Shown piece by piece: positions 1 to 64,000 of a stretch of DNA of 64,000 bases. Source of the DNA: Aliiroseovarius sp. Z3 (lineage in GTDB: Bacteria > Pseudomonadota > Alphaproteobacteria > Rhodobacterales > Rhodobacteraceae); NCBI RefSeq assembly GCF_029105185.1, contig NZ_JAFMZK010000006.1:62001-126000 (forward strand). Direction: 5' to 3'. Made by a program: the position numbers and the translations under genes. The notes below the pieces were generated by a model. It was not told the DNA's origin and searched no databases. It worked only from the letters and a program-made list of their open reading frames with translations. The first letter of the stretch is position 1; every line of letters begins with the position of its first letter.

Positions 1-2
1 TT

Positions 3-1004
3 GACTATCCCGGCGAATGGCTGCTGGACTTGTCCCTGCTTGACCTTAGCTACAAAGATTGGGCCGCGCAGGTGTTGGAGCGGATTGCCGACCGCCCGCA
101 GGCGTCGAATTATCTGGGTATGGTGCAAGGGATCGACGGAGCGGCCGCTCTGGACGAGATGGAGGCAAAACGCCTTGCCGGCGGGTTTGCCGCCTATCTG
201 ACGTCTGCGCGCGAAGATGGATACAGCGATTGCACGCCCGGTCGGTTCCTTTTGCCCGGTGATCTGGAAGGCAGCCCGGCCCTGACCTTCGCGCCCATCC
301 TTCAACCCGGTTCGACCCCGCGCAAAAGCCTGTGGCGCGAGATGGAGCGGCGGTTCGAAGCCTATAAATCCCGTGTGGTCAAGCCGTTCTTTCGCGATCA
401 CTTCGCCAAGATCGACCGCCAGATCGTGCTGGTCGATGTGTTAGGGGCCATTCATTCAGGCCCCGCCGCGTTAGAGGACCTGCGCCGCGCCATGGCCGAG
501 ATTCTGACCGCCTTCCGCCCCGGCGCGAATGCGTTCCTCAGCTCCATCTTTCTGGGGCGACGCGTCGAACGGATCCTGTTTGCCGCCACCAAGGCGGATC
601 ACCTGCACCACAGCCAACATCCCCGGTTGACTGCGATCACCGAGGCGCTGCTGCGCGAAGCGCGAGACAGGGCGGATTTTGCGGGCGCGAAGACTGCCGC
701 CATGTCCATCGCCGCCCTGCGCACAACGGTTGAAGAGCGCATGGAACACGACGGGCGAGTGCTGGATTGCGTGCGCGGGCGGCTTCTGGATAGCGGTAAA
801 ACCGCGGCGTTTTATCCGGGCGATCTGCCCGATGACCCCGCGCGCCTGCTGTCACCCGCACGAAAGGGGGCCGAGGTCTGGCTGGATGCGGATTACGAGG
901 TCATGCGCTTTGCGCCCGCCGTTGTGTCGCTTAAACCCGGCGAGGGGCCGCCGCATATTCGCTTGGACAAGGCGGCTGAATTTCTGTTTGGGGATCGGCT
1001 ATGA
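3..1004 (+). CDS. YcjX-like GTPase family protein (DUF463), 5'-truncated by window edge
   Basis: The frame is open from the first bases, so this is the C-terminal 333 residues of a protein that starts upstream. The visible part begins with DYPGEWLLDL, a motif typical of the YcjX/DUF463 family of predicted P-loop GTPases; the family is usually about 460-480 residues, so roughly 130 residues including the nucleotide-binding loop lie outside the window. An internal TTG at 30 is probably not the start because conserved sequence continues upstream of it. The stop overlaps the next start (ATGA). In many proteobacteria ycjX precedes ycjF; here a GNAT gene lies between it and the YcjF-like gene. In E. 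coli the pair belongs to a stress (phage-shock associated) regulon; that role is not shown here. Family call fairly sure, function inferred. Confidence 0.8.
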   Translation, partial: DYPGEWLLDLSLLDLSYKDWAAQVLERIADRPQASNYLGMVQGIDGAAALDEMEAKRLAGGFAAYLTSAREDGYSDCTPGRFLLPGDLEGSPALTFAPILQPGSTPRKSLWREMERRFEAYKSRVVKPFFRDHFAKIDRQIVLVDVLGAIHSGPAALEDLRRAMAEILTAFRPGANAFLSSIFLGRRVERILFAATKADHLHHSQHPRLTAITEALLREARDRADFAGAKTAAMSIAALRTTVEERMEHDGRVLDCVRGRLLDSGKTAAFYPGDLPDDPARLLSPARKGAEVWLDADYEVMRFAPAVVSLKPGEGPPHIRLDKAAEFLFGDRL

Positions 1005-1438
1005 AAATCCGGCCCGCAACAATGGCGGATGCGCCCGCTATTGCAAACATTCTGACGGGGTGGATCGCGGCAACCCCATGGATGCCACGCGTTCATTCCC
1101 GTGCGTCTGAAAAAGACTTTGCGCGGATATTGGTTGGCCGCGGCTGGACCACAGTGGCGCAGGAGGGCATGCGAACACTTGGATTTCTGTCTCGCGATGG
1201 GGACGAGGTGCACGCGCTTTACTTGTTGCCTGCGGCGCGTGGACACGGGATCGGAAAAGCCTTGTTGGATGATGCCAAAGCGGCAGCTCCACAGCTGGCG
1301 CTCTATACTTTTCAGGCGAATGAAGGCGCGTGTCGCTTTTATCAGCGCGAAGGGTTTACCGAGGCGTTTCGCACCGATGGGGCGGGCAATGACGAGCATC
1401 TGCCCGATATTCGCTTTACTTGGAGGGCTGTGTGTTGA
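1001..1438 (+). CDS. GNAT family N-acetyltransferase
   Basis: A 145-residue protein with the Gcn5-related acetyltransferase layout. The acetyl-CoA pyrophosphate-binding motif is seen as RGHGIGK at residues 80-86 after the strand HALYLLP. The following stretch, with ALYTF then NEGACRFYQREGF, is the usual GNAT motif B region near the C terminus. It overlaps the upstream ycjX-like gene by 4 nt and its own stop overlaps the next start, so it is translated within an operon. The substrate cannot be predicted. Its position between ycjX-like and ycjF-like genes is notable but gives no substrate clue. Confidence 0.85.
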   Translation: MKIRPATMADAPAIANILTGWIAATPWMPRVHSRASEKDFARILVGRGWTTVAQEGMRTLGFLSRDGDEVHALYLLPAARGHGIGKALLDDAKAAAPQLALYTFQANEGACRFYQREGFTEAFRTDGAGNDEHLPDIRFTWRAVC

Positions 1439-2442
1439 GCAGGTCTGAAAAACCCAGAACCGGCCCGGTGTTGATCGAACTGGAAGATACGCAAACGGTA
1501 TCGCCTGCCGACGCCCCACCGGTGCCAGAAATTGCGGCGGTTGACGCCACCGGGGCAGCCATGCAGGGCGCGATCAGCTTTGCGGGGCGCAAACGCTCGC
1601 GTCTGGCGCGCTGGTTTTGGTCGCTTCTGCTGACGATCACCGGGTTCGTTCTGTCCGTGGCAGCATATGATTTTGTCAGCAGCCTGATCACTCGCCAAAC
1701 TGTGTTGGGCTATGCGGCGCTGGGTCTGGTTGCGGCCTTCATTCTGGTGCTGCTGATCATCGCGCTGAAGGAATGGGTGGCGTTTGCCCGGCTGCGCCGA
1801 GTCGATACATTACACCATGCCGCCGAAGCGGCTGTGGCACACAACGACCTGACCGAAGCGCGGGATGTCGTTGAAAAGCTCAAGCGTCTTTACCGGGGGC
1901 GTGACGATCTGCGCTGGGGATTGGAGCGCTTGGCCGAGCGCGAAGCAGATGCCTTCGATGTGGACACTCTGCTTACCTTAACGGAGCGCGAGCTTCTGAC
2001 GCCACTTGACGCAGCCGCAGTGAAAGAGGTTGAAGCCGCTGCCCGCCAGGTGGCGATGGTCACGGCGATCGTACCGATAGCCCTGGCGGATGTGGTGACG
2101 GCTTTGACTGCAAATATCCGCATGATCCGCCGTATTGCAGACATATATGGCGGCAGATCCGGTGTCCTGGGTGGCTGGCGGCTGACCCGTGCGGTGATGG
2201 CACATCTTGTCGCGACAGGGGCTGTGGCTGTCGGGGATGATTTGATCGGATCCTTGGCCGGGGGCGGAATTCTGTCCAAGCTCAGCCGTCGGTTTGGTGA
2301 GGGGGTGGTGAACGGTGCGCTGACGGCGCGTGTTGGCGTCGCCGCGCTTGAAGTCTGTCGCCCTCTGCCTTTCGGTACGGGTAGGCGGCCCGGCGTGACT
2401 GGGATCGTCAAACGCGCTTTGGCGGGGCTGTTTGGAAAATGA
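1432..2442 (+). CDS. TIGR01620/DUF697 (YcjF-like) membrane protein
   Basis: About 336 residues. A charged N-terminal part is followed by two membrane segments at about residues 62-82 and 92-113. A cytoplasmic helical region follows, then a C-terminal DUF697-like part rich in small residues (RLTRAVMAHLVATGAVAVGDDL). This matches the YcjF/TIGR01620 family that usually sits next to ycjX. A GGAGG at 1422-1426 precedes a GTG at 1432 and a TTG at 1435, so either of these is the likely start; a TTG at 1420 lies upstream of the ribosome site and is unlikely. It overlaps both neighbours by a few bases. Inner-membrane location is inferred; molecular function is unknown. Confidence 0.8.
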   Translation: MLSRSEKPRTGPVLIELEDTQTVSPADAPPVPEIAAVDATGAAMQGAISFAGRKRSRLARWFWSLLLTITGFVLSVAAYDFVSSLITRQTVLGYAALGLVAAFILVLLIIALKEWVAFARLRRVDTLHHAAEAAVAHNDLTEARDVVEKLKRLYRGRDDLRWGLERLAEREADAFDVDTLLTLTERELLTPLDAAAVKEVEAAARQVAMVTAIVPIALADVVTALTANIRMIRRIADIYGGRSGVLGGWRLTRAVMAHLVATGAVAVGDDLIGSLAGGGILSKLSRRFGEGVVNGALTARVGVAALEVCRPLPFGTGRRPGVTGIVKRALAGLFGK

Positions 2443-3734
2443 CGCGGGTTTTGGTGCTGGGTGGGTATGGCCTGATCGGGGCCGAGGTCATGCGCCATCT
2501 GCTGGCCGAGGGTTTCGCGGTGACAGGTCTTGGCCGCTCTGCCGTCGCCGTACGCAAGGCCTTTCCTGATGCCGATTGGATCCTCCGCGACCTGTCCCAC
2601 TTGTGTGATGCGCGCCATTGGGGCGAGTTACTGACAGGCGTCGATGCCGTCGTGAACTGCGCGGGCGCGCTTCAGGACGGCCCGCGTGATCATCTGCAAG
2701 CGGTCCATGTGGACGCAGTTGCCGCACTGGCAACGGCGGCCGCCGCGCGGGGCGTGCAAATCGTCCAGATCTCGGCCGCGGGCGTGTCACCGGAGGCATC
2801 GACCGCATTCTTTCGTACCAAGGCAGCGGGGGACCAGGCGCTGTTGGACAGCGGGGCGCCTGTGGTGATCTTACGCCCCGGTCTGGTTCTGGCCCCGCAA
2901 TCCTATGGCGGCACCGCGCTGATCCGACAACTGGCCGCATTTCCCATTATTCAGCCAATGGCGATGAAGCATGCTCCGATCCAGACGGTTTCCGTCAAGG
3001 ACGTGGCACTGGCCGTTCAACATGCGCTGGATGGGCGGTTGCCGGACCGCTCTGTCCTGGATCTGGTCGAGCCGACGCCTCACAGCCTGTCGGAAGTGGT
3101 CGCGGCCCATCGCAAATGGTTGGGCGTTGCCCCCGCGCGTGCGATCATTTCAGCACCCCGGTGGGGGGTGCGGGCCATCGCGTGGGGCGCGGATACCCTT
3201 GGTCGGCTTGGCTGGCGATCCCCTCTGAGGTCCACGGCGATTGACGTTTTGAAAGACGGGGTGCACGGGGATCCTGCCCCCTATCGCGCGCTGGTGGGGG
3301 ATGTGTCGCCCCTGCAGGATACGCTTGCGGGGTTTCCGGCTGCGGGGGCAGATCTGCTGAAGGCGCGGTTGGCGTGGTTCGTACCCTTGGGCGTTGCGGT
3401 CCTTTCGTTGTTCTGGCTGCTGTCCGGTATCATCGGGGTCGTCTCGCTTGGTGCTGCATCCGAGGTGTTGACCAGCGCAGGATGGCCGGGATGGATGGCG
3501 AAAAACGCGGTCCTGTTTTGGGCATTGATAGATTTGGCGCTGGGCTTCGCCATCCTTTATCGCCCGTGGGTGCAAAAGGCGTTGCTCGGGATGCTGGTGA
3601 CCTGCGGGATATACCTCGTGTCGGCTAGCATCGTCACACCCGGCTTGTGGCTTGATCCGCTGGGACCGCTGGTGAAAATCCTACCAATCATGCTGTGCAT
3701 CGGGCTGATGTCACCGCTGCTCGAGGACCGCTGA
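2439..3734 (+). CDS. SDR-family NAD(P)-binding protein fused to a DoxX-like membrane domain
   Basis: A 431-residue two-part protein. The N-terminal 280 or so residues are an atypical or extended SDR (NAD-dependent epimerase-like) fold with the dinucleotide loop GGYGLIG at residues 8-14, followed by DLSHL, VVNCAGAL and a VILRPGLV motif. From about residue 305 the chain becomes hydrophobic, with about four membrane segments (including WFVPLGVAVLSLFWLLSG), matching DoxX-like tails attached to such SDRs. Start ATG overlaps the previous stop (ATGA), and its stop overlaps the next start (TGATG). Similar SDR-DoxX fusions are known in proteobacteria, but the substrate is not established. Confidence 0.8.
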   Translation: MTRVLVLGGYGLIGAEVMRHLLAEGFAVTGLGRSAVAVRKAFPDADWILRDLSHLCDARHWGELLTGVDAVVNCAGALQDGPRDHLQAVHVDAVAALATAAAARGVQIVQISAAGVSPEASTAFFRTKAAGDQALLDSGAPVVILRPGLVLAPQSYGGTALIRQLAAFPIIQPMAMKHAPIQTVSVKDVALAVQHALDGRLPDRSVLDLVEPTPHSLSEVVAAHRKWLGVAPARAIISAPRWGVRAIAWGADTLGRLGWRSPLRSTAIDVLKDGVHGDPAPYRALVGDVSPLQDTLAGFPAAGADLLKARLAWFVPLGVAVLSLFWLLSGIIGVVSLGAASEVLTSAGWPGWMAKNAVLFWALIDLALGFAILYRPWVQKALLGMLVTCGIYLVSASIVTPGLWLDPLGPLVKILPIMLCIGLMSPLLEDR

Positions 3735-4207
3735 TGGATTGGCTTTTGCTTCTCCGTTTGGCCCATATCATGGGCGCGGTGGTCCTGATGGGGACCGGCG
3801 CGGGGATTGCGTTTTTCATGGTGATGTCTCAGCGCAGCCGCGATCCCCGGATGATTGCGCATGTGGCCGGGATCGTCGTGCTGGCGGATACGGTGTTCAC
3901 GGCGACCGCCGCCATCGTTCAGCCGATCACGGGCACCTTGCTGGCGTGGTCACTGGGGTGGGGCCTGTGGGAAAGCTGGATCATCGTCGCAATCGGGCTG
4001 TACCTGTCTGTCGGAGCTTTCTGGCTTCCCGTGGTCTGGATCCAAATCAGGCTGCGCGATTTGGCGCAGCAATCCGCCGCGCAGGATGCGCCACTGCCGG
4101 ACGCATATCACCGGCTTTACCGTATCTGGTTTGCCTTCGGTTGGCCCGCCTTCGCGGCCATGATCGCGATATTTTGGGTGATGCTGGCGCGACCCGAATT
4201 TTGGTAG
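3734..4207 (+). CDS. DUF2269 family membrane protein
   Basis: A 157-residue protein with four predicted membrane helices, beginning MDWLLLLRLAHIMGAVVLMG. The early LRLAHI motif, a QPITG loop before helix 3, and the last helix ending in ARPEFW fit the DUF2269 family of predicted integral membrane proteins. The ATG at 3734 overlaps the TGA of the SDR-DoxX gene, so the two are translationally coupled; co-occurrence of DUF2269 with SDR-DoxX suggests a shared membrane-associated redox job, which is inference only. Confidence 0.75.
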   Translation: MDWLLLLRLAHIMGAVVLMGTGAGIAFFMVMSQRSRDPRMIAHVAGIVVLADTVFTATAAIVQPITGTLLAWSLGWGLWESWIIVAIGLYLSVGAFWLPVVWIQIRLRDLAQQSAAQDAPLPDAYHRLYRIWFAFGWPAFAAMIAIFWVMLARPEFW

Positions 4208-4209
4208 GC

Positions 4210-4647
4210 CTACCCCAAACTCGGCACCACACGCGCAGGGCGCGTCATATCCTCGACCCCCATGCGCAATCCGCGTCCGATCCGATGCACCAGCGCAATC
4301 CACGCGCGGGCGGTGTCGGCGGGCAGGGTGTCGGTCGCGATCTCTTCAAACAGGGCGATCCACGGGTCGAAATGCTCGGGTCTCACGTTGCCTGCCTGCA
4401 TATGGGCGCGCATCGGATTGCCCTCATAGCCCGGTTCGCGCAGAATTGCGCCGCGCCAGAAGCGGGCGATCAGGGCGATGTGCTGCTCCCATTCGGCATC
4501 CGTTATCCCCACGTGACCATTGAACACAGGGCCGAGTTCAGGATGCTGCCTGATCCGTGCATAAAACACCGTCAAAACCTGATCGATCTGAGCTGGTGTA
4601 ATCTCGAAAAGTCTGAGTGGATTTGGCCTCGAAGTCATCTGTGTCAT
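4210..4647 (-). CDS. Group III truncated haemoglobin
   Basis: 145 residues from the ATG at 4647 (MTQMTSRPN), which has an AAAGG upstream on the minus strand; an in-frame start 38 codons earlier would add a poorly conserved leader. The order ITPAQIDQVLTVFYARIRQHP, ELGPVFN, FWRGAIL, NPMRAHM, then EHFDPWIALF is characteristic of truncated haemoglobins of group III. The His in NPMRAHM is the likely proximal haem ligand. Function in oxygen or NO chemistry is inferred from family. It converges with the operon on the left with two bases between stops. Confidence 0.85.
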   Translation of the reverse strand: MTQMTSRPNPLRLFEITPAQIDQVLTVFYARIRQHPELGPVFNGHVGITDAEWEQHIALIARFWRGAILREPGYEGNPMRAHMQAGNVRPEHFDPWIALFEEIATDTLPADTARAWIALVHRIGRGLRMGVEDMTRPARVVPSLG

Positions 4648-4917
4648 CGCGCGCACCTTTCCCGAGTGAAATACTCGACAAAATTGAAGCTGCCAAGGGG
4701 ATCGGTAAGGACAAAACAGCACAGGCCAACCGGCCTTCATGGCTTTACGCCGCTGAACCACGCGCCTATAACGCCCTCATGATGCACGCACAGGCCATCA
4801 TTATTCGAATTATATGCCCGGCGCTCTGATCCAGACGAGCCGCCGGGACAAGGCGCATGGACCTACGCGCCGCCCCCTCTTCGACATTGACGACTTATCC
4901 TGAAAAGGACCGGACAC
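4648..4917. other. Intergenic region between haemoglobin gene and ileS
   Basis: 270 bp between divergent genes, so it should hold promoters for both. A short AT-rich stretch (TTATTCGAATTATATG, about 4800-4815) stands out in GC-rich surroundings and is a plausible promoter region for ileS. No T-box, riboswitch or small gene was recognised. Confidence 0.4.
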
Positions 4918-7821
4918 ATGTGTGCCGACACACCCGACTATAAAGACACGCTGACCCTTCCCGTAACCGATTTCCCGATGCGCGCTGGCCTGCCCAAGCG
5001 CGAGCCCGAATGGCTGGCCCGGTGGGAAAAGATCGGCGTCTATGACCGCCTGCGTGAGACCGCTGGCGACCGCGAGCCCTTCATCCTGCACGATGGCCCT
5101 CCTTACGCGAACGGCCACCTGCATATCGGCCACGCGCTGAACAAGACCATCAAGGACATGATCGTGCGCTCGCACCAGATGATGGGCCATGATGCGCGCT
5201 ATGTTCCCGGCTGGGATTGCCACGGTCTGCCCATCGAATGGAAGATCGAGGAACAGTATCGCAAGAAGGGCAAGAACAAGGACGATGTGGACGTTGTCGA
5301 CTTCCGTCAGGAATGCCGCAAGTTCGCCGAAGGCTGGATCGACATCCAACGTGACGAGTTCAAACGCCTGGGCATCACCGGCAACTGGGCCGATCCCTAT
5401 CTGACGATGGATTTCCACGCCGAACGCGTGATCGCCGAGGAATTCATGAAGTTCCTGATGAACAGCACGCTGTATCAGGGCTCGAAACCTGTGATGTGGT
5501 CGCCGGTGGAAAAGACCGCATTGGCCGAGGCCGAGATCGAGTATCACGACCACAAGTCGCACACGATTTGGGTGCCGTTCAGCTTTGCCAATGCCGAAGG
5601 TGATCTGGCCGAGGCTCGCGTCGTGATCTGGACCACGACTCCGTGGACGATCCCGTCGAACAAGGCCGTCGCGTATAGCGACAAGATTGCCTATGGCCTT
5701 TATCGCGTGGACGCGACCGAGGAAGAAAGCTGGACCGCGGCTGGTCAGACCTACATCCTTGCCGATGCTCTGGCCGAAGACGCGCTGGGCAAGTCCCGCG
5801 TGACCGAGTTCACGCGCGTGCGTGACGTCGCTGCTGATGAGTTGGCAGGTCTGATCTGTAAGCACCCGTTCAACGGTGCCGACGGCGCAGATGGCTTCTG
5901 GGATTACGACGTTCCGATGATCGACGGCGATCACGTGACCGACGACGCGGGTACGGGTTTTGTCCACACCGCGCCCAGCCACGGTGCTGACGATTATGAA
6001 GCCTTTGTCGCTCGCAACTGGATCGACCGCATGACCCACAATGTGGGCGAGGAATCGGAGTTCCTGCCGCATGTGCCGTTCTTTGCGGGCCTTCAGGTCT
6101 TCGACCGCAAGGGCAAGGAAGGCAAAGCCAACAACGCCGTGATCGCCAAGCTGGTCGAGGCCGGCGGCATCATCGCGCGTGGCCGCGTGACGCACTCCTA
6201 CCCGCATTCGTGGCGCTCGAAAGCGCCGATCGTGTTCCGCAACACGCCGCAGTGGTTTGCGTCTGTGGACCGCGAGGTCGGCGACGGGCAGGACGAGATG
6301 GGCAAGACCATCCGCGAACGTGCGCTGAACTCGATCGACCAACTGGTGAAATGGTGGCCGCAGACCGGTCGCAACCGTCTGTATTCGATGATCGAGGCAC
6401 GCCCGGATTGGGTTCTGTCGCGTCAACGCGCGTGGGGCGTTCCGTTGACCTGCTTCACCAAGAAAGGCGCGCTGCCGACGGATGAAGACTTCCTTCTGCG
6501 CGATCCCGCCGTGAATGCGCGCATTGCCGAGGCGTTCGAGGCGGAAGGCGCGGACGCTTGGTATGCCGAGGGCGCGAAAGAGCGGTTCCTTGGCAATGAG
6601 CATAACGCTGACGAATGGGAGCAGGTTTTCGACGTGCTTGACGTGTGGTTCGACTCCGGGTCGACCCACTCCTTCGTGCTGCGTGACCGTGAAGACGGCA
6701 CGCCCGATGGCATCGCGGATGTCTATATGGAAGGCACCGACCAGCACCGCGGGTGGTTCCATTCCTCGCTGCTGCAGGCTTGCGGCACCAAGGGCCGTGC
6801 GCCTTACAAGAACGTCGTGACCCATGGCTTCACGCTGGATGAGAAGGGCATGAAGATGTCCAAGTCGCTGGGCAACACTATCGTGCCCGAGCAGGTCGTG
6901 AAACAGTACGGCGCCGACATTCTGCGCCTGTGGGTGGCCCAGACGGATTACACGGTTGATCAGCGGATCGGGCCGGAAATTCTGAAAGGCGTTGCCGACA
7001 GCTATCGCCGTCTGCGCAACACGATGCGCTTCATGCTGGGCAACCTGCATGGGTTTGACGATAGCGAACGCGTGGACGCCGCCGACATGCCCGAGCTGGA
7101 GCGCTGGGTGCTGCATCGTCTGGCGGAGTTGGATCACGTGGTCCGTGACGGCTATCGCAAGTTTGACTTCCAGGGCGTGTTCTCGGCCGTGTTCAACTTC
7201 GCGACCGTCGACCTGTCGAGCTTCTATTTCGACATCCGTAAGGACGCGCTCTATTGCGACGGCAAGGACAGCCTGAACCGCAAAGCGGCGCGCACCGTTC
7301 TGGATATCCTGTTCCACCGCCTGACCACGTGGCTTGCGCCCATTCTGGTCTTCACGATGGAAGACGTGTGGCTCGAGCGTTTCCCGGGCGACGACAGCTC
7401 GGTCCATCTTGTTGATTTCCCAGACACGCCTGCCGATTGGCTGGATGAACCTCTGGCGGCAAAATGGTCGGGTATCCGAAGGGCCCGACGTGTTGTAACG
7501 GCTGCGCTGGAAATCCAGCGTCGCGACAAGGTGATTGGCGCGTCCTTGGAGGCTGCTCCGGTGGTGCATGTTCGTGACAAGGATGTGTTGGCCGCCCTTA
7601 AATCCGTTAACTTTGCGGACATCGCGATCACATCGGCTGTGTCGCTGAGCAACGACCCGCTGCCGTCGGAAGCCTTCCGTCTGCCGGAAATTGAGGGTGT
7701 TGGCGTGGTGTTCGAAAAGGCCAGTGGCGACAAGTGCCAGCGCTGCTGGAAAATTCTGCCGGATGTGGGCAGCCATGATCATGCCGGCACTTGCCAGCGT
7801 TGCAACAAAGCCCTGAGCTAG
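4918..7821 (+). CDS. ileS: Isoleucyl-tRNA synthetase
   Basis: 967 residues, close to the usual length. This class I aminoacyl-tRNA synthetase charges tRNA-Ile. The HIGH signature is at residues 69-72 (GHLHIGH), the KMSKS loop at 646-650 and the editing-domain motif TTTPWTIPSN in between. The C terminus carries a zinc ribbon with two CQRC pairs (about 940 and 960), as in the bacterial eubacterial-type enzyme. The start ATG at 4918 follows GAAAAGGA. A long open frame on the opposite strand across the whole gene is a by-product of its codon bias. Confidence 0.98.
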   Translation: MCADTPDYKDTLTLPVTDFPMRAGLPKREPEWLARWEKIGVYDRLRETAGDREPFILHDGPPYANGHLHIGHALNKTIKDMIVRSHQMMGHDARYVPGWDCHGLPIEWKIEEQYRKKGKNKDDVDVVDFRQECRKFAEGWIDIQRDEFKRLGITGNWADPYLTMDFHAERVIAEEFMKFLMNSTLYQGSKPVMWSPVEKTALAEAEIEYHDHKSHTIWVPFSFANAEGDLAEARVVIWTTTPWTIPSNKAVAYSDKIAYGLYRVDATEEESWTAAGQTYILADALAEDALGKSRVTEFTRVRDVAADELAGLICKHPFNGADGADGFWDYDVPMIDGDHVTDDAGTGFVHTAPSHGADDYEAFVARNWIDRMTHNVGEESEFLPHVPFFAGLQVFDRKGKEGKANNAVIAKLVEAGGIIARGRVTHSYPHSWRSKAPIVFRNTPQWFASVDREVGDGQDEMGKTIRERALNSIDQLVKWWPQTGRNRLYSMIEARPDWVLSRQRAWGVPLTCFTKKGALPTDEDFLLRDPAVNARIAEAFEAEGADAWYAEGAKERFLGNEHNADEWEQVFDVLDVWFDSGSTHSFVLRDREDGTPDGIADVYMEGTDQHRGWFHSSLLQACGTKGRAPYKNVVTHGFTLDEKGMKMSKSLGNTIVPEQVVKQYGADILRLWVAQTDYTVDQRIGPEILKGVADSYRRLRNTMRFMLGNLHGFDDSERVDAADMPELERWVLHRLAELDHVVRDGYRKFDFQGVFSAVFNFATVDLSSFYFDIRKDALYCDGKDSLNRKAARTVLDILFHRLTTWLAPILVFTMEDVWLERFPGDDSSVHLVDFPDTPADWLDEPLAAKWSGIRRARRVVTAALEIQRRDKVIGASLEAAPVVHVRDKDVLAALKSVNFADIAITSAVSLSNDPLPSEAFRLPEIEGVGVVFEKASGDKCQRCWKILPDVGSHDHAGTCQRCNKALS

Positions 7822-7830
7822 GACATCGGT

Positions 7831-7847
7831 GGCTCACGATGTGAGCC
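7831..7847. repeat. Short perfect inverted repeat after ileS
   Basis: GGCTCAC-GAT-GTGAGCC, 7-bp perfect arms with a 3-base loop, 10 bases after the ileS stop and just before the dispersed hairpin element. No T run follows, so it is at best part of a compound 3' end structure. Confidence 0.55.
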
Positions 7848-7850
7848 TGA

Positions 7851-7920
7851 GGGGCGTTGCCCCTTCGCGTGAAACCCGGGCGGGTTTCACGCTCCCCCAG
7901 GATATTTCACGCCAGAAGAA
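7851..7920 (+). repeat. Dispersed hairpin element, copy 1 (module A)
   Basis: Intergenic element between ileS and ogt. It contains a box GGGGC-GTT-GCCCC (7851-7863), then a perfect 11-bp hairpin (arms 7867-7877 and 7882-7892, reading GCGTGAAACCC), a C run, and the tail AGGATATTTCACGCCAGAAGAA. The same order recurs at 60373, and on the minus strand at 32475-32419 and 38040-37984. Probably a REP-like element or a transcript 3'-end structure; no terminator U run follows. Confidence 0.75.
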
Positions 7921-8001
7921 ACGGCCAGGATCAACACCGGATTCTGCCCACTTGATCAGGAAGCGGATTGCATCCGCCGTTTCCGCGCGCAAGGGTAAGG
8001 C

Positions 8002-8460
8002 ATGAATATCGCGATCATGGACAGTCCGGTTGGGCGCTTGGGTGTGGAAGAGCAGGCGGGGGCGATCTGTCGGCTGATCTGGGACGCTGCACCGGTCGGT
8101 GTGCAGACGCCATTGCTGCGCGAGGCTTGTGCGCAGCTTGCGGCCTATTTTGATCGTCGGCTGACAAAGTTTGACCTGCCGACCTATGTCCATGGCAGCG
8201 ATTTCCAGCGCGCGGTTTGTGATGCCATGTCCGCCATTCCCTATGGTGACACGTTGACCTATGGCGATATTGCGAAGCTGACCGGGAACTCGGCGCAGGC
8301 GGTCGGAAGCGCTTGTGGGGCCAACCCGATCCCGATCATTATTCCGTGTCACCGGGTTATGGGGGCAGGGGGCAAGCTGGTTGGATTTTCCGGTGCGGGC
8401 GGGGTCGAGACAAAAGTTCGGCTTTTACGCCTTGAAGGTGCTGCCGGGTTGCTTATTTGA
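8002..8460 (+). CDS. ogt: Methylated-DNA--protein-cysteine S-methyltransferase
   Basis: 152 residues. Repairs O6-methylguanine in DNA by irreversible alkyl transfer to its own cysteine. The active-site motif IIPCHRV is clear with the acceptor Cys at about residue 116, preceded by the helix-turn-helix region ([22 protein letters not shown]). The N-terminal domain is short, as in Ogt-type proteins. The start ATG at 8002 follows AAGGGTAAGG. Whether it is the constitutive Ogt or an Ada-linked form cannot be told; no Ada regulator is adjacent. Confidence 0.93.
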
Positions 8461-8522
8461 AAGACTTGGTCCGCAACGCGCTGTTGAACAACAAGCAGCC
8501 GGCGGCAACACTGGGGGACAGT

Positions 8523-9449
8523 ATGACCACGATCCTGAATGTCAGCGACGTGACCAAGACCTATGAAGGCGGCCACCAAGCCCTTAAGGGCGTTGATCTT
8601 GAAATTGAAGAAGGCGAGATACTTGCCTTGCTTGGCCCCAATGGCGCCGGCAAGACAACGCTGATCTCGATCATCTGCGGCATTGCAACGGCAAGCTCTG
8701 GCACGATCACCGTTGGCGGGTTTGACCACGTGAGAGATTACCGTGCAGCTCGCAACCTGATCGGGTTGGTGCCGCAGGAAATCAATCTGGAGCCGTTCGA
8801 GACGGTGATGAATTCGGTCCGGTTCTCGCGCGGGCTGTTTGGAAAGCCACGGGATGATGCGCGGATCGAAGAAATCCTGAAACTGCTTAGCCTGCACGAT
8901 AAGAAGGACAGCCGTATCATGACGCTGTCAGGTGGTATGAAGCGACGTGTTTTGATCGCGAAAGCACTGTGCCACGATCCGAAGATCCTGTTTCTGGACG
9001 AACCGACTGCCGGTGTCGATGTCGAGCTGCGCAAGGACATGTGGGACATTGTGGCGAAGCTGAAACAGACCGGTGTGACGGTCATCCTGACAACCCATTA
9101 CATCGAAGAAGCCGAAGCGATGGCCGACCGGATCGGGGTGATCTCGAAAGGCGAGATTTTGCTGGTCGAGGACAAGGATGCCCTGATCAAGCGATTGGGT
9201 CAGAAGGAGCTGTTGATTGAGTTGGACAACCCGATCGAGGCCCTGCCTGAAGCGCTGGCAAGCCATCCCCTGACCGTATCGGACGATGGCGGGTTGATCT
9301 ACACCTACGACGCGCAGGCGGGCAGCACCGGCATCACCGGATTGCTTGCCGATCTGCGCGAGGCGGGGCTGCATATGTCGGACCTGTCCACGCGCCAGAG
9401 CTCGCTTGAAGATATTTTCGTGGATCTGGTGAAGGAGGACGCCGCATGA
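8523..9449 (+). CDS. ABC transporter ATP-binding protein (YadG-like)
   Basis: 308 residues from ATG 8523, which follows CTGGGGGA; an in-frame TTG at 8457 lies inside the preceding gene end and lacks a ribosome site. Walker A is GPNGAGKTT (38-46), the ABC signature LSGGMKR is at 134-140 and Walker B ILFLDEP at 154-160. The C-terminal extension ending [10 protein letters not shown] is typical of ATPases partnered with ABC-2 permeases. Length and the following permease match the E. coli YadG/YadH pair. The stop overlaps the permease start. Exported substrate is unknown. Confidence 0.93.
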
Positions 9450-10207
9450 ACTGGAATGCAATTGCTGCAATCTATCGGTTCGAGATGGCCCGGACCTTCC
9501 GCACGTTGATGCAATCGATTGTGTCGCCCGTTCTGTCCACGTCACTTTACTTTGTCGTGTTCGGGGCTGCGATCGGGTCGCGCATTGATCAGGTCGAGGG
9601 CGTCAGCTACGGCGCATTCATTGTGCCGGGTCTGATCATGTTGACCGTGTTGACGCAAAGCACAACCAACGCCTCGTTCGGGATCTATTTTCCCAAGTTC
9701 ATCGGCACGGTATACGAGCTTTTATCCGCACCGATTTCGTTTTTTGAGATCGTCATCGGCTATGTCGGCGCGGCGGCGACCAAGGCGTTCATGATCGGGT
9801 TGATCATACTGGCCACGGCGCATTTCTTTGTCGATCTGACCATCGCGCACCCGGTCTGGATGATGGCGTTTCTGGTGCTGACCTGCATCAGCTTCGCGTT
9901 GCTTGGCTTCATCATCGGCATCTGGGCGCAAAACTTTGAACAATTGCAGCTCGTTCCCCTGTTGGTCATCACGCCGCTCGTGTTTCTTGGCGGGTCGTTC
10001 TATTCAATCTCGATGTTGCCGCCGGTCTGGCAGACGATCACGCTGTTCAATCCGGTGGTTTACCTGATCTCGGGCTTCCGCTGGGCGTTTTTCGGAATGG
10101 CGGACGTGTCACTGGGCTGGTCCGTCCTTGCGATTGCGGTGTTCATGACCACATGTCTTGCAACCATCGGCTGGATTTTCCGCACCGGATACCGGTTGCG
10201 CAGTTGA
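9446..10207 (+). CDS. ABC-2 type transporter permease (YadH-like)
   Basis: 253 residues with about six membrane segments, including [16 protein letters not shown] and a later conserved loop [16 protein letters not shown] typical of ABC-2 permeases. Start overlaps the ATPase stop (ATGA), so the two form one exporter. Likely exports a hydrophobic or polymeric substrate across the inner membrane, by family analogy only. Confidence 0.92.
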
Positions 10208-10278
10208 TGATGGGCGATTTGCAACAGGAGAAACACGCGTCGCCCCAGTCCCTTGTTTGATCCGGAGGCGCGATCTAA

Positions 10279-11085
10279 ATGACAGCCATGACAACCTATA
10301 TTCCGTTCATCAAGAAGCCGCCGCTGGTTGCGGTGATCCGCCTGTCAGGCGTGATCGCGTCGGGCGCGCGGGGGCAATTGAACGATGCGGTGCTTGCCCC
10401 GGTGATCGAACGTGCCTTTCGCAAAGGGAAGCCGCGGGCGGTCGCGCTGGTGATCAACTCGCCGGGCGGCAGCCCGGTGCAATCCAGCCTGATTACCGCG
10501 CGCATTCGTCGCTTGGCGGCCGAGAAAGAGATCCCCGTCTATGCCTTTGTCGAGGATGTCGCCGCATCGGGCGGCTATTGGTTGGCGACGGCGGCGGACG
10601 AGATTTATGCCGACCAAAGCTCGATCCTTGGGTCTATTGGCGTAATTTCAGCCGGGTTTGGCCTGACCGGTTTGATCGAAAAAATCGGGGTCGAGAGGCG
10701 GGTATATACCGCTGGCAAATCCAAATCCATGCTGGACCCGTTTCAGCCGGAAAAACCTGCCGATATCAAACGTCTGAAGGCGTTGCAGGAGGATATTCAC
10801 GAGGCGTTCAAGACGCAAGTTACCACACGCCGTGCCGGGAAACTGCCCGAAGGAGAGGACCTGTTTACCGGTGATATCTGGCTTGGCCACGCTGCCATCG
10901 AAAAGGGTCTTGCGGATGGGATCGGTCATGTTGTTCCCAAGATGAAAGAAAAATTCGGTGACAAGGTTCGGTTCCGTGTGCATGGCCCACGCCGCCCGTT
11001 CATCAGCCGGTTTGGACTGCAGCTTGGATCAGATGCGATTGCGGCACTAGAGGAGCGGGCGGAATACGCGCGCTTTGGCCTTTGA
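10279..11085 (+). CDS. S49 family peptidase (SppA/SohB-like), short soluble form
   Basis: 268 residues. Strands VAVIRLSGVI and LVINSPGGSPVQ mark the ClpP-like fold of SppA-type signal peptide peptidases. The nucleophile is probably Ser97 in DVAASGGYW, and the partner Lys is in AGKSKSM (147 or 149). Unlike E. coli SppA or SohB, no N-terminal membrane segment is visible, so the protein may be cytoplasmic or peripheral. GGAGG at 10264-10268 supports the ATG at 10279. A small membrane zinc-ribbon gene begins at the base after its stop, suggesting co-translation. Confidence 0.9.
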   Translation: MTAMTTYIPFIKKPPLVAVIRLSGVIASGARGQLNDAVLAPVIERAFRKGKPRAVALVINSPGGSPVQSSLITARIRRLAAEKEIPVYAFVEDVAASGGYWLATAADEIYADQSSILGSIGVISAGFGLTGLIEKIGVERRVYTAGKSKSMLDPFQPEKPADIKRLKALQEDIHEAFKTQVTTRRAGKLPEGEDLFTGDIWLGHAAIEKGLADGIGHVVPKMKEKFGDKVRFRVHGPRRPFISRFGLQLGSDAIAALEERAEYARFGL

Positions 11086-11250
11086 ATGGTCATTAAGATT
11101 GTCGTTCTGTTTCTGGTTGCCATGGGTGTGTTGGCCATGTTTGGAAAACTCCGATACCCGGGTCAGAAGCGCATAGAAGCGATGAAGTGTCCTCGCTGCG
11201 GACGGTATCGGCTGGGGAAGTCCCCCTGCGATTGCAACGGAAAGGGCTGA
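11086..11250 (+). CDS. Small membrane protein with zinc-ribbon-like cysteines
   Basis: A 54-residue gene whose ATG follows directly on the stop of the S49 peptidase. Residues 2-20 form one hydrophobic membrane segment (IKIVVLFLVAMGVLAMF). After a basic linker come cysteines CPRC at 35-38 and CDC at 48-50, spaced like a small zinc ribbon. The short length, tight spacing on both sides (TTG of the antiporter at 11254) and a motif-like Cys pattern argue that it is real. Its likely topology is a cytoplasmic zinc-binding tail on a membrane anchor. No function is recognised. Confidence 0.75.
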   Translation: MVIKIVVLFLVAMGVLAMFGKLRYPGQKRIEAMKCPRCGRYRLGKSPCDCNGKG

Positions 11251-11253
11251 GCT

Positions 11254-12225
11254 TTGGATCTGATCTTTGCTGCGCTGGGTCTTGTTATCCTATTGCTTGC
11301 AGGTGACAGCCTTGTCCGAGGGGCGGTGAACATGTCGCTGCGCCTGGGGGTGCCTGCGCTCATCGTCTCGCTGACCATCGTCGCGTTCGGAACGTCGGCA
11401 CCAGAGTTACTTATCTCGGTCCAGGCCATTATCGAGGGCGTGCCAGGGCTGGCGATGGGCAACGTGGTTGGGTCCAACACAGCGAACATCCTGTTGGTGC
11501 TTGGCGTGCCCGCCCTGATCTCGGGCCTGTCCACGGCCACATGTGACACCAAGAAAAGCTATCTTCAGATGATGGGGGCCACGGTTCTGTTCATCGTATT
11601 GTGCTCGGGCGGCGTGATCACATGGGTGCAGGGGCTGGTGCTTCTGGCCGCGCTGGGTCTGATGCTCAGCTCGGCTTTCCGCGAAGCCTTGTCGCACCGG
11701 CGCTCCAACCACGTTGCAGTAGATGAGGTCTGCTGTGAAGACGAGGAAGAAGTCGAAGGCGCCGATCCGAATATGCCGTGGTGGAAAGTCATTCTTTTCC
11801 TTGTTCTGGGCCTGATCGGATTGCCACTAGGGGCGGATCTTCTTGTCGACGCATCGACCAATATCGCCCGGCATTTTGGCGTCTCGGAAACCGTCATCGG
11901 CCTGACACTGGTGGCGCTGGGCACCTCGTTGCCAGAGTTGGCGACAACGGTTATGGCCGCGCTTCGGAAACAAGCCGAGGTCGCATTGGGCAATGTGATC
12001 GGGTCGAACATGTTTAACCTTCTGGCAATTATTGGCATTGCGTCCTTGGTTGGCCCGATCCCGGTTGAACCTGGTATTCTGCAGTTTGACCTTTGGGTGA
12101 TGCTTGGTGCATCCCTTTTGCTGGCGCCTTTTGTATTTCTGAAATGGCATATGGGCCGCGTCTGGGGTGTCATATTGTCGATGCTTTATGTGGTCTATGT
12201 GATGATCGTTCTGGGGATGTCGTGA
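11254..12225 (+). CDS. Calcium/sodium antiporter (CaCA family, YrbG-like)
   Basis: 323 residues, with about ten membrane helices arranged as two inverted halves. Both alpha-repeats are clear: TIVAFGTSAPELLISV with GNVVGSNTANILL, and TLVALGTSLPELATTV with GNVIGSNMFNLL. The central loop (about 150-168) is acidic with a Cys pair (EVCCEDEEEVEGAD), a plausible cation-sensing or exposed cytoplasmic loop. The start is a TTG at 11254 three bases after the previous stop. Exchanges Ca2+ for Na+ or H+ by family. Confidence 0.93.
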   Translation: MDLIFAALGLVILLLAGDSLVRGAVNMSLRLGVPALIVSLTIVAFGTSAPELLISVQAIIEGVPGLAMGNVVGSNTANILLVLGVPALISGLSTATCDTKKSYLQMMGATVLFIVLCSGGVITWVQGLVLLAALGLMLSSAFREALSHRRSNHVAVDEVCCEDEEEVEGADPNMPWWKVILFLVLGLIGLPLGADLLVDASTNIARHFGVSETVIGLTLVALGTSLPELATTVMAALRKQAEVALGNVIGSNMFNLLAIIGIASLVGPIPVEPGILQFDLWVMLGASLLLAPFVFLKWHMGRVWGVILSMLYVVYVMIVLGMS

Positions 12226-13016
12226 TGGGCCAGCCTCGCGCATTGATAACCGGGGCAGGCGCGCGTCTGGGACGCGCCATGGCGTTAGAGCTTGCGCGGT
12301 TGGGATGCGATGTCGCGGTTCACTATGCCACGTCGGAAGATGGCGCAGCCGAGACCGTCAGAGACATTCAGGCCTTGGGACGCAAAGCCGTCACCTTGCA
12401 GGCAAATCTGTTGGATATGGCGCAGGTTGAAGCGCTTGTGCCGCGCGCGGCGAAGGCTTTGGGTGGACCGCTATCTGTGCTGGTCAACAATGCGTCGATC
12501 TTCGATTATGACACGCTAAGTTCGGCCACGCAGGAAAGCTGGGACAGGCATATGTCTTCCAATCTTCGTGCGCCGTTCTTCCTGATGCAATCCTTTGCCG
12601 CACAAGCGCCCAAGGCGACCATAGATGAAAATGGTGAAAGCCTTCCCCATGGGCTTGTTGTCAACATGCTCGATCAGCGTGTGCAGAAGCCCACGCCCGA
12701 GTTCATGACCTACAGCCTTGCCAAGAACGCTTTGTGGACATTGACCCGCTCCGGTGCGCAGGCCTTGGCCCCGCATGTGCGTGTCAACGGCATCGCGCCC
12801 GGCACGACATTGATTGGCGCGCGCCAGTCGCAGGCGCATTTCGACGGTCAGCGGTCAGCGTCACTTCTGCAGCGTGGCGCGAATGTCGAAGATATCACTG
12901 CGGCGCTTAGGTTTTTCATGAATTCACCTGCCGTAACCGGGCAAATGATCGCCGTGGATGGTGGTCAACATCTGGCGTGGCAGACCCCCGATATTCGCGG
13001 TGTGGAAAATCCGTGA
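12225..13016 (+). CDS. SDR family reductase, pteridine reductase/FolM-like
   Basis: 263 residues of a classical short-chain dehydrogenase. The cofactor loop is TGAGARLG, followed by VLVNNASIF and the catalytic YSLAK. The C-terminal GQMIAVDGGQHLAW and the RLG variant of the glycine motif are typical of pteridine or dihydromonapterin reductases (PTR1/FolM), so a role in pterin reduction is plausible but not proven. ATG at 12225 overlaps the antiporter stop (TGATG). Confidence 0.85.
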   Translation: MGQPRALITGAGARLGRAMALELARLGCDVAVHYATSEDGAAETVRDIQALGRKAVTLQANLLDMAQVEALVPRAAKALGGPLSVLVNNASIFDYDTLSSATQESWDRHMSSNLRAPFFLMQSFAAQAPKATIDENGESLPHGLVVNMLDQRVQKPTPEFMTYSLAKNALWTLTRSGAQALAPHVRVNGIAPGTTLIGARQSQAHFDGQRSASLLQRGANVEDITAALRFFMNSPAVTGQMIAVDGGQHLAWQTPDIRGVENP

Positions 13017-13167
13017 ATCCCGGCTTGCAGGTATCGAACCTGTTCAGCGATCGGAAAGTTGTGCACTTGTGAAGTTCACGTTGCGGAAGGTCCGTATTTT
13101 TTGCAATGATTTCATTTGTTTACAAGGGCGTTACAATTCTTTCCTTATTTATCAATGAGTTGCAAAA

Positions 13168-13186
13168 GTGCCTAAAAAATAGGCAC
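13168..13186. promoter_or_regulatory. Perfect inverted repeat GTGCCTA-A5-TAGGCAC
   Basis: Two 7-bp perfect arms around an AAAAA spacer, 146 bp before the uvrC start. It has the form of a dimeric repressor operator; as a terminator it would be weak, since no T run follows on the plus strand. No regulator is identified. Confidence 0.45.
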
Positions 13187-13246
13187 ATCGTGGAAGCGGG
13201 CTGAATACAAGGGGTTTTTCTGGATGGTCAAAACATGTCCTCAGAG

Positions 13247-13255
13247 TTATCCACA
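13247..13255 (+). promoter_or_regulatory. DnaA-box-like site TTATCCACA
   Basis: An exact match to the consensus DnaA box, 77 bp upstream of uvrC. Only one copy is seen, so this is not an origin; it could be a DnaA regulatory site or chance. Confidence 0.35.
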
Positions 13256-13331
13256 GAAATTGTGGGCAGGTTTTCTCTTGTCTTCGCGACGCTAAGATTG
13301 CAGGCACGCAGAGAATCGGGGCAGCGTTGAT

Positions 13332-15215
13332 ATGAACGGTGAGCACAGCAGGAACGAACAAGGCGGGTCGGACGTTCCGGTTGGGTATGGTGTCATCCAA
13401 TCCTACCTGAAGACGCTGGACAATTCGCCGGGTGTTTACCGGATGCTCGATGCCAGGGGGCGGGTGCTTTATGTGGGGAAAGCACGCAGCCTGAAGAAGC
13501 GTGTTTCGAGTTATGCCAAGCCGACCGGACACACCGCACGCATCGCGCGGATGATCAGCCAGACCGCGTCAATGATGTTTCTGACCACCCAGACAGAAAC
13601 CGAGGCCCTTCTGCTTGAGCAAAACCTGATCAAGCAGCTAAAGCCACATTTCAACGTACTTTTACGCGACGATAAGAGCTTTCCGAACATCCTTGTTACC
13701 GGGCATGATTTCCCGCAGATCAAGAAACACCGGGGTGCTCGCAAAGAGAAGGGTGCCTATTACGGACCTTTCGCCAGCGCAGATGCTGTGAACCGGACGC
13801 TTAACCAATTGCAGAAGGTGTTTCTGCTGCGCGATTGTTCGGACGCGATGTTTGAAACCCGCACGCGACCTTGCCTGCAATATCAGATCAAGCGGTGCGC
13901 GGGTCCGTGTGTGGGGAAAATCAGTAAAGCAGATTACACCAAGCTGGTCGGCGACGCCGAGGATTTCTTGTCCGGTCGCACGACAAAGATGCAGGAAAAT
14001 CTGGCGGCTGATATGCAAGCGGCGTCCGAAGCGATGGAGTTCGAAGAAGCCGCGGTGCTGCGTGATCGTATCCGGGCGCTGACCCAGGTGCAGCAGGCGC
14101 AGGGTGTCAATCCGCGGGGCGTGGCCGAAGCGGACGTGATCGCGCTGCATATGGAAGGGGGGCAGGCCTGTGTTCAGGTCTTCTTCATCCGCGCGCATCA
14201 GAACTGGGGCAACCGCGATTTCTATCCGCGCACCGGCGCAGGGGCGGGGCCGGGCGAGGTGCTTCAGGCCTTTGTCGGCCAATTCTATGATCAGAAGGAG
14301 CCGCCGCGCCTGATCCTGTTGTCCGATCCGTTGGACGAACAGGATCTGATGGCCGAAGCGTTGAGCGAACGGCTGGGGCGTAAAGTTGAAATATCGGTCC
14401 CTTTGCGAGGTGAGAAGTCCGAACTTGTTTCCAACGCTCAACGCAACGCCCGCGAAAGTCTTGGCCGCAAGATGGCCGAAACGGCCACTCAGGCACGGTT
14501 GCTTGACGGTATCGCACAGGCGTTCGAACTGGGCAGCCCGCCCCAGCGGATCGAGGTCTATGACAACTCGCATATCCAAGGCGCGCACGCGGTCGGCGCG
14601 ATGATCGTGGCGGGGCCGGAAGGCTTTATGAAAAGCCAATATCGCAAGTTCAACATCAAGGGTGACGACCTGATCCCCGGCGATGATTTCGGCATGATGA
14701 AAGAGGTGCTGACCCGCCGGTTCAAACGCCTGTTGAAGGAAGACCCGGATCGCCAGGGCGAACACTGGCCCGACCTTCTGCTGATCGACGGCGGTGCCGG
14801 ACAGGTTGGTGCGGTGCATGAGATCATGGAAGAGCTGGGCGTCACCGATATTCCGATGGTCGGTGTGGCCAAGGGCGTGGACCGCGACCACGGCAAGGAA
14901 GAATTTCATCGACGGAAACAGCGCCCCTTCGCGTTGAAAAGAAATGATCCGGTTCTGTATTTCATCCAACGGCTGCGCGACGAGGCGCATCGCTTTGCCA
15001 TCGGCACCCACCGCGCCAAGCGCGCCAAGGCGCAGGGCGCAACCCCGTTGGACGAGGTGCCCGGCGTTGGTGCCACCCGCAAGCGCGCGCTCTTGCAGCA
15101 CTTCGGTTCGGCCAAGGCGGTCAGCCGCGCGGGGCTTGAAGACCTCAAGGCGGTGGATGGTATCTCTGAAACTCTGGCCGAAACCATCTATGGCTTCTTC
15201 CATGACAAGGGCTGA
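13332..15215 (+). CDS. uvrC: Excinuclease ABC subunit C
   Basis: 627 residues, normal length. UvrC makes both incisions around lesions in nucleotide excision repair. The N-terminal GIY-YIG nuclease is seen as PGVYRML and VLYVGKA (about residues 34-60). A UVR (UvrB-binding) motif follows at about 220-250 ([14 protein letters not shown]), then the RNase H-like second nuclease with [10 protein letters not shown]-type sequence ([12 protein letters not shown]). Tandem helix-hairpin-helix sequences ([18 protein letters not shown]) end the protein. The start ATG lacks a strong ribosome site. pgsA follows after 18 bp, so the genes may be cotranscribed. Confidence 0.97.
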
Positions 15216-15233
15216 CGGGGTAAGGAGAAACCT

Positions 15234-15908
15234 ATGAAATGGAACCTGCCTAATATCCTGACCGTCGCCCGCCTGATTGCAGCGCCATTGTTGCCAATCA
15301 TGTTCTTGTATTTCGCGCGACCCTGGGCGGATTGGTATGCAATGATCCTGTTCATCGTGGCCTCGATCACAGATTATCTGGATGGGTATCTGGCGCGTGC
15401 GTGGAAGCTGGAAAGCCTGTTTGGCGCTGCGATGGATCCGATTGCCGACAAGGCCATGGTGCTGATCGCGCTTCTGGTCATAAATGGCTACGCGGGCGTG
15501 ACGCCATGGATCCTGTTGCCCTCGGCCCTGATCATCTATCGCGAGGTTTTTGTATCCGGTCTGCGTGAAACACTGGGCGACCGCGCGCGGGCACTCAAGG
15601 TGACCCAACTGGCAAAATGGAAAACCACCGTGCAGATGGTGGCGATTGCTATTCTGTTTTCAACCGGGATATTCCAGCACAGTTTGCTGGACCGGATGCA
15701 GGGGATGGATCAATCCACGGTTGACGGCATATTTAATGGTACGATCCCGGATGGTATAGGCTTGCTGTATTACGAGGCCGCGAGCCGGTGGTCCGCTTGG
15801 CTGGGTATCACACTGCTATGGGTTGCCGGTGCGCTGACGGTCGTGACGGGCTGGGACTATTTCCGCAAAGCAATGCCGTTTCTGCGAGAGGATCCAGAAC
15901 ATGGTTGA
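15234..15908 (+). CDS. pgsA: CDP-diacylglycerol--glycerol-3-phosphate 3-phosphatidyltransferase
   Basis: 224 residues with about five membrane helices. It catalyses the committed step to phosphatidylglycerol. The CDP-alcohol phosphotransferase signature D-x2-DG-x2-AR-x8-G-x3-D-x3-D is complete (DYLDGYLAR ... GAAMDPIADK). AAGGAGA precedes the ATG. uvrC-pgsA adjacency is common in proteobacteria. Its end overlaps the moaD start by 8 bp. Confidence 0.95.
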   Translation: MKWNLPNILTVARLIAAPLLPIMFLYFARPWADWYAMILFIVASITDYLDGYLARAWKLESLFGAAMDPIADKAMVLIALLVINGYAGVTPWILLPSALIIYREVFVSGLRETLGDRARALKVTQLAKWKTTVQMVAIAILFSTGIFQHSLLDRMQGMDQSTVDGIFNGTIPDGIGLLYYEAASRWSAWLGITLLWVAGALTVVTGWDYFRKAMPFLREDPEHG

Positions 15909-16149
15909 AGTCATGTATTTCGCATGGGTGCGCGAACGCATCGGCGAGCCACGCGAGAAGCTTGAAACTCAGGCGTCAACGGTGGCCGAGCTGGTGGACG
16001 AACTGCGCGCCCGAGAGCCGCGCTATGCGGCGGCTTTCGCCGATCTGTCCGCCCTTCGGGTGGCGTTGGATCAAGAGCTTTCGGATTTCGACGCCCCACT
16101 GAAAGGCGTGCGCGAGGTCGCGTTCTTCCCACCTATGACCGGGGGGTAA
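15901..16149 (+). CDS. moaD: Molybdopterin synthase sulfur carrier subunit MoaD
   Basis: 82 residues with a ubiquitin-like fold and the required C-terminal Gly-Gly (PPMTGG) that is thiocarboxylated to deliver sulfur to precursor Z. The start overlaps the end of pgsA, and moaE begins two bases after the stop. Confidence 0.94.
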   Translation: MVEVMYFAWVRERIGEPREKLETQASTVAELVDELRAREPRYAAAFADLSALRVALDQELSDFDAPLKGVREVAFFPPMTGG

Positions 16150-16150
16150 G

Positions 16151-16600
16151 ATGGCTGTCAGGGTTCAGTCTGAGCCGTTCGATCCGGGTGCAGAACTGTC
16201 AGGTTTCGCGCAAGATCGCACCGATATTGGAGCTGTTGTCAGCTTCACAGGTCTGGTGCGTGATGATGCCGGGACGCTGGACCGGATGGAGATCGAGCAT
16301 TATCCCGGCATGACGGAAAAGGCGATTACGGCGATCGTGGACGAGGCTGTTCAGCGTTGGTCTCTGGCGGATGCGCTGGTGATCCATCGACACGGCCCAT
16401 TGGCACCCGGCGAGATCATCATGATGGTGGCCGCCGCCGCCAAGCACAGGGTTGCGGCGTTCGAAGCCGCCGAATTCCTGATGGACTATCTGAAATCGCG
16501 TGCCCCGTTCTGGAAGAAAGAGTTCCAGCGTGACGGATCAACCGACTGGGTGGATGCCAAGGTTGATGACGAAGACGCCCTGAAACGGTGGTCGGATTAA
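16151..16600 (+). CDS. moaE: Molybdopterin synthase catalytic subunit MoaE
   Basis: 149 residues. Forms the MoaD2-MoaE2 synthase that converts cPMP to molybdopterin. Conserved family sequences are seen: FTGLVRDD near residue 35, EHYPGMTEKAI, HRHGPLAPGE, and the catalytic Lys region RAPFWKKE near the end. Immediately follows moaD. Converges with pcs, 11 bases between the stops. Confidence 0.95.
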   Translation: MAVRVQSEPFDPGAELSGFAQDRTDIGAVVSFTGLVRDDAGTLDRMEIEHYPGMTEKAITAIVDEAVQRWSLADALVIHRHGPLAPGEIIMMVAAAAKHRVAAFEAAEFLMDYLKSRAPFWKKEFQRDGSTDWVDAKVDDEDALKRWSD

Positions 16601-16611
16601 GTTATCGCCCC

Positions 16612-17310
16612 TCAGGCGCTGCTGCGTTCCGGCAGAATTTGCTGGGCAATGCCCGCGCCAATCAAATAGATCGATGTCAACACCAACCCCCAATGGGCCC
16701 AGCTTTCCGGGTGGAAATCGACCCATGCCGCCCAGCCCGCAAAGAAGGTCCAGGCAAAGGCGCAGGGCAAGCTGAACCAGCGCCAGCGTTCCGTGCGAAC
16801 CGGGTGGATGAATTTCAGCGGCAGGAACATCGCCACCGCAAGCGCCGTGACCAGTATCAGCATGAACCAGAAGTTGGGTTGCGTTGCGAACAGCACGATG
16901 ACCAGCATGTTCCAACAGCCGGGAAAGCCCGAAAAGCTGTTGTCTTTGGTCTTCATTCGGGTGTCCGCGAAATAGATCGCGCTGGTGAAGGTAATGACAA
17001 TGATGGCAAACCACCCCGTCCAGCCAGGCATCAGGCCGGATTTGAACAGCGCATAGGCCGGGATGAACACATAAGTCAGATAATCTATGATCAGGTCCAT
17101 CAGGACACCGTCATATTGTGGCGCGTTGACGGTTACGTCATAGCGCCGGGCCAGCGGCCCATCGATGCCATCGACCCCGAAGGCGACGACCAGCCACAAA
17201 AACATCAGGCTCCATTCTTCGTCCACGGCTGCCAGCATGGCCAGCATTGCAAACACGGCACCTGTTGCAGTCAGCAGGTGAACAAGAAGGGCTTTGGTTG
17301 AAAGTTTCAT
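16612..17310 (-). CDS. pcs: Phosphatidylcholine synthase
   Basis: 232 residues from ATG 17310, with about eight membrane helices. Pcs condenses CDP-diacylglycerol with choline, an alphaproteobacterial route to phosphatidylcholine. The CDP-alcohol motif VDGIDGPLAR and, 12 residues on, the YDGVLMDLIIDY part are clear, as are FSGFPGCWNM and FIHPVRTERWR typical of Pcs. An alternative GTG at 17376 would overlap the xerC stop (GTGA) and add 22 basic residues; family sequences as I know them begin near 17310, so that start is preferred. No good ribosome site precedes either. Confidence 0.88.
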   Translation of the reverse strand: MKLSTKALLVHLLTATGAVFAMLAMLAAVDEEWSLMFLWLVVAFGVDGIDGPLARRYDVTVNAPQYDGVLMDLIIDYLTYVFIPAYALFKSGLMPGWTGWFAIIVITFTSAIYFADTRMKTKDNSFSGFPGCWNMLVIVLFATQPNFWFMLILVTALAVAMFLPLKFIHPVRTERWRWFSLPCAFAWTFFAGWAAWVDFHPESWAHWGLVLTSIYLIGAGIAQQILPERSSA

Positions 17311-17372
17311 GCGCGCTTTGTGCCGGAAAATTGAAAAGGGGGAAAGAAGAAACCGTGTGGGCTTCTGTTCGG

Positions 17373-18308
17373 TCACGCGCGGGGGTGGGCGGCGTTGTAA
17401 ACTTCCAGCAGCCGCGAGGTGTCAACCGTTGTATAGGCCTGGGTTGTGGACAGGCTGGCATGACCCAGCAATTCCTGAATGGCGCGCAAATCACCTCCGG
17501 CGGCCAGAAGATGTGTCGCAAAACTGTGCCGCATGGCGTGGGGTGTGGCGGTTGCGGGCAAACCCAGTTGCAGGCGCACCTTTTCCATCACTTTTTGCAC
17601 GGTGCGCGGCCCAAGTGCCCCCCCGCGCACGCCACGAAACAGTGGCGCGTCGGGCGTTTCCGGGTGCGGGCACAGGCGGCGATAGGTCTCGACCGCGTCG
17701 CGGGCGGTGGGCAGAACCGGCACCACCCGTTCCTTGCCGCCTTTACCTTTGATCCGCAGGGCGTCCGGCAAAGGAGCATCGGCGCATGTCAGGCCAAGCG
17801 CTTCGGAAATTCGCAGGCCGCACCCATAAAGAAGCGTTGCGACTGCGATATCACGCGCCCCGACCCAACCATGCCGTGATTGCATTCCGGCGGTCTCGAT
17901 CACCGCTTTCGCCGCGTCGGGTGCCAGCGGGCGGGGGAGTTTCTTGGTGAATTTGGGGCTGCGGGTCGACAAAACCGCGGTCGCATCGAAGTCATCCCTT
18001 TCGCTGAGCCAGCGATAGAAGCTTTTTACAGCGGACAATGATCGGGCAAGAGAGCGGGCGCCAACGCCGCGTCCGCGTTCATGCGCCATCCATGCGCGCA
18101 TGTCCGATAGCGTAACCCGAGCCAAGCCACCGCGACCGGCAGATCCGCCCAGATGCCCCGCCATGAACGCCAGAAACCCGGTCAGATCAGTTTGATATGC
18201 CGCGATCGTGTTCGTTGACGCGCCGTCCAGCGCACGAATGTGATCCAGCCATTCAGCCAGCGCATCCCGCGCCCCGTCCGAGATCGCCAACGTGTCCTTG
18301 GTGGTCAC
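17373..18308 (-). CDS. xerC: Tyrosine recombinase XerC
   Basis: 311 residues from the GTG at 18308, which overlaps the stop of the DUF484 gene as GTGA; a TTG three codons earlier is less likely. XerC with XerD resolves chromosome dimers at dif. An N-terminal SAM-like core-binding domain is followed by the catalytic domain with Arg166 (GCGLRISEA), Lys189 (IKGKGGKER), HAMRH (His257, Arg260), His283 (LGHASL) and Tyr292 (TQAYTTV), so the active site is complete. The DUF484-xerC order is widely conserved, supporting XerC rather than a phage integrase. Confidence 0.93.
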   Translation of the reverse strand: MTTKDTLAISDGARDALAEWLDHIRALDGASTNTIAAYQTDLTGFLAFMAGHLGGSAGRGGLARVTLSDMRAWMAHERGRGVGARSLARSLSAVKSFYRWLSERDDFDATAVLSTRSPKFTKKLPRPLAPDAAKAVIETAGMQSRHGWVGARDIAVATLLYGCGLRISEALGLTCADAPLPDALRIKGKGGKERVVPVLPTARDAVETYRRLCPHPETPDAPLFRGVRGGALGPRTVQKVMEKVRLQLGLPATATPHAMRHSFATHLLAAGGDLRAIQELLGHASLSTTQAYTTVDTSRLLEVYNAAHPRA

Positions 18309-19012
18309 GACAACCAACGGCGCATGGCGCGCTCAAAGACTCCGCCGAAAAAAGCCAGAAGGTCGGTGCCCTGTCCGGGTTTGAACTGCTCGGCATTCTC
18401 GACCCCCAGAACCAGCATGCCGGGCAGTCGGCCTTCGCCCAGATCCAGACGAATGCAAGCTTCGGACCGAACCCAGAAGCCAGTGTCGCCATAGATGGTT
18501 TCGTCTTGCTCTTGAATCTGGCGCAGGAAAACCTGGCGCGTGGATTGCTCGCCGCTCATACCCAGATAGTCATCCACGAACCCGGGGGGTGCGATGGACA
18601 GAACCGGCCCCAGTCGCCCGACAGCGCTGTTCTTTTGGCCGTGTTCGGTTTCCAGAACCAACCGCACGCAATCTACACGCAAGATCTCGGCCACCTCGCC
18701 GCTGAGGTCTGCCATGAACAGTTCAAAGTCTGCGGGGTCCAACATGCGCAACACGGCGCGGTGGATCATGTTCATACCAGAGATATTGTTGTAAGCCGCC
18801 GCGATCACCGATCGGTGCGTATCTTCCAGCCGATCCAGCCGGGCCTCCAACCGCTCCATCGCGATGCCGCGCAGGTCCACGATATTGGCGCCCATCACGC
18901 GTTCATTCGCGGCGATCAGTGCGCGCATGATGTCCTGATCATCCAAAATGGTTTCGGGTTGCGCAATTAAATGCGCGCGCAATTCATCGTCAATCGTCGC
19001 TGGTACGCTCAT
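18305..19012 (-). CDS. DUF484 family protein
   Basis: 235 residues from ATG 19012 (MSVPATIDDELRAHL) with GAGG upstream. The N-terminal helical part carries PETILDDQDIMRALI, and after a coiled coil (RLEARLDRLEDTHRSVI) comes a GAF-like domain, the layout of DUF484. Upstream of and overlapping xerC, a conserved arrangement. Function is unknown; a sensory or partner role with XerC is only suggested by context. Confidence 0.88.
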   Translation of the reverse strand: MSVPATIDDELRAHLIAQPETILDDQDIMRALIAANERVMGANIVDLRGIAMERLEARLDRLEDTHRSVIAAAYNNISGMNMIHRAVLRMLDPADFELFMADLSGEVAEILRVDCVRLVLETEHGQKNSAVGRLGPVLSIAPPGFVDDYLGMSGEQSTRQVFLRQIQEQDETIYGDTGFWVRSEACIRLDLGEGRLPGMLVLGVENAEQFKPGQGTDLLAFFGGVFERAMRRWLS

Positions 19013-19105
19013 CTGCTGCCTCGATGTTTTGTTCTTGTCGTTTTTGCGAACATACACCAAGCCATCGTGTGGGGGGCAGATTTTTCACACAAGCCCCAAC
19101 AGAAA

Positions 19106-19125
19106 GAGGGGGCCGTGGCCCCCTC
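19106..19125 (-). terminator. Hairpin downstream of the transaldolase-like gene
   Basis: GAGGGGGCC-GT-GGCCCCCTC, perfect 9-bp arms, 27 bp past the stop of the minus-strand aldolase gene and followed on that strand by TTTCTGTT. A plausible intrinsic terminator. Confidence 0.75.
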
Positions 19126-19152
19126 GTAACAGTCGCAGCCTCTGGGACCAGC

Positions 19153-19806
19153 TTACAGAATCTTGATTCCAGCCGCTTTGATGTCGGCCAGGAAGGCGTC
19201 CAGACCCTTGTCGGTCAGCACGTGTTTAGCCATCGCCTGAATGACCGATGTCGGTGCGGTTGCCACGTCGGCCCCGACCAGCGCGCAGTCTTTCATGTGG
19301 TTGACCGACCGGATCGACGCCGCCAAAATCTGCGTCTCGAACCCGTAATTGTCATAGATGGTGCGAATGTCTTCGATCAGCTCCAGCCCGTCCATATTGA
19401 TGTCGTCAAGACGACCGATGAACGGCGAAATGAAGGTCGCACCCGCCTTGGCGGCCAGCAGAGCCTGGTTGGCCGAAAAACACAGAGTCACGTTGACCAT
19501 GGTGCCTTCGTCGGTCAACGTCTTACACGCTTTCAGTCCGTCCCAGGTCAGCGGCACTTTCACGGCGATGTTGTCGGCGATCTTGGCCAGTTTGCGGCCT
19601 TCCGCGATCATGGTGTCGGCATCAACGGCGGTGACTTCGGCCGAGACGGGACCATCCACGATGTCGCAGATTTCCTTGGTCACTTCCAGAATGTCACGAC
19701 CGGATTTCTTGATGATCGAAGGGTTTGTTGTCACACCGTCAAGCATCCCGACGTCGTTCAGTTCCTTGATGGCGTCTATATCGGCGGTATCAGCGAAGAA
19801 TTTCAT
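19153..19806 (-). CDS. fsa: Transaldolase-like fructose-6-phosphate aldolase
   Basis: 217 residues, the length of the short FSA/TalC subfamily. The Schiff-base Lys is in NIAVKVPLT (about residue 84). [13 protein letters not shown] at the N terminus, DGVTTNPSI and [12 protein letters not shown] are conserved in this class. It either splits fructose-6-phosphate or acts as a transaldolase; sequence alone does not decide between the two. Transcribed divergently from priA, with about 100 bp between, and ended by a clear hairpin. Confidence 0.88.
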
Positions 19807-19907
19807 AAGCGCGGCTCCTGCAGCTATTCGGTGTTTGCGCTCTCATACCCCATGGGCGCGCAGGCAGAAAGCCCTTATGGTGCGCGCAACCAGGGGATTT
19901 TGACGAA

Positions 19908-22103
19908 ATGAGCGACATTCAGCACTTTCAGGAGGGCGCGCGGGTCGGTGTTCTGACCGCGCAGCCTCTGGATCGTATCCTGACATATCGCGCGCCCGAA
20001 GGCGGTTGCGTGCAAGGTGCGTTTGTCGAGGTGCCGCTTGGCCCGCGCAAGGTGCTGGGTGTGGTCTGGGGGCCGGGTGAAGGCGGGTTTGATGCGTCAA
20101 AGCTGCGGTCGGTGATCCGGGTTTTGGAGGTTGCCCCGATGCGCACCGAGATGGCGGAGTTTTTGACTCGCGTCGGTGACTACACCCTGACTCCGATGAG
20201 CCAGATGCTGCGCCTTGCGACCCGTGCGCCGGGCCTGTCCGATCCACCGTCGATGCGCAAGGTGTTGAAGACGTCCGGCCATCGCCCCAACCGTCTGACC
20301 GACGCCCGCGCCAAGGTGATGGATGTGCTGATGGATCAGCCCGGCACCGGGTTCACCCAGAAAGAGCTGGCCGACTTGGCGGGGGTCAGCGGGTCGGTGG
20401 TGAAAGGTTTGGTGAAGCTGGGCGCGATCCGGGAAGAGGACACGCCCCGCGACATGCCCTATCCGCGGCTTGACCCATCGTTGCCGGGGAAAGAGCTGAC
20501 CGAGGATCAGGCCCAGGCGGCCAGACAACTGACCGATGGCGTGCGCGCGGGCCGCTATGGCACCACGCTTTTGCGCGGCGTCACGGGCGCGGGCAAGACC
20601 GAGGTGTATCTGGAAGCCGTCGCCGCCTGCCTGCGCAAAGGGCGTCAGGCTCTGGTGCTGCTGCCTGAAATCGCCCTGACTGCCGAGTTCCTGAAACGGG
20701 TCGAGGAACGCTTCGGTGCGCGCCCCGCCGAATGGCACTCCGGTGTCACCATGACCGAACGGCGCCGTTGTTGGCGCATGGTCGGACAGGGCGAGGCGCA
20801 GTTGGTCGTTGGCGCGCGATCAGCGCTTTATCTGCCCTTCCGCGATCTTGGGTTGGTTGTGGTGGATGAAGAGCATGACAGCTCGTACAAGCAGGAAGAC
20901 GGGGTGCTTTATTCTGCACGCGATATGGCGGTAATGCGGGCGTCGATTTGCGACGCGCAGGTTGTGCTGGCCTCGGCCACGCCGTCTTTGGAAACATGGG
21001 CCAATTGCGAGGCGGGCAAGTACAAACGCATTGAACTGACCAGCCGTTATGGCCCCGCGGTGATGCCCGACATGCGCGCGATTGACATGCGGCAAGAAGA
21101 CCTGCCCGCGCAAAGCTGGATTTCGCCCACCTTGAAAGCTGCCGTGCGGTTGCGGATCGCGCGCGGCGAACAATCTCTTTTGTTCATCAATCGCCGTGGC
21201 TATGCGCCCGTCACCATCTGCCGCGCCTGCGGGCACCAGATCGGCTGCGACCATTGCGACGCGCGGATGGTCGAGCACCGCTTCCAAAAGCGCCTCGTCT
21301 GTCACCAATGCGGTGAGACGAAACCGATGCCCGAGGCCTGCCCGGAATGCGAGGTCGAGGGGAAGCTGGCCCCTGTCGGCCCCGGTGTCGAACGGCTGGC
21401 CGAGGAAGTGACCGCCGCCTTCCCCGATGCGCGGATCGCGGTGCTGTCATCCGACCTGTTCGGATCGGCACGCGCGCTGAAAGAACAGATCGAGCTGATC
21501 GCAGACGGCGGGGCCGACATCATCATCGGCACGCAACTGGTCGCCAAAGGGCACAACTTTCCAAAGCTGACTTTGGTGGGCGTGATTGATGCGGATCTTG
21601 GCCTGCAAGGGTCCGACCTGCGCGCCGCTGAACGCACCTTCCAACTGATCCGACAGGTCGCAGGCCGGGCAGGGCGAACCAAAACGCCGGGTGTCGCCCT
21701 TCTGCAAACCTTCCAACCCGAACACCCGGTCATTCGCGCGATCCTTGCTGGTGAAGAAGAAAAATTTTGGAAAGCCGAGGCGGCTGAACGCCAAGTCGCA
21801 GGTGTGCCGCCCTATGGCCGTCTGGCGGGCATCGTTCTGTCCTCGCCCGACATCCAAGCGGTGTTCGACCTTGGCGCGGAAATGGCCCGCCGCTCCGAGC
21901 CGCTCACCCAAATCGGCGCACAGCTTTACGGCCCCGCGCCCGCACCCATCGCGCGCGTACGCGGTCGCCACCGGGTGCGCCTTCTGGTCAAAGCCGAGAA
22001 AACCGCCCCGATCCAAGCGGCGCTGAAACGCTGGCTGGCACAGTTCCAGATCAAAGGGGATATGCGGGTGTCCGTGGATATTGATCCACAGAGTTTTTAT
22101 TAA
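19908..22103 (+). CDS. priA: Primosomal protein N' (replication restart helicase PriA)
   Basis: 731 residues. Loads the replisome at stalled forks. Features in order: N-terminal DNA-binding domain, Walker A GVTGAGKTEVY (about 223), DEEH box VVVDEEHDSSYK (about 318), and a zinc-binding region (about 435-480) with CRACG, CDHCDA, CHQCGE and CPECE. Helicase motifs VAKGHNFPKL and QVAGRAGR close the ATPase core. Full length and intact. Confidence 0.97.
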   Translation: MSDIQHFQEGARVGVLTAQPLDRILTYRAPEGGCVQGAFVEVPLGPRKVLGVVWGPGEGGFDASKLRSVIRVLEVAPMRTEMAEFLTRVGDYTLTPMSQMLRLATRAPGLSDPPSMRKVLKTSGHRPNRLTDARAKVMDVLMDQPGTGFTQKELADLAGVSGSVVKGLVKLGAIREEDTPRDMPYPRLDPSLPGKELTEDQAQAARQLTDGVRAGRYGTTLLRGVTGAGKTEVYLEAVAACLRKGRQALVLLPEIALTAEFLKRVEERFGARPAEWHSGVTMTERRRCWRMVGQGEAQLVVGARSALYLPFRDLGLVVVDEEHDSSYKQEDGVLYSARDMAVMRASICDAQVVLASATPSLETWANCEAGKYKRIELTSRYGPAVMPDMRAIDMRQEDLPAQSWISPTLKAAVRLRIARGEQSLLFINRRGYAPVTICRACGHQIGCDHCDARMVEHRFQKRLVCHQCGETKPMPEACPECEVEGKLAPVGPGVERLAEEVTAAFPDARIAVLSSDLFGSARALKEQIELIADGGADIIIGTQLVAKGHNFPKLTLVGVIDADLGLQGSDLRAAERTFQLIRQVAGRAGRTKTPGVALLQTFQPEHPVIRAILAGEEEKFWKAEAAERQVAGVPPYGRLAGIVLSSPDIQAVFDLGAEMARRSEPLTQIGAQLYGPAPAPIARVRGRHRVRLLVKAEKTAPIQAALKRWLAQFQIKGDMRVSVDIDPQSFY

Positions 22104-22124
22104 TCGGTATCAGCTATGCGGGAC

Positions 22125-22158
22125 AGCCAGATCGCTCGCTGAGCTTGCTCAGCTGGCT
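22125..22158 (+). terminator. Compound hairpin after priA
   Basis: Outer arms AGCCAG/CTGGCT enclose an inner stem CTGAGC-TT-GCTCAG (22139-22152), 22 bp after the priA stop. Followed by GCTTTGGGG rather than a T run, so termination is plausible but not certain. Confidence 0.5.
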
Positions 22159-22264
22159 GCTTTGGGGAGATGTGAAACTCCATGGTTTGCGTCCGCTCGC
22201 GAACAATCAAACCAACATGAATGCCTCGCTACGTAGAACCGCGCTCCTGCGGGTGCTATTTCAT

Positions 22265-23401
22265 TCACTCATCGCGATAACGCAGCAGCCTGACCTCGCT
22301 GGTATCCATCCGAACTGCGTAAATACGATACTGCCCAATGTCCGGATAGGCGCTGACCCCCTCACCGAGTGCTTCGAGAAGCAGCCAATTGTCTGCATAA
22401 ACCCGAGGTGTTAATGGAGGCCCATGTTCGTTGCCAAAATCGAACAGGTCGGACAGGCCCGGAAAGTCGGTTGTTGGGATAAATGTCGATGAATGGCTCC
22501 CGTCCAGTCCGAACGTCCTGATTTCGCCCGGTCGGGAAAATGCGCCCGTCGTGATCAGCAAACGAGTGTCCGCATCATACAGCAAGCCCGCTGCATCATA
22601 TTCGTGCAGGCTGGTGACCACGTCCCATCTTCCGGTTCTCACATCGACGGAATATAGGTAGCCGTCCGCGCCGTAGGTGAGGCCATAGATTGTCTGCTCG
22701 TCAGGGGCGTACACGCCCGCAACCGGCAAAACGATATCGGGGACATCGGGCGACACCGGGAACCGTTGCGTCCCGGCAGGGCTTGTCAGGCTGATCCCCG
22801 TCTGGTCGAAATCGACGGAGTAGCCGCCACCCCCCTCACCGTTGGCGAGCCACCTGCGCAGTTTGGCGGGAAGATCGTCGGACGTTCCCAATTGCTCCGA
22901 GAGGTAGTCACGGGCAAGACCGGCGGTTTCTGTGTCGACCTGATCAACTCTCAGTAATCTGTCGTGGAACTGGTGCGCGCCGCTAAAGCTATGGATACGC
23001 TCTGTTTTCATCCTGTCCGCCACGCTGTCAATCAACGTTCGGAAATCACGCCCCCAGGGGCTAAAGACCAGCGGCAGACCTGAGACTTGCACCCCGGTCA
23101 CGGGGATGCCCGAAAGAAGGACCTCGCTGTCCCTGATGCCGGGCCCGCTTCGGATGATCTCGGTGATAATCGTGCCATCGGTCGCTTCAATGCGCCAGCG
23201 CAGCACGCCGCCGTCCAGCAGGACAAGGCCGATTTCCTGACCGGGACGATCCACCAATACGTGGGCTTCGGGCAATGCATAATAGTCGTCTGGCTGCTGC
23301 CCCTTGCCAACAGCAACAACATGCACCTCGCGTTCTGCCCAAGCAGGGCTGGCAAACCCCAACAAAAGGCAAACGAGAAAGCTCCTGAGCAAAACTCCCA
23401 T
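22265..23401 (-). CDS. Unrecognised secreted protein, possible beta-propeller
   Basis: 378 residues. An N-terminal signal peptide is clear (hydrophobic VCLLLGFASPAWA, cleavage near AWA-ER). The mature protein is rich in beta-type sequence with repeated segments such as IYGLTYGADGYLYSVDVRTG, LLYDADTRLLITTG and RIYAVRMDTSEVRLL, which resemble blades of a beta-propeller. No catalytic motif or known family was recognised. It lies between priA and a sulfur-transport-like gene with long non-coding flanks on both sides, so it is probably transcribed alone. Real gene: fairly sure; function: unknown. Confidence 0.7.
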   Translation of the reverse strand: MGVLLRSFLVCLLLGFASPAWAEREVHVVAVGKGQQPDDYYALPEAHVLVDRPGQEIGLVLLDGGVLRWRIEATDGTIITEIIRSGPGIRDSEVLLSGIPVTGVQVSGLPLVFSPWGRDFRTLIDSVADRMKTERIHSFSGAHQFHDRLLRVDQVDTETAGLARDYLSEQLGTSDDLPAKLRRWLANGEGGGGYSVDFDQTGISLTSPAGTQRFPVSPDVPDIVLPVAGVYAPDEQTIYGLTYGADGYLYSVDVRTGRWDVVTSLHEYDAAGLLYDADTRLLITTGAFSRPGEIRTFGLDGSHSSTFIPTTDFPGLSDLFDFGNEHGPPLTPRVYADNWLLLEALGEGVSAYPDIGQYRIYAVRMDTSEVRLLRYRDE

Positions 23402-23730
23402 TTATCTGACACCTTCGGTTGACACTGCCGGTCGCGGCAATGCGGGCGCATCATTCTCAGAGCTTAGGTCAAAGCCCTGAAGCTGTTGAGGCCGCGACGA
23501 TCCTGTGAACGCTTGCTGCGAAAAGGCGCATAGGCTTTGTGGTCTTTGTGCCAAAGCTTGGGGGCAATGTAGCGGAAAAGTTAGAAAATGAACAGTGGAC
23601 CCAACCGTGGTCAAATAGTGAGCAACCCCGGCAGACCCTGTTTTGTAATTGAGCGTTTTAGTAAATGGTCATTTGCGCATAGCAATGTAGATGGCGCAAT
23701 GGGTACCTTCCGAACACCTGCTGCAATAAG
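23402..23730. other. Geneless stretch with a short conserved-looking frame
   Basis: 329 bp between two minus-strand genes. No start-to-stop gene convinces. On the minus strand a stop-bounded frame of about 38 codons, ending near 23468 with a TAA, reads like a protein tail (RYIAPKLWHKDHKAYAPF and beyond) with no start codon in context. It may be a relic of a gene or an intergenic repeat; its identity is unknown. The right third (23640-23700) is AT-richer. Confidence 0.4.
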
Positions 23731-24798
23731 TCACTCAGCCGCGACCTCAACAGCGCCACGCTGATCCACCAGCGCATCTGTCACCATCGCGCCAATCCAC
23801 ATACACAGAAGGGCAAGCCAGGCGGTGCCGACGAAGATGGAGCCTCCGGTCACGCCTGCGCCAATCGCACATCCCCCGGCCAGCATCGCGCCGAAGCCCA
23901 TCAGGACCGCGCCGAACATCGAGCGGCGCATATTGGCTTCCCCCTCGAAGCCCTGGAACTTGAATTCTCCGGCCAACCAACTGGCGACGAATGCGCCGAT
24001 GACGACACCAGGGACAAGGCCCACGTCGAACTCCAGCACCGGGTCGGGGATCAGGAAAAACATGAGTGTGTTGGCGGATGGTCCTGAGAAGGTGGCAGAG
24101 GTGACCGAGACCGGCTCGAACGCAGCCAGCGACAGTTGATAAGTCAGAACCCAGCCCAAAGCCACGGCAAAGCCGACGCCCGAGCCGAACACCAGTCGTC
24201 GATATCCCATGCCGGACCTGCGCGCGATGTATATTGCGAGCACGGCGGTCAGCACACCCAGTGCAAAGCCGGACCATTCCGGCACGCCAAGAGCATTCAG
24301 CAAGTTCACATTGACCCCGCCTTCCGTCATCCAAAGCCGAGCCAGCATGTCACGGGTGGGCGCAAGCCAGCCATGCAGGCTCATTTGCGCGACGACGGCG
24401 AAGATCAGGCCGGAAACCACGGAGCGTAGGTTACCCGTCGCTGCCAAAACCAGCAGACGGCCAGAACATCCACGCGCCAATACCATGCCGACACCAAACA
24501 TCAGACCGCCAATGATGGCACCCGACCACGTGCCAGTCACGGCCATCATGCGGGCGTCCTCGGGCCGCATAAGGCCCAGAAGCGATGCGCCCTGCACCCA
24601 GACCAACGCGGTCGAAAAGGTCAGAAGCCAAACCGCGACTGAACTGTCCATCATACGCCGTGCGAACTCTACCGTGGCAGCACGCAGGCAGAAGCGTGAT
24701 CGCTGGGCGGCTACGCCAAAGACAATACCAGTGATAAGCCCAAACAGCGCGGCTGTCGGCTCTTCTCCGATCCGGTCAATCAGGGGCACGATATCCAT
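23731..24798 (-). CDS. YeeE/YedE family protein (predicted sulfur-compound transporter)
   Basis: 355 residues with about nine to ten membrane helices. The family's cysteine motifs are present: RSRFCLRAA near residue 35, LARGCSGRLL near 108 and GGCAIGAGVTGGS near 310. In characterised YeeE relatives, such cysteines relay thiosulfate through the membrane; here the exact substrate is not known. No TusA/YeeD-like partner is adjacent. Transcribed divergently from an MFS gene over a 133-bp region containing a 12-bp palindrome. Confidence 0.88.
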   Translation of the reverse strand: MDIVPLIDRIGEEPTAALFGLITGIVFGVAAQRSRFCLRAATVEFARRMMDSSVAVWLLTFSTALVWVQGASLLGLMRPEDARMMAVTGTWSGAIIGGLMFGVGMVLARGCSGRLLVLAATGNLRSVVSGLIFAVVAQMSLHGWLAPTRDMLARLWMTEGGVNVNLLNALGVPEWSGFALGVLTAVLAIYIARRSGMGYRRLVFGSGVGFAVALGWVLTYQLSLAAFEPVSVTSATFSGPSANTLMFFLIPDPVLEFDVGLVPGVVIGAFVASWLAGEFKFQGFEGEANMRRSMFGAVLMGFGAMLAGGCAIGAGVTGGSIFVGTAWLALLCMWIGAMVTDALVDQRGAVEVAAE

Positions 24799-24850
24799 AG
24801 GCTCTCCGTCGATTGCAGATCATTCTGCCGGGTCTCGAAGCAACGTGCCT

Positions 24851-24862
24851 TGACATATGTCA
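24851..24862. promoter_or_regulatory. Palindrome TGACATATGTCA between divergent genes
   Basis: A perfect 12-bp palindrome in the 133-bp region between the YeeE-like gene and the MFS gene, overlapping a TTGACA. A second ACATAT lies 8 bp on. It has the form of an operator that could control both genes; the regulator is not identified. Confidence 0.4.
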
Positions 24863-24931
24863 TAAACATATACGCTTGGGTGAATGCGTTTTAACCTCGC
24901 CAACTGGTCCAAACAGGCGTAATGCGGGCCC

Positions 24932-26167
24932 ATGAGACACCAGATTCTGACCCTTGAGGACGCCCGGACATTGCCGTTCTGGCGCCGCCCAATCTTTCTT
25001 TTGATGCTGATGGCGGCGGGGATGCCCATCGCCTTTTTCACCTGGTCGGCCCTTCTGAACAACTTCGTGATCGAGGCGGCAGGGTTCACAGGCGTTGAAA
25101 TCGGCTGGCTGCACACGGTGCGCGAGATCCCCGGATTTCTGGCCATCGGTGTGATTGCGCTTCTGATGCTGTTTCGCGAGCAGGTGCTGGGCGTTGTTGC
25201 CTTGGGTATGCTGGGCGCGGCCACCGCGATCACCGCGTGGTTCCCCAGCTTTGGCGGCATTCTGACCGTCACAATGCTGTCGTCGATCGGGTTTCACTAT
25301 TTCGAAACGGTGAACCAATCGCTTCAACTGCAATGGATCGACAAGAAACGTGCGCCGCAAATGCTGGGCTGGATCATGTCCATTGGATCAGCGGCGGCAT
25401 TGTTGAGCTACGGGCTTTTGGTGCTGACGTGGAAGACTTTCGATCTGAGCTATAATCTTGTTTACATGATCGCGGGGGGCACGACGCTGGCCATCGCGGT
25501 TTTTGCATTCTTTGCCTATCCGCAGTTTGAAAGCCCCGAACCGCAGCTAAAGCAATTCGTGTTGCGCCGTCGCTATTGGCTTTACTATGCGCTGCAATTC
25601 ATGGCGGGCGCACGGCGCCAGATTTTCACGGTCTTTGCCGCCTTCATGATGGTCGAACGCTTTGGGTTTGACGTGCACGAGATCACGGCGCTGTTCCTGA
25701 TCAACTACATCGCAAACATCTTCTTCGCACCGCTGATGGGCAAAGCCGTGGCCAAATGGGGCGAGCGTCGCGCACTGACCTTTGAATATATCGGATTGAT
25801 CAGCGTATTTCTGGCCTATGGCGGGATATATTATTTCGGCTGGGGTGTGGTGCTGGCCGCGGTGCTCTATGTGCTTGATCACCTGTTTTTTGCGCTGGCC
25901 TTCGCATTGAAAACCTATTTCCAGAAGATCGCCGACCCGCAGGACATCGCGCCGACAGCCGCCGTGGCCTTCACCATCAACCATATCGCAGCGGTCTTTC
26001 TGCCCGCGATTTTGGGTTATTTGTGGGTGGTGTCGCCGGGGGGTGTTTTTGCGCTGGCGGCGGGTATGGCCTGTGTCTCGTTGATGCTGTCACTGCTTAT
26101 CCCACGCCACCCTGACAAGGGAAACGAGACTGTTTTCTCGCGCCCGCTGCCGCAGGTCGCAGAGTAA
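24932..26167 (+). CDS. MFS transporter
   Basis: 411 residues with 11-12 predicted membrane helices across the full length and a soluble N terminus of about 20 residues. General major-facilitator organisation (two six-helix halves, a basic middle loop around LKQFVLRRRYW, and a repeat of the loop motif GKAVAKWGERR at about residue 275) supports the call. The substrate is unknown. The start ATG at 24932 follows GCGGGCCC with no strong ribosome site. Confidence 0.82.
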   Translation: MRHQILTLEDARTLPFWRRPIFLLMLMAAGMPIAFFTWSALLNNFVIEAAGFTGVEIGWLHTVREIPGFLAIGVIALLMLFREQVLGVVALGMLGAATAITAWFPSFGGILTVTMLSSIGFHYFETVNQSLQLQWIDKKRAPQMLGWIMSIGSAAALLSYGLLVLTWKTFDLSYNLVYMIAGGTTLAIAVFAFFAYPQFESPEPQLKQFVLRRRYWLYYALQFMAGARRQIFTVFAAFMMVERFGFDVHEITALFLINYIANIFFAPLMGKAVAKWGERRALTFEYIGLISVFLAYGGIYYFGWGVVLAAVLYVLDHLFFALAFALKTYFQKIADPQDIAPTAAVAFTINHIAAVFLPAILGYLWVVSPGGVFALAAGMACVSLMLSLLIPRHPDKGNETVFSRPLPQVAE

Positions 26168-26249
26168 TCCGGTTGCCAGCGTTGCGGTTGTGGTTGACCG
26201 CGCCGGCGCTGCTCGCTAGGCCATTTCTGTCATCAGAAAGGACGCTGTC

Positions 26250-27119
26250 ATGCCCACTTGGACCGCACTGACCACTTTGGACGGACAGGATGCCGCCGAA
26301 GCCCTTGGCGCAGCGATGGAAGCGTTGATCCCCGAACCCACCGGCGTTGGCGTGTTCGAGGTCGAGGATGGAAGCGGCACGTGGGAGGTTGGCGGTTATT
26401 TCACCGAGGAACCTGACGCTGCCGGGCTGGCCCTTCTGGCAGCCGTGCACAAGGCGAAAGACTTTACCGTCTCGGAATTGCCCGAGGTCGATTGGGTCGC
26501 CCATGTCCGACGTGAATTGTCCCCCGTGGAAGCAGGCCGCTTCTTTGTGCATGGCAGTCACGATGCCGATAAGATACCTGACGGCAAAACCGCATTGCTG
26601 ATCGAGGCCGCAATGGCCTTTGGGACGGGGCATCACGGCACCACACTGGGATGCCTGAAGGCCTTGGACGGGTTGGTCGAACAGGGGTTCGTTGGCAAGA
26701 ATGTCGTCGATATCGGTTGCGGGACTGCGGTTTTGGCAATGGCCGCGGCGCGGGTTTGGCCCAATCCGGTTCTGGCCAGCGATATTGATCAGGTCGCCGT
26801 TGACGTTGCAAAGGCCAATGTTGCCGCCAATAATCTGGAAGAACGCGTCCATTGTGTCGAGGCTGCGGGGTTCAACGCGACCGAATTGCAGGAGGCGTCA
26901 CCATTTGACCTGGTGTTCGCAAATATCCTGAAAGGGCCCCTGGTCGGCCTTGCCCCGGATATGGCGAAACACCTTTCTACCAAGGGTTATGCGATTCTGT
27001 CGGGCATCCTGAACCCGCAAGCGGACGAGGTGATTTCCGTTTATGTCCAGAACGGGTTCAATCTGGTCGAACGCACAGAAATTGTTGACTGGACGACACT
27101 GGTGTTACAAAAAAGTTAG
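26250..27119 (+). CDS. prmA: Ribosomal protein L11 methyltransferase
   Basis: 289 residues. SAM-dependent trimethylation of ribosomal protein L11. The N-terminal substrate-recognition domain is followed by FGTGHHGTTLGCL, the SAM loop VVDIGCGTAVLA, the acidic strand SDIDQVAV, and FANILKGPLVGL, the order of PrmA. AAAGGA precedes the ATG at 26250. Confidence 0.95.
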   Translation: MPTWTALTTLDGQDAAEALGAAMEALIPEPTGVGVFEVEDGSGTWEVGGYFTEEPDAAGLALLAAVHKAKDFTVSELPEVDWVAHVRRELSPVEAGRFFVHGSHDADKIPDGKTALLIEAAMAFGTGHHGTTLGCLKALDGLVEQGFVGKNVVDIGCGTAVLAMAAARVWPNPVLASDIDQVAVDVAKANVAANNLEERVHCVEAAGFNATELQEASPFDLVFANILKGPLVGLAPDMAKHLSTKGYAILSGILNPQADEVISVYVQNGFNLVERTEIVDWTTLVLQKS

Positions 27120-27222
27120 TGCTTTTTACCCGAAAATTTGACAGATTTCTGGTCATAAACACTTTTTTGCCATATTCTGACGTGGGTGTATTTGATTTTT
27201 TATTGAGGGGAGGGTATTGAAA

Positions 27223-27567
27223 GTGACTGATGCACAAGTTCAAGACTTTCAAAAAAGGGTGCGCGGAATTAGCCGTCAGCACCGCCGCTTGTCGCAGGGT
27301 TATGTCCAACTGGTAGAGCGCGACGGGCTTTTGGTTCCCAGCAAACCAAGACTGCGCCGGGGCTTCCCAATTAAGGGGCTTACCCTCACGCTTGTCGGGT
27401 TCATGTTGTTCAAGGGATTCCTGTTCGGCCAGGTCGGTGCGATTAACTACAATGATCGTGTTGACCGACTGTCGAACGGGTCCATGATCGAACAGGCCGG
27501 AGCCTGGATCATGCAGGACGATCCAGTGACAACGGCCATTGCTGGTTTCATATCTAACCCGTTCTGA
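27223..27567 (+). CDS. Small single-span membrane protein of unknown function
   Basis: 114 residues from the GTG at 27223, about 10 bases after a strong GAGGGGAGG; a TTG at 27217 is an alternative but is very close to that site. A basic, glutamine-rich N-terminal half (RKRVRGISRQHRR-like) is followed by one hydrophobic span (GLTLTLVGFMLFKGFLFG) and a C-terminal part with NYNDRV and a final hydrophobic segment. Its own ribosome site and a downstream terminator show a monocistronic gene. No function recognised. Confidence 0.75.
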   Translation: MTDAQVQDFQKRVRGISRQHRRLSQGYVQLVERDGLLVPSKPRLRRGFPIKGLTLTLVGFMLFKGFLFGQVGAINYNDRVDRLSNGSMIEQAGAWIMQDDPVTTAIAGFISNPF

Positions 27568-27584
27568 CACGCCTAACAGGTGTG

Positions 27585-27631
27585 AAAACCCAGCCCGTTC
27601 GCGTTGATGCGTTTCGGGCTGGTTTTGTTTT
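27585..27631 (+). terminator. Intrinsic terminator
   Basis: Arms AAAACC(C)AGCCCG and CGGGCTGGTTTT with one bulged C, then GTTTTG. Located 18 bp after the stop of the small membrane protein gene. Confidence 0.85.
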
Positions 27632-27738
27632 GCACTGTGGTTTTCTCGATATCATTTCGATGCAGAACCACATTTTCCACGACTTCAAGCTGTCTTGACT
27701 GGCAAATCCCGTTGGTCTTGCCTATTTGCCTTGTTTAG

Positions 27739-28091
<353 letters not shown>

Positions 28092-28092
<1 letters not shown>

Positions 28093-28805
28093 TGATTGGT
28101 CTGCGGGCCGCGCTGTTGTTCTTTTGTCTTGCGACCCCGTTGGCGGCGCAGATCACGGCGGCCCGTTATGTTGAGCGGACGGATCGTTATGGCCATGGGG
28201 CGGTTCCGGGCGGTGAATATGGCGCGGTTGAGGTCACACTGGTTGATGGCACACGCGTGGTTACCCACGCCACCGGCGGCGTATTTGAAGACACCGTCCC
28301 GCGCCTGCATGATTTTGACGGTGATGGCGCGCCCGAGATCGTGACCGTGTTCAGCGGGGACGATGTCGGCGCTATGATCCGCGTCTATTCGTGGCGCAAT
28401 GGCGCGTTGGTTATGCGTGGAAGCAGCCCGCCTATCGGGACGCGCCATCGTTGGTTAGCCATCGCAGGCATTGCGGATTTTGATGGCGATCAGATCGACG
28501 AGATCGCCTTTGTTGATCGTCCGCACCTGGCGCGTCGGCTAACGCTTGTCAGCGTCATGCCCGGCGCGGAAGGGTTTGCATTCAAGAGTTTGGCTTCTGC
28601 CGGGGGTGTCACAAACCATAAGTTTGGAAGCCCCGTCATCGAAGGCGGTGTTCGAGATTGCGCTGGGGAATCGCCCGTCGTAGTCACCGCCAGCGCCAAC
28701 TGGTCGCGCATCATCGAAACCCGTCTGGACGGGGGCGAGCTTATACTAACCAATGTCGGTCGTTATCAGGGACCGAACAGCCTGTCAGCGCGCCTGACCT
28801 GCTAA
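28092..28805 (+). CDS. Exported FG-GAP/VCBS-like repeat protein
   Basis: 237 residues. The N terminus is a signal peptide (GLRAALLFFCLATPLAAQ). Two calcium-loop motifs, DFDGDGAPE (about residue 75) and DFDGDQIDE (about 131), are characteristic of FG-GAP or VCBS repeats and are about 55 residues apart, so a periplasmic beta-propeller-like fold is likely. Its ATG overlaps the ferredoxin stop (TGATG), though the two act in different compartments. It converges with purD with a 4-bp overlap. Function unknown. Confidence 0.78.
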
Positions 28806-30064
28806 AGCGCGCGCCAGCCGATGTCTGAACGATTGAACCCTTTCGGCCAGTCGATCCCGTCGATCATCGCATAGGCGCGATCACGAGCTTCTTGCAAACT
28901 GTCTCCGCGTGCGGTGACATTCAGCACACGACCACCGGTTGCCGTGATCTTGCCGCCCACCTCGGTCGTGCCAGCGTGGAACACCATGTTGTGTGAATCC
29001 TCGGGCAGATCACTTAGCCCGTTGATCACCGATCCTTTTTCATAACTGCCGGGATAACCTTTGGCCGCCATCACCACAGTGATCGCATGGTCGTCAGCCC
29101 AGTTCACCTGCGCCTCGTGCAGACGTTCCTCGGCACAAGCCAGCATCAGGTCCAGCGCCTGCCCCCCCAGCCGCATCATCAGAACCTGACATTCCGGGTC
29201 GCCGAAGCGCACGTTGTACTCGACCAACCGCGCCCGTCCGTCCTTGATCATGAAGCCCGCATAAAGAACCCCCTGATAGGGCGTGCCGCGCTTGGCCATC
29301 TCGTCCACGGTCGGTTGCACGATTTCGCGCATGGCGCGGGCGGCGATCTCGTCCGTCAGAACCGGGGCAGGTGAATAAGCACCCATGCCGCCGGTATTCA
29401 ACCCGGTGTCGCCATCACCCACACGTTTGTGGTCCTGCGCGGTGCCGATAGGCAGTGCGGTCTTGCCGTCGCACAGGATGAAATAGGACGCCTCTTCGCC
29501 TTCCATGAACTCTTCGATCACGACCTCTGCCCCAGCGCCGCCAAAGGCACCTCCGAACATGTCGTCGATGGCGTCCAGTGCGGTCTGAACGTCCATCGCA
29601 ACGATCACGCCTTTACCGGCGGCCAGGCCGTCGGCTTTCACAACAATCGGCGCGCCTTGCTCGCGGACATAGGCCTTGGCAACCTCGGCATCGGTGAAGT
29701 GGCCGTAAGCTGCGGTCGGCGCATTCGCTGCGTCGCAAACCTCCTTGGTGAAACTTTTCGACGCCTCCAGCTTCGCCGCCTCGGCCGACGGGCCAAACAC
29801 CTTGATGCCCGCTTCGCGCAGGCGATCCGCTACGCCAGCGGCCAAAGGCGCCTCGGGGCCGACGATCACGAAATCAACCGTGTTTTCCTGCGCAAAGGTC
29901 ACCACCGCATCGCCATCTTCGATGTCCAGCTTGGCACATTCTGCAATCTGCGCCATGCCAGCGTTGCCCGGTGCAACAATCAGCCGGTCGCATTTCGGGT
30001 TCTGCATCACCGCCCATGCCAGCGCATGTTCACGCCCACCGCTGCCCAGAATGAGGATGTTCAT
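28802..30064 (-). CDS. purD: Phosphoribosylamine--glycine ligase
   Basis: 420 residues from the ATG at 30064 (MNILILGSGGREHALAW), the normal start; the frame is open further upstream but that part is not conserved. PurD is an ATP-grasp ligase making GAR in purine synthesis. The N-terminal GxGxxGREHAL motif, GPEAPLAAG, VKADGLAAGKG and YSPAPV near the middle, and RFGDPECQ are present. The last codons overlap the end of the convergent FG-GAP gene by 4 bp. Confidence 0.97.
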   Translation of the reverse strand: MNILILGSGGREHALAWAVMQNPKCDRLIVAPGNAGMAQIAECAKLDIEDGDAVVTFAQENTVDFVIVGPEAPLAAGVADRLREAGIKVFGPSAEAAKLEASKSFTKEVCDAANAPTAAYGHFTDAEVAKAYVREQGAPIVVKADGLAAGKGVIVAMDVQTALDAIDDMFGGAFGGAGAEVVIEEFMEGEEASYFILCDGKTALPIGTAQDHKRVGDGDTGLNTGGMGAYSPAPVLTDEIAARAMREIVQPTVDEMAKRGTPYQGVLYAGFMIKDGRARLVEYNVRFGDPECQVLMMRLGGQALDLMLACAEERLHEAQVNWADDHAITVVMAAKGYPGSYEKGSVINGLSDLPEDSHNMVFHAGTTEVGGKITATGGRVLNVTARGDSLQEARDRAYAMIDGIDWPKGFNRSDIGWRAL

Positions 30065-30123
30065 GGATGCTCTCCCTGTATAAGTTGTGGGTGAAATACA
30101 GAAGCAGCAGGGCCTCGACAAGC

Positions 30124-30756
30124 ATGCAGAATGAAAAGCTGTGGCAAGCGATACAGGAACACCCGTTCGAGCCGGGATTCGCGGACCGTTTGGCACGGGA
30201 AGAAGGGTGGAGCGATGCGTTTGCCGCAGGTGCGGTCGAAGAATATCGACGCTTTCTGTTCTTGTCGCAACTGTCCGATACACCGGTGACGCCCTCGGTA
30301 ATCATCGACAAGGTCTGGCACCTTCATATGACAGACACACGCAATTATTGGGATGGGTTCTGTGCAAAGGTCTTGGGAAAACCGTTGCATCATGACGTGG
30401 GTAAATCAGCGGCTGATGACCTGCGGCATCGCGAACAGTTTCGCAATACGCGGGCGTTGTATGCCACCGTATTTGGTGAATCTGCGCCCGACACCTATTG
30501 GAAAGGTGAAGAGCGGAAAGACAATCCTGTTCGCCGTGTGATCACGCTTGTGGTTTGCGTGCTTATCGCGGGCGCGGCGATGACAACTGGTGACCGGAGC
30601 ATTATGGCCCTGGGTCTGCTTGCGGCTGTTGTGGTTTGGGCGGTGTTTTCCGGTGTTCCATTAGCGGTGTCGAAAAAGACCAGTAACAGCGCGGCGGGCT
30701 GTTCTGGCGGTGGCTGCGGGTCGGACTGCGGCGGTGGTGGATGCGGAGGAGACTAA
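30124..30756 (+). CDS. Glycine-rich domain (GRDP-like) protein with Cys/Gly tail
   Basis: 210 residues from ATG 30124. The N-terminal part with PSVIIDKVWHLHMTDTRNYWDGFC is the hallmark of the glycine-rich-domain family known from plant GRDPs and bacteria, where an unknown globular unit precedes low-complexity tails. A pair of hydrophobic segments (about 136-170) is followed by a 25-residue tail of Gly and Cys (CSGGGCGSDCGGGGCGGD-like). The tail may be a disulfide-linked or metal-binding anchor. Function unknown. It sits directly before xseA. Confidence 0.75.
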   Translation: MQNEKLWQAIQEHPFEPGFADRLAREEGWSDAFAAGAVEEYRRFLFLSQLSDTPVTPSVIIDKVWHLHMTDTRNYWDGFCAKVLGKPLHHDVGKSAADDLRHREQFRNTRALYATVFGESAPDTYWKGEERKDNPVRRVITLVVCVLIAGAAMTTGDRSIMALGLLAAVVVWAVFSGVPLAVSKKTSNSAAGCSGGGCGSDCGGGGCGGD

Positions 30757-30757
30757 G

Positions 30758-32335
30758 ATGGACCTGATTGACGATCCCCAGCCGGGTGAAAACACCCCCG
30801 AGTTCACCGTGTCCGAGATTTCCGGCGCGGTTAAGAAAACCATCGAGGGCGCTTTTGGTCGCGTGCGCGTGCGGGGCGAGGTCGGGCGCGTGATGTTGGC
30901 GCGGTCGGGGCATTTGTATTTCGACGTGAAGGATGACCGCTCTGTCATTGCGGCGGTCAGCTGGAAAGGGCAAGTCAGCCGCCTGTCGATCATGCCTGAA
31001 GAGGGGATGGAGGTCATCGTCTCGGGCAAGATCACCACCTTCGGCAGTCAATCGAAGTATCAGATCAACGTCGACGATGTCGTGGTCGCGGGCGAAGGCG
31101 CGCTGATGGCGATGTTGGAAAAGCGCAAGAAGGCACTGGCGGCGGAAGGACTTTTTGCGCCAGAACGCAAGAAAAAGATCCCTTTCCTGCCCGAGGTGAT
31201 TGGCGTTGTCACATCACCGTCCGGTGCGGTAATCCGCGATATTCTACACCGCCTGCGGGATCGCTTCCCGCGCAAAGTGCTGATCTGGCCAGTTGCTGTG
31301 CAGGGCGAAGCGTGCGCCCCGCAGGTCGCGGCGGCGATCGAGGGGTTCAATCGCCTGCAACCAGGCGGCGCCTTACCGCGCCCCGACCTTCTGATCGTCG
31401 CGCGTGGCGGTGGCTCAATCGAAGATTTGTGGGGGTTTAACGAAGAAATCGTTGCCCGCGCGGTCGCAGCTTCAGACATCCCGTTGATTTCGGCGGTGGG
31501 GCACGAGACCGACACGACGCTGATCGACTTCGTGTCTGATTTGCGCGCGCCAACGCCGACTGCCGCTGCCGAACATGCTGTGCCGGTGCGGATAGAACTT
31601 CTTGCTTGGACCGAGGAACAGGGCACCCGCCTGACGCGTGCTTTGGAGCAAGGCGTCACTCAACGCAGCCAGCGCTTGCGCGATTTGTCCCGCGCCTTGC
31701 CGCGTGCCGATGCGCTGCTGGATGGACCGCGCCAACGGCTGGACACAGCGTCTTTGAAGCTGCCTGTCGCCCTGACCCAGATGACGCAAGCGCGACGCGT
31801 GAAGCTCAGCGAAGCCTCTGCCGGACTGCGTCCGCGCGCCTTGACCGCGCGCCTTGCACCGCTGCGGGATCGGTTGACCATGGCAACCAATCGTCTTGGC
31901 CCGGGCTTGTCGCGTGGCACGGCAGATCACCGCCGCGAGTTTGATCGCTTGGTCGCCCGTCTGGATGCGGGGCGCATCGTCCAAGCCAACCAGCAGCGAC
32001 ATCAAGTGCTTCAGGATACATCGGCCCGGCTGGACAACGCGTATCTCGCGTCAGTGTCACGTCAGAAAGACCGCCTGGCCGCGCTGGAACGGATGCGCCA
32101 GACGCTGGGCTACACTGAAACCTTGAAACGCGGCTATGCCGTCGTGCGGGGGGATGGAGATGTCGTGACGACACAGGTCGCCGCCAGCAAGGCTACCGCG
32201 TTGGAAATCGAATTCGCGGATGGGCGTTTGGCGTTGAGCGATGCTCGGCCAGATGCCGCAAGCCCAGCACCGAAACCGGCGCCTAAGCCCGGCAAACCCA
32301 AGAAATCAGACCCCGAACAAGGATCGCTTTTCTAA
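30758..32335 (+). CDS. xseA: Exodeoxyribonuclease VII large subunit
   Basis: 525 residues from ATG 30758 after GGAGGA. An OB-fold N domain (RVRGEVGRVMLARSGHLYFDVKDD) is followed by the catalytic middle with FPRKVLIWPVAVQG and the signature RGGGSIEDLWGFNEE, then HETDTTLIDFVSDLRAPTPT. A long coiled coil (about 300-440) and a basic C-terminal tail (PAPKPAPKPGKPKK) end the protein. The small subunit gene xseB is not in the window. Confidence 0.95.
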   Translation: MDLIDDPQPGENTPEFTVSEISGAVKKTIEGAFGRVRVRGEVGRVMLARSGHLYFDVKDDRSVIAAVSWKGQVSRLSIMPEEGMEVIVSGKITTFGSQSKYQINVDDVVVAGEGALMAMLEKRKKALAAEGLFAPERKKKIPFLPEVIGVVTSPSGAVIRDILHRLRDRFPRKVLIWPVAVQGEACAPQVAAAIEGFNRLQPGGALPRPDLLIVARGGGSIEDLWGFNEEIVARAVAASDIPLISAVGHETDTTLIDFVSDLRAPTPTAAAEHAVPVRIELLAWTEEQGTRLTRALEQGVTQRSQRLRDLSRALPRADALLDGPRQRLDTASLKLPVALTQMTQARRVKLSEASAGLRPRALTARLAPLRDRLTMATNRLGPGLSRGTADHRREFDRLVARLDAGRIVQANQQRHQVLQDTSARLDNAYLASVSRQKDRLAALERMRQTLGYTETLKRGYAVVRGDGDVVTTQVAASKATALEIEFADGRLALSDARPDAASPAPKPAPKPGKPKKSDPEQGSLF

Positions 32336-32360
32336 GCAGGTTCCCGCCCGTTGGGCGGAA

Positions 32361-32475
32361 GATTTCATGCCTTCGGCGAGGATATTTTCAGCCAGAAGAA
32401 GCAAGGAAATATCTGGCGTTTCTTCTGGCGCTAAATATCCCGGGGTGAGCGGCCACGGCCGCGAGGGGCAGCGCC
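32361..32475. repeat. Dispersed hairpin element, copy 2 (modules B and A face to face)
   Basis: Between the convergent stops of xseA and rluB, running into the end of rluB. Plus-strand module B (32361-32400) reads GATTTCATGCC, then GGATATTTTCAGCCAGAAGAA. Minus-strand module A (32475-32419) reads GGGGC-GCT-GCCCC, a hairpin GCGGCC/GGCCGC (32449-32462), then CCCGGGATATTTAGCGCCAGAAGAA. The two tails point toward each other. Confidence 0.75.
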
Positions 32476-33378
32476 CCTTTTGCCCGGTTTCCCCCCGCGC
32501 TTCGCAGGCGGCTTGGCCAGTGCGCCGTGATTGCCCTTGGCCGGACCTGAGCGTTTTCGCGCAGGCGTTTTCGCGGGGGCTTCCATCCCAAGCTGGTCCC
32601 GCACGACCCGTTGGCGGATCTCCTCGACCTCGCCCGGTTTCAACTCGCCCAATTGGAAAGGACCATAGCTGACGCGCAGCAGGCGGTTCACGGACAGTCC
32701 GACCGCTTCCATAGCGCGGCGAATCTCGCGGTTCTTGCCCTCGCGCAGGCTGATGGTCAGCCACGCATTCGCGCCCTGTTGCCGGTCTAGTGAAACGCTC
32801 ATCGGTTGGAAGCGGTCGCCGTCGACGGTGATACCTTTGCGCACGGGTGCGAGTGTTTCTTCGCTGGGGCGACCGTTCACGCGAACACGGTATTTGCGTG
32901 TCCACCCGGTCGACGGCAGTTCCAGCTTACGCTTCACCTCGCCGTCATTGGTCAGAAGCAGCAGGCCCTCGGAATTCAGGTCAAGTCGCCCAACGCTCAT
33001 CACGCGCGGCATGTCGTCGGGCAGTGACGCGAACACCGTGTCGCGGCCTTTTTCGTCCCGTTCGGTCGTCACAAGGCCAACAGGCTTGTAATACAGCCAC
33101 ATCCGCGGCGGTTCTGGGTCAGATAGCGGCATGTCGTCAAACAGGATGACATCCTTGGCTGTGACGTTCAGGGCAGGGCTGTCGATCACAGCGCCGTTGA
33201 CCTTGACGCGCCCGGCTTCGATCAGCCGTTCGGCTTCGCGTCGGCTTGCGATGCCAGCGCGGGCCAGCACTTTGGCGATGCGATCACCCTTCGCCGGATC
33301 GGGCGTCGCGGCGGCCGGTTTTCTGGGCGCAGGTTTGCGGGCGGATTTTGGAACGGGGGGGCGCTTTTTGTCTGTCAT
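32431..33378 (-). CDS. rluB: Pseudouridine synthase RluB-like (23S rRNA)
   Basis: 315 residues from ATG 33378. An S4 RNA-binding domain (RIAKVLARAGIASRREAERLIEAGR) is followed by the pseudouridine synthase core with YYKPVGLVTT and the catalytic Asp in GRLDLNSEGLLLLTNDG. A Lys/Arg/Pro-rich N-terminal tail and a basic C-terminal tail (GKPGKRGAAPRGRGR-like) are common in this family in alphaproteobacteria. Modifies 23S rRNA near position 2605 by family. The end of the gene overlaps the dispersed element copy 2. Confidence 0.92.
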   Translation of the reverse strand: MTDKKRPPVPKSARKPAPRKPAAATPDPAKGDRIAKVLARAGIASRREAERLIEAGRVKVNGAVIDSPALNVTAKDVILFDDMPLSDPEPPRMWLYYKPVGLVTTERDEKGRDTVFASLPDDMPRVMSVGRLDLNSEGLLLLTNDGEVKRKLELPSTGWTRKYRVRVNGRPSEETLAPVRKGITVDGDRFQPMSVSLDRQQGANAWLTISLREGKNREIRRAMEAVGLSVNRLLRVSYGPFQLGELKPGEVEEIRQRVVRDQLGMEAPAKTPARKRSGPAKGNHGALAKPPAKRGGKPGKRGAAPRGRGRSPRDI

Positions 33379-33449
33379 GTCTTCGCATAGCGCGGGGCGG
33401 GGCAAAGGGGAAGCCTTGGCAAGCGTGCACGCCCAAGGCAAAAGGGGGC

Positions 33450-33902
33450 ATGAGCAGGTTCAAAAGCCATATGGATGCCGCGTTGTCGGAAGCCCGTGCC
33501 GCAGCCGCGCGCGGTGAAGTGCCGGTCGGCGCGGTTTTGGTGTCCCCATCAGGCGATGTGGTCGCGCGGGCCGGAAACCGGACGCGAGAGTTGAACGACC
33601 CAACCGCCCACGCCGAGATTTTGGTAATCCGCGAAGGTTGCGCGCGTGCCGGATCCGAAAGGCTGCCCGACCATGACCTTTATGTCACGCTGGAGCCGTG
33701 CGCGATGTGCGCCACCGCCATTTCGGCCGCGCGTATTCGCCGGGTGTATTATGGCGCTGCAGATCCGAAGTCGGGCGGGGTGGCTCATGGCGCGCGTGTT
33801 TTCACACATGCGCAATGCCATCATGTGCCCGAGGTATATGATGGGATCGGCGCCGACGAAGCCGAGCTGATCCTGAAGGAGTTTTTTGCCGCCCGTCGCT
33901 AG
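33450..33902 (+). CDS. tadA: tRNA-specific adenosine deaminase TadA
   Basis: 150 residues from ATG 33450. Converts A34 to inosine in tRNA-Arg(ACG). The zinc site is complete: TAHAE (His near residue 54, with catalytic Glu) and PCAMC near 83-87. GAVLVSPSG and GGVAHGARVF follow the TadA pattern. The gene is divergent from rluB, a common neighbour arrangement. Confidence 0.95.
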   Translation: MSRFKSHMDAALSEARAAAARGEVPVGAVLVSPSGDVVARAGNRTRELNDPTAHAEILVIREGCARAGSERLPDHDLYVTLEPCAMCATAISAARIRRVYYGAADPKSGGVAHGARVFTHAQCHHVPEVYDGIGADEAELILKEFFAARR

Positions 33903-33905
33903 GTC

Positions 33906-34604
33906 TTAGATCGTGATCGGCTTCAAGACCTCCGGTTCGATGACGTTCACATCCGGCAATGCGGCAATCAACTCGTCCGCTGATTGTGCAAGGATCGGGA
34001 AGGTCTTGTAGTGACAGGGAATCACGGTTTTGAAGTCGAAATACCGTTTCGCCGCATAGGCCACCCGCGCCATGTCCATCGTGTAATGCCCACCGGCACA
34101 CATGATCCCGATATCGGGTTTGTGCAGGTCGCCCATCCAGTCCATATCCGCCATAATGTCGGTGTCGCCGGACAGATAGATCACATGACCTTCCCCCGCG
34201 ATCATGAACCCAACCTCGGCCCCGGCACAAAGCGGGCGGTCGCCGCCCAGGTAATCGAAGCTGGTCGAGTGCGAGGCGTTCACCATCGTGACCTTGGCGC
34301 CGTTCAGGTCAATGGTGCCGCCCTTTCCGAAGCCCAGCGTCTCGCCCCCGTCTTCATTGCCCCAGAAAGTGGCCAGTTCGTGGATCGCGGCGATGGGGAT
34401 GCCTTTTTCGCGCGCAATGGCCAGCGTGGAGGATGCGTGGTCGCCATGCCCGTGGGTGATCAGAATGTGGGTCGCGCCGTCGATGGCCTCGTTCCGGCGG
34501 TCTTCGGGAAACATCGGGTTACCGTCCAGCCACGGATCGACCAGAAGAACGGCATCCTCGATCTCGATCCGAAAGCCTGAATGCCCCAGAAATGTGATTT
34601 GCAT
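33906..34604 (-). CDS. UPF0173 metal-dependent hydrolase (metallo-beta-lactamase fold)
   Basis: 232 residues. The N terminus [14 protein letters not shown] and the metal motif THGHGDHAS (H-x-H-x-D-H) are typical of the UPF0173 branch of the MBL fold, with further ligand motifs SGDTDIM and CHYKTFP. Biological substrate unknown. Divergent from gatC over about 150 bp. Confidence 0.92.
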
Positions 34605-34753
34605 GGAAAGCCTCCCTTTTCATCGTTCGGGGTCAGAGTAACAGCAAAACTGCCGCTGTCACCCGTGGGACAGTGCCGCAACCTGCGCACATGGCTTGCG
34701 GGCAGGGCGGGCGCACGCTAAACGATCTGGCGAAACACAGACCGGAGCATCCC

Positions 34754-35041
34754 ATGTCGATCGACATCGAAACCGCGCGCAAGGTTGCGCATCTGGCCCG
34801 CATCAAGGTCGAAGACGACCGTCTGCCGGAACTGGCCGAGAACTTCAACGCGATCCTTGGCTTCATCGAGCAGCTGAATGAGGTGGATGTGGAGGGCGTC
34901 GAGCCGATGACCTCGGTCACGCCGATGCGTCTGAAGCGTCGCGAAGATGTCGTGACCGATGGCAACATGCCCGAGAAGGTTCTGTCCAACGCGCCCGATG
35001 CGCGCGAAGGCTTTTTCGCGGTTCCGAAGGTGGTTGAATAA
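34754..35041 (+). CDS. gatC: Asp/Glu-tRNA amidotransferase subunit C
   Basis: 95 residues. Small stabilising subunit of the GatCAB complex, which amidates misacylated Glu-tRNA-Gln and Asp-tRNA-Asn. Starts [17 protein letters not shown], ending with [16 protein letters not shown], the conserved GatC tail. GGAG precedes the ATG. Its TAATG end overlaps the gatA start. Confidence 0.96.
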
Positions 35042-36528
35042 TGTCCGAGCTGAACAAACTGACAATCGCCGCTGCGCGGGACGCGATGCGCAAGGGTGAC
35101 GTGACCTCGGCGGAATTGACCGAGGCCTGCCTGACCGAAATCGAAAGCGCGGGTGCCCTGGGCGCCTTTGTGCACAACACTCCCGATCTGGCGCGCGCAC
35201 AGGCCAAGGTGGCGGACGAACGTATCAAGGCCGGTAACGCGCCGGATATGTGTGGCATTCCGCTGGGCATCAAAGACCTGTTCTGCACCAAGGGTGTGCC
35301 GTCGCAGGCGGCGTCAAGAATTCTGGAAGGTTTCACGCCGGAATACGAATCGACCGTCAGCCAGAACCTTCTGGACAATGGCACCGTCATGCTGGGCAAG
35401 CTCAACATGGACGAGTTTGCCATGGGGTCGTCGAACGAAACCAGCGTCTATGGCAATGCAGTGAACCCGTGGCGTCGCGGTAACGAGGATACCGCGCTGA
35501 CACCCGGCGGCTCGTCAGGTGGGTCCGCGTCTGCGGTGGCGGCCGACCTTTGCCTTGCCGCGACGGGCACCGATACCGGCGGTTCGATCCGTCAGCCTGC
35601 GGCCTTCACCGGCATCACCGGGATCAAGCCGACCTATGGCCGCTGCTCGCGTTGGGGCGTTGTGGCCTTTGCCTCCTCGCTGGATCAGGCCGGGCCGATG
35701 ACCAAATCGGTGCGCGATGCGGCGATCATGCTGGAGGCCATGTGCGGTCACGATCCGAAAGATTCGACCAGCGCCGACCTGCCTGTGCCGAATTTCGAAG
35801 CCATGCTGACCGGCGATATCAAAGGCAAGAAGATCGGCATTCCCAAGGAATACCGCATGGACGGTATGCCGGACGAGATCGAGGCACTGTGGGCCAAGGG
35901 CGCTGACATGCTGCGTGATGCGGGGGCTGAGATCGTGGATATCTCGCTGCCACACACCAAATACGCTTTGCCCGCCTATTACGTGATTGCACCTGCCGAA
36001 GCGTCGTCGAACCTCGCCCGTTATGACGGGGTGCGCTATGGCCACCGGGCTAAACTCGCGCAGGGCGACGGCATCACCGAGATGTATGAAAAGACCCGTG
36101 CCGAAGGCTTCGGGGACGAGGTGCAGCGCCGTGTAATGGTTGGCACCTATGTGCTGTCTGCTGGCTTCTATGACGCCTATTACAACCGTGCCCGCAAGGT
36201 CCGCGCGTTGATCAAGAAAGACTTCGAGGACGTCTTTGCGCAAGGGATCGACGCGATCCTGACCCCAGCCACGCCGTCCGCGGCCTTTGGTCTGGGCGAG
36301 ATGGAAAACGCAGACCCGGTCAAAATGTATCTGAATGACGTGTTCACCGTGACCGTGAACCTTGCCGGGCTGCCGGGTATCTCGGTCCCTGCCGGTCTGG
36401 ACGCGCAGGGCTTGCCGTTAGGGCTGCAATTGATCGGACGTCCGTGGGAAGAAGGCGATCTGCTGAATATCGCTCACGAGGTCGAGGCACGCGCCGGATT
36501 TGTGGCAAAGCCCCAGAAATGGTGGTAA
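35041..36528 (+). CDS. gatA: Asp/Glu-tRNA amidotransferase subunit A
   Basis: 495 residues. The amidase-signature catalytic triad is intact: Lys in GIKDLF, cis-Ser in GGSSGGSA and nucleophile Ser in DTGGSIRQP. It hydrolyses glutamine or asparagine to supply ammonia to GatB. Overlaps gatC; gatB is not in the window, so the subunit genes are split. Confidence 0.97.
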
Positions 36529-36570
36529 CGCAGGCGGGCTAACCAATCGGCCTGCCAGAAAGAGGGTTCT

Positions 36571-37317
36571 ATGCGGTATTTCATTGGGTTCGCCTTTGTT
36601 GCGTCACTGTCTGCCTGTGCAACCAATGCCCCCGACAACCGGTCACCGGACACTGCCGTGCCGCGGGCCGAAGCGGTGTCGGGCGCGCCCTTGTCGGCTA
36701 TGATCGAAGGCAGCTCGGTCACCAGCCAGTCGATTGACTCGGGGCAAGACAGCACGGCTGCGCCCGGTATTTCCGACGAACAGGATTTCAGCGCCGTGGC
36801 CGCCCGCGAAAGCATCGAAAGTGATGCGCAGCGTATCGAAAACTATCAGGCCGCCTATCAACAAGCCGAAGTCGTGGCGGTGCCGGAACGACCTGCAGGA
36901 AGTGGCGTGTCGGTTGTGGAATATGCGTTGTCGACCACCAACACCGTGGGACAATCAATCTACTCCCGCTCGGCCTTGTCAGGCGACGCGCGGGCACAGC
37001 GCAACTGCGCACGCTATACGTCTGCCGATTTCGCGCAAATCGCGTTTCTCGAGGCCGGTGGACCCAATCGCGACAGACATGGGCTGGACCCGGATGGGGA
37101 CGGCTTCGCCTGCGGCTGGAACCCGGCACCGTTTCGCACGGCCCGCGGCGTCGTCGCAGAAGAAACGGTGGTCGAAGATTCTGGTATCAGCAAGGCAGAC
37201 CTGGAGGCTGTTGGCATCACCACCGACGGGACACCCGCCTCGACGGACCTGACCAATCCAGCCCCGCTTCCGGGCGATGCGTTGAACATCTCGGGCGAAA
37301 CCGTCGCGAGCGAATAG
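36571..37317 (+). CDS. Lipoprotein with excalibur-like calcium-binding motif
   Basis: 248 residues. The N terminus is a lipoprotein signal (VASLSAC-AT, lipid-modified Cys at about 16). Near residue 150 the sequence NCARYTSADFAQIAFLEAGG leads into DPDGDGFACGWN, an excalibur-like calcium loop. The rest is low-complexity, Ser/Thr/Ala-rich. The following amidase gene begins at the base after its stop, which suggests a cell-envelope role. Function unknown. Confidence 0.72.
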   Translation: MRYFIGFAFVASLSACATNAPDNRSPDTAVPRAEAVSGAPLSAMIEGSSVTSQSIDSGQDSTAAPGISDEQDFSAVAARESIESDAQRIENYQAAYQQAEVVAVPERPAGSGVSVVEYALSTTNTVGQSIYSRSALSGDARAQRNCARYTSADFAQIAFLEAGGPNRDRHGLDPDGDGFACGWNPAPFRTARGVVAEETVVEDSGISKADLEAVGITTDGTPASTDLTNPAPLPGDALNISGETVASE

Positions 37318-37986
37318 GTGCGGATCACGTCCCGCCCATCCCCGAATTTCGGCCCGCGCCGGGATGGGTTGGTGCCGTCTTTGATCGTCCTGCACTATAC
37401 CGCGATGGCGGACCCGGACGAGGCGCTGGAACGTCTGTGCGCCGCTGAGCACGAGGTGTCCGCGCACTATCTGATCCATCGCGACGGACGTCTGTTTCAG
37501 ATGGTTCAGGAAGACATGCGCGCGTGGCATGCGGGTGCAGGGACTTGGCGGGGGATGGATGATATCAACTCCCGTTCAATCGGTATCGAAATGGACAATG
37601 ACGGTGCCTCACCCTTTTCGGAGCCGCAGATGTCGACGCTTGAAACCGTGTTGCCCGAGATCATGCACCGATGGAACATCGCACCCGAGGGCATCATTGG
37701 CCACAGCGACATGGCTCCGGGGCGCAAAGCAGATCCCGGCCCACGCTTTGACTGGGCGCGCCTTGCGCGACAGGGGCTTGTTGCACGCTCGGGCACGTCT
37801 GAACCGATTGAAGACCCCGCAATCGAAACCTTCCGCAGTTGCGCAGCCAGGCTGGGCTATCCGACCGATATCGACGATGCCACGCTGCTCACCGCTGTGC
37901 GCCTGCGTCACCGCCCATGGGGCGAAGGCCCTTTGTCACAAGAGGATTTTGCGGCCCTTCCCAACGTTTCGCATTTTCTTGTCTGA
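37318..37986 (+). CDS. N-acetylmuramoyl-L-alanine amidase (AmpD-like)
   Basis: 222 residues beginning with GTG directly after the lipoprotein stop. Zinc ligands of the amidase_2 fold are seen: VLHYTA (His near 25), GHSDMAPGRK (His near 127) and the D of DPGPRF. SAHYLIHRDG and RSIGIEMDN are also typical. No signal peptide is visible, so it is probably a cytoplasmic AmpD-type enzyme cleaving anhydro-muropeptides in cell-wall recycling. Its stop merges with the dispersed element copy 3. Confidence 0.92.
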   Translation: MRITSRPSPNFGPRRDGLVPSLIVLHYTAMADPDEALERLCAAEHEVSAHYLIHRDGRLFQMVQEDMRAWHAGAGTWRGMDDINSRSIGIEMDNDGASPFSEPQMSTLETVLPEIMHRWNIAPEGIIGHSDMAPGRKADPGPRFDWARLARQGLVARSGTSEPIEDPAIETFRSCAARLGYPTDIDDATLLTAVRLRHRPWGEGPLSQEDFAALPNVSHFLV

Positions 37987-38040
37987 AATATCCCGGGGGA
38001 GCATGAGTTTCCCCGGAAACTCATGCGGGGGCAGCGCCCC
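37984..38040 (-). repeat. Dispersed hairpin element, copy 3 (module A, minus strand)
   Basis: Starts at the TGA of the amidase gene and lies about 50 bp ahead of rnpB. On the minus strand it reads GGGGC-GCT-GCCCC (38040-38028), a perfect 12-bp hairpin with arms GCATGAGTTTCC (38026-38001), then CCCCCGGGATATTTCA. The hairpin arms differ from copies 1 and 4 but pair fully. The GCCAGAAGAA end is missing. Confidence 0.75.
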
Positions 38041-38055
38041 TTCTGCCCTTGCGCC

Positions 38056-38084
38056 TTGACGCCATGGCCTAGCCTATCTAAGTC
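38056..38084 (+). promoter_or_regulatory. Putative rnpB promoter
   Basis: TTGACG (38056-38061), a 17-bp spacer, and TAAGTC (38079-38084), 7 bp before the predicted 5' end of rnpB. TTGAC is typical of strong alphaproteobacterial housekeeping promoters; the -10 is weak but well placed. Confidence 0.55.
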
Positions 38085-38091
38085 CAACTTT

Positions 38092-38482
38092 GCGCGGATG
38101 GCTGGATGACCGCGGGTGACTGTTGGGGCGTGCCCCTGCGTGACGCGAGGAAAGTCCGGACTCCACAAGGCAACGGTGCCGGGTAACGCCCGGCCGGGGC
38201 AACCCGAGGGAAAGCGCCACAGAGATCAGACAGCCTGCGCTTGCGCGGGTCACGGTGAAACGGTGGGGTAAGAGCCCACCGCGCACTTGGCAACAAGGGC
38301 GGCACGGCAAGCCCCACCGGGAGCAATGCCAAATAGGGATCGCGCGGGGGCAACCCCAGGGGCGTCTTGCCCCGAGCAGGTCCGGGTTGGCAGCTTGAGG
38401 TGCCTGGTAACAGGCATCCTAGAGGAATGGTCATCCAGGGTGGCAACACCCGGACAGAATCCGGCTTACAGGCCATCCGCGC
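38092..38482 (+). ncRNA. rnpB: RNase P RNA, bacterial type A
   Basis: About 390 nt. Both hallmark conserved regions are present: GAGGAAAGTCCGGACTCC (about 38147) near the 5' end and ACAGAATCCGGCTTA near the 3' end. The ends pair to close the molecule: GCGCGGATGGC at 38092-38102 with GGCCATCCGCGC at 38471-38482. Catalyses 5' maturation of tRNA precursors. Exact ends are inferred from this pairing. Confidence 0.95.
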
Positions 38483-38512
38483 ATAATTTCACACCGACGG
38501 GGCGCCGCTTTG

Positions 38513-38535
38513 CGCATGGTTTCGGAACCCATGCG
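38513..38535 (+). terminator. Putative rnpB terminator
   Basis: Hairpin CGCATGG-(9)-CCATGCG, perfect 7-bp arms, 30 bp past the predicted RNA end, followed by AATTTCC. A weak T run makes this a moderate call. Confidence 0.5.
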
Positions 38536-38552
38536 AATTTCCCGATTGCCTG

Positions 38553-38580
38553 TTGACTCGGGGGCCAATGGCGCTAAAAG
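38553..38580 (+). promoter_or_regulatory. Putative rpmG promoter
   Basis: TTGACT (38553-38558), a 16-bp spacer and TAAAAG (38575-38580), 58 bp before the rpmG start. Confidence 0.45.
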
Positions 38581-38637
38581 GCGGGTTCCAGAGATTTACC
38601 CGGGCGGGGTGCGCCCACCCGATGAGGAGCTGATGAC

Positions 38638-38805
38638 ATGGCGAAGCCGACCACAATCAAAATCCGCCTGAACTCGACCGCGGATACCGGCCACTTCTAT
38701 GTGACCAAGAAAAACGCTCGCACCATGACCGAGAAAATGGTTGTTCGTAAGTACGACCCGGTTGCGCGCAAGCACGTTGAGTACAAAGAAGGCAAGATCA
38801 AGTAA
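38638..38805 (+). CDS. rpmG: 50S ribosomal protein L33
   Basis: 55 residues. [20 protein letters not shown] and the FYVTKKNAR and [14 protein letters not shown] motifs are diagnostic of bacterial L33. This copy lacks the CxxC zinc pairs found in some L33 forms. GATGAGGAG precedes the ATG. Followed by a strong terminator. Confidence 0.97.
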
Positions 38806-38831
38806 TCTTGATCCCTTTGGATTTATGAAAA

Positions 38832-38857
38832 GGCCGCGCCGCCGGGCGCGGTCTTTT
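38832..38857 (+). terminator. Intrinsic terminator of rpmG
   Basis: GGCCGCGCC-GCCG-GGCGCGGTC, a 9-bp stem with one wobble pair, followed by TTTTCGTTTG. A classical intrinsic terminator. Confidence 0.9.
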
Positions 38858-38863
38858 CGTTTG

Positions 38864-39553
38864 TCAGCCTTGGATATGCCGATACAGGGTGTCGGCGAAC
38901 TGGCGATAGGCCGCGGGGCCGGGGTGAAACCCGTCCGCTGCCATGGCCTCCGGATCCAGCGACATGGTGAACGGAAGGTATTCGACGCCAAGCCCAACGG
39001 CTTGTTGGGCAAGGGCTGCGTCGATTCTTTGCGCCTGTCGCCCCAGTACAAGGCGCAATGGGCTGGGCAGCAAAGGGAACTGGTCCAGCGGTGGAACACC
39101 CGTGACGAGCACGCGCTGTGCGTGATGGTTGTCACGCAAACGCGCATATATCCGGGCGCGTGATTTCAGCAAGCGACGCAGTGGCGTTTGCCGTGTGACA
39201 TCGTTCACGCCCAGCACCAGCACGGCAATGTCGACGTCGCCAAGGTTGTCGGGCCATTCCTCCAATGTGGAACGACTTGTGGCACCTGTTCTGGCATGCA
39301 ACGACCATGTCAGTCGGTATTGTGTGGCAAGTTTCTTGGTCAACTGCCCCGCCAAGGCCTGGCTTTGGTGGTTCGCCCCGACACCGGCGGCAGAGGAATC
39401 ACCGATGATGGCAACACGCAGGGGCGGCCCATCACCTGCCTGCCCGGCGCGCGGCCCCGGTGGTTCCGGAAGGCTTGCTGCTGTTCTGCGCACATGCAGC
39501 GCCTGCACGATCAACAAAGGGGCAAGCGCAAGTTTCAGAAGTCGATCAGCCAT
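38864..39553 (-). CDS. SGNH/GDSL hydrolase
   Basis: 229 residues. Four SGNH blocks are visible: block I IIGDSSAAGVG (Ser nucleophile near residue 54), block II with GATSRS, block III GVNDVT (Asn), block V DGFHPG (Asp-His). The N terminus is hydrophobic (LLKLALAPLLIVQALHV), consistent with a membrane anchor or signal. Likely an esterase or acyl hydrolase; substrate unknown. Confidence 0.88.
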   Translation of the reverse strand: MADRLLKLALAPLLIVQALHVRRTAASLPEPPGPRAGQAGDGPPLRVAIIGDSSAAGVGANHQSQALAGQLTKKLATQYRLTWSLHARTGATSRSTLEEWPDNLGDVDIAVLVLGVNDVTRQTPLRRLLKSRARIYARLRDNHHAQRVLVTGVPPLDQFPLLPSPLRLVLGRQAQRIDAALAQQAVGLGVEYLPFTMSLDPEAMAADGFHPGPAAYRQFADTLYRHIQG

Positions 39554-39570
39554 GAGCCTTTTCCAAGCAA

Positions 39571-39600
39571 AAAGGGCCGGTCCCTGAAGACCGGCCCTTT
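39571..39600 (-). terminator. Perfect terminator between two minus-strand genes
   Basis: AAAGGGCCGGTC-(6)-GACCGGCCCTTT, perfect 12-bp arms. On the minus strand the stem is followed by TT, so it ends the Bax-inhibitor family gene upstream; it also has a T-rich flank on the plus strand. Confidence 0.9.
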
Positions 39601-39619
39601 GATTGTTTGTTACGCCTGC

Positions 39620-40393
39620 TTATTCACGGTTGCCCAGAAACTGCAGCAGGAACATGAACAGGTTGATGAAGTCCAGATACAGGTTCAATGCACCCATGAT
39701 CGCAGATTTCGCCAGCCACTCGCTGTCCATGGCTTGGGCATGTGCGATGTAATCTGTCTTGATCTTTTGCGTATCATAGGCGGTCAGACCTGCGAAAATC
39801 AGCACCCCGATCACCGAGATTGCGAAATGGAGCATCGAGCTTCCAACAAAGATGTTCACGATCGAAGCCACGATCAGACCGATAAGTCCCATGATCAGGA
39901 ACGCACCCAATGCGCTCAGGTCGCGCTTGGTGGTGTAGCCGTAAAGGCTCAGACCCGCGAACGCGATTGCCGTGATCAGGAAGGTTTGCACGATCGACAC
40001 GCCGGTGAACACCAGGAAGATCGAGCTGATTGACAGACCCATCAGCGCAGCAAATGCGTAGAAGAACAGTTGCGCGCCGGACGCAGACAGGCGATTGATC
40101 GCGGCACCGAAGGCGAAAACCATCGCAAGAGGGGCGAACATAACGACCCATTTCAGCGGCGACATATAGATCGCCTCGCCCAATCCGGTCAGATACTTGC
40201 CTTCGCTGATTGCAGCGGTCGCACCGGTCGGATCGGTGGTCACAGCAAGGCCGGCAATGGCCCAGCTTGCCAACGCCGTAATCAGAAGCCCCATGGACAT
40301 CAGCCCATAGACCTTGTTCATATGGGCACGAAGCCCTTCATCGATTGCAGCACGGGTACCTACACCTGCGCGAACCGTATCATATTGAGCCAT
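39620..40393 (-). CDS. Bax inhibitor-1/YccA family membrane protein
   Basis: 257 residues with seven predicted membrane helices. The first helix starts VYGLMSMGLLITALASWAIA and the pattern of small, Met-rich helices matches the BI-1/YccA family. GGAGG precedes the ATG. E. coli YccA modulates the FtsH protease, a possible role here. A strong terminator follows. Confidence 0.93.
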   Translation of the reverse strand: MAQYDTVRAGVGTRAAIDEGLRAHMNKVYGLMSMGLLITALASWAIAGLAVTTDPTGATAAISEGKYLTGLGEAIYMSPLKWVVMFAPLAMVFAFGAAINRLSASGAQLFFYAFAALMGLSISSIFLVFTGVSIVQTFLITAIAFAGLSLYGYTTKRDLSALGAFLIMGLIGLIVASIVNIFVGSSMLHFAISVIGVLIFAGLTAYDTQKIKTDYIAHAQAMDSEWLAKSAIMGALNLYLDFINLFMFLLQFLGNRE

Positions 40394-40513
40394 TTAGACC
40401 TCCAGAAAAACACAACTGGCGAGCCCCAAACGGAAACCGCCCTTGGCCTTAATATCGGCAAGGGCGGTCTGTTTTTCAAGAGGAATAGATAACTTGATCG
40501 GAAAGATCAGGTA

Positions 40514-40723
40514 TCAGTTCCAGTGCGCTGGAATATCCCAAACGGGCCGGTTCGCTTCGCGATATGCGGCGTCAGGTGTCAAGCCGATGTCTTTCAGCAG
40601 GGTCGCGTCCAGGTTTGCCAAAGCACGGCGTTCGCGGTGGACTTCCCAAGCGTGGACCAGCCAGACCAAAGGCGAAAATGAGCGTTTAACGGTTGGGGTG
40701 TTTGTGCAGATCACAGCAGACAT
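40514..40723 (-). CDS. DUF1127 small protein
   Basis: 69 residues. The C-terminal DUF1127 (YjiS) core reads RRALANLDATLLKDIGLTPDAAYREAN. AAGGAG precedes the ATG. Known relatives are involved in stress responses, phosphate or RNA-related metabolism in alphaproteobacteria, without a clear mechanism. Divergent from the LysR gene, which may control it. Confidence 0.88.
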   Translation of the reverse strand: MSAVICTNTPTVKRSFSPLVWLVHAWEVHRERRALANLDATLLKDIGLTPDAAYREANRPVWDIPAHWN

Positions 40724-40846
40724 TTCGTCACTCCTTCGCTGAGGTTATGGTTGATTGGCATTGCATCAATGTTCTTGATGTTTATGCTGATTTAAGATCA
40801 ATAAGTAAAATGAATGTTTTTGCTAAGATATATCAAAAGGTGTGAT

Positions 40847-41701
40847 ATGCCCCGAAATCTTGACCTGACAGCATTGCGCAGTTTTGTCACCGTGGCGGAT
40901 GCAGGCGGGGTGACGCGGGCCGCTGGGCTGTTGCATTTGACCCAGTCCGCCGTGTCGATGCAGCTTAAACGGCTTGAGGAAAGTTTGGGGCGCCCACTTC
41001 TGGATCGTTCGGGCCGCGGTGTATCGCTGACCGCCGATGGCGAACAGCTGCTGGGGTATGCGCGCCGCATGATGCGCCTGAATGACGAAGTCTATGGGCG
41101 CCTGACCGATCACGCCTATGAGGGCGAGATCGTGTTGGGGGTTCCGTCCGACGTGGTCTATCCAGCGATACCGATCGTGCTGAAACAGTTTCACGCAGAG
41201 TATCCGCGTATGCGGGTCCATTTGATCTCGTCTTACACAAGCCGCCTGAAATCTATGTTTGCGCGCGGTGAATGCGACATCACACTGACCACCGAGGAAG
41301 AGAAGGACGCGGGTGCCGAAACTCTGGCCGCGCTGCCCTTGGTTTGGGTTGGGGCGCCGAACGGTCAGGCATGGCGCAGCCGCCCCCTGCGCCTTGCGTT
41401 CGAGCGGAACTGTATCTTTCGCAAAGGTGTTCAAAAGGCCCTGAATGCCGCAAATATTCAGTGGGAGATGGGCGTAGATGGCGATTCCACCCGCACGATC
41501 GAAGCCTCGTTGTCAGCTGATCTGGCGGTCCACGCGGTGATCGATGGCACCGTCCAGCCGTTCCTGGAGCAAATTGACCATGGCGGTGCGCTTCCCGATC
41601 TGGCTGTCACCCGCGTGAACATGTATGCGGCAAGCAATGCGGGTGGTCAGGCGATGCAGGACCTGCTGTCGATGATCCGCCGGGCGTTTGCCGAGCTTTA
41701 G
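40847..41701 (+). CDS. LysR family transcriptional regulator
   Basis: 284 residues from ATG 40847, preceded by AAAAGG. The N-terminal helix-turn-helix is seen in LTALRSFVTVADAGGVTRAAG and LTQSAVSMQLKRLEE; the effector domain follows (VLGVPSDVVYPAIPIVL). Target unknown. Divergent from the DUF1127 gene across 123 AT-rich bp, the usual LysR layout for a regulated neighbour. Its end overlaps the convergent oxidoreductase gene by 4 bp. Confidence 0.9.
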   Translation: MPRNLDLTALRSFVTVADAGGVTRAAGLLHLTQSAVSMQLKRLEESLGRPLLDRSGRGVSLTADGEQLLGYARRMMRLNDEVYGRLTDHAYEGEIVLGVPSDVVYPAIPIVLKQFHAEYPRMRVHLISSYTSRLKSMFARGECDITLTTEEEKDAGAETLAALPLVWVGAPNGQAWRSRPLRLAFERNCIFRKGVQKALNAANIQWEMGVDGDSTRTIEASLSADLAVHAVIDGTVQPFLEQIDHGGALPDLAVTRVNMYAASNAGGQAMQDLLSMIRRAFAEL

Positions 41702-42669
41702 GTTGAAGGTTGCATCGTTACGATCACCTTGCCCGTCGATTTGCGCTGCCTGAGCAGATCAAGCGCTTCGTCGGCGCGGTCCAATGGTAATGTGTGGCTG
41801 ACATGCGGTTTGATCTTGCCTTCACCATACCATGTCAGCAACTGGCGCAGGCTGTCGGTTAAAGGTTTGGGTTGGAACTTCAGATACCCTCCCCAATAGA
41901 AGCCGATGAGCGTGATGTTCTTGACCAGCATGTGGTTGGGGCGCACGTCAGGCAGGTCGCCACTGGCAAACCCGATCAATAAGATGCGGGCATCAGGGTT
42001 GCAGGCACGGAAAGCAGCGTCGAATTGCTCGCCTCCGATGGCGTCATAGACCACATCTGCCCCGCCCAATGATTTTATTGTGTCGCGGATGTCCTGTGTC
42101 TCGGTATCTATCAGGTGATCCGCGCCAGCCCGACGGCAGACCTCCAGCTTTTCGGCGCCGCGCGCGCAGGCAATCACCCTTGCGCCCATGACTTTGCCGA
42201 TTTCGACCGCCGTCAGCCCGACCCCACCAGCCGCCCCCAGTACAACCAGTGTTTCGCCCGGTTGCAGCCGCGCCTTGTAGTCCAGCGCCATATGACTCGT
42301 GCCATAAGCAATCTGGAAGGCCGCGGCGTCTTCGAAGCTCATGTTGTCGGGCAGGGGCAGGCACCGGGTTGCATCGAATACACCCTGTTCGGCCAATCCA
42401 TCACGCCCAGAAAAGACCACAACTCTTGTGCCGGGCGCCGGCCCGTCGGTGTCGGGGCCAAGGGTTGTGACAATACCAGCCGGTTCCATCCCCAGCGAGA
42501 ACGGAGGTGTGGGGGTGTCCTGATACTTGCCCTTTGTCATCAGCAGATCGGCAAAATTCAAGCCGCAGGCCCGAATGTCCACCAACGCCTGACCGGCGAC
42601 TGGTGTTGGAGGAGCGATGTCAGTCAACTCTGCAGGTGTGTCGAAATCTGTGACGAGTAAGGTTTTCAT
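41698..42669 (-). CDS. NADPH:quinone oxidoreductase family protein (zinc-independent MDR)
   Basis: 323 residues from ATG 42669 after AAGGAGG. A medium-chain dehydrogenase with N-terminal GroES-like fold (ACGLNFADLL) and a Rossmann domain with LGAAGGVGLTAVEIG. It lacks the zinc-ligand Cys cluster of alcohol dehydrogenases and resembles QOR2-type quinone or acryloyl-CoA reductases. Exact substrate unknown. Confidence 0.88.
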   Translation of the reverse strand: MKTLLVTDFDTPAELTDIAPPTPVAGQALVDIRACGLNFADLLMTKGKYQDTPTPPFSLGMEPAGIVTTLGPDTDGPAPGTRVVVFSGRDGLAEQGVFDATRCLPLPDNMSFEDAAAFQIAYGTSHMALDYKARLQPGETLVVLGAAGGVGLTAVEIGKVMGARVIACARGAEKLEVCRRAGADHLIDTETQDIRDTIKSLGGADVVYDAIGGEQFDAAFRACNPDARILLIGFASGDLPDVRPNHMLVKNITLIGFYWGGYLKFQPKPLTDSLRQLLTWYGEGKIKPHVSHTLPLDRADEALDLLRQRKSTGKVIVTMQPST

Positions 42670-42986
42670 GCGGCCTCCTTTTCGCAATTGCTTAGGTGGT
42701 TTTGACCGGAAAATCGAGCAAGATAGTAGAGAATCATCCGCTCGCCTCAGCGTTGTGGAGTTGCAAAATGCAAAACTTGGTGCTAATCTCCTTTTGCGTG
42801 TGCTTTCCCATTGGCGACTTTCGCTGTGGTGGAGGCGTGAAAACCAACCGTGAATACGTATATCATTCTGATATTAATATGTTTTTCACTATTTGGACTA
42901 AAGCTGACCAAAAAGACAGGTTGAGCGAACGCGCTGTCACGTGATCAGTGGTTGCGTAATTCAATCTAGTAACGAGGAGTGGTTCT
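42670..42986. other. Intergenic region between oxidoreductase and XRE regulator
   Basis: 317 bp between divergent genes. It contains an AT-rich stretch around 42850-42900 (GATATTAATATG and TTTTTCACT), probably the regulator's promoter. No gene, RNA or clear operator was recognised. Confidence 0.5.
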
Positions 42987-43355
42987 ATGAAACATCCGGT
43001 GGATGTCCATGTTGGAAAACGCGTTCGTCACCGCCGTTGGATGGTGGGAATGACGCAGCAGCAGTTGGCTGAAAAAGTCGGGATCAAGTTCCAGCAGATA
43101 CAGAAATACGAAACCGGCATGAACCGCGTCTCGGCCTCCCGGCTTTGGGATATTGCGGCCGCCCTTTCGGTACCGGTCAGCTTTTTCTTCGAAGGGTTGG
43201 AAAGCAAACCTGACGCGGATACGGAAAATGCGTTGCCAGGTGACATCCTTGCGGACAAAGAAGCGTTGGAGCTTGTGCGCAGCTATTACGCCATCCCTGA
43301 CAATCAGCGCCGTCGCCTGTTTGAACTGGCGCGTGTCCTGTCGGACGTGGCCTGA
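42987..43355 (+). CDS. XRE-family transcriptional regulator
   Basis: 122 residues. Helix-turn-helix residues at about 17-75 (GMTQQQLAEKVGIKFQQIQKYETG) match the phage-434-repressor type. A C-terminal tail with NQRRRLFELARVLSDV follows. Close relatives are conserved in rhizobia and Rhodobacterales. Target unknown; ACGAGGAG precedes the ATG. Confidence 0.88.
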   Translation: MKHPVDVHVGKRVRHRRWMVGMTQQQLAEKVGIKFQQIQKYETGMNRVSASRLWDIAAALSVPVSFFFEGLESKPDADTENALPGDILADKEALELVRSYYAIPDNQRRRLFELARVLSDVA

Positions 43356-43412
43356 GCTTGACGCCAGACCGGTTGCCCTGCTACCGCGCGGTCAACAAAC
43401 TGCCGGGGTGAC

Positions 43413-44219
43413 ATGGTGACCGATCTGACGACAGAGACCCAACAAGACTTGTTGCGCGTTGCAGAGGCATTGGCCGATGCGGCGCGTAAAGCCATTCTGC
43501 CCTTCTTCCGCGCCGAAGACCTGGCCGCTGACAACAAGCTCAGCGAAGGGTTTGACCCCGTCACCGAAGGCGATCGAGCGGCAGAACGGGCGATGCGCGA
43601 GATATTGGCGGCTCAACGCCCCAAGGATGCCATTCTGGGCGAGGAGTATGGACTGACCGCGGGAGAGAGCGGTTTGACCTGGGTGCTTGACCCGATAGAT
43701 GGCACCCGTGCCTTTCTGTCGGGCACCCCAACTTGGGGTGTGTTGATTGCCGTCGGTGATGCCAACGGTCCCCAGCTTGGCGTTATTGATCAACCCTATA
43801 TCGGCGAGCGCTTTGTCGGGGGCTTTGGGGAAGCCCGCGTTGACGGGCCGCGTGGATCGCGACGCTTGCAAACACGAGCGCCGCGCGATTTGTCGGATGC
43901 AATCCTGTTCACGACCTTTCCAGAAGTTGGCACGCGCGAGGAAGGCCAAGCCTTCCAACGATTGTCAAAGCAGGTCAAGCTGACGCGGTATGGGTTGGAT
44001 TGCTATGCCTATGGCTTGGTGGCGTCGGGGCAGATCGACCTTGTGGTCGAGGCGGGGCTGCAAGCCTATGACATTCAGGGTCCGATGGCCGTGATCCAAG
44101 CGGCCGGGGGTATCGTCACCAACTGGGAAGGCGGCCCGGTACATCAGGGCGGGCGCGTGGTGGCTGCGGCCAATCCGGAGATACACGCCGCTGCGCTGGA
44201 GATATTGTCCCGCGCTTGA
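43413..44219 (+). CDS. hisN: Inositol monophosphatase family, HisN-like histidinol-phosphatase
   Basis: 268 residues with the lithium-sensitive phosphatase motifs: FDPVTEGDRAAE, GEEYG, WVLDPIDGTRAFLSGTP and QAYDIQGPMAVIQAAGG. The EGDRAAE and DPIDGTRAF forms are those of monofunctional HisN enzymes of actinobacteria and alphaproteobacteria, so dephosphorylation of histidinol phosphate is the best guess. IMPase or PAP phosphatase activity remains possible. Confidence 0.75.
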   Translation: MVTDLTTETQQDLLRVAEALADAARKAILPFFRAEDLAADNKLSEGFDPVTEGDRAAERAMREILAAQRPKDAILGEEYGLTAGESGLTWVLDPIDGTRAFLSGTPTWGVLIAVGDANGPQLGVIDQPYIGERFVGGFGEARVDGPRGSRRLQTRAPRDLSDAILFTTFPEVGTREEGQAFQRLSKQVKLTRYGLDCYAYGLVASGQIDLVVEAGLQAYDIQGPMAVIQAAGGIVTNWEGGPVHQGGRVVAAANPEIHAAALEILSRA

Positions 44220-44249
44220 AAGGTTGATCGAAAGTATTGTCGAATACCG

Positions 44250-44274
44250 GCTTTGCGTGGCAAAGTGCCAAAGC
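44250..44274. repeat. Hairpin upstream of 8-oxoguanine deaminase gene
   Basis: GCTTTGCG-TGGCA-AAG-TGCCA-AAGC: inner 5-bp and outer 4-bp arms. Lies 68 bp ahead of the deaminase start, so it could be an operator or leader structure. It does not match any purine riboswitch I know. Confidence 0.35.
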
Positions 44275-44341
44275 GCGCGAGTCCTTTGCCCTTTCTGTCG
44301 CCGCCTCTGTTGTCTCACCGAAATGGGTAGGAGGAGACAAC

Positions 44342-45673
44342 ATGGATTATTTAATCCGCAATGCACGCACGATTCTGACGATGGATGATGACAGCCGGGA
44401 ACTGTCGTCCACCGACATCCGCATAGCTGACGGAGTCATCACCGAAATCGGTCCTGATTTGCCATCGACTGGCGAAGTGATCGACGCAAGCCGCGCTGTC
44501 GTGACGCCCGGTCTGGTGAACACCCACCATCACCTGTATCAGACCCTTACGCGGGCGGTGCCGGGCGGGCAGGATGCGCTTTTGTTCGGCTGGCTTCAGA
44601 CGCTTTACCCAATTTGGTCGCGCTTTGGCCCGGACGAGATGCGGGTGTCGGCGATGGTCGGGCTGGCGGAACTGGCCCTGTCCGGTTGCACCATGAGCTC
44701 GGACCACCTGTACCTCTATCCAAACGGTGCGCGGCTTGAGGATACGATTGACGGCGCCCGTGAGGTTGGATTGCGGTTTCACCCAACACGCGGCGCGATG
44801 TCGATCGGTGAAAGCGATGGCGGTCTGCCGCCAGATATGCTGGTCGAAGATGAACGTGCCATCCTTGAGGACTGCATCCGCGTGATCGACGCGTTCCACG
44901 ATCCGTCGGATGGCGCGATGCTGCGGGTTGGTGTGGCCCCGTGTTCCCCGTTTTCGGTCAGTCGCGAATTGATGCGGGACGCCGCCGTTTTGGCGCGTGA
45001 CAAGGGCGTGATGATGCACACCCACTTGGCTGAGAACGACGAGGATATCGCCTATAGCCAAGCGCAGTTCGGTTGCCGCCCCGGTCAATACGCGGAAGAT
45101 CTGGGATGGGTTGGGGATGATGTCTGGCACGCCCATTGTGTCAAACTGGACAGCACCGAGACCGCCCTGTTCGCCCACACGCGCACCGGGGTTGCGCATT
45201 GTCCGTGTTCGAACTGTCGGCTTGGGTCGGGGATCGCGCCGGTGCGTCAGATGCGGGATGCAGGTGTCAAGGTCGGGCTGGGCGTGGACGGATCGGCCTC
45301 GAACGATCAGGGCAATCTGATCGACGAGGCACGGCAGGCGATGCTGTTGCAGCGCGTCGCTTTCGGGGCCGACAAGATGAGCGCCCGCGAGGTCTTGCGC
45401 ATTGCCACCCGTGGCGGGGCCGAGGTTCTGGGGCGGTCTGATTGTGGCCAGATCGCCGTGGGCAAACGGGCAGATATAGCAATCTGGGATGTCTCCGGGC
45501 TGGAATCCGCGGGCAGTTGGGATCCTGCGGCGCTGGTTCTGGCCGGGCCGCGGCAGGTGCGCGACCTGTTCGTCGACGGGCGCCAGATCGTGCGCGACGG
45601 TCGGATGACGACGATTGATTTGCCGCGCGTGATCGAAGATCAGAACAGGTTGGCGACCCGCCTTGCAGGATGA
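44342..45673 (+). CDS. 8-oxoguanine deaminase (amidohydrolase)
   Basis: 443 residues from ATG 44342 after GGAGGAG. A metal-dependent amidohydrolase with metal ligands in VNTHHHLYQTLTRAVPG, HTHLAEN and the His of AHCVKLD, and a catalytic Asp in VDGSASND. The sequence pattern after HxH (TRAVPGGQDALLFGWL) is that of 8-oxoguanine deaminases, formerly annotated as atrazine or hydroxydechloroatrazine hydrolases. Releases urate and ammonia from oxidised guanine. The guanine deaminase gene close by on the opposite strand supports purine catabolism. Confidence 0.85.
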   Translation: MDYLIRNARTILTMDDDSRELSSTDIRIADGVITEIGPDLPSTGEVIDASRAVVTPGLVNTHHHLYQTLTRAVPGGQDALLFGWLQTLYPIWSRFGPDEMRVSAMVGLAELALSGCTMSSDHLYLYPNGARLEDTIDGAREVGLRFHPTRGAMSIGESDGGLPPDMLVEDERAILEDCIRVIDAFHDPSDGAMLRVGVAPCSPFSVSRELMRDAAVLARDKGVMMHTHLAENDEDIAYSQAQFGCRPGQYAEDLGWVGDDVWHAHCVKLDSTETALFAHTRTGVAHCPCSNCRLGSGIAPVRQMRDAGVKVGLGVDGSASNDQGNLIDEARQAMLLQRVAFGADKMSAREVLRIATRGGAEVLGRSDCGQIAVGKRADIAIWDVSGLESAGSWDPAALVLAGPRQVRDLFVDGRQIVRDGRMTTIDLPRVIEDQNRLATRLAG

Positions 45674-45778
45674 ATGGCCGCCCAGTGTATTTTGCGTTGG
45701 GCGCCCTTCTCTGTTATGATCATCGGTATTTTAAACCATAACTCACGCGGATATTGCCGCAGAAAGGATGGGCTCACC

Positions 45779-46102
45779 ATGCTTTCCGTAATGAGTGACA
45801 AGACATTTCTAGCACTGGCTGCGGCCCTTGGTTACGGGGTCGCGACCGTTTTGATAAAACACGTTTCTTATGGCTTTGCGCTGCTGCCTCTGGTGCTGCT
45901 GGTCACGGTTTTGGCGGGCACAGTCGTATCTGAGGTGCTGTTGCTTAGGCAGGTCGAGCTTGGCCTTGCCTATGTCGCGATCATCGCCACCGAATCCCTG
46001 CTGGTGCTGGGTTATTCCTTCGCTATTGGCGAAGGTCTGTCTCGGCAGGAATTGGCCGGGGCTGTGTTCGTTCTGTTCGGGGTCGCGCTGGTCAGCTTTT
46101 AA
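45779..46102 (+). CDS. Small membrane protein, EamA/SMR-like
   Basis: 107 residues from ATG 45779 with AAAGGA upstream (a second ATG at 45791 is possible). Four membrane segments, with LAAALGYGVATVLIKH, LVLLVTVLAGTVVSEVLLL and LGYSFAIGEGL typical of small multidrug or EamA half-transporters, which work as dimers. It may export a product of the flanking purine deaminases, but that is only a guess. Its end overlaps the convergent guanine deaminase gene by 11 bp. Confidence 0.75.
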   Translation: MLSVMSDKTFLALAAALGYGVATVLIKHVSYGFALLPLVLLVTVLAGTVVSEVLLLRQVELGLAYVAIIATESLLVLGYSFAIGEGLSRQELAGAVFVLFGVALVSF

Positions 46103-47378
46103 GGCATGCGCCATTCGCCCAGACGGCTTTGATCGCGCGGTCATCCCCCATCATGATGGTGGGGAAGATGGCTTGCCAAATGTCCTCGGCGCGCGCGGCG
46201 CGCTGGGCGATGGCCTGTGTCGAAGCAAGGTCGATCACGGCAAGGTCGGCCTCGGTTCCCGCCTCCAGTGTGCCGATCCTGTCGTCCATGCGCAGGGCGC
46301 GGGCCGATCCCTCGGTCGCGAGCCACCAGAGTTGAGCGGGATGCAGCGGGTGGCCGCGCAGTTGCGCCACCTCATAGGCAGCGGCCATCGTGCGCAGCAT
46401 CGAAAACGACGACCCGCCACCCGTGTCCGTTGCCAGCCCGATGCGGTGCCCCTGATCCATCAGGCCCGCCATGTCGAACAGGCCGGAGCCGATGAACATG
46501 TTCGAGGTCGGGCAGTGGATCAGGCTTGCCTCGACCTCGCGAATGCGATCACGTTCGCGGTCGGTCAGGTGAATGGCGTGACCAAGAAGCGCGCCGGACC
46601 CGAGCAGGCCGAAGCGTTCATAGACATCCAGATAATCTCTGGCCTCGGGGAACAGGTCGGCGACCCATGCGATTTCCTCGTGCTGTTCGCTGATATGTGT
46701 CTGCATCAGCACTTCGGGATGTTCCGCCCATAACGCCCCGAGCGCGGCCAGCTGGTCGGGCGTCGATGTGGGGGCGAACCGGGGCGTGATGACATAGGAC
46801 AAGCGATCCTGCCCGTGCCACCGCTCCAACAGCATTTTGCTGTCATCATAGGCGCTTTGCACCGTGTCTTGCAGCGTGTCCGGCGCATTGCGATCCATGC
46901 AGGTCTTGCCTCCCAGCACCCGCAGCCCGCGCTTTGCGGCGGCCGTGAAATAGGCATCCACGCTTTCGGGATGGATGGTGCAATAACTAACGGTGGTTGT
47001 CGTGCCAGATGCGGTGACCAGATCGAAATAGGTTTCGGCAATCTCGGCGGCGTGGGCGGGATCGCCGAACCGGCTTTCTTCGGGGAAGGTATAGCTGTTC
47101 AGCCAGTCGATCAGACGCTTGCCCCACGATGCGATGATGGCCGTTTGCGGATAGTGAGCATGGGTATCGACGAAACCCGGCGTGATAAGCGCGTCGCCGT
47201 ATTCTGTAACCTCGGCCTGCGGGTATTTCTGTCGCAGATCATCTGCTGGTCCGACATCCGCGATCTTATCGCCATTGATGGCCACTGCACCGCGACGTTC
47301 ATATATCGTGCTTTCGGGCAATGGGGTCTTGAACGGGTCGGCAGTGAAGCGGACGGTCTGTCCCAGAAGAAGCTGCAT
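46092..47378 (-). CDS. guaD: Guanine deaminase
   Basis: 428 residues. An amidohydrolase that converts guanine to xanthine. The family signature PGFVDTHAHYPQT, SGTTTTVSYC, the metal motif HISEQHEE, and CPTSNMFIGSGLF followed by GLATDTGGGSSFSM are specific for bacterial GuaD. Convergent with the small membrane protein gene and, beyond it, the 8-oxoguanine deaminase gene. Confidence 0.94.
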   Translation of the reverse strand: MQLLLGQTVRFTADPFKTPLPESTIYERRGAVAINGDKIADVGPADDLRQKYPQAEVTEYGDALITPGFVDTHAHYPQTAIIASWGKRLIDWLNSYTFPEESRFGDPAHAAEIAETYFDLVTASGTTTTVSYCTIHPESVDAYFTAAAKRGLRVLGGKTCMDRNAPDTLQDTVQSAYDDSKMLLERWHGQDRLSYVITPRFAPTSTPDQLAALGALWAEHPEVLMQTHISEQHEEIAWVADLFPEARDYLDVYERFGLLGSGALLGHAIHLTDRERDRIREVEASLIHCPTSNMFIGSGLFDMAGLMDQGHRIGLATDTGGGSSFSMLRTMAAAYEVAQLRGHPLHPAQLWWLATEGSARALRMDDRIGTLEAGTEADLAVIDLASTQAIAQRAARAEDIWQAIFPTIMMGDDRAIKAVWANGACLKS

Positions 47379-47506
47379 GTCGTGCCTTTCGTAAACGCCA
47401 CCGGGCAGGCTAGGGTCTGAAATTTAACGTGGCAATGGGTTTCTTGCGGTTCCATTGCGCCCGGCCATGTCCTATGTTCGCGCTGACCAAAGCGGAGGGC
47501 CTCGTG

Positions 47507-48889
47507 ATGCTGGACGATCAACATAGCGACGATGTGCTCGAAGAAGGGGACTATGAGCTGGACAAGGAAGTGTTCCAGCCGGTTCTGGCAGCGCTGGAAG
47601 CCGAGGATTCAGAGGCGCTGATCCGGGCGCTGGAACCTGTCCACGCCGCCGATATCGCTGATATCCTTGAACAGTTGGGGCATGACCAACGTGTCGCGCT
47701 TGTCCGACTTTATGGTGGTGAGCTTGACGGTGAAATCCTGTCCGAACTGGACGAGGGGCTGCGCGAAGAAATCGTCGGGGCGATGTCCCCGAAGGCTTTG
47801 GCCGAGGCGGTCCGCGAGCTGGAAACAGATGATGTTGTTGACCTGATCGAAGACCTTGATGAACCGCAAACGGCGGCGGTTCTGGGTGCTCTGGATGATG
47901 ACGACCGGGCGGTGGTCGAGCAATCCCTGTCGTATCCCGAGGAATCTGCAGGCCGCCTGATGCAGCGCGAGCTGGTGTTCGTGCCAGAGCATTGGGATGT
48001 CGGGCAAACCATTGACTTTCTGCGTAATCAGGACGACCTGCCCGAGCAATTCTATCACGTCATCCTTGTCGATCCCCGGATGCGTCCGACGGGCTATGTG
48101 ACGCTGGGCCGCCTGATGGGCAGCGCGCGCAAGGTCAAGATGGCCGATATTGTCGAAGACAGCTTTCGCACAATCCCGGTCATGCAGGACGAAGGCGAGG
48201 TCGCTTATGCTTTCAACCAGTATCACCTGATCTCGGCTCCGGTTGTCGATGCGGATGACCGTTTGGTCGGGGTGATCACCATTGATGACGCGATGGTCAT
48301 TCTGGATGAAGAACACGAAGAGGATATCATGCGTCTGGCCGGGGTGGGTGAAAGCAGCCTTTCGGACCGCGTGATTGACACCACCAAGCGCCGGTTTCCG
48401 TGGCTGGCGGTGAACCTTGTGACCGCCATTTTGGCGTCCTTGGTGATCGCGCAATTCGAAGATGTGATCGCACAATTCGTGGCACTGGCCGTCTTGATGC
48501 CCATCGTGGCCTCGATGGGAGGCAATGCTGGCACGCAGTCGCTGACGGTGGCCGTGCGTTCGCTGGCGACGAAAGACCTGACATCAGCCAACGTGTGGCG
48601 TGTGATCCGGCGCGAAGCCATGGTGGGGCTGATCAACGGGTTGATCTTCGCCGTCGTCATGGGGGTCGTGGGTGTGGCGTGGTTCGGCACGCCCTTGCTG
48701 GGCGTCGTGATCGCGGTCGCGATGGTCGTGAATTTGGTGGTGGCCGGTCTGGCCGGGGTTATCATTCCGGTTGTGCTGGAACGCCTCGACATCGACCCCG
48801 CGCTGGCATCTGGTGCGTTTGTGACCACGGTTACGGATGTTGTGGGCTTCTTTGCGTTCCTTGGACTTGCTGCGGTGATGTTGCTTTGA
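47507..48889 (+). CDS. mgtE: Magnesium transporter MgtE
   Basis: 460 residues from ATG 47507, 8 bp after GGAGG. The domains are in the normal order. First is an acidic N domain of HEAT-like helices with repeated DIADILEQL-type segments. Two CBS domains follow (RMRPTGYVTLGRLM and RLVGVITIDDAMVIL), then five membrane helices starting at about residue 310. The pore-forming PIVASMGGNAGTQS motif is complete. No Mg-sensing leader RNA was recognised upstream. The stop overlaps the TTG of the next gene. Confidence 0.95.
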   Translation: MLDDQHSDDVLEEGDYELDKEVFQPVLAALEAEDSEALIRALEPVHAADIADILEQLGHDQRVALVRLYGGELDGEILSELDEGLREEIVGAMSPKALAEAVRELETDDVVDLIEDLDEPQTAAVLGALDDDDRAVVEQSLSYPEESAGRLMQRELVFVPEHWDVGQTIDFLRNQDDLPEQFYHVILVDPRMRPTGYVTLGRLMGSARKVKMADIVEDSFRTIPVMQDEGEVAYAFNQYHLISAPVVDADDRLVGVITIDDAMVILDEEHEEDIMRLAGVGESSLSDRVIDTTKRRFPWLAVNLVTAILASLVIAQFEDVIAQFVALAVLMPIVASMGGNAGTQSLTVAVRSLATKDLTSANVWRVIRREAMVGLINGLIFAVVMGVVGVAWFGTPLLGVVIAVAMVVNLVVAGLAGVIIPVVLERLDIDPALASGAFVTTVTDVVGFFAFLGLAAVMLL

Positions 48890-49458
48890 AGATAGATCAA
48901 GACGACCTGAAAAAGACGAAGGCCGAGGCGCGCAAGGCGGCCTTTGCCCGCCGGAAAGACGTGCATAGCGAGGCGCGGTCCGCAGCGGGTGTCGCGCATC
49001 TTTTGTCCGTGGTCACTGATCACAAGGGCAGGGCACTCTCCGGCTATATGCCGATCCGCACGGAAATCACGCCAGTGCCTGTAATGGCGGCGATGGCGGC
49101 GCATGTGCCGGTTTGCGTGCCGGTCATTGGCAAATTGGGCGAGCCGCTGCGCTTTGCGCTCTGGACGCCGGATTGCGAGATGACCGAGGGCGCTTTTGGC
49201 GCGCTGATCCCGGCGACACGGCAGTTCATCGAACCCGAGGTTCTGATTGTCCCCTTGCTGGCTTTTGATCGTAAGGGCGGGCGTCTGGGGTATGGTGGCG
49301 GGTTTTATGACCGCACGCTTGAAGGGCTTCGGGCCAAACGGCCAACGCTTGCCATCGGCTATGCCTACAGCGCGCAGGAGGTCGACGCCGTGCCGCTGGA
49401 ACCCACCGATCAGCGGTTGGACGCGATCGTCACCGATGAAGGTGTTCATTGGGTGTGA
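48886..49458 (+). CDS. 5-formyltetrahydrofolate cyclo-ligase
   Basis: 190 residues from the TTG at 48886, which overlaps the mgtE stop. Converts 5-formyl-THF to 5,10-methenyl-THF using ATP. The substrate and ATP motif LGYGGGFYDRTL is clear, with EVLIVPLLAFDRKGGRLG before it and a basic N-terminal KKTKAEARKAAFARR helix. Real length and folding region match the family, so the odd start codon is accepted. Confidence 0.92.
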   Translation: MKIDQDDLKKTKAEARKAAFARRKDVHSEARSAAGVAHLLSVVTDHKGRALSGYMPIRTEITPVPVMAAMAAHVPVCVPVIGKLGEPLRFALWTPDCEMTEGAFGALIPATRQFIEPEVLIVPLLAFDRKGGRLGYGGGFYDRTLEGLRAKRPTLAIGYAYSAQEVDAVPLEPTDQRLDAIVTDEGVHWV

Positions 49459-49509
49459 TCTCAACGCTTTAACTTGCCCTTTCACGTGATCCCCCCTAGG
49501 GCTTGGGGC

Positions 49510-50334
49510 ATGAAGATACTTTTTCTTGGCGACATCATGGGGCGCGCGGGCCGACGCGCCGTGACCGAACGGCTGAAGGGTCTGCGCGAGGCGTGGAAAC
49601 TGGATTTCGTGGTGGTGAACAGCGAAAACGCAACCGGTGGGGCGGGACTGACCGCAGCGCATGCGCGCACCATATTGGACGCGGGTGCCGATGTGATCAC
49701 GCTGGGCGACCATGCGTTTGATCAGCGCGAGATGCTGACATTCTGCGAGCAGGAATCGCGGATTATCCGCCCCCTGAACTATGCCAAGGATGCGCCGGGA
49801 ACCGGGGCGCGAGTGTTTTCCGATGCACGAGGGCGTAAGATTCTGGTCACGCAGGCGTTGGGCCAGGTCTTCATGAAACGTCCCTTTGACGACCCGTTTT
49901 CGGCGGTCGATGCAGTGTTGAAGCGTCATCCCCTTGGGGGCGCGGTTCAGGCCACGCTGGTCGATATCCATTGCGAAGCGACATCCGAGAAGATGGGAAT
50001 GGGTCATTGGTGCGACGGGCGCGCCAGCATTGTGGTCGGCACGCACACGCATGTGCCAACGGGTGATGCGCAGATTTTGCCAAAGGGCACGGCGTTCCAA
50101 TCCGATGCCGGGATGTGCGGCGACTATGACAGTGTGATCGGAATGCAGAAAGAAGAACCGATGCGCCGCTTCATCACGGGCATGTCGAAGAGCCGCTTCA
50201 CCCCCGCAACGGGCGAAGCCACTTTGTCGGGCCTGTATGTTGAAACGGATGACCGCACCGGCAAGGCCACGCGCGTTCAGATGATCCGCGAAGGTGGGCG
50301 GCTGGCGCAATCGACCCCATTGGATATCGGCTGA
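49510..50334 (+). CDS. YmdB-like metallophosphoesterase (TIGR00282)
   Basis: 274 residues from ATG 49510 (MKILFLGDIMGRAGR). Conserved metallophosphoesterase order: GDIMG, NSENATGG, TLGDHAFDQRE, and GTHTHVPTGDAQI near residue 180. Relatives in Bacillus hydrolyse 2',3'-cyclic nucleotides and affect motility and biofilm. Here the usual GNH triplet reads GDH. Follows the cyclo-ligase gene within 51 bp. Confidence 0.88.
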   Translation: MKILFLGDIMGRAGRRAVTERLKGLREAWKLDFVVVNSENATGGAGLTAAHARTILDAGADVITLGDHAFDQREMLTFCEQESRIIRPLNYAKDAPGTGARVFSDARGRKILVTQALGQVFMKRPFDDPFSAVDAVLKRHPLGGAVQATLVDIHCEATSEKMGMGHWCDGRASIVVGTHTHVPTGDAQILPKGTAFQSDAGMCGDYDSVIGMQKEEPMRRFITGMSKSRFTPATGEATLSGLYVETDDRTGKATRVQMIREGGRLAQSTPLDIG

Positions 50335-50471
50335 GCTGGCCTTTCGGTCGCCCATTCGTCGAAATCGGGTTTGCCGTTGATCCCATGTCCTGCAGCGACG
50401 GTGAAAACCGCGCTTGCTCAGCGGGTGCGCTCCGGGCAAGACTGCGTTGACGAACCGAACAGGGTTAACTG

Positions 50472-52256
50472 ATGGGTCTATTTGATTTTGGCGATATGAC
50501 GTTGGCCGTGCTTTCGCTGCTGGTCGTGGCGGGCATGTTCGTGATGTTCTTGCGTGAAACCTTTCCGACCGAGGTTGTGGCCATTGGCGGCGTCGCCATC
50601 ATGCTGATCCTTGGCATTCTGGATTACGATCAGGGTCTGCAAGTATTGTCGAACCCTGCGCCGTGGACCATCGCCGGCATGTTTATCGTGATGGGCGCGC
50701 TGGTGCGGACGGGTGCGCTTCACTGGTTTACGCAGATTGCCGAACGCCGGGCGGAAAAAAGCCCGGTGATCGCCCTGTCCGCCCTGATGGGGTTCGTGGT
50801 GATCGCCTCGGCTTTCGTGTCCAACACGCCTGTCGTCGTGGTGATGATCCCGGTCTTTGTGCAGCTTGCCAAGAAAATCGGAACATCGGCGTCGAAACTT
50901 CTGATCCCGCTGAGCTATGGAGCCATTCTGGGTGGCACACTGACCCTGATCGGGACATCGACGAACCTGTTGGTCGACGGTGTGGCGCGCGCCAACGGTC
51001 TGAAGGCCTTCACGATATTCGAGGTCACGCCGCTGGGCATCGCGCTGGTCGCTTGGGGCATGATTTATATCTACTTTATTGCTCCAAAGATCCTTCCGGA
51101 TCGCGACAGCATGGCGTCGCTTCTGTCGGACCGGTCTCGCAAGAAGTTCTTTACCGAAGCGGTGGTCCCGCCGGAAAGCAACCTGATCGGGCGCGAGGTG
51201 AACGGCGTGCAATTGTTCAAACGCGATGGTGTGCGGCTGGTGGACGTGGTGCGCGGCGATGCCTCGCTCCGGCGCAATTTGGATGGGGTCACGTTGCAAG
51301 TCGGTGACCGGGTGGTTTTGCGCACCGCCATGACTGAATTGTTGAGCCTGCAACGGGACAAGAGCCTGAAACGTGTGGATCAGGTGTCTGCGGTTGAAAC
51401 AACGACCGTCGAGGTTCTGATCACCCCTGATTGCGGTATGGTGGGAAAGCAGTTGGGCCGGATGCGTCTGCGCCGCCGCTATGGTGTCTATCCGCTTGCG
51501 GTGCATCGCAAGAACCAGAATATTGGCCGCCAGCTTGATGATCTTGTCGTGCGGGTGGGCGACACGCTGCTGCTGGAAGGTGCCCCCGAGGATATTCATC
51601 GGCTGGCGCAGGATATGAACCTTCTCGATGTCTCAAAGCCATCGGCGCGCGAGTATCGGCGTGGTCACGCCCCGATTGCCGTCGGGGCATTGGTGGGTCT
51701 GGTCGTGCTGGCTGGACTTGGCTTGGCGCCAATCTTTTATCTGACCGTGCTGGCGGTGGCCGTGGTGCTTCTAACACGCTGTATCGACGCGGACGAGGCA
51801 TTCGGGGCAGTCGACGGCCGGTTGCTGGTTCTGATTTTCTCGATGTTAGCGATTGGTGCCGGATTGGAAAACTCGGGTGCAGTCAGCTTGATCGCGGAAA
51901 ATGTGGCACCGCTTCTGGGCAATTTGCATCCGTTCCTGATCGTCTGGGCGATCTATCTGCTGACTTCGGTCCTGACCGAACTTGTGTCGAACAATGCGGT
52001 CGCCGTGGTCGTCACGCCAATTGCTATTGGGCTGGCCAATGCGTTGGGGTTGGATCCGCGGCCCTTGGTCGTGGCTGTAATGGTGGCGGCATCAGCCAGC
52101 TTTGCCACCCCAATCGGATACCAGACCAATACGCTGGTCTATGGTCCGGGTGGCTATAAATTCTCGGACTTCCTGAAAGTCGGTATTCCGTTGAACCTGA
52201 CGGTGGGGCTTCTGGCGTCGGCTTTGATCCCGTTTATCTGGCCGCTCCAGCCTTAG
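50472..52256 (+). CDS. SLC13-family permease with RCK_C domains (1)
   Basis: 594 residues. About ten to twelve membrane helices carry the divalent-anion/Na symporter motifs SNTPVVVVMIP, LIGTSTNLLVDG, SNNAVAVVVTPI and GYQTNTLVYGPGGY. Two TrkA C-terminal-like cytosolic domains lie between the halves (about 210-390; LIGREVNGVQ and GMVGKQLGRM). Transport of sulfate or dicarboxylate is possible, not proven. It converges with a same-architecture paralogue 6 bp away. Confidence 0.88.
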   Translation: MGLFDFGDMTLAVLSLLVVAGMFVMFLRETFPTEVVAIGGVAIMLILGILDYDQGLQVLSNPAPWTIAGMFIVMGALVRTGALHWFTQIAERRAEKSPVIALSALMGFVVIASAFVSNTPVVVVMIPVFVQLAKKIGTSASKLLIPLSYGAILGGTLTLIGTSTNLLVDGVARANGLKAFTIFEVTPLGIALVAWGMIYIYFIAPKILPDRDSMASLLSDRSRKKFFTEAVVPPESNLIGREVNGVQLFKRDGVRLVDVVRGDASLRRNLDGVTLQVGDRVVLRTAMTELLSLQRDKSLKRVDQVSAVETTTVEVLITPDCGMVGKQLGRMRLRRRYGVYPLAVHRKNQNIGRQLDDLVVRVGDTLLLEGAPEDIHRLAQDMNLLDVSKPSAREYRRGHAPIAVGALVGLVVLAGLGLAPIFYLTVLAVAVVLLTRCIDADEAFGAVDGRLLVLIFSMLAIGAGLENSGAVSLIAENVAPLLGNLHPFLIVWAIYLLTSVLTELVSNNAVAVVVTPIAIGLANALGLDPRPLVVAVMVAASASFATPIGYQTNTLVYGPGGYKFSDFLKVGIPLNLTVGLLASALIPFIWPLQP

Positions 52257-52262
52257 CGTATT

Positions 52263-54044
52263 TCACAAGGGCCAGAACACCAGAATGGCGGGGATCGAAA
52301 CCGCGACGACCAACGCCTCCAGCGGCAAGCCCATACGCCAATAGTCGCCAAAGCGATAGCCGCCGGGGCCAAGGATCAGCGTGTTATTCTTGTGACCGAT
52401 CGGGGTCAGGAACGCGCAGCTTGCCGCCACCGCGACCGCCATCAGGAACGGATCGGGGCTCTTGCCAAGCGCCTGTGCCATCTGGATGCCCACCGGGGCG
52501 GCAACGATGGTTGTGGCGGTGTTGTTCAGCACATCCGACAGGGTCATCGTAACGATCATCAGAACCGTCAGCACAGCCCAGGCCGGCATTCCTTGGGTGA
52601 TCCCGACCAGAGCATTCGCGATCAGTTCGGTGCCGCCCGATGTTTCCAGCGCCGCCCCAAGCGGGATCATCGACCCAAGCAGCACGACCACCGGCCATTC
52701 GATGTGTGAATAAAGTTCGGACAAGGGGACGATCTTGGTAAGTGTGTACCCCACCACCACAAGGCCCAGTGCGACGGGCAGATAGACAAGACCAAAGCTG
52801 GCTGCCGCCACGGCGCCGCCGAATAACCCGATGGCCAGCCAGACCTTTTCGTCCTGCGTGACTTTGAGCCCGCGTTCCGCAAGGGGCAGGCCCCCCAACC
52901 ATTCCGTGACATCGCTTTCCGACCCCTGTGGGACCAGCAACAAAAGGATGTCACCGGCGCGCACCTCTGTCTTGCGAACCTGTTTGGTGATCCGCTTGCC
53001 TTGGCGTGATATTCCCAACAGCACCGAGCGTTGTCGCCAGTTCAGCCCGATGGACTGGGCGGTCTTGCCCACGATACGGGCGTTGACAGGCACGACAACC
53101 TCGATCTTGGACAATCCGTCGCCATCGGCGCGCAGCTTTTCTTCGCGGTCGGCATCCGTGAATGTCAGGCTAAGGGCGGCACGAAACTCATCCAGCGCCT
53201 CGGGTCGGGCTTCCAGCACCAAGGCGTCGCCCGCCTCGAGTTTCGTGGCCCGTTGGGTGCCGTATCGGCGCTTGTTCCCACGCACAAGGCCAATGATTGC
53301 GACATCGTTCTTCTCGGCCACCTCATCCAGGTCTTTCAGGCGTTTGCCAATGTGCTTGGAGCCTTCCGGCACGGTCAGCTCCGCAACGTAGAGGCCAAAA
53401 TTCTCCATTGGATTTGAGCCGTTTTCGGTAGTTTGCGCCTGTGGGATCAGTCGCCAACCGATCAGGGCGACAAAGATCAGACCTGCGATGGCGGTAACTG
53501 CGCCGACCGGGGCGAAGTCGAACATGTGAAAGGGTTCACCCAAGGCTTCCCCGCGGATCGAGGCGATGATGATGTTGGGTGGCGTTCCGATCAGCGTCAC
53601 CATGCCCCCAAGGATGGTGGCGAAGGACAGGGGCATCAGGCTCAACCCCGCAGGGCGGCCAGCTTTGCGCGCAGTCTGCACATCCACGGGCATCAGCAGT
53701 GCCAATGCGGCCACGTTGTTCATAAACGCCGACAGAACACCCCCGATCGCGCCCATCAGCGCAATATGCGCCCCGAGAGAGCGTGAGGCATCGACCATTG
53801 TGCGCGTGATCAGGAACACCGCGCCTGATCGCACCAGCCCGGCCGACACCACCAGCACCAGCGCCACGATCAGCGTGGCTGGATGACCAAAGCCCGAGAA
53901 CGCGTCCTTGGTCGGAACAACGCCCAGAACGACACCGACCATAAGGGCGGCAAACGCCACGAGGTCATAGCGGTATCGCCCCCAAAGCAGCAGGCCGAAA
54001 ACCGCACCGAAAAGCGAGAAGAGAATAATCTGATCTGTTGTCAT
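52263..54044 (-). CDS. SLC13-family permease with RCK_C domains (2)
   Basis: 593 residues from ATG 54044. Same layout as its neighbour: motifs MNNVAALALLMP, LIGTPPNIIIAS, LNNTATTIVAAP and GHKNNTLILGPGGY in helices, and two RCK_C-like domains (SKHIGKRLKDL; ARIVGKTAQSIG) between halves. The substrate-motif residues differ (GTPPN rather than GTSTN), suggesting a different substrate. The convergent pair has no terminator between stops. Confidence 0.88.
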   Translation of the reverse strand: MTTDQIILFSLFGAVFGLLLWGRYRYDLVAFAALMVGVVLGVVPTKDAFSGFGHPATLIVALVLVVSAGLVRSGAVFLITRTMVDASRSLGAHIALMGAIGGVLSAFMNNVAALALLMPVDVQTARKAGRPAGLSLMPLSFATILGGMVTLIGTPPNIIIASIRGEALGEPFHMFDFAPVGAVTAIAGLIFVALIGWRLIPQAQTTENGSNPMENFGLYVAELTVPEGSKHIGKRLKDLDEVAEKNDVAIIGLVRGNKRRYGTQRATKLEAGDALVLEARPEALDEFRAALSLTFTDADREEKLRADGDGLSKIEVVVPVNARIVGKTAQSIGLNWRQRSVLLGISRQGKRITKQVRKTEVRAGDILLLLVPQGSESDVTEWLGGLPLAERGLKVTQDEKVWLAIGLFGGAVAAASFGLVYLPVALGLVVVGYTLTKIVPLSELYSHIEWPVVVLLGSMIPLGAALETSGGTELIANALVGITQGMPAWAVLTVLMIVTMTLSDVLNNTATTIVAAPVGIQMAQALGKSPDPFLMAVAVAASCAFLTPIGHKNNTLILGPGGYRFGDYWRMGLPLEALVVAVSIPAILVFWPL

Positions 54045-54075
54045 ACCCAAGGCTTACCGCCTGTGAATACGAACG

Positions 54076-54669
54076 TCACCCGTAGATTACGGGGAAAAGC
54101 GTGGCGACTAACAACAGGGCCATGGTCAGGTTGAACGACCGCAGACGTGCCGGATTGGTCAGGATGGCCCGTATTTTCTGCCCAAGAATGGTCCATGCCG
54201 AGACCGAGGGCAGGTTCACGATGCCGAAAATCGTGGCGACCAGCATCACAGCCGCCATATCGCGCGAGGGTGCGTAAACGCTGATCGCGGTCAGCGCCAT
54301 GGCCCACGCCTTGGGATTGACCCACTGGAAAGCGGCGGCTTGCAGGAAGCTCATCGGATGGCCGCCTGCTTTGCCGGTGCCGGGTTCAGACGCATTGGCG
54401 ATCTTCCATGCCAACCAAAGCAGATACACAACACTGCCCGCTTTCAGGATGGTATAGCTGACGGGATAACGGTCAAACAGTGTCATCAACCCCGCGCCGA
54501 CCAGCACGATCATGAAGGTAAATCCGATACCGATCCCCAGCATATGCGGGATGGAGCGTCGGAATCCGAAATTCGCCCCGGACGCCATCAGCATCAGGTT
54601 GTTTGGTCCCGGCGTGATCGACGACACGAATGCAAAGGCCACAAAGGCTGAAAGAAGCTCTATAGACAT
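54076..54669 (-). CDS. LysE family translocator
   Basis: 197 residues with about six membrane helices. ITPGPNNLMLMASGANFG near the N terminus and FQWVNPKAWAMAL in the middle are diagnostic for the LysE/RhtB amino-acid exporter superfamily. Divergent from an Lrp/AsnC regulator, a typical control arrangement. Confidence 0.92.
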   Translation of the reverse strand: MSIELLSAFVAFAFVSSITPGPNNLMLMASGANFGFRRSIPHMLGIGIGFTFMIVLVGAGLMTLFDRYPVSYTILKAGSVVYLLWLAWKIANASEPGTGKAGGHPMSFLQAAAFQWVNPKAWAMALTAISVYAPSRDMAAVMLVATIFGIVNLPSVSAWTILGQKIRAILTNPARLRSFNLTMALLLVATLFPVIYG

Positions 54670-54741
54670 ACATGCAATTATCAGAGAAATTTCTGGAGAA
54701 TGGTTGCATTATCGTATGAATACCCGCAATATCTGCAACTA
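54670..54741. promoter_or_regulatory. Divergent lysE-like/lrp-like control region
   Basis: 72 bp shared by two divergent genes. It contains TGCAA and TTGCA 26 bp apart flanking a palindromic AGAAATTTCT centre. Symmetry of this kind suits an Lrp-type operator. Confidence 0.45.
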
Positions 54742-55194
54742 ATGTCGAAGATAGATCAGATAAATCAAAAAATATTGCGTGAGCTGTCTCGGGACGGGCG
54801 CTTGCCCAATACCGAATTGGCCGATCGTGTCGGGCTTTCCCCCTCGGCTTGCCTGCGCCGCGTGCAAGAGCTTGAACGCCGGGGCGTGATCAAGGGCTAT
54901 CGCGCCGTGCTGGACCCGGTCGCGCTGGGCAATGGGTTTGTCGCTTATGTCACGGTGGGGCTGTCTGATCACACCAAAGCCGCGCAGGAAGGGTTTGAAC
55001 GTTCTGTCGCGCTCTATGACGAGGTTCGTGAATGCCACAACATTACCGGAACGGTCGAATATCTGTTGCGTGTCGAGGCGGAAGACCTGATCGCCTATAA
55101 ACGATTTCACACGGACAAGTTAGGGACCCTGCCGCAGGTCCATCAGATCGTCACGCATGTGGTCATGGGGTCGCCAAAGGACGAGCGCGCGTGA
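54742..55194 (+). CDS. Lrp/AsnC family transcriptional regulator
   Basis: 150 residues from ATG 54742. The N-terminal helix-turn-helix (NQKILRELSRDGRLPNTELADRVGLSPSACLRRVQ) and the RAM-type effector domain (VEYLLRVEAEDLIAYKRF) are as in AsnC/Lrp. Likely controls the adjacent LysE-type exporter in response to an amino acid. Confidence 0.92.
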   Translation: MSKIDQINQKILRELSRDGRLPNTELADRVGLSPSACLRRVQELERRGVIKGYRAVLDPVALGNGFVAYVTVGLSDHTKAAQEGFERSVALYDEVRECHNITGTVEYLLRVEAEDLIAYKRFHTDKLGTLPQVHQIVTHVVMGSPKDERA

Positions 55195-55295
55195 CAGCGG
55201 TCGCAGGTAAAGACAACCGGGTCTTGCAGCCCCCCCAACCCCTGCTGTATTGAACCGCGCAACACATCCATACCTGAATTAATTCGGAGGTCGCC

Positions 55296-56036
55296 ATGGC
55301 TGGCCACTCAAAATGGGCAAACATTCAGCACCGCAAGGGGCGCCAGGACGCTGCCCGCTCGAAGCTGTTTTCGAAGCTCGCGAAAGAAATCACCGTGGCT
55401 GCCAAGATGGGCGACCCGGACCCGGACAAGAACCCGCGTCTGCGCATGGCGGTTAAAGAAGGCAAAAGCCAATCCTTGCCAAAGGACGTGATCGACCGCG
55501 CGATCAAGAAAGCCATTGGCGGCGATGCCGAGAACTATGACGAAATCCGTTATGAAGGCTATGGCCCGAACGGTGTTGCGGTGATTGTCGAAACCATGAC
55601 CGATAACAGGAACCGCACCGCGTCGACCGTGCGCTCGACCTTCTCGAAGAACGGCGGCAATCTTGGTGAAACCGGTTCGGTCGGGTTCATGTTCGACCGC
55701 AAGGGCGAGGTTATCTATACGCTTGATGCAGGCGATGCCGACACCGTGATGGAAGCTGCCATCGAAGCGGGCGCCGAGGATTGCGAAACAACCGAGGACG
55801 GGCACCGCATCACCTGCGCTGACACCGACCTGAACGAGGTATCGAATGCGTTGGAAGCCGCGCTGGGCGAAAGCGAATCGACCAAGCTGATCTGGCAACC
55901 CAACATGACCACCGAGCTGGATCTGGACGGGATGCAGAAGCTGATGAAGCTGGTGGACGCGTTGGAGGATGACGACGACGTGCAACGTGTCACCACCAAT
56001 TTCGAAGCCACGGACGAGGTTCTGGCCCAACTCTGA
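55296..56036 (+). CDS. YebC/PmpR family regulator
   Basis: 246 residues. Starts [19 protein letters not shown], the invariant YebC N terminus. [12 protein letters not shown]-like and [13 protein letters not shown] follow, with a middle domain containing [14 protein letters not shown]. YebC-type proteins were classed as transcription factors and more recently linked to translation of difficult sequences; which applies here is open. GGAGG precedes the ATG. Confidence 0.95.
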
Positions 56037-56061
56037 CACCGTCCGAAATGGGTGAGGCAAC

Positions 56062-56102
56062 GACCCCGGCGCGGATCACCGCGTCGGGGTCTCTTGTCTT
56101 TC
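56062..56102 (+). terminator. Terminator of yebC-like gene
   Basis: Outer arms GACCCCG/CGGGGTC around an inner stem GCGCGG/CCGCGT, followed by TCTTGTCTTT. Lies 25 bp past the stop and so separates this gene from the next. Confidence 0.8.
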
Positions 56103-56128
56103 GGACCAAACTCGGGTCAGGTCGCGGA

Positions 56129-57037
56129 ATGACCACGCTGACCCCAACATCGCAAAGACCCATGCACGGCATCCTGTGGATGCTGGCGGCGGGGTTTTTC
56201 TTTGTGCTGCTGAATGGGTTGGTGAAATATGTCGGTCAGACGTTGCCGTCATCGCAAGCCGCATTCTTGCGATACCTGTTTGGGCTGATCTTCGTGCTGC
56301 CCGCGCTTGGGCAGTTGAAGCGGGCGCGGTTCTCAAAGACGATGTGGCGTCTGTTTGCCCTGCGCGGCGTGGTGCACACAGGCGCGGTGTTGTGCTGGTT
56401 CTATGCCATGACCCAGATCACAGTGGCCGAGGTGGTGGCGATGAACTACCTCAATCCGATCTATGTGATGCTGGGTGCCGCACTGTTTCTGGGCGAAGGT
56501 TTTTCGACCCGCCGGTTGATCGCTGTCGTTTTTGCCTTTGTGGGAGTGCTGATCATCCTGCGTCCCGGCGTGCGCGAACTGGGCGCGGGCCACTTGGCCA
56601 TGGTTTTCACGGCGATATTTCTGGGCATGTCCTACCTGATTGCAAAACGCTTGTCGCAAGAGGCATCCGCGGCCGTCGTGGTTGCCATCATGTCGATCAC
56701 GGTGACGATCGGGCTGGCCCCGGCGGCTTGGCTGGTCTGGGTGCCGCCCAGCCTTACGGATTTGGGGTGGTCGGTGCTGATTGCTTTTTGTGCGACCGCC
56801 GGACATTACGCCATGTCGCGCGCGTTTGCCGAAGCGCCAGTGTCAGTGACGCAACCCGTGACGTTTCTGCAAATTATCTGGGCGACAGCGATGGGGGCAT
56901 GGTTGTTTGCCGAACCGCTGGATGTCTGGGTGGTGGCTGGCGCGGGTGTGATCATTTCGGCCGTCACCTATATCACGTGGCGCGAGGCGCTGTTGAACCG
57001 TCGCGTGACACCGAACCCCAACGCAGCGAAGTCCTGA
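56129..57037 (+). CDS. DMT (EamA) family transporter
   Basis: 302 residues from ATG 56129, placed after the terminator of the previous gene. Ten helices in two EamA halves (AAGFFFVLLNGLVKY; FTAIFLGMSYLIAKRL). Export of an amino acid or metabolite is the family role; the substrate is unknown. Confidence 0.88.
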   Translation: MTTLTPTSQRPMHGILWMLAAGFFFVLLNGLVKYVGQTLPSSQAAFLRYLFGLIFVLPALGQLKRARFSKTMWRLFALRGVVHTGAVLCWFYAMTQITVAEVVAMNYLNPIYVMLGAALFLGEGFSTRRLIAVVFAFVGVLIILRPGVRELGAGHLAMVFTAIFLGMSYLIAKRLSQEASAAVVVAIMSITVTIGLAPAAWLVWVPPSLTDLGWSVLIAFCATAGHYAMSRAFAEAPVSVTQPVTFLQIIWATAMGAWLFAEPLDVWVVAGAGVIISAVTYITWREALLNRRVTPNPNAAKS

Positions 57038-57080
57038 GAAAGGGCACCGGATATGGCGCCCCTTCGGTGGTGTCCGGATT

Positions 57081-58550
57081 TTAGTCCGACCAGCTGACCC
57101 CCGTCAGGTCATTGGCCTGCGTCGGGGCGTTTTCCCAAAGCCCGTTTATCTTCGCGTTGGCAACGCCGGTTTTGGCCAGTTGGAACAGATACCCGTTCAC
57201 ATAGTCATCCGCGATGATCTGTTGCGCTTGTTTGTTCAGCTCTGACCGCATGGCGGGGTCGGATGTCACTGACAGCTTCTCGATCAGCGCCTGGAAGTCC
57301 GCGTTGTCATATTGGAAGTAGTAGTCGGGCCGCGCATAGATGTTAATGTCAGCAGGTTCGGTATGGCTGACGATGGTCAGATCGAAATCCTTCCCCTTGA
57401 ACACCTGTTCAATCCATTGCGCCCATTCAAGGTTGGAAATCTCGGTGTTGATCCCGACGGCGCGTAACTGTGCGGCAATGATCTCGCCCCCGCGCCGTGC
57501 ATAGGATGGGGGTGGCAGCATCAGACGAAGGGTCAAATCCGTGACACCGGCTTCCGCCAGAAGCGTCTTGGACATCTCGGGGTCATAGGCCGAGTTGCCG
57601 GTCAGGTCGACATAGTCTGGATTGTGTGGCGCAAAATGACTGCCGATGGGGGTGCCGTAGCCAAACATCGCACCGTCAATAATATCTTGCCGATTGATCG
57701 CATGGGCGATGGCCTTGCGCACTCGCATATCCGAAAGAGGGCCGGACTTGTTGTTCATCGACAGGATCGTCTCTCCTTCGGTCGAGCCGACGATGACGTT
57801 GAAGCGGGGATCAGCCTCGAACTGTGCCAGCGTTTCGGTGGCCGGGAAGTTGGGGAAGGCATCCACATCCTCGGCCATCATCGCAGCGAACGCAGCGTTG
57901 GGGTCCGAGATGAACTTGAACGTGGCTTCTGCCAATGCAGGCGCCGCGCCCCAATAGGCATCGTTGCGCTTGATCGTCACGTGATCGCCCTTGGCCCATT
58001 CGACAAAGCTGAACGGGCCGGTGCCCACTGGGGCGGTGGCTGCGCTGTCGATACTTTCGGGGGCAACGATTACCGCGTCCCCCCAGGCCATGTTAAATGG
58101 GAAATTGCCGTTGGGGGTGGACAGTTTCACCTCGACCGTCAGCGGGTCGGATGCGGTCACAGCTTCGATATCTGCAAACAACGCTTTTTGGGCGTTGGTT
58201 GACTCTTCCGCACGTGCGCGATCCAAGGAAAAGACAACATCATCGGCGTCCATCGTGGTGCCGTCGTGAAAGGTCACACCGTCCCGCAATTTGAACGTAT
58301 AGGTCAGGCCGTCATCACTGACCGACCATTCGCTGGCAAGGCCGGGTTGGACCGATCCATCGGGTCCAAACCGGGTCAGGCCTTCGAAGATATTGGCATA
58401 AACCACCTCGTCAATCGCAGCGGCCGCCCCGGCAGTCGGATCAAGGTTCGGCGGTTCAAGCACCATGCCAATCGAAATCGTATCGCTGCCAGCCAGTGCG
58501 GACGTGGTCATCAGCGCCCATACGGCAGCAGTAAGTTTTAGGTTGGTCAT
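57081..58550 (-). CDS. Peptide-type ABC substrate-binding protein (SBP family 5)
   Basis: 489 residues from ATG 58550 after AAGGAGG. An N-terminal signal peptide (LTAAVWALMTTSALAG) precedes the mature protein. LKFRDGVTFHDGT-like sequence (FKLRDGVTFHDGTTMDADDVVFSL) and TGPFSFVEWAKGD are typical of DppA/OppA. No permease or ATPase gene is adjacent, so it either serves a system coded elsewhere or is an orphan. Confidence 0.9.
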   Translation of the reverse strand: MTNLKLTAAVWALMTTSALAGSDTISIGMVLEPPNLDPTAGAAAAIDEVVYANIFEGLTRFGPDGSVQPGLASEWSVSDDGLTYTFKLRDGVTFHDGTTMDADDVVFSLDRARAEESTNAQKALFADIEAVTASDPLTVEVKLSTPNGNFPFNMAWGDAVIVAPESIDSAATAPVGTGPFSFVEWAKGDHVTIKRNDAYWGAAPALAEATFKFISDPNAAFAAMMAEDVDAFPNFPATETLAQFEADPRFNVIVGSTEGETILSMNNKSGPLSDMRVRKAIAHAINRQDIIDGAMFGYGTPIGSHFAPHNPDYVDLTGNSAYDPEMSKTLLAEAGVTDLTLRLMLPPPSYARRGGEIIAAQLRAVGINTEISNLEWAQWIEQVFKGKDFDLTIVSHTEPADINIYARPDYYFQYDNADFQALIEKLSVTSDPAMRSELNKQAQQIIADDYVNGYLFQLAKTGVANAKINGLWENAPTQANDLTGVSWSD

Positions 58551-58706
58551 GGTTGCTCCTCCTTGGTCCAAGACACGGGATCGGCATCATGAAACGCGGG
58601 AAATCAATTCGACGCAAGGGAAGAGAGACGTAGCGGTAACACCCCTTTGATTTTCTGCGATGCAGCATTATAGTGCCTTTGCGGAGAGGATCAGGGGAGG
58701 ACTACC

Positions 58707-59534
58707 ATGAGCGCTTCTGCAAAGATAACCGTGCCGACGCCATCGGACATTCGCGCCCGCAAGGGCGGCACACCCTTGGTCTGCCTGACGGCATACGCCA
58801 CGCCGACCGCGCAGATGATGGATGCCCATTGCGACATCGTTCTGGTCGGCGACAGCGTGGGCATGGTCGTGCACGGGCTTTCCGACACACTTGGCGTCAC
58901 GATGGAAATGATGGAACTGCACGGTGCCGCCGTAAAACGCGGGCTTACGCAGGCCATGATGGTCGTGGATATGCCGTTCGGATCCTACGAAGAAAGCCCC
59001 GAACAGGCCTTCCGCAACGCCGCGCGCTTGATGCGCGCCACGGGGGCCGCTGCGGTCAAGCTGGAAGGTGGCGTGACGATGGAGGAAACGATCCGGTTTC
59101 TGACAAGCCGCTCCATTCCGGTGATGGCACATGTCGGGTTAACGCCGCAGGCAATCAATACGCTTGGCGGCTATAAAGTGCAGGGGCGCGGTGAAGATCG
59201 TGGCCGCGTGCTTGCCGATGCCAAAGCCGTGGAAAGGGCTGGCGCGTTCTCGGTCGTGTTGGAAAAAGTGCCTGAAAGCCTGTCGGACGAGATCACAACG
59301 GCGCTTTCCATCCCCACCATTGGCATTGGGGCATCAGTTGGGTGTGACGGTCAGATCCTTGTGGTGGATGACATGCTGGGCCTGTTCACCGCGTTCAAAC
59401 CAAAATTTGCCAAACGCTATGCAACGCTTGGGGATGATGGCGAGAAAGCCATCGCTCAATACGCCAGCGAGGTGCGGAACCGTCAGTTCCCGGCTCCCGA
59501 ACATGTGTTCGCCGATGAGGTCAAAAATAAATGA
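58707..59534 (+). CDS. panB: 3-methyl-2-oxobutanoate hydroxymethyltransferase
   Basis: 275 residues. Makes ketopantoate from 2-oxoisovalerate and methylene-THF. [27 protein letters not shown] and the metal-site motif KLEGG are intact. AGGGGAGGA precedes the ATG. Overlaps panC by 4 bp (ATGA). Confidence 0.96.
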
Positions 59535-60367
59535 AAATCATCCGAAGCAAGGACGATCTGCGCACCCTGCGCCGCAGCTGGATTTTCAAAGGCGAGCGCG
59601 TTGCGGTCGTGCCGACGATGGGCGCGCTTCACGCGGGTCATCTGTCGTTGGTCGAAGTGGCCAAGAAGAACGCGGATCGGGTTATTGTCACTATCTTTGT
59701 GAACCCGAAACAATTCAACAATCCAGCCGATCTGGACAAATATCCGCGCGCCGAAGAAGACGATGCCGCAAAACTGAAACCTTTTGGCGTTGACGCACTT
59801 TACGTTCCGACACCGGATCAAATCTATCCCGATGGGTTTGCCACCAACGTGCACGTGTCGCGCCTGACCGAAGATCTGGAAGGCGCGCATCGTCCCGGTC
59901 ACTTCGACGGTGTGGCGACGGTCGTGGCAAAGCTGTTTCTGCAAACGCGCGCCGACGTGGCCTGTTTCGGGGAAAAAGACTATCAGCAGATGCTTCTGGT
60001 GCGCCGCCTGTCCGAAGACCTCGATATCGAAACCGAGGTTTTGGGATGCCCTACCATCCGTGAAGACGACGGGTTGGCAATGTCTTCGCGCAATGTACGC
60101 CTGTCGCAGAAAGATCGCGCTATCGCTCCGGCGCTGAAATCCGAACTGGACCGCGCCGCCACCGCCATCCGTCGGGGCGCAGACATCCGCGTCGCGCTGA
60201 ACAGCGCCAAGGCGCAGATCGAAAATTCAGGGTTCGACAAGGTCGAGTATCTGGACCTGCGGGACGCCACCGACTTGTCGCCGGTGTCGTCATTGGATCG
60301 CCCAGCGCGCCTGTTGGTCGCGGCGGTGCTGGGGGATGTGCGGTTGATCGACAATATCCCGGTCTAG
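59531..60367 (+). CDS. panC: Pantothenate synthetase
   Basis: 278 residues. Joins pantoate with beta-alanine. The ATP-binding motif [32 protein letters not shown] and [10 protein letters not shown] are all present. Translationally coupled to panB, forming the usual panBC operon. Confidence 0.97.
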
Positions 60368-60372
60368 GAAAA

Positions 60373-60505
60373 GGGGCGTTGCCCCTTCGCGTGAAATCCT
60401 GACGGGTTTCACGCTACCCCAGGATATTTCGGGCCAGAAGAAGCCCGGGAAAGGCGTGCTGTTTCTTCTGGCTGCAAATATCCCCGCCGGAGGCATGAAA
60501 TCTGC
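60373..60505. repeat. Dispersed hairpin element, copy 4 (modules A and B face to face)
   Basis: Fills the gap between the convergent panC and M20 peptidase genes. Plus-strand module A (60373-60442): GGGGC-GTT-GCCCC, a hairpin (arms 60389-60399 and 60404-60414, one T/G pair), then AGGATATTTCGGGCCAGAAGAA. Minus-strand module B (60505-60461) reads GCAGATTTCATGCCTCCGGC, then GGGGATATTTGCAGCCAGAAGAA. Module A is nearly identical to copy 1; module B matches copy 2. Confidence 0.8.
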
Positions 60506-60525
60506 CGCGCGACGCGCGGCCTGCC

Positions 60526-61806
60526 TTACTCGATTAGTTCTTTCAGCACCAACGCCATCACGCCCGCACTGTCGATCATGTCCTGCACGCCCACCCATTC
60601 ATCTGGCTGATGGGCGAGATCAAGGATCCCAGGACCGTAGGCGATGCAGTTCTTCAGCTTGCCGATCCGGTCGATGTGCTTCTGGTCATAGGTGCCCGGG
60701 CTGACTACATAGGACGGCTGTGCGCCCAGCACCTTCTCGATCGCCGCTGCAGTCGAGATCACAACCGGCGCGTCTTTGTCGGTCATCGTCGGGATGACCT
60801 CGTGCATGTCGCGGATTTCGTATTCGAAATTGGGGCGCTCGGCGCGGATGGCGTCCAGCATCCGGCTGACTTCGGCCTTCACCTCGGTGATGTCCTCTTC
60901 CATCAGGAAACGCCGGTCGATCACGATGCGGCAGCGGTCGGCCACGCAGGGGGCGGGCAGACCGGTGAAGTCGAGGTCTTGCTCTGGCTCGCCCCCGTGG
61001 ATCGAGTTGATGTTCAGCGTGGACTGCTTCGCGCCCTCGGGCACAACGGGCATATCCGTGCGTTTGGTGGCGAGAAGCGGGAACAGGTGGCGCTCCATTT
61101 CTTCCAACACGGCGCCCATATGACGAATGGCACTGTCGCCAAGGAACGGCATGGACCCGTGGGCAATCCGCCCCTTGGTCTCGATTTCAGCCCACCAAAC
61201 CCCGCGATGGCCCAGACAGATGCGGTCTTTGTTCAGAGGCTCGGGGATGATCACGTGCTGCACGCGGTCCGGGTTGAAGTATCCCTTTTCGGCCAGATAG
61301 GCGACGCCGCCATAGCCTCCGGATTCTTCGTCCGCCGTGGCGCTAATTTCCACCGCGCCTTTGTGGTCGGGATAGAGCGCCACGAACGCCTCCGCTGCGA
61401 TGATCGAGGCGGCAAGCCCGCCCTTCATATCACAGGCCCCGCGTCCATAGATTTTGCCATCCTCCAACGCACCGCCGAACGGATCCTTGGTCCAGCCATG
61501 ACCCACTTCAACCACGTCGTGGTGGCTATTGAAATGCACACAGTCCCCCGGAGCGGCCCCTTCGTGACGGCAAATCACGTTCCAGCGCGGATAGTCTGTG
61601 CTGTCGCCCGGCGTACCCTCGGCCCGGATCAGCTCGACTTTCCATCCCTGAGCGCCCATGCGTTCGGCGATATAAGTGCAGATCGTGCGATATTCGCGCC
61701 CTGGCGGGTTCAGGGTCGGTATGCGGATCAGCTCTTGTGTCAACGTGATCAGATCGTCACGGCGGCGCGCGATTTCGGTCAGAAGCGGGTCGATTTTGTC
61801 GGTCAT
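60526..61806 (-). CDS. M20 family peptidase/deacylase (ArgE/DapE-like)
   Basis: 426 residues. Zinc-site motifs are present: HFNSHHDVVEVGHGW (first His/Asp), YGRGACDMKGG, and the Glu pair of TADEESGG. PSYVVSPGTYDQKHID near the C terminus resembles ArgE/DapE-type enzymes. The precise substrate (acetylornithine, succinyl-DAP or an acyl amino acid) cannot be settled. Confidence 0.87.
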   Translation of the reverse strand: MTDKIDPLLTEIARRRDDLITLTQELIRIPTLNPPGREYRTICTYIAERMGAQGWKVELIRAEGTPGDSTDYPRWNVICRHEGAAPGDCVHFNSHHDVVEVGHGWTKDPFGGALEDGKIYGRGACDMKGGLAASIIAAEAFVALYPDHKGAVEISATADEESGGYGGVAYLAEKGYFNPDRVQHVIIPEPLNKDRICLGHRGVWWAEIETKGRIAHGSMPFLGDSAIRHMGAVLEEMERHLFPLLATKRTDMPVVPEGAKQSTLNINSIHGGEPEQDLDFTGLPAPCVADRCRIVIDRRFLMEEDITEVKAEVSRMLDAIRAERPNFEYEIRDMHEVIPTMTDKDAPVVISTAAAIEKVLGAQPSYVVSPGTYDQKHIDRIGKLKNCIAYGPGILDLAHQPDEWVGVQDMIDSAGVMALVLKELIE

Positions 61807-62008
61807 GCCAAGACCCTAGGCGCCCTGCGCACGTATCTCAATGGTGGATGTCTGCCTCGTCGATTTTCGCGAAAAACGAGAGCAAAAACGCTGTTGTGGG
61901 TCTTTAAATCGCGGTAAGCTCAACCTAAATGCTAATGTAACAATGATTAACATCTTTCGTACAGGCAGTAAGACCTGATCGAAGAATTGGTGGATAGAAG
62001 GAGGGCAC

Positions 62009-63085
62009 ATGTCCAGTTTTGATAAGCAGATTCGTGAAAGCCAGGCGCAGGTGGAAGAGGCGCAGGCGAAAATTTCCGAACTGACCACACGGATCGAAAC
62101 CGCGCGTGCGAAAGCCGCCAGCGGGGAAGATATCTCGATCGATATCGAAAACGCGACTCTGGACGATGTGCATGCCCACACCGAAGCGATGAACGCCAAC
62201 ATTGCTGAACTTATCATGGGGCTGGATGATGTGACGTCGGGGTTCTCGTCGGATTTCGATCAGATGCGGTCAAAAACCGGCTGGGAAACCTTCGTTGGGA
62301 TTTTCTCGAAGGGTAAATCTGAAAGCATGCGGCAGGAGCGGATGCGCACGGCGTCGATCGACGACAAGTTGCAAGAGCTGATCGCGCAGTCGGATTCGAT
62401 TGTGAACCTTCTGGAAGGTCAACTGGCGATGCTGAACGAGCAGAAGGAAAAGGTCGGCGAGAACCTGACCGCCACGCTGGATGAACGTGAGATGACGGTG
62501 GGCGAGCTGGAAGCCCTGCGCGCCGAAATCCTTGGCATGGACCCCAAGATCATCGAGCTTGAGAACAAGATTGCCAACGAACAGGACGCCGCCAAGCGCA
62601 CGCAGTTGGAGACCCAACTGGCCGATCTGAACAGCCAATACAACGAGATGGTGCAGGAAGAGCAAGTGAAGCTTGCCAAGTCGCAGACGCTCGAGCGCTA
62701 TATCGAGAAGGGCAAAACCTGGGTCGACAGCTTGCAGAACCAAGCCGCGACGCAGATGGTGCTGATCAACAAGCTGCAGACAGACACCAAGCAGCGCGTG
62801 GTGCTGTATGATGCGCTGACCAAGTCGCTCAAGACCGCGCAGCAGCAGGACGTTGCCCACCGCATCAACGAGATCGGCGTCGAGACCGACAAGGAAGCCC
62901 AAGCTGCGATGGCCGCGATTGGGACGGCGACGAACCAGCGCATGGCCGACATGATGGAAGCCCACGAAGACCAGATGGTCTTTGCCCGTGACGTGCTGGA
63001 GCAAAAGGCCAAAGCCGACGAACGCTTCGCTCGCCGCTTCGCCGAGATCGTCGAGAAGCACGACAAGAACCTGTATGGGCAATAA
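62009..63085 (+). CDS. Unrecognised coiled-coil protein
   Basis: 358 residues from ATG 62009 after GAAGGAGGG. Almost all helical, with long Glu/Gln/Lys/Ala-rich heptad-type stretches (about 1-40 and 130-330; for example NEQKEKVGENLTATLDERE and RTQLETQLADLNSQYNEM). A Trp/Phe-rich hinge (GWETFVGIFSKGKSES) lies near residue 92. The helical C-terminal third is reminiscent of TelA-type toxic-anion-resistance proteins, but no diagnostic motif was found. The next gene starts 6 bp after its stop, so a functional cluster is likely. Function unknown. Confidence 0.7.
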   Translation: MSSFDKQIRESQAQVEEAQAKISELTTRIETARAKAASGEDISIDIENATLDDVHAHTEAMNANIAELIMGLDDVTSGFSSDFDQMRSKTGWETFVGIFSKGKSESMRQERMRTASIDDKLQELIAQSDSIVNLLEGQLAMLNEQKEKVGENLTATLDEREMTVGELEALRAEILGMDPKIIELENKIANEQDAAKRTQLETQLADLNSQYNEMVQEEQVKLAKSQTLERYIEKGKTWVDSLQNQAATQMVLINKLQTDTKQRVVLYDALTKSLKTAQQQDVAHRINEIGVETDKEAQAAMAAIGTATNQRMADMMEAHEDQMVFARDVLEQKAKADERFARRFAEIVEKHDKNLYGQ

Positions 63086-63091
63086 CGTCCT

Positions 63092-63484
63092 ATGAGGAGC
63101 AGTTTGTGGGCATTATCAGCGTGGGTGGGTGTATCCCTGCTTTCGTTGATTGTGCTCATGGCATTTGATTGGGTTACAAGTGCAGAAATCGACTGGACGT
63201 TGGTTGAAACACTTTTCTTGATAGTTGTTGCCATTCCGGTTGTGTGTGTGCTTGCGTTTTGGGTGATGTTCACAATCCTAGCGCCCCTGATGGCTTGGGG
63301 CACTTGGCATTACTTCAGCTTCATCGCTGCGGTATTTCCAATCCTGCTCCTTCGCCGTCTTAGAGACTTCGTTCATCGAGAGTTGCTTGCAGATACGATC
63401 TGGATGGTTTCAGGGCGAAACGGTATGGCAGCGAAGGTTCGGCAGAGGTTGCTAGATTCAGATGCAAGGATGATCCGTGACTAA
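63092..63484 (+). CDS. Small membrane protein of unknown function
   Basis: 130 residues. Three to four membrane segments (residues 5-25, 38-58, 60-72 and 74-90; for example WVGVSLLSLIVLMAF) are followed by a basic C-terminal tail (LLRRLRDFVHRELL) likely in the cytoplasm. Its AT content is higher than that of its neighbours. It lies 6 bp after the coiled-coil gene and its end overlaps the next start by 8 bp, so all three genes form one unit. Confidence 0.68.
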   Translation: MRSSLWALSAWVGVSLLSLIVLMAFDWVTSAEIDWTLVETLFLIVVAIPVVCVLAFWVMFTILAPLMAWGTWHYFSFIAAVFPILLLRRLRDFVHRELLADTIWMVSGRNGMAAKVRQRLLDSDARMIRD

Positions 63485-64000
63485 CGACATCAAAACCTCC
63501 GAACGCACATCCGCGGGTTTCGCCCCGCGCGACCATGCCGAGTTGACGGACACACAGATCACGCGGCGCTATTTCTCGAAATTCGAGAAGATCACCGCGC
63601 ATCTGGCCCGTGTGGCCGGACAGATGGAGGTCGAGGGCAATCTGACACGGGACGAGGTCGATGTGCTGGCCCGATACGTGATCAAGCTGGGCCTTAGCTT
63701 CAAGGCGCTGGCGAACAAGTACCATATGTCCGAAACGGCCTATGGGCTGGGCGGCAAGACGCTGACCTTTGATCGTCGCGACAGCGGGTTTCCGATCCAT
63801 GCGGAGCTGCTCCAGATGGCATCCGACGCCGCGCAGGCGGACACGCATCTGAAGGGTATGGCCTCCGCCCGCGATCTGAAAAGCCAGATGGTAAGCCAGA
63901 TTGTCGGCGATCTGAGCGTGCCGAAGAAGCTGCAATACGCTCTGTCGCAGCGGCTCTATTACGAGGAACTCCAGCGCGGCGACTTGTTCTGGCCGCAGAT
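63477..64000 (+). CDS. Unrecognised protein, 3'-truncated by window edge
   Basis: Open to the last base: at least 174 residues from the GTG at 63477. Starts MTNDIKTSERTSAGFAPRD. Soluble and mainly helical, with QITRRYFSKFEKITAHLARVAG, then LTRDEVDVLARYVIKLG and KLQYALSQRLYYEELQRG. It overlaps the membrane-protein gene by 8 bp. No family recognised; the missing C-terminal part may hold the diagnostic domain. Confidence 0.65.
   Translation, partial: MTNDIKTSERTSAGFAPRDHAELTDTQITRRYFSKFEKITAHLARVAGQMEVEGNLTRDEVDVLARYVIKLGLSFKALANKYHMSETAYGLGGKTLTFDRRDSGFPIHAELLQMASDAAQADTHLKGMASARDLKSQMVSQIVGDLSVPKKLQYALSQRLYYEELQRGDLFWPQ

Follow-up and report, generated by a model that had tools for sequence, protein, structure and literature searches.

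Dispersed repeats with the potential to fold into intrastrand triplexes have been described in E. coli and other bacteria under the names PIT, BoxC and TM_ECO (Holder et al., 2015; PMC4666352). In the available text of that paper, BoxC has 9-nt stems and the consensus CCCTCNCCC N3-6 GGGNGAGGG N3 GGGNGAGGG and belongs to class II (pyrimidine, purine, reverse Hoogsteen), and it stands as the best studied bacterial triplex motif with no known function, at gene ends or elsewhere; triplex motifs in bacteria are listed there by rules applied to one sequence at a time, and its main text nowhere contains the words Rhodobacter, Roseo or Paracoccus. The element described here resembles PIT/BoxC, as far as that text goes, in being a dispersed GC-rich repeat with three runs on one strand that obey triplex rules. 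It follows the triplex rule by which PIT/BoxC are recognized, and shows neither their consensus, nor their 9-nt stems, nor the class II arrangement, its heads running purine-pyrimidine-pyrimidine with arms of 4-8 nt. A literature search over titles and abstract openings, with most subscription journals outside its range, found no description of this element.

The window, by which we mean the whole 64,000-nt stretch that was analysed, contains four copies with the standard or "A" head, and copies with a second, "B" head face copies 2 and 4 (Table 1). All four A copies listed in an earlier note on this sequence are present, but copy 2 starts at 32477 rather than at 32475, the note having cut off two G of its box. 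Each second hairpin pairs with its own opposite arm, as had been claimed, with one T.G in copy 4; the tail described as common to the four is shared only as regards GGATATTT, because copy 3 has a second tail type, ACAAGAAAAT. RNA folding predicted the box hairpin and hairpin 2 in copies 1, 3 and 4, while copy 2, folded from the shortened coordinates, kept hairpin 2 and lost the box hairpin; the z-scores of copies 1 to 4 were -2.7, -1.0, -2.2 and -3.0. An Rfam scan of the window returned no family for the element, RNase P alone reaching the gathering threshold, and around copy 1 there was one sub-threshold match outside the element (sR32, 18.1 bits versus 40). A further hairpin, GGCTCAC..GTGAGCC, often lies directly 5' of the box, at 7831-7847 in the window and at several other sites in the genome. 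At 19106-19125 (-), GAGGGGGCCACGGCCCCCTC is followed by TTTCTGTT, a classical terminator-like hairpin with no third run before GGATATTT.

Table 1. Parts of the element in the window (R, the purine that precedes GGATATTT)
Feature	Position	Strand	Remark
Copy 1, hairpin 1: purine arm GGGGC, loop GTT, complement GCCCC	7851..7863	+	
Copy 1, hairpin 2 (insert)	7867..7892	+	read from sequence, RNA fold
Copy 1, third run CCCCC and R = A	7894..7899	+	R matches loop T
Copy 1, GGATATTT	7900..7907	+	
Copy 1, species-specific tail GCCAGAAGAA	7911..7920	+	
Copy 2, hairpin 1	32465..32477	-	loop GCT
Copy 2, remainder: hairpin 2 (32462-32449), third run, R = G (32441), GGATATTT (32440-32433), tail	32420..32462	-	
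B-head copy: GCCTTCGGCGA, GGATATTT, NNN, GCCAGAAGAA	32369..32400	+	facing copy 2
Copy 3, hairpin 1	38028..38040	-	loop GCT
Copy 3, remainder: hairpin 2 (38026-38001), third run CCCCC, R = G (37994), GGATATTT (37993-37986), ACAAGAAAAT	37973..38026	-	
Copy 4, hairpin 1	60373..60385	+	loop GTT; behind panC
Copy 4, remainder: hairpin 2 (60389-60414), third run CCCC, R = A (60421), GGATATTT, tail	60389..60442	+	
B-head copy: GCCTCCGGCGG, GGATATTT, tail	60463..60494	-	facing copy 4; behind M20 peptidase gene

The genome-wide search that the earlier note had called for yielded further copies: in the source genome (3.52 Mb, 11 contigs) the exact string GGATATTT-NNN-GCCAGAAGAA occurs 40 times and its reversed control pattern not once, and inexact tails add one site with one mismatch and nine with two, seven of these nine being GGATATTT-NNN-ACAAGAAAAA. 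Fifty sites in this genome bearing either tail type were read individually. Tails are the same throughout one genome and differ from species to species, while heads are diverse; the tail is mostly GCCAGAAGAA in the source genome, G009 and G013, GCAAGAGGAA in G001 and G019, and of other kinds in other genera, the variants visible in the same-genus comparison being restricted by the search pattern used. Two tails within one genome were observed in G192 and in the source genome. Ectopic gene conversion or a shared reader are possible causes of the uniformity.

An A head runs from a purine arm, mostly followed by C, through a short loop and mostly a G to the complementary arm; then come a linker or insert, a pyrimidine run, a purine R and GGATATTT, and the core downstream motif after R is GG(A/G)TATTT. 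In the short forms (n = 152), most of which were fetched with a pattern containing CTCCCC, the hairpin extends below the purine arm by at least 1 bp in 148 cases and by at least 2 bp in 106; in 105 the linker consists of one base, G or A. Three A heads have a broken arm (L109, L113, L115). For comparison within the genus, sites were defined by their tail (142 sites in five same-genus genomes); two sites have neither head (L089, L104), and 27 of the 142 have the B head, GCCTYCGGCGR, one of them with GCA in place of GCG. The B heads retain a pyrimidine-purine pair at all 27 sites (19 C-G, 8 T-A), and at one orthologous site a B head takes the place of an A head (L068 versus L090 and L116); we propose that B heads substitute a short hairpin for the triplex.

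Given an asymmetric purine arm, the third run can either be parallel to it (the Hoogsteen rule) or be its reverse complement (the hairpin rule), and where the order is readable it is parallel, as in GAGGGG..CCCCTC..CTCCCC and GAGGGA..TCCCTC..CTCCCT. An order-neutral pattern, in which GAGG was the one fixed part of the arm and R had to be preceded by four pyrimidines of any kind, found matches in 54 of 198 family genomes. Among the 150 matches listed, from 36 genomes that each represent a different genus, 115 (in 30 genomes) are parallel, none is antiparallel and 35 are neither, arms longer than the pattern being scored only within the matched stretch; the last group, among the matches listed, is mostly long-insert copies with a third run of just CCCC. 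Twenty chosen places, picked from the order-neutral and T-last matches, were read with full arms: GGAGGG, GGAGGGG, GGGGAGG and GAGAGG are followed by the parallel runs CCTCCC, CCTCCCC, CCCCTCC and CTCTCC, GGGAGGGG by CCCTCCCC, GAGAGGGG by CTCTCCCC, and GAGGGA and GAGA by CTCCCT and CTCT, the rule being broken at the last base in 3 of the 20 (L345-L347). The sequences GGGGAGGG and GGAGAGGGG add to this set of arms and third runs. By pattern search T is next to last in the third run in none of the 198 family genomes, and is last at eight places in four genomes (control 3), five of them parallel GAGA/CTCT in one genome and three breaking the parallel rule at that base.

The count over all loci (132 parallel, 0 antiparallel and 7 neither of 139) is not an independent test, and was not used because the fetching of loci mostly imposed the order: 116 of the 132 were fetched with a pattern containing CTCCCC, 10 were picked places and 4 came from a parallel-form BLAST query, so that only L031 and L084 are free of order-biased fetching. 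Shuffling the arms in this set gave a mean of 110 and a maximum of 116, which says little owing to the same bias. At the 11 informative sites outside the query, 2 are parallel, none antiparallel and 9 neither. In the source genome the order can be read at few copies (L031), because the third run is almost always plain C, and among asymmetric long-insert sites (n = 92) the parallel order is seen at 3 and neither order at 89, with ACCCC at the end of most runs. A switch in which the third run pairs antiparallel with the purine arm was considered and ruled out, with 0 of 150 among the matches listed. Judged by the sequences, the mirror relation is what would suit an intrastrand triplex, and not an alternative hairpin or a protein that reads direct or inverted repeats; we regard the three-strand relation itself as highly probable.

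A second constraint ties the hairpin 1 loop to the base before the downstream motif. The loop base second from the 3' end and the R before GG are T-A or C-G in 277 of the 282 testable sites among 301 over all loci; four of the five exceptions look like wrong parses and one, L055, is real. At 116 of these sites the fetching pattern fixed a pyrimidine and a purine, and not which, and here 111 pairs are C-G, 5 are T-A and none is mixed. In the tail-defined set 111 heads were parsed, with 53 T-A and 48 C-G; the remaining ten comprise one B head, three heads that were parsed wrongly and fit on inspection, and six with long loops, which match over two to three loop bases (GCA/TGC in three, GTG/CAC in one, GA/TC in two). 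The order-neutral matches listed obey the rule in 144 of 147, with 3 more unparsed. Among the five genomes we identified 81 reciprocal orthologous pairs, some of them weak; 44 have standard A heads on both sides, with 34 unchanged, 10 double changes and no single change. Restricting these to well-supported pairs (flank score >100, n = 40), which sets aside four double-change pairs at scores of 62 or less, leaves 34 unchanged, 6 changed at both loop base and R, and none changed at one; the six double changes fall at four loci (L005/L132, L006/L135/L146, L025/L158 and L067/L129/L156). A parallel third run together with loop base-R covariation is the signature that would be predicted of an intrastrand triplex. 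Selection on structure, as proposed in the earlier note, is supported, but the stronger evidence for it is this pair and the three-strand relation, neither of which the note had seen.

The earlier proposal had been founded on hairpin 2, said to change its sequence and yet stay paired. Counting bears out the covariation in the stem, but hairpin 2 proves to be an optional insert and not part of the core. Among long-insert copies (n = 122, loci fetched), a perfect stem of 5 bp or more is present in 95, whereas shuffling leaves one in about 6% of inserts; distinct sequences number 111, and of the 40 well-supported orthologous pairs in which both heads are of the standard A kind, 35 have inserts that differ. 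Mismatches are few in both hairpins, with 4 A.C and 15 others besides a single G.T in the 568 pairs of hairpin 2, and 2 G.T, 1 A.C and 1 other in hairpin 1 over 320 elements. The scarcity of G.T in both carries no mark of selection on a sense RNA, in a strand comparison (G.U versus A.C) that draws on very few non-Watson-Crick pairs. Hairpin 2 is the weaker evidence for structure selection because its G.T count is lower than RNA-kept stems lead one to expect, and its perfect stems could also have arisen through template switching or cassette replacement. At some orthologous sites hairpin 2 is swapped whole for a different hairpin, as if by cassette exchange (L003/L134, L032/L140, L068/L147).

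Gene calls came from a codon model, for which six Pfam-supported genes of the window served as training set, and placed 127 of the 142 tail-defined sites, 14 on short stretches and 1 at an edge being left out. Convergent genes flank 55 of these; 38 are codirectional sense, 25 codirectional antisense, 6 divergent and 3 incomplete. A sense gene lies upstream in 95 of the 127, with a median of 57 nt from its stop codon to GGATATTT (one at 907), and where the next gene is on the opposite strand its stop falls 3-15 nt past the tail in 35 of 81. The 25 antisense sites, antisense to both neighbours and with copy 3 among their number, keep the head rules unchanged, and re-examination of the group revealed few missed sense genes (one at L136, by eye). 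tRNA genes, sought in 28 loci, were found once. Copy 1 is flanked in the window by ileS and an ogt-like gene, and copy 3, in antisense orientation, by an amidase gene and rnpB. Copy 2 overlaps the end of a pseudouridine synthase gene, the stop codon of which (32431, -) falls inside GGATATTTAG; the end of that protein is therefore encoded by the element. RNase P RNA (RF00010) occupies 38094-38484 (+), and some 54 nt separate its 5' end from copy 3, which precedes it on the opposite strand. By annotation, the element is found between gap and an aldolase gene in Cereibacter (L312) and between iolC and iolD in Paracoccus (L315); it also lies between genes for a glutamine synthetase family protein and an aldehyde dehydrogenase in Ruegeria sp. 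B32 (L316). In Leisingera it separates a TetR gene from the convergent speB (L314), and in Ruegeria TM1040 it is antisense between hpaE and hpaD (L311). Some copies thus sit within same-strand gene runs (gap-aldolase-rubisco, iolC-iolD). With copies throughout the genome and covariation counted in the stems, the earlier description of a dispersed gene 3'-end element under structural constraint is supported.

The strict A form with GGATATTT is present in 103 of 198 family genomes (one per genus), the controls giving 0; counts made with GGATATTT are lower bounds because some plasmid copies carry GGGTATTT. At the level of the class, the GG(A/G)TATTT form was found in 2 of 142 genomes, the source genome and one of another family, the latter with a single match near a contig start. 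Among the matches listed are Tritonibacter, Roseovarius, Ruegeria, Salipiger, Phaeobacter and Jannaschia; records labelled Flavobacteriia (marked unverified) and Enemella are presumably misassignments. Plasmids of Cereibacter, Paracoccus and Leisingera carry the element, those of Paracoccus and Leisingera with GGGTATTT, and 30 stretches in IMG/VR have it. Outside the family, a GAGGGG/CTCCCC copy is found on a plasmid of Rhodovastum atsumiense (Acetobacteraceae; L313, 1501-1534), between divergent genes and far from gene ends. Our best guess is that the element is vertically inherited, in tens of copies, and marks gene 3' ends in Rhodobacteraceae.

The copies, the three-strand order where readable, the loop base-R covariation, the position and the spread in the family are direct observations, from which we infer that the fold forms, that it would do so in RNA, and that it may serve in termination or protection. 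The purine arm and its complement would form hairpin 1, and a short linker, or hairpin 2 in the longer copies, would turn the strand back so that the pyrimidine run could lie in the major groove, parallel to the purine arm, in C.G-C and U.A-U triples, with R paired to the loop base. GG(A/G)TATTT would follow directly, at the place of the U tract of an intrinsic terminator, and docking of the third strand in the nascent transcript might pull on the RNA over the weak AUAUUU hybrid, whereby the transcript would be ended or trimmed and the 3' end of the upstream mRNA protected. A transcript-end signal is suggested by TATTT adjoining the structure, by the sites behind stop codons and by the exchange of A and B heads at an orthologous locus, and we consider such a role in RNA possible, if somewhat short of probable. 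Runs of C+.G-C triples require protonation and are weak at neutral pH; since the triples would mostly be of this kind, the strength of the triplex would depend on pH. Full termination is unlikely at some copies because these lie inside same-strand gene runs. Against a transcript-end role stand the antisense copies, which keep the head rules with no explanation from a function at mRNA 3' ends, the species-specific tail, which has no part in the model, the near absence of G.U pairs from hairpin 2, and the related BoxC/PIT, which lack terminator activity according to work cited in the available text of PMC4666352. The complete picture, a bacterial RNA triple helix at many gene ends, kept by three-strand coevolution, in which docking ends transcription or protects mRNA and a factor reads the tail, seems to us rather unlikely as a whole.

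Those same antisense copies, together with the scarcity of G.U pairs and a mirror symmetry that serves both strands, speak for the main rival, in which the triplex acts as DNA: the complementary strand (G-run, purine arm, pyrimidine arm) would fold, while transcription or replication leaves it single-stranded, into a purine-motif triplex (G.G-C, A.A-T), and could form a block or boundary between gene ends. This too is possible, though we give it less credence than a role in RNA, for a sense gene lies upstream of most placed sites, the T-rich GGATATTT is on one side only, and DMS footprinting in vivo gave no support to a stable BoxC triplex, as far as the available text of PMC4666352 goes. An ordinary Rho-independent or bidirectional terminator, consisting of hairpin 1 followed by T on either strand with the third run incidental, would fit the 3'-end location and the many convergent sites, and in some copies the complementary strand does have T after hairpin 1 (of the sites with a box, those with three or more A among the four bases that precede it number 6 of 26 in the codirectional sense group, 12 of 40 in the convergent and 8 of 19 in the antisense group). 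A terminator scan of three window parts (GC hairpin, at least 5 T in 8 within 2 nt) recovered none of the four copies, however, and the parallel third run and the loop base-R covariation would go unexplained, which makes this account improbable.

Two further readings are more doubtful still. A REP/BIME-like mobile or transposase-related palindrome would be dispersed, intergenic and 3' of genes, with some facing pairs, as is this element, and the REP-like character suggested earlier is true of position only; the link to a transposase fails, as a Y1_Tnp search gave no match in the source genome and was positive in 5 of 14 control genomes. With no Y1/RAYT transposase, many sites orthologous between species, and heads that are diverse on a uniform tail, the REP reading was rejected as very improbable. 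It is equally hard to credit that the tail acts as an address across the genome, for DNA uptake or otherwise, with the structure a by-product. Uptake-sequence dialects are indeed uniform within species and differ between species, as the tails do, but genomes carry far more uptake sequences than this tail has copies: the 10-mer GCCAGAAGAA occurs 61 times in the source genome (control 9), 40 times inside elements, and 20 of the 21 other occurrences were read and resemble background. This reading was likewise rejected.

That three strands vary together across about 30 genera, and that loop base and R change together at orthologous sites, is evolutionary evidence for selection on the three-stranded relation itself. 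The element offers a compact, family-wide system, found in laboratory species such as Cereibacter sphaeroides, for testing triplex formation and its role at gene ends by mutations that each preserve or disrupt a single strand.

Among known systems, the SAM-II, SAM-V and guanidine III riboswitches, H-type pseudoknots, are alike in combining a triple helix with loop pairing in bacterial RNA, in the accounts available to us. These riboswitches are ligand sensors in 5' leaders, whereas the third strand of this element is 3' of a hairpin and follows the purine-arm order of that same hairpin. REP/BIME palindromes lie between convergent or codirectional genes in inverted pairs, and the position between genes and the inverted pairs recur here; this element differs in sequence, in having no REP transposase and in occupying orthologous sites. 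The MALAT1-type helix is rich in U.A-U and built with a 3' A tract. As a protective RNA triple helix at a 3' terminus (available text of PMC11411715) it is the proposed analogue, eukaryotic where this element is bacterial and composed of C/U.G/A-C/U. Unlike BoxC, this element belongs to class III (purine, pyrimidine, Hoogsteen), its complement to class I, and it has a loop base-R pair, an optional hairpin, GG(A/G)TATTT, species-specific tails, a 3'-end location and another lineage. On the available text of PMC4666352, PIT/BoxC is the closest known kind, and the element is a new relative of it with evolutionary support for the triplex rule.
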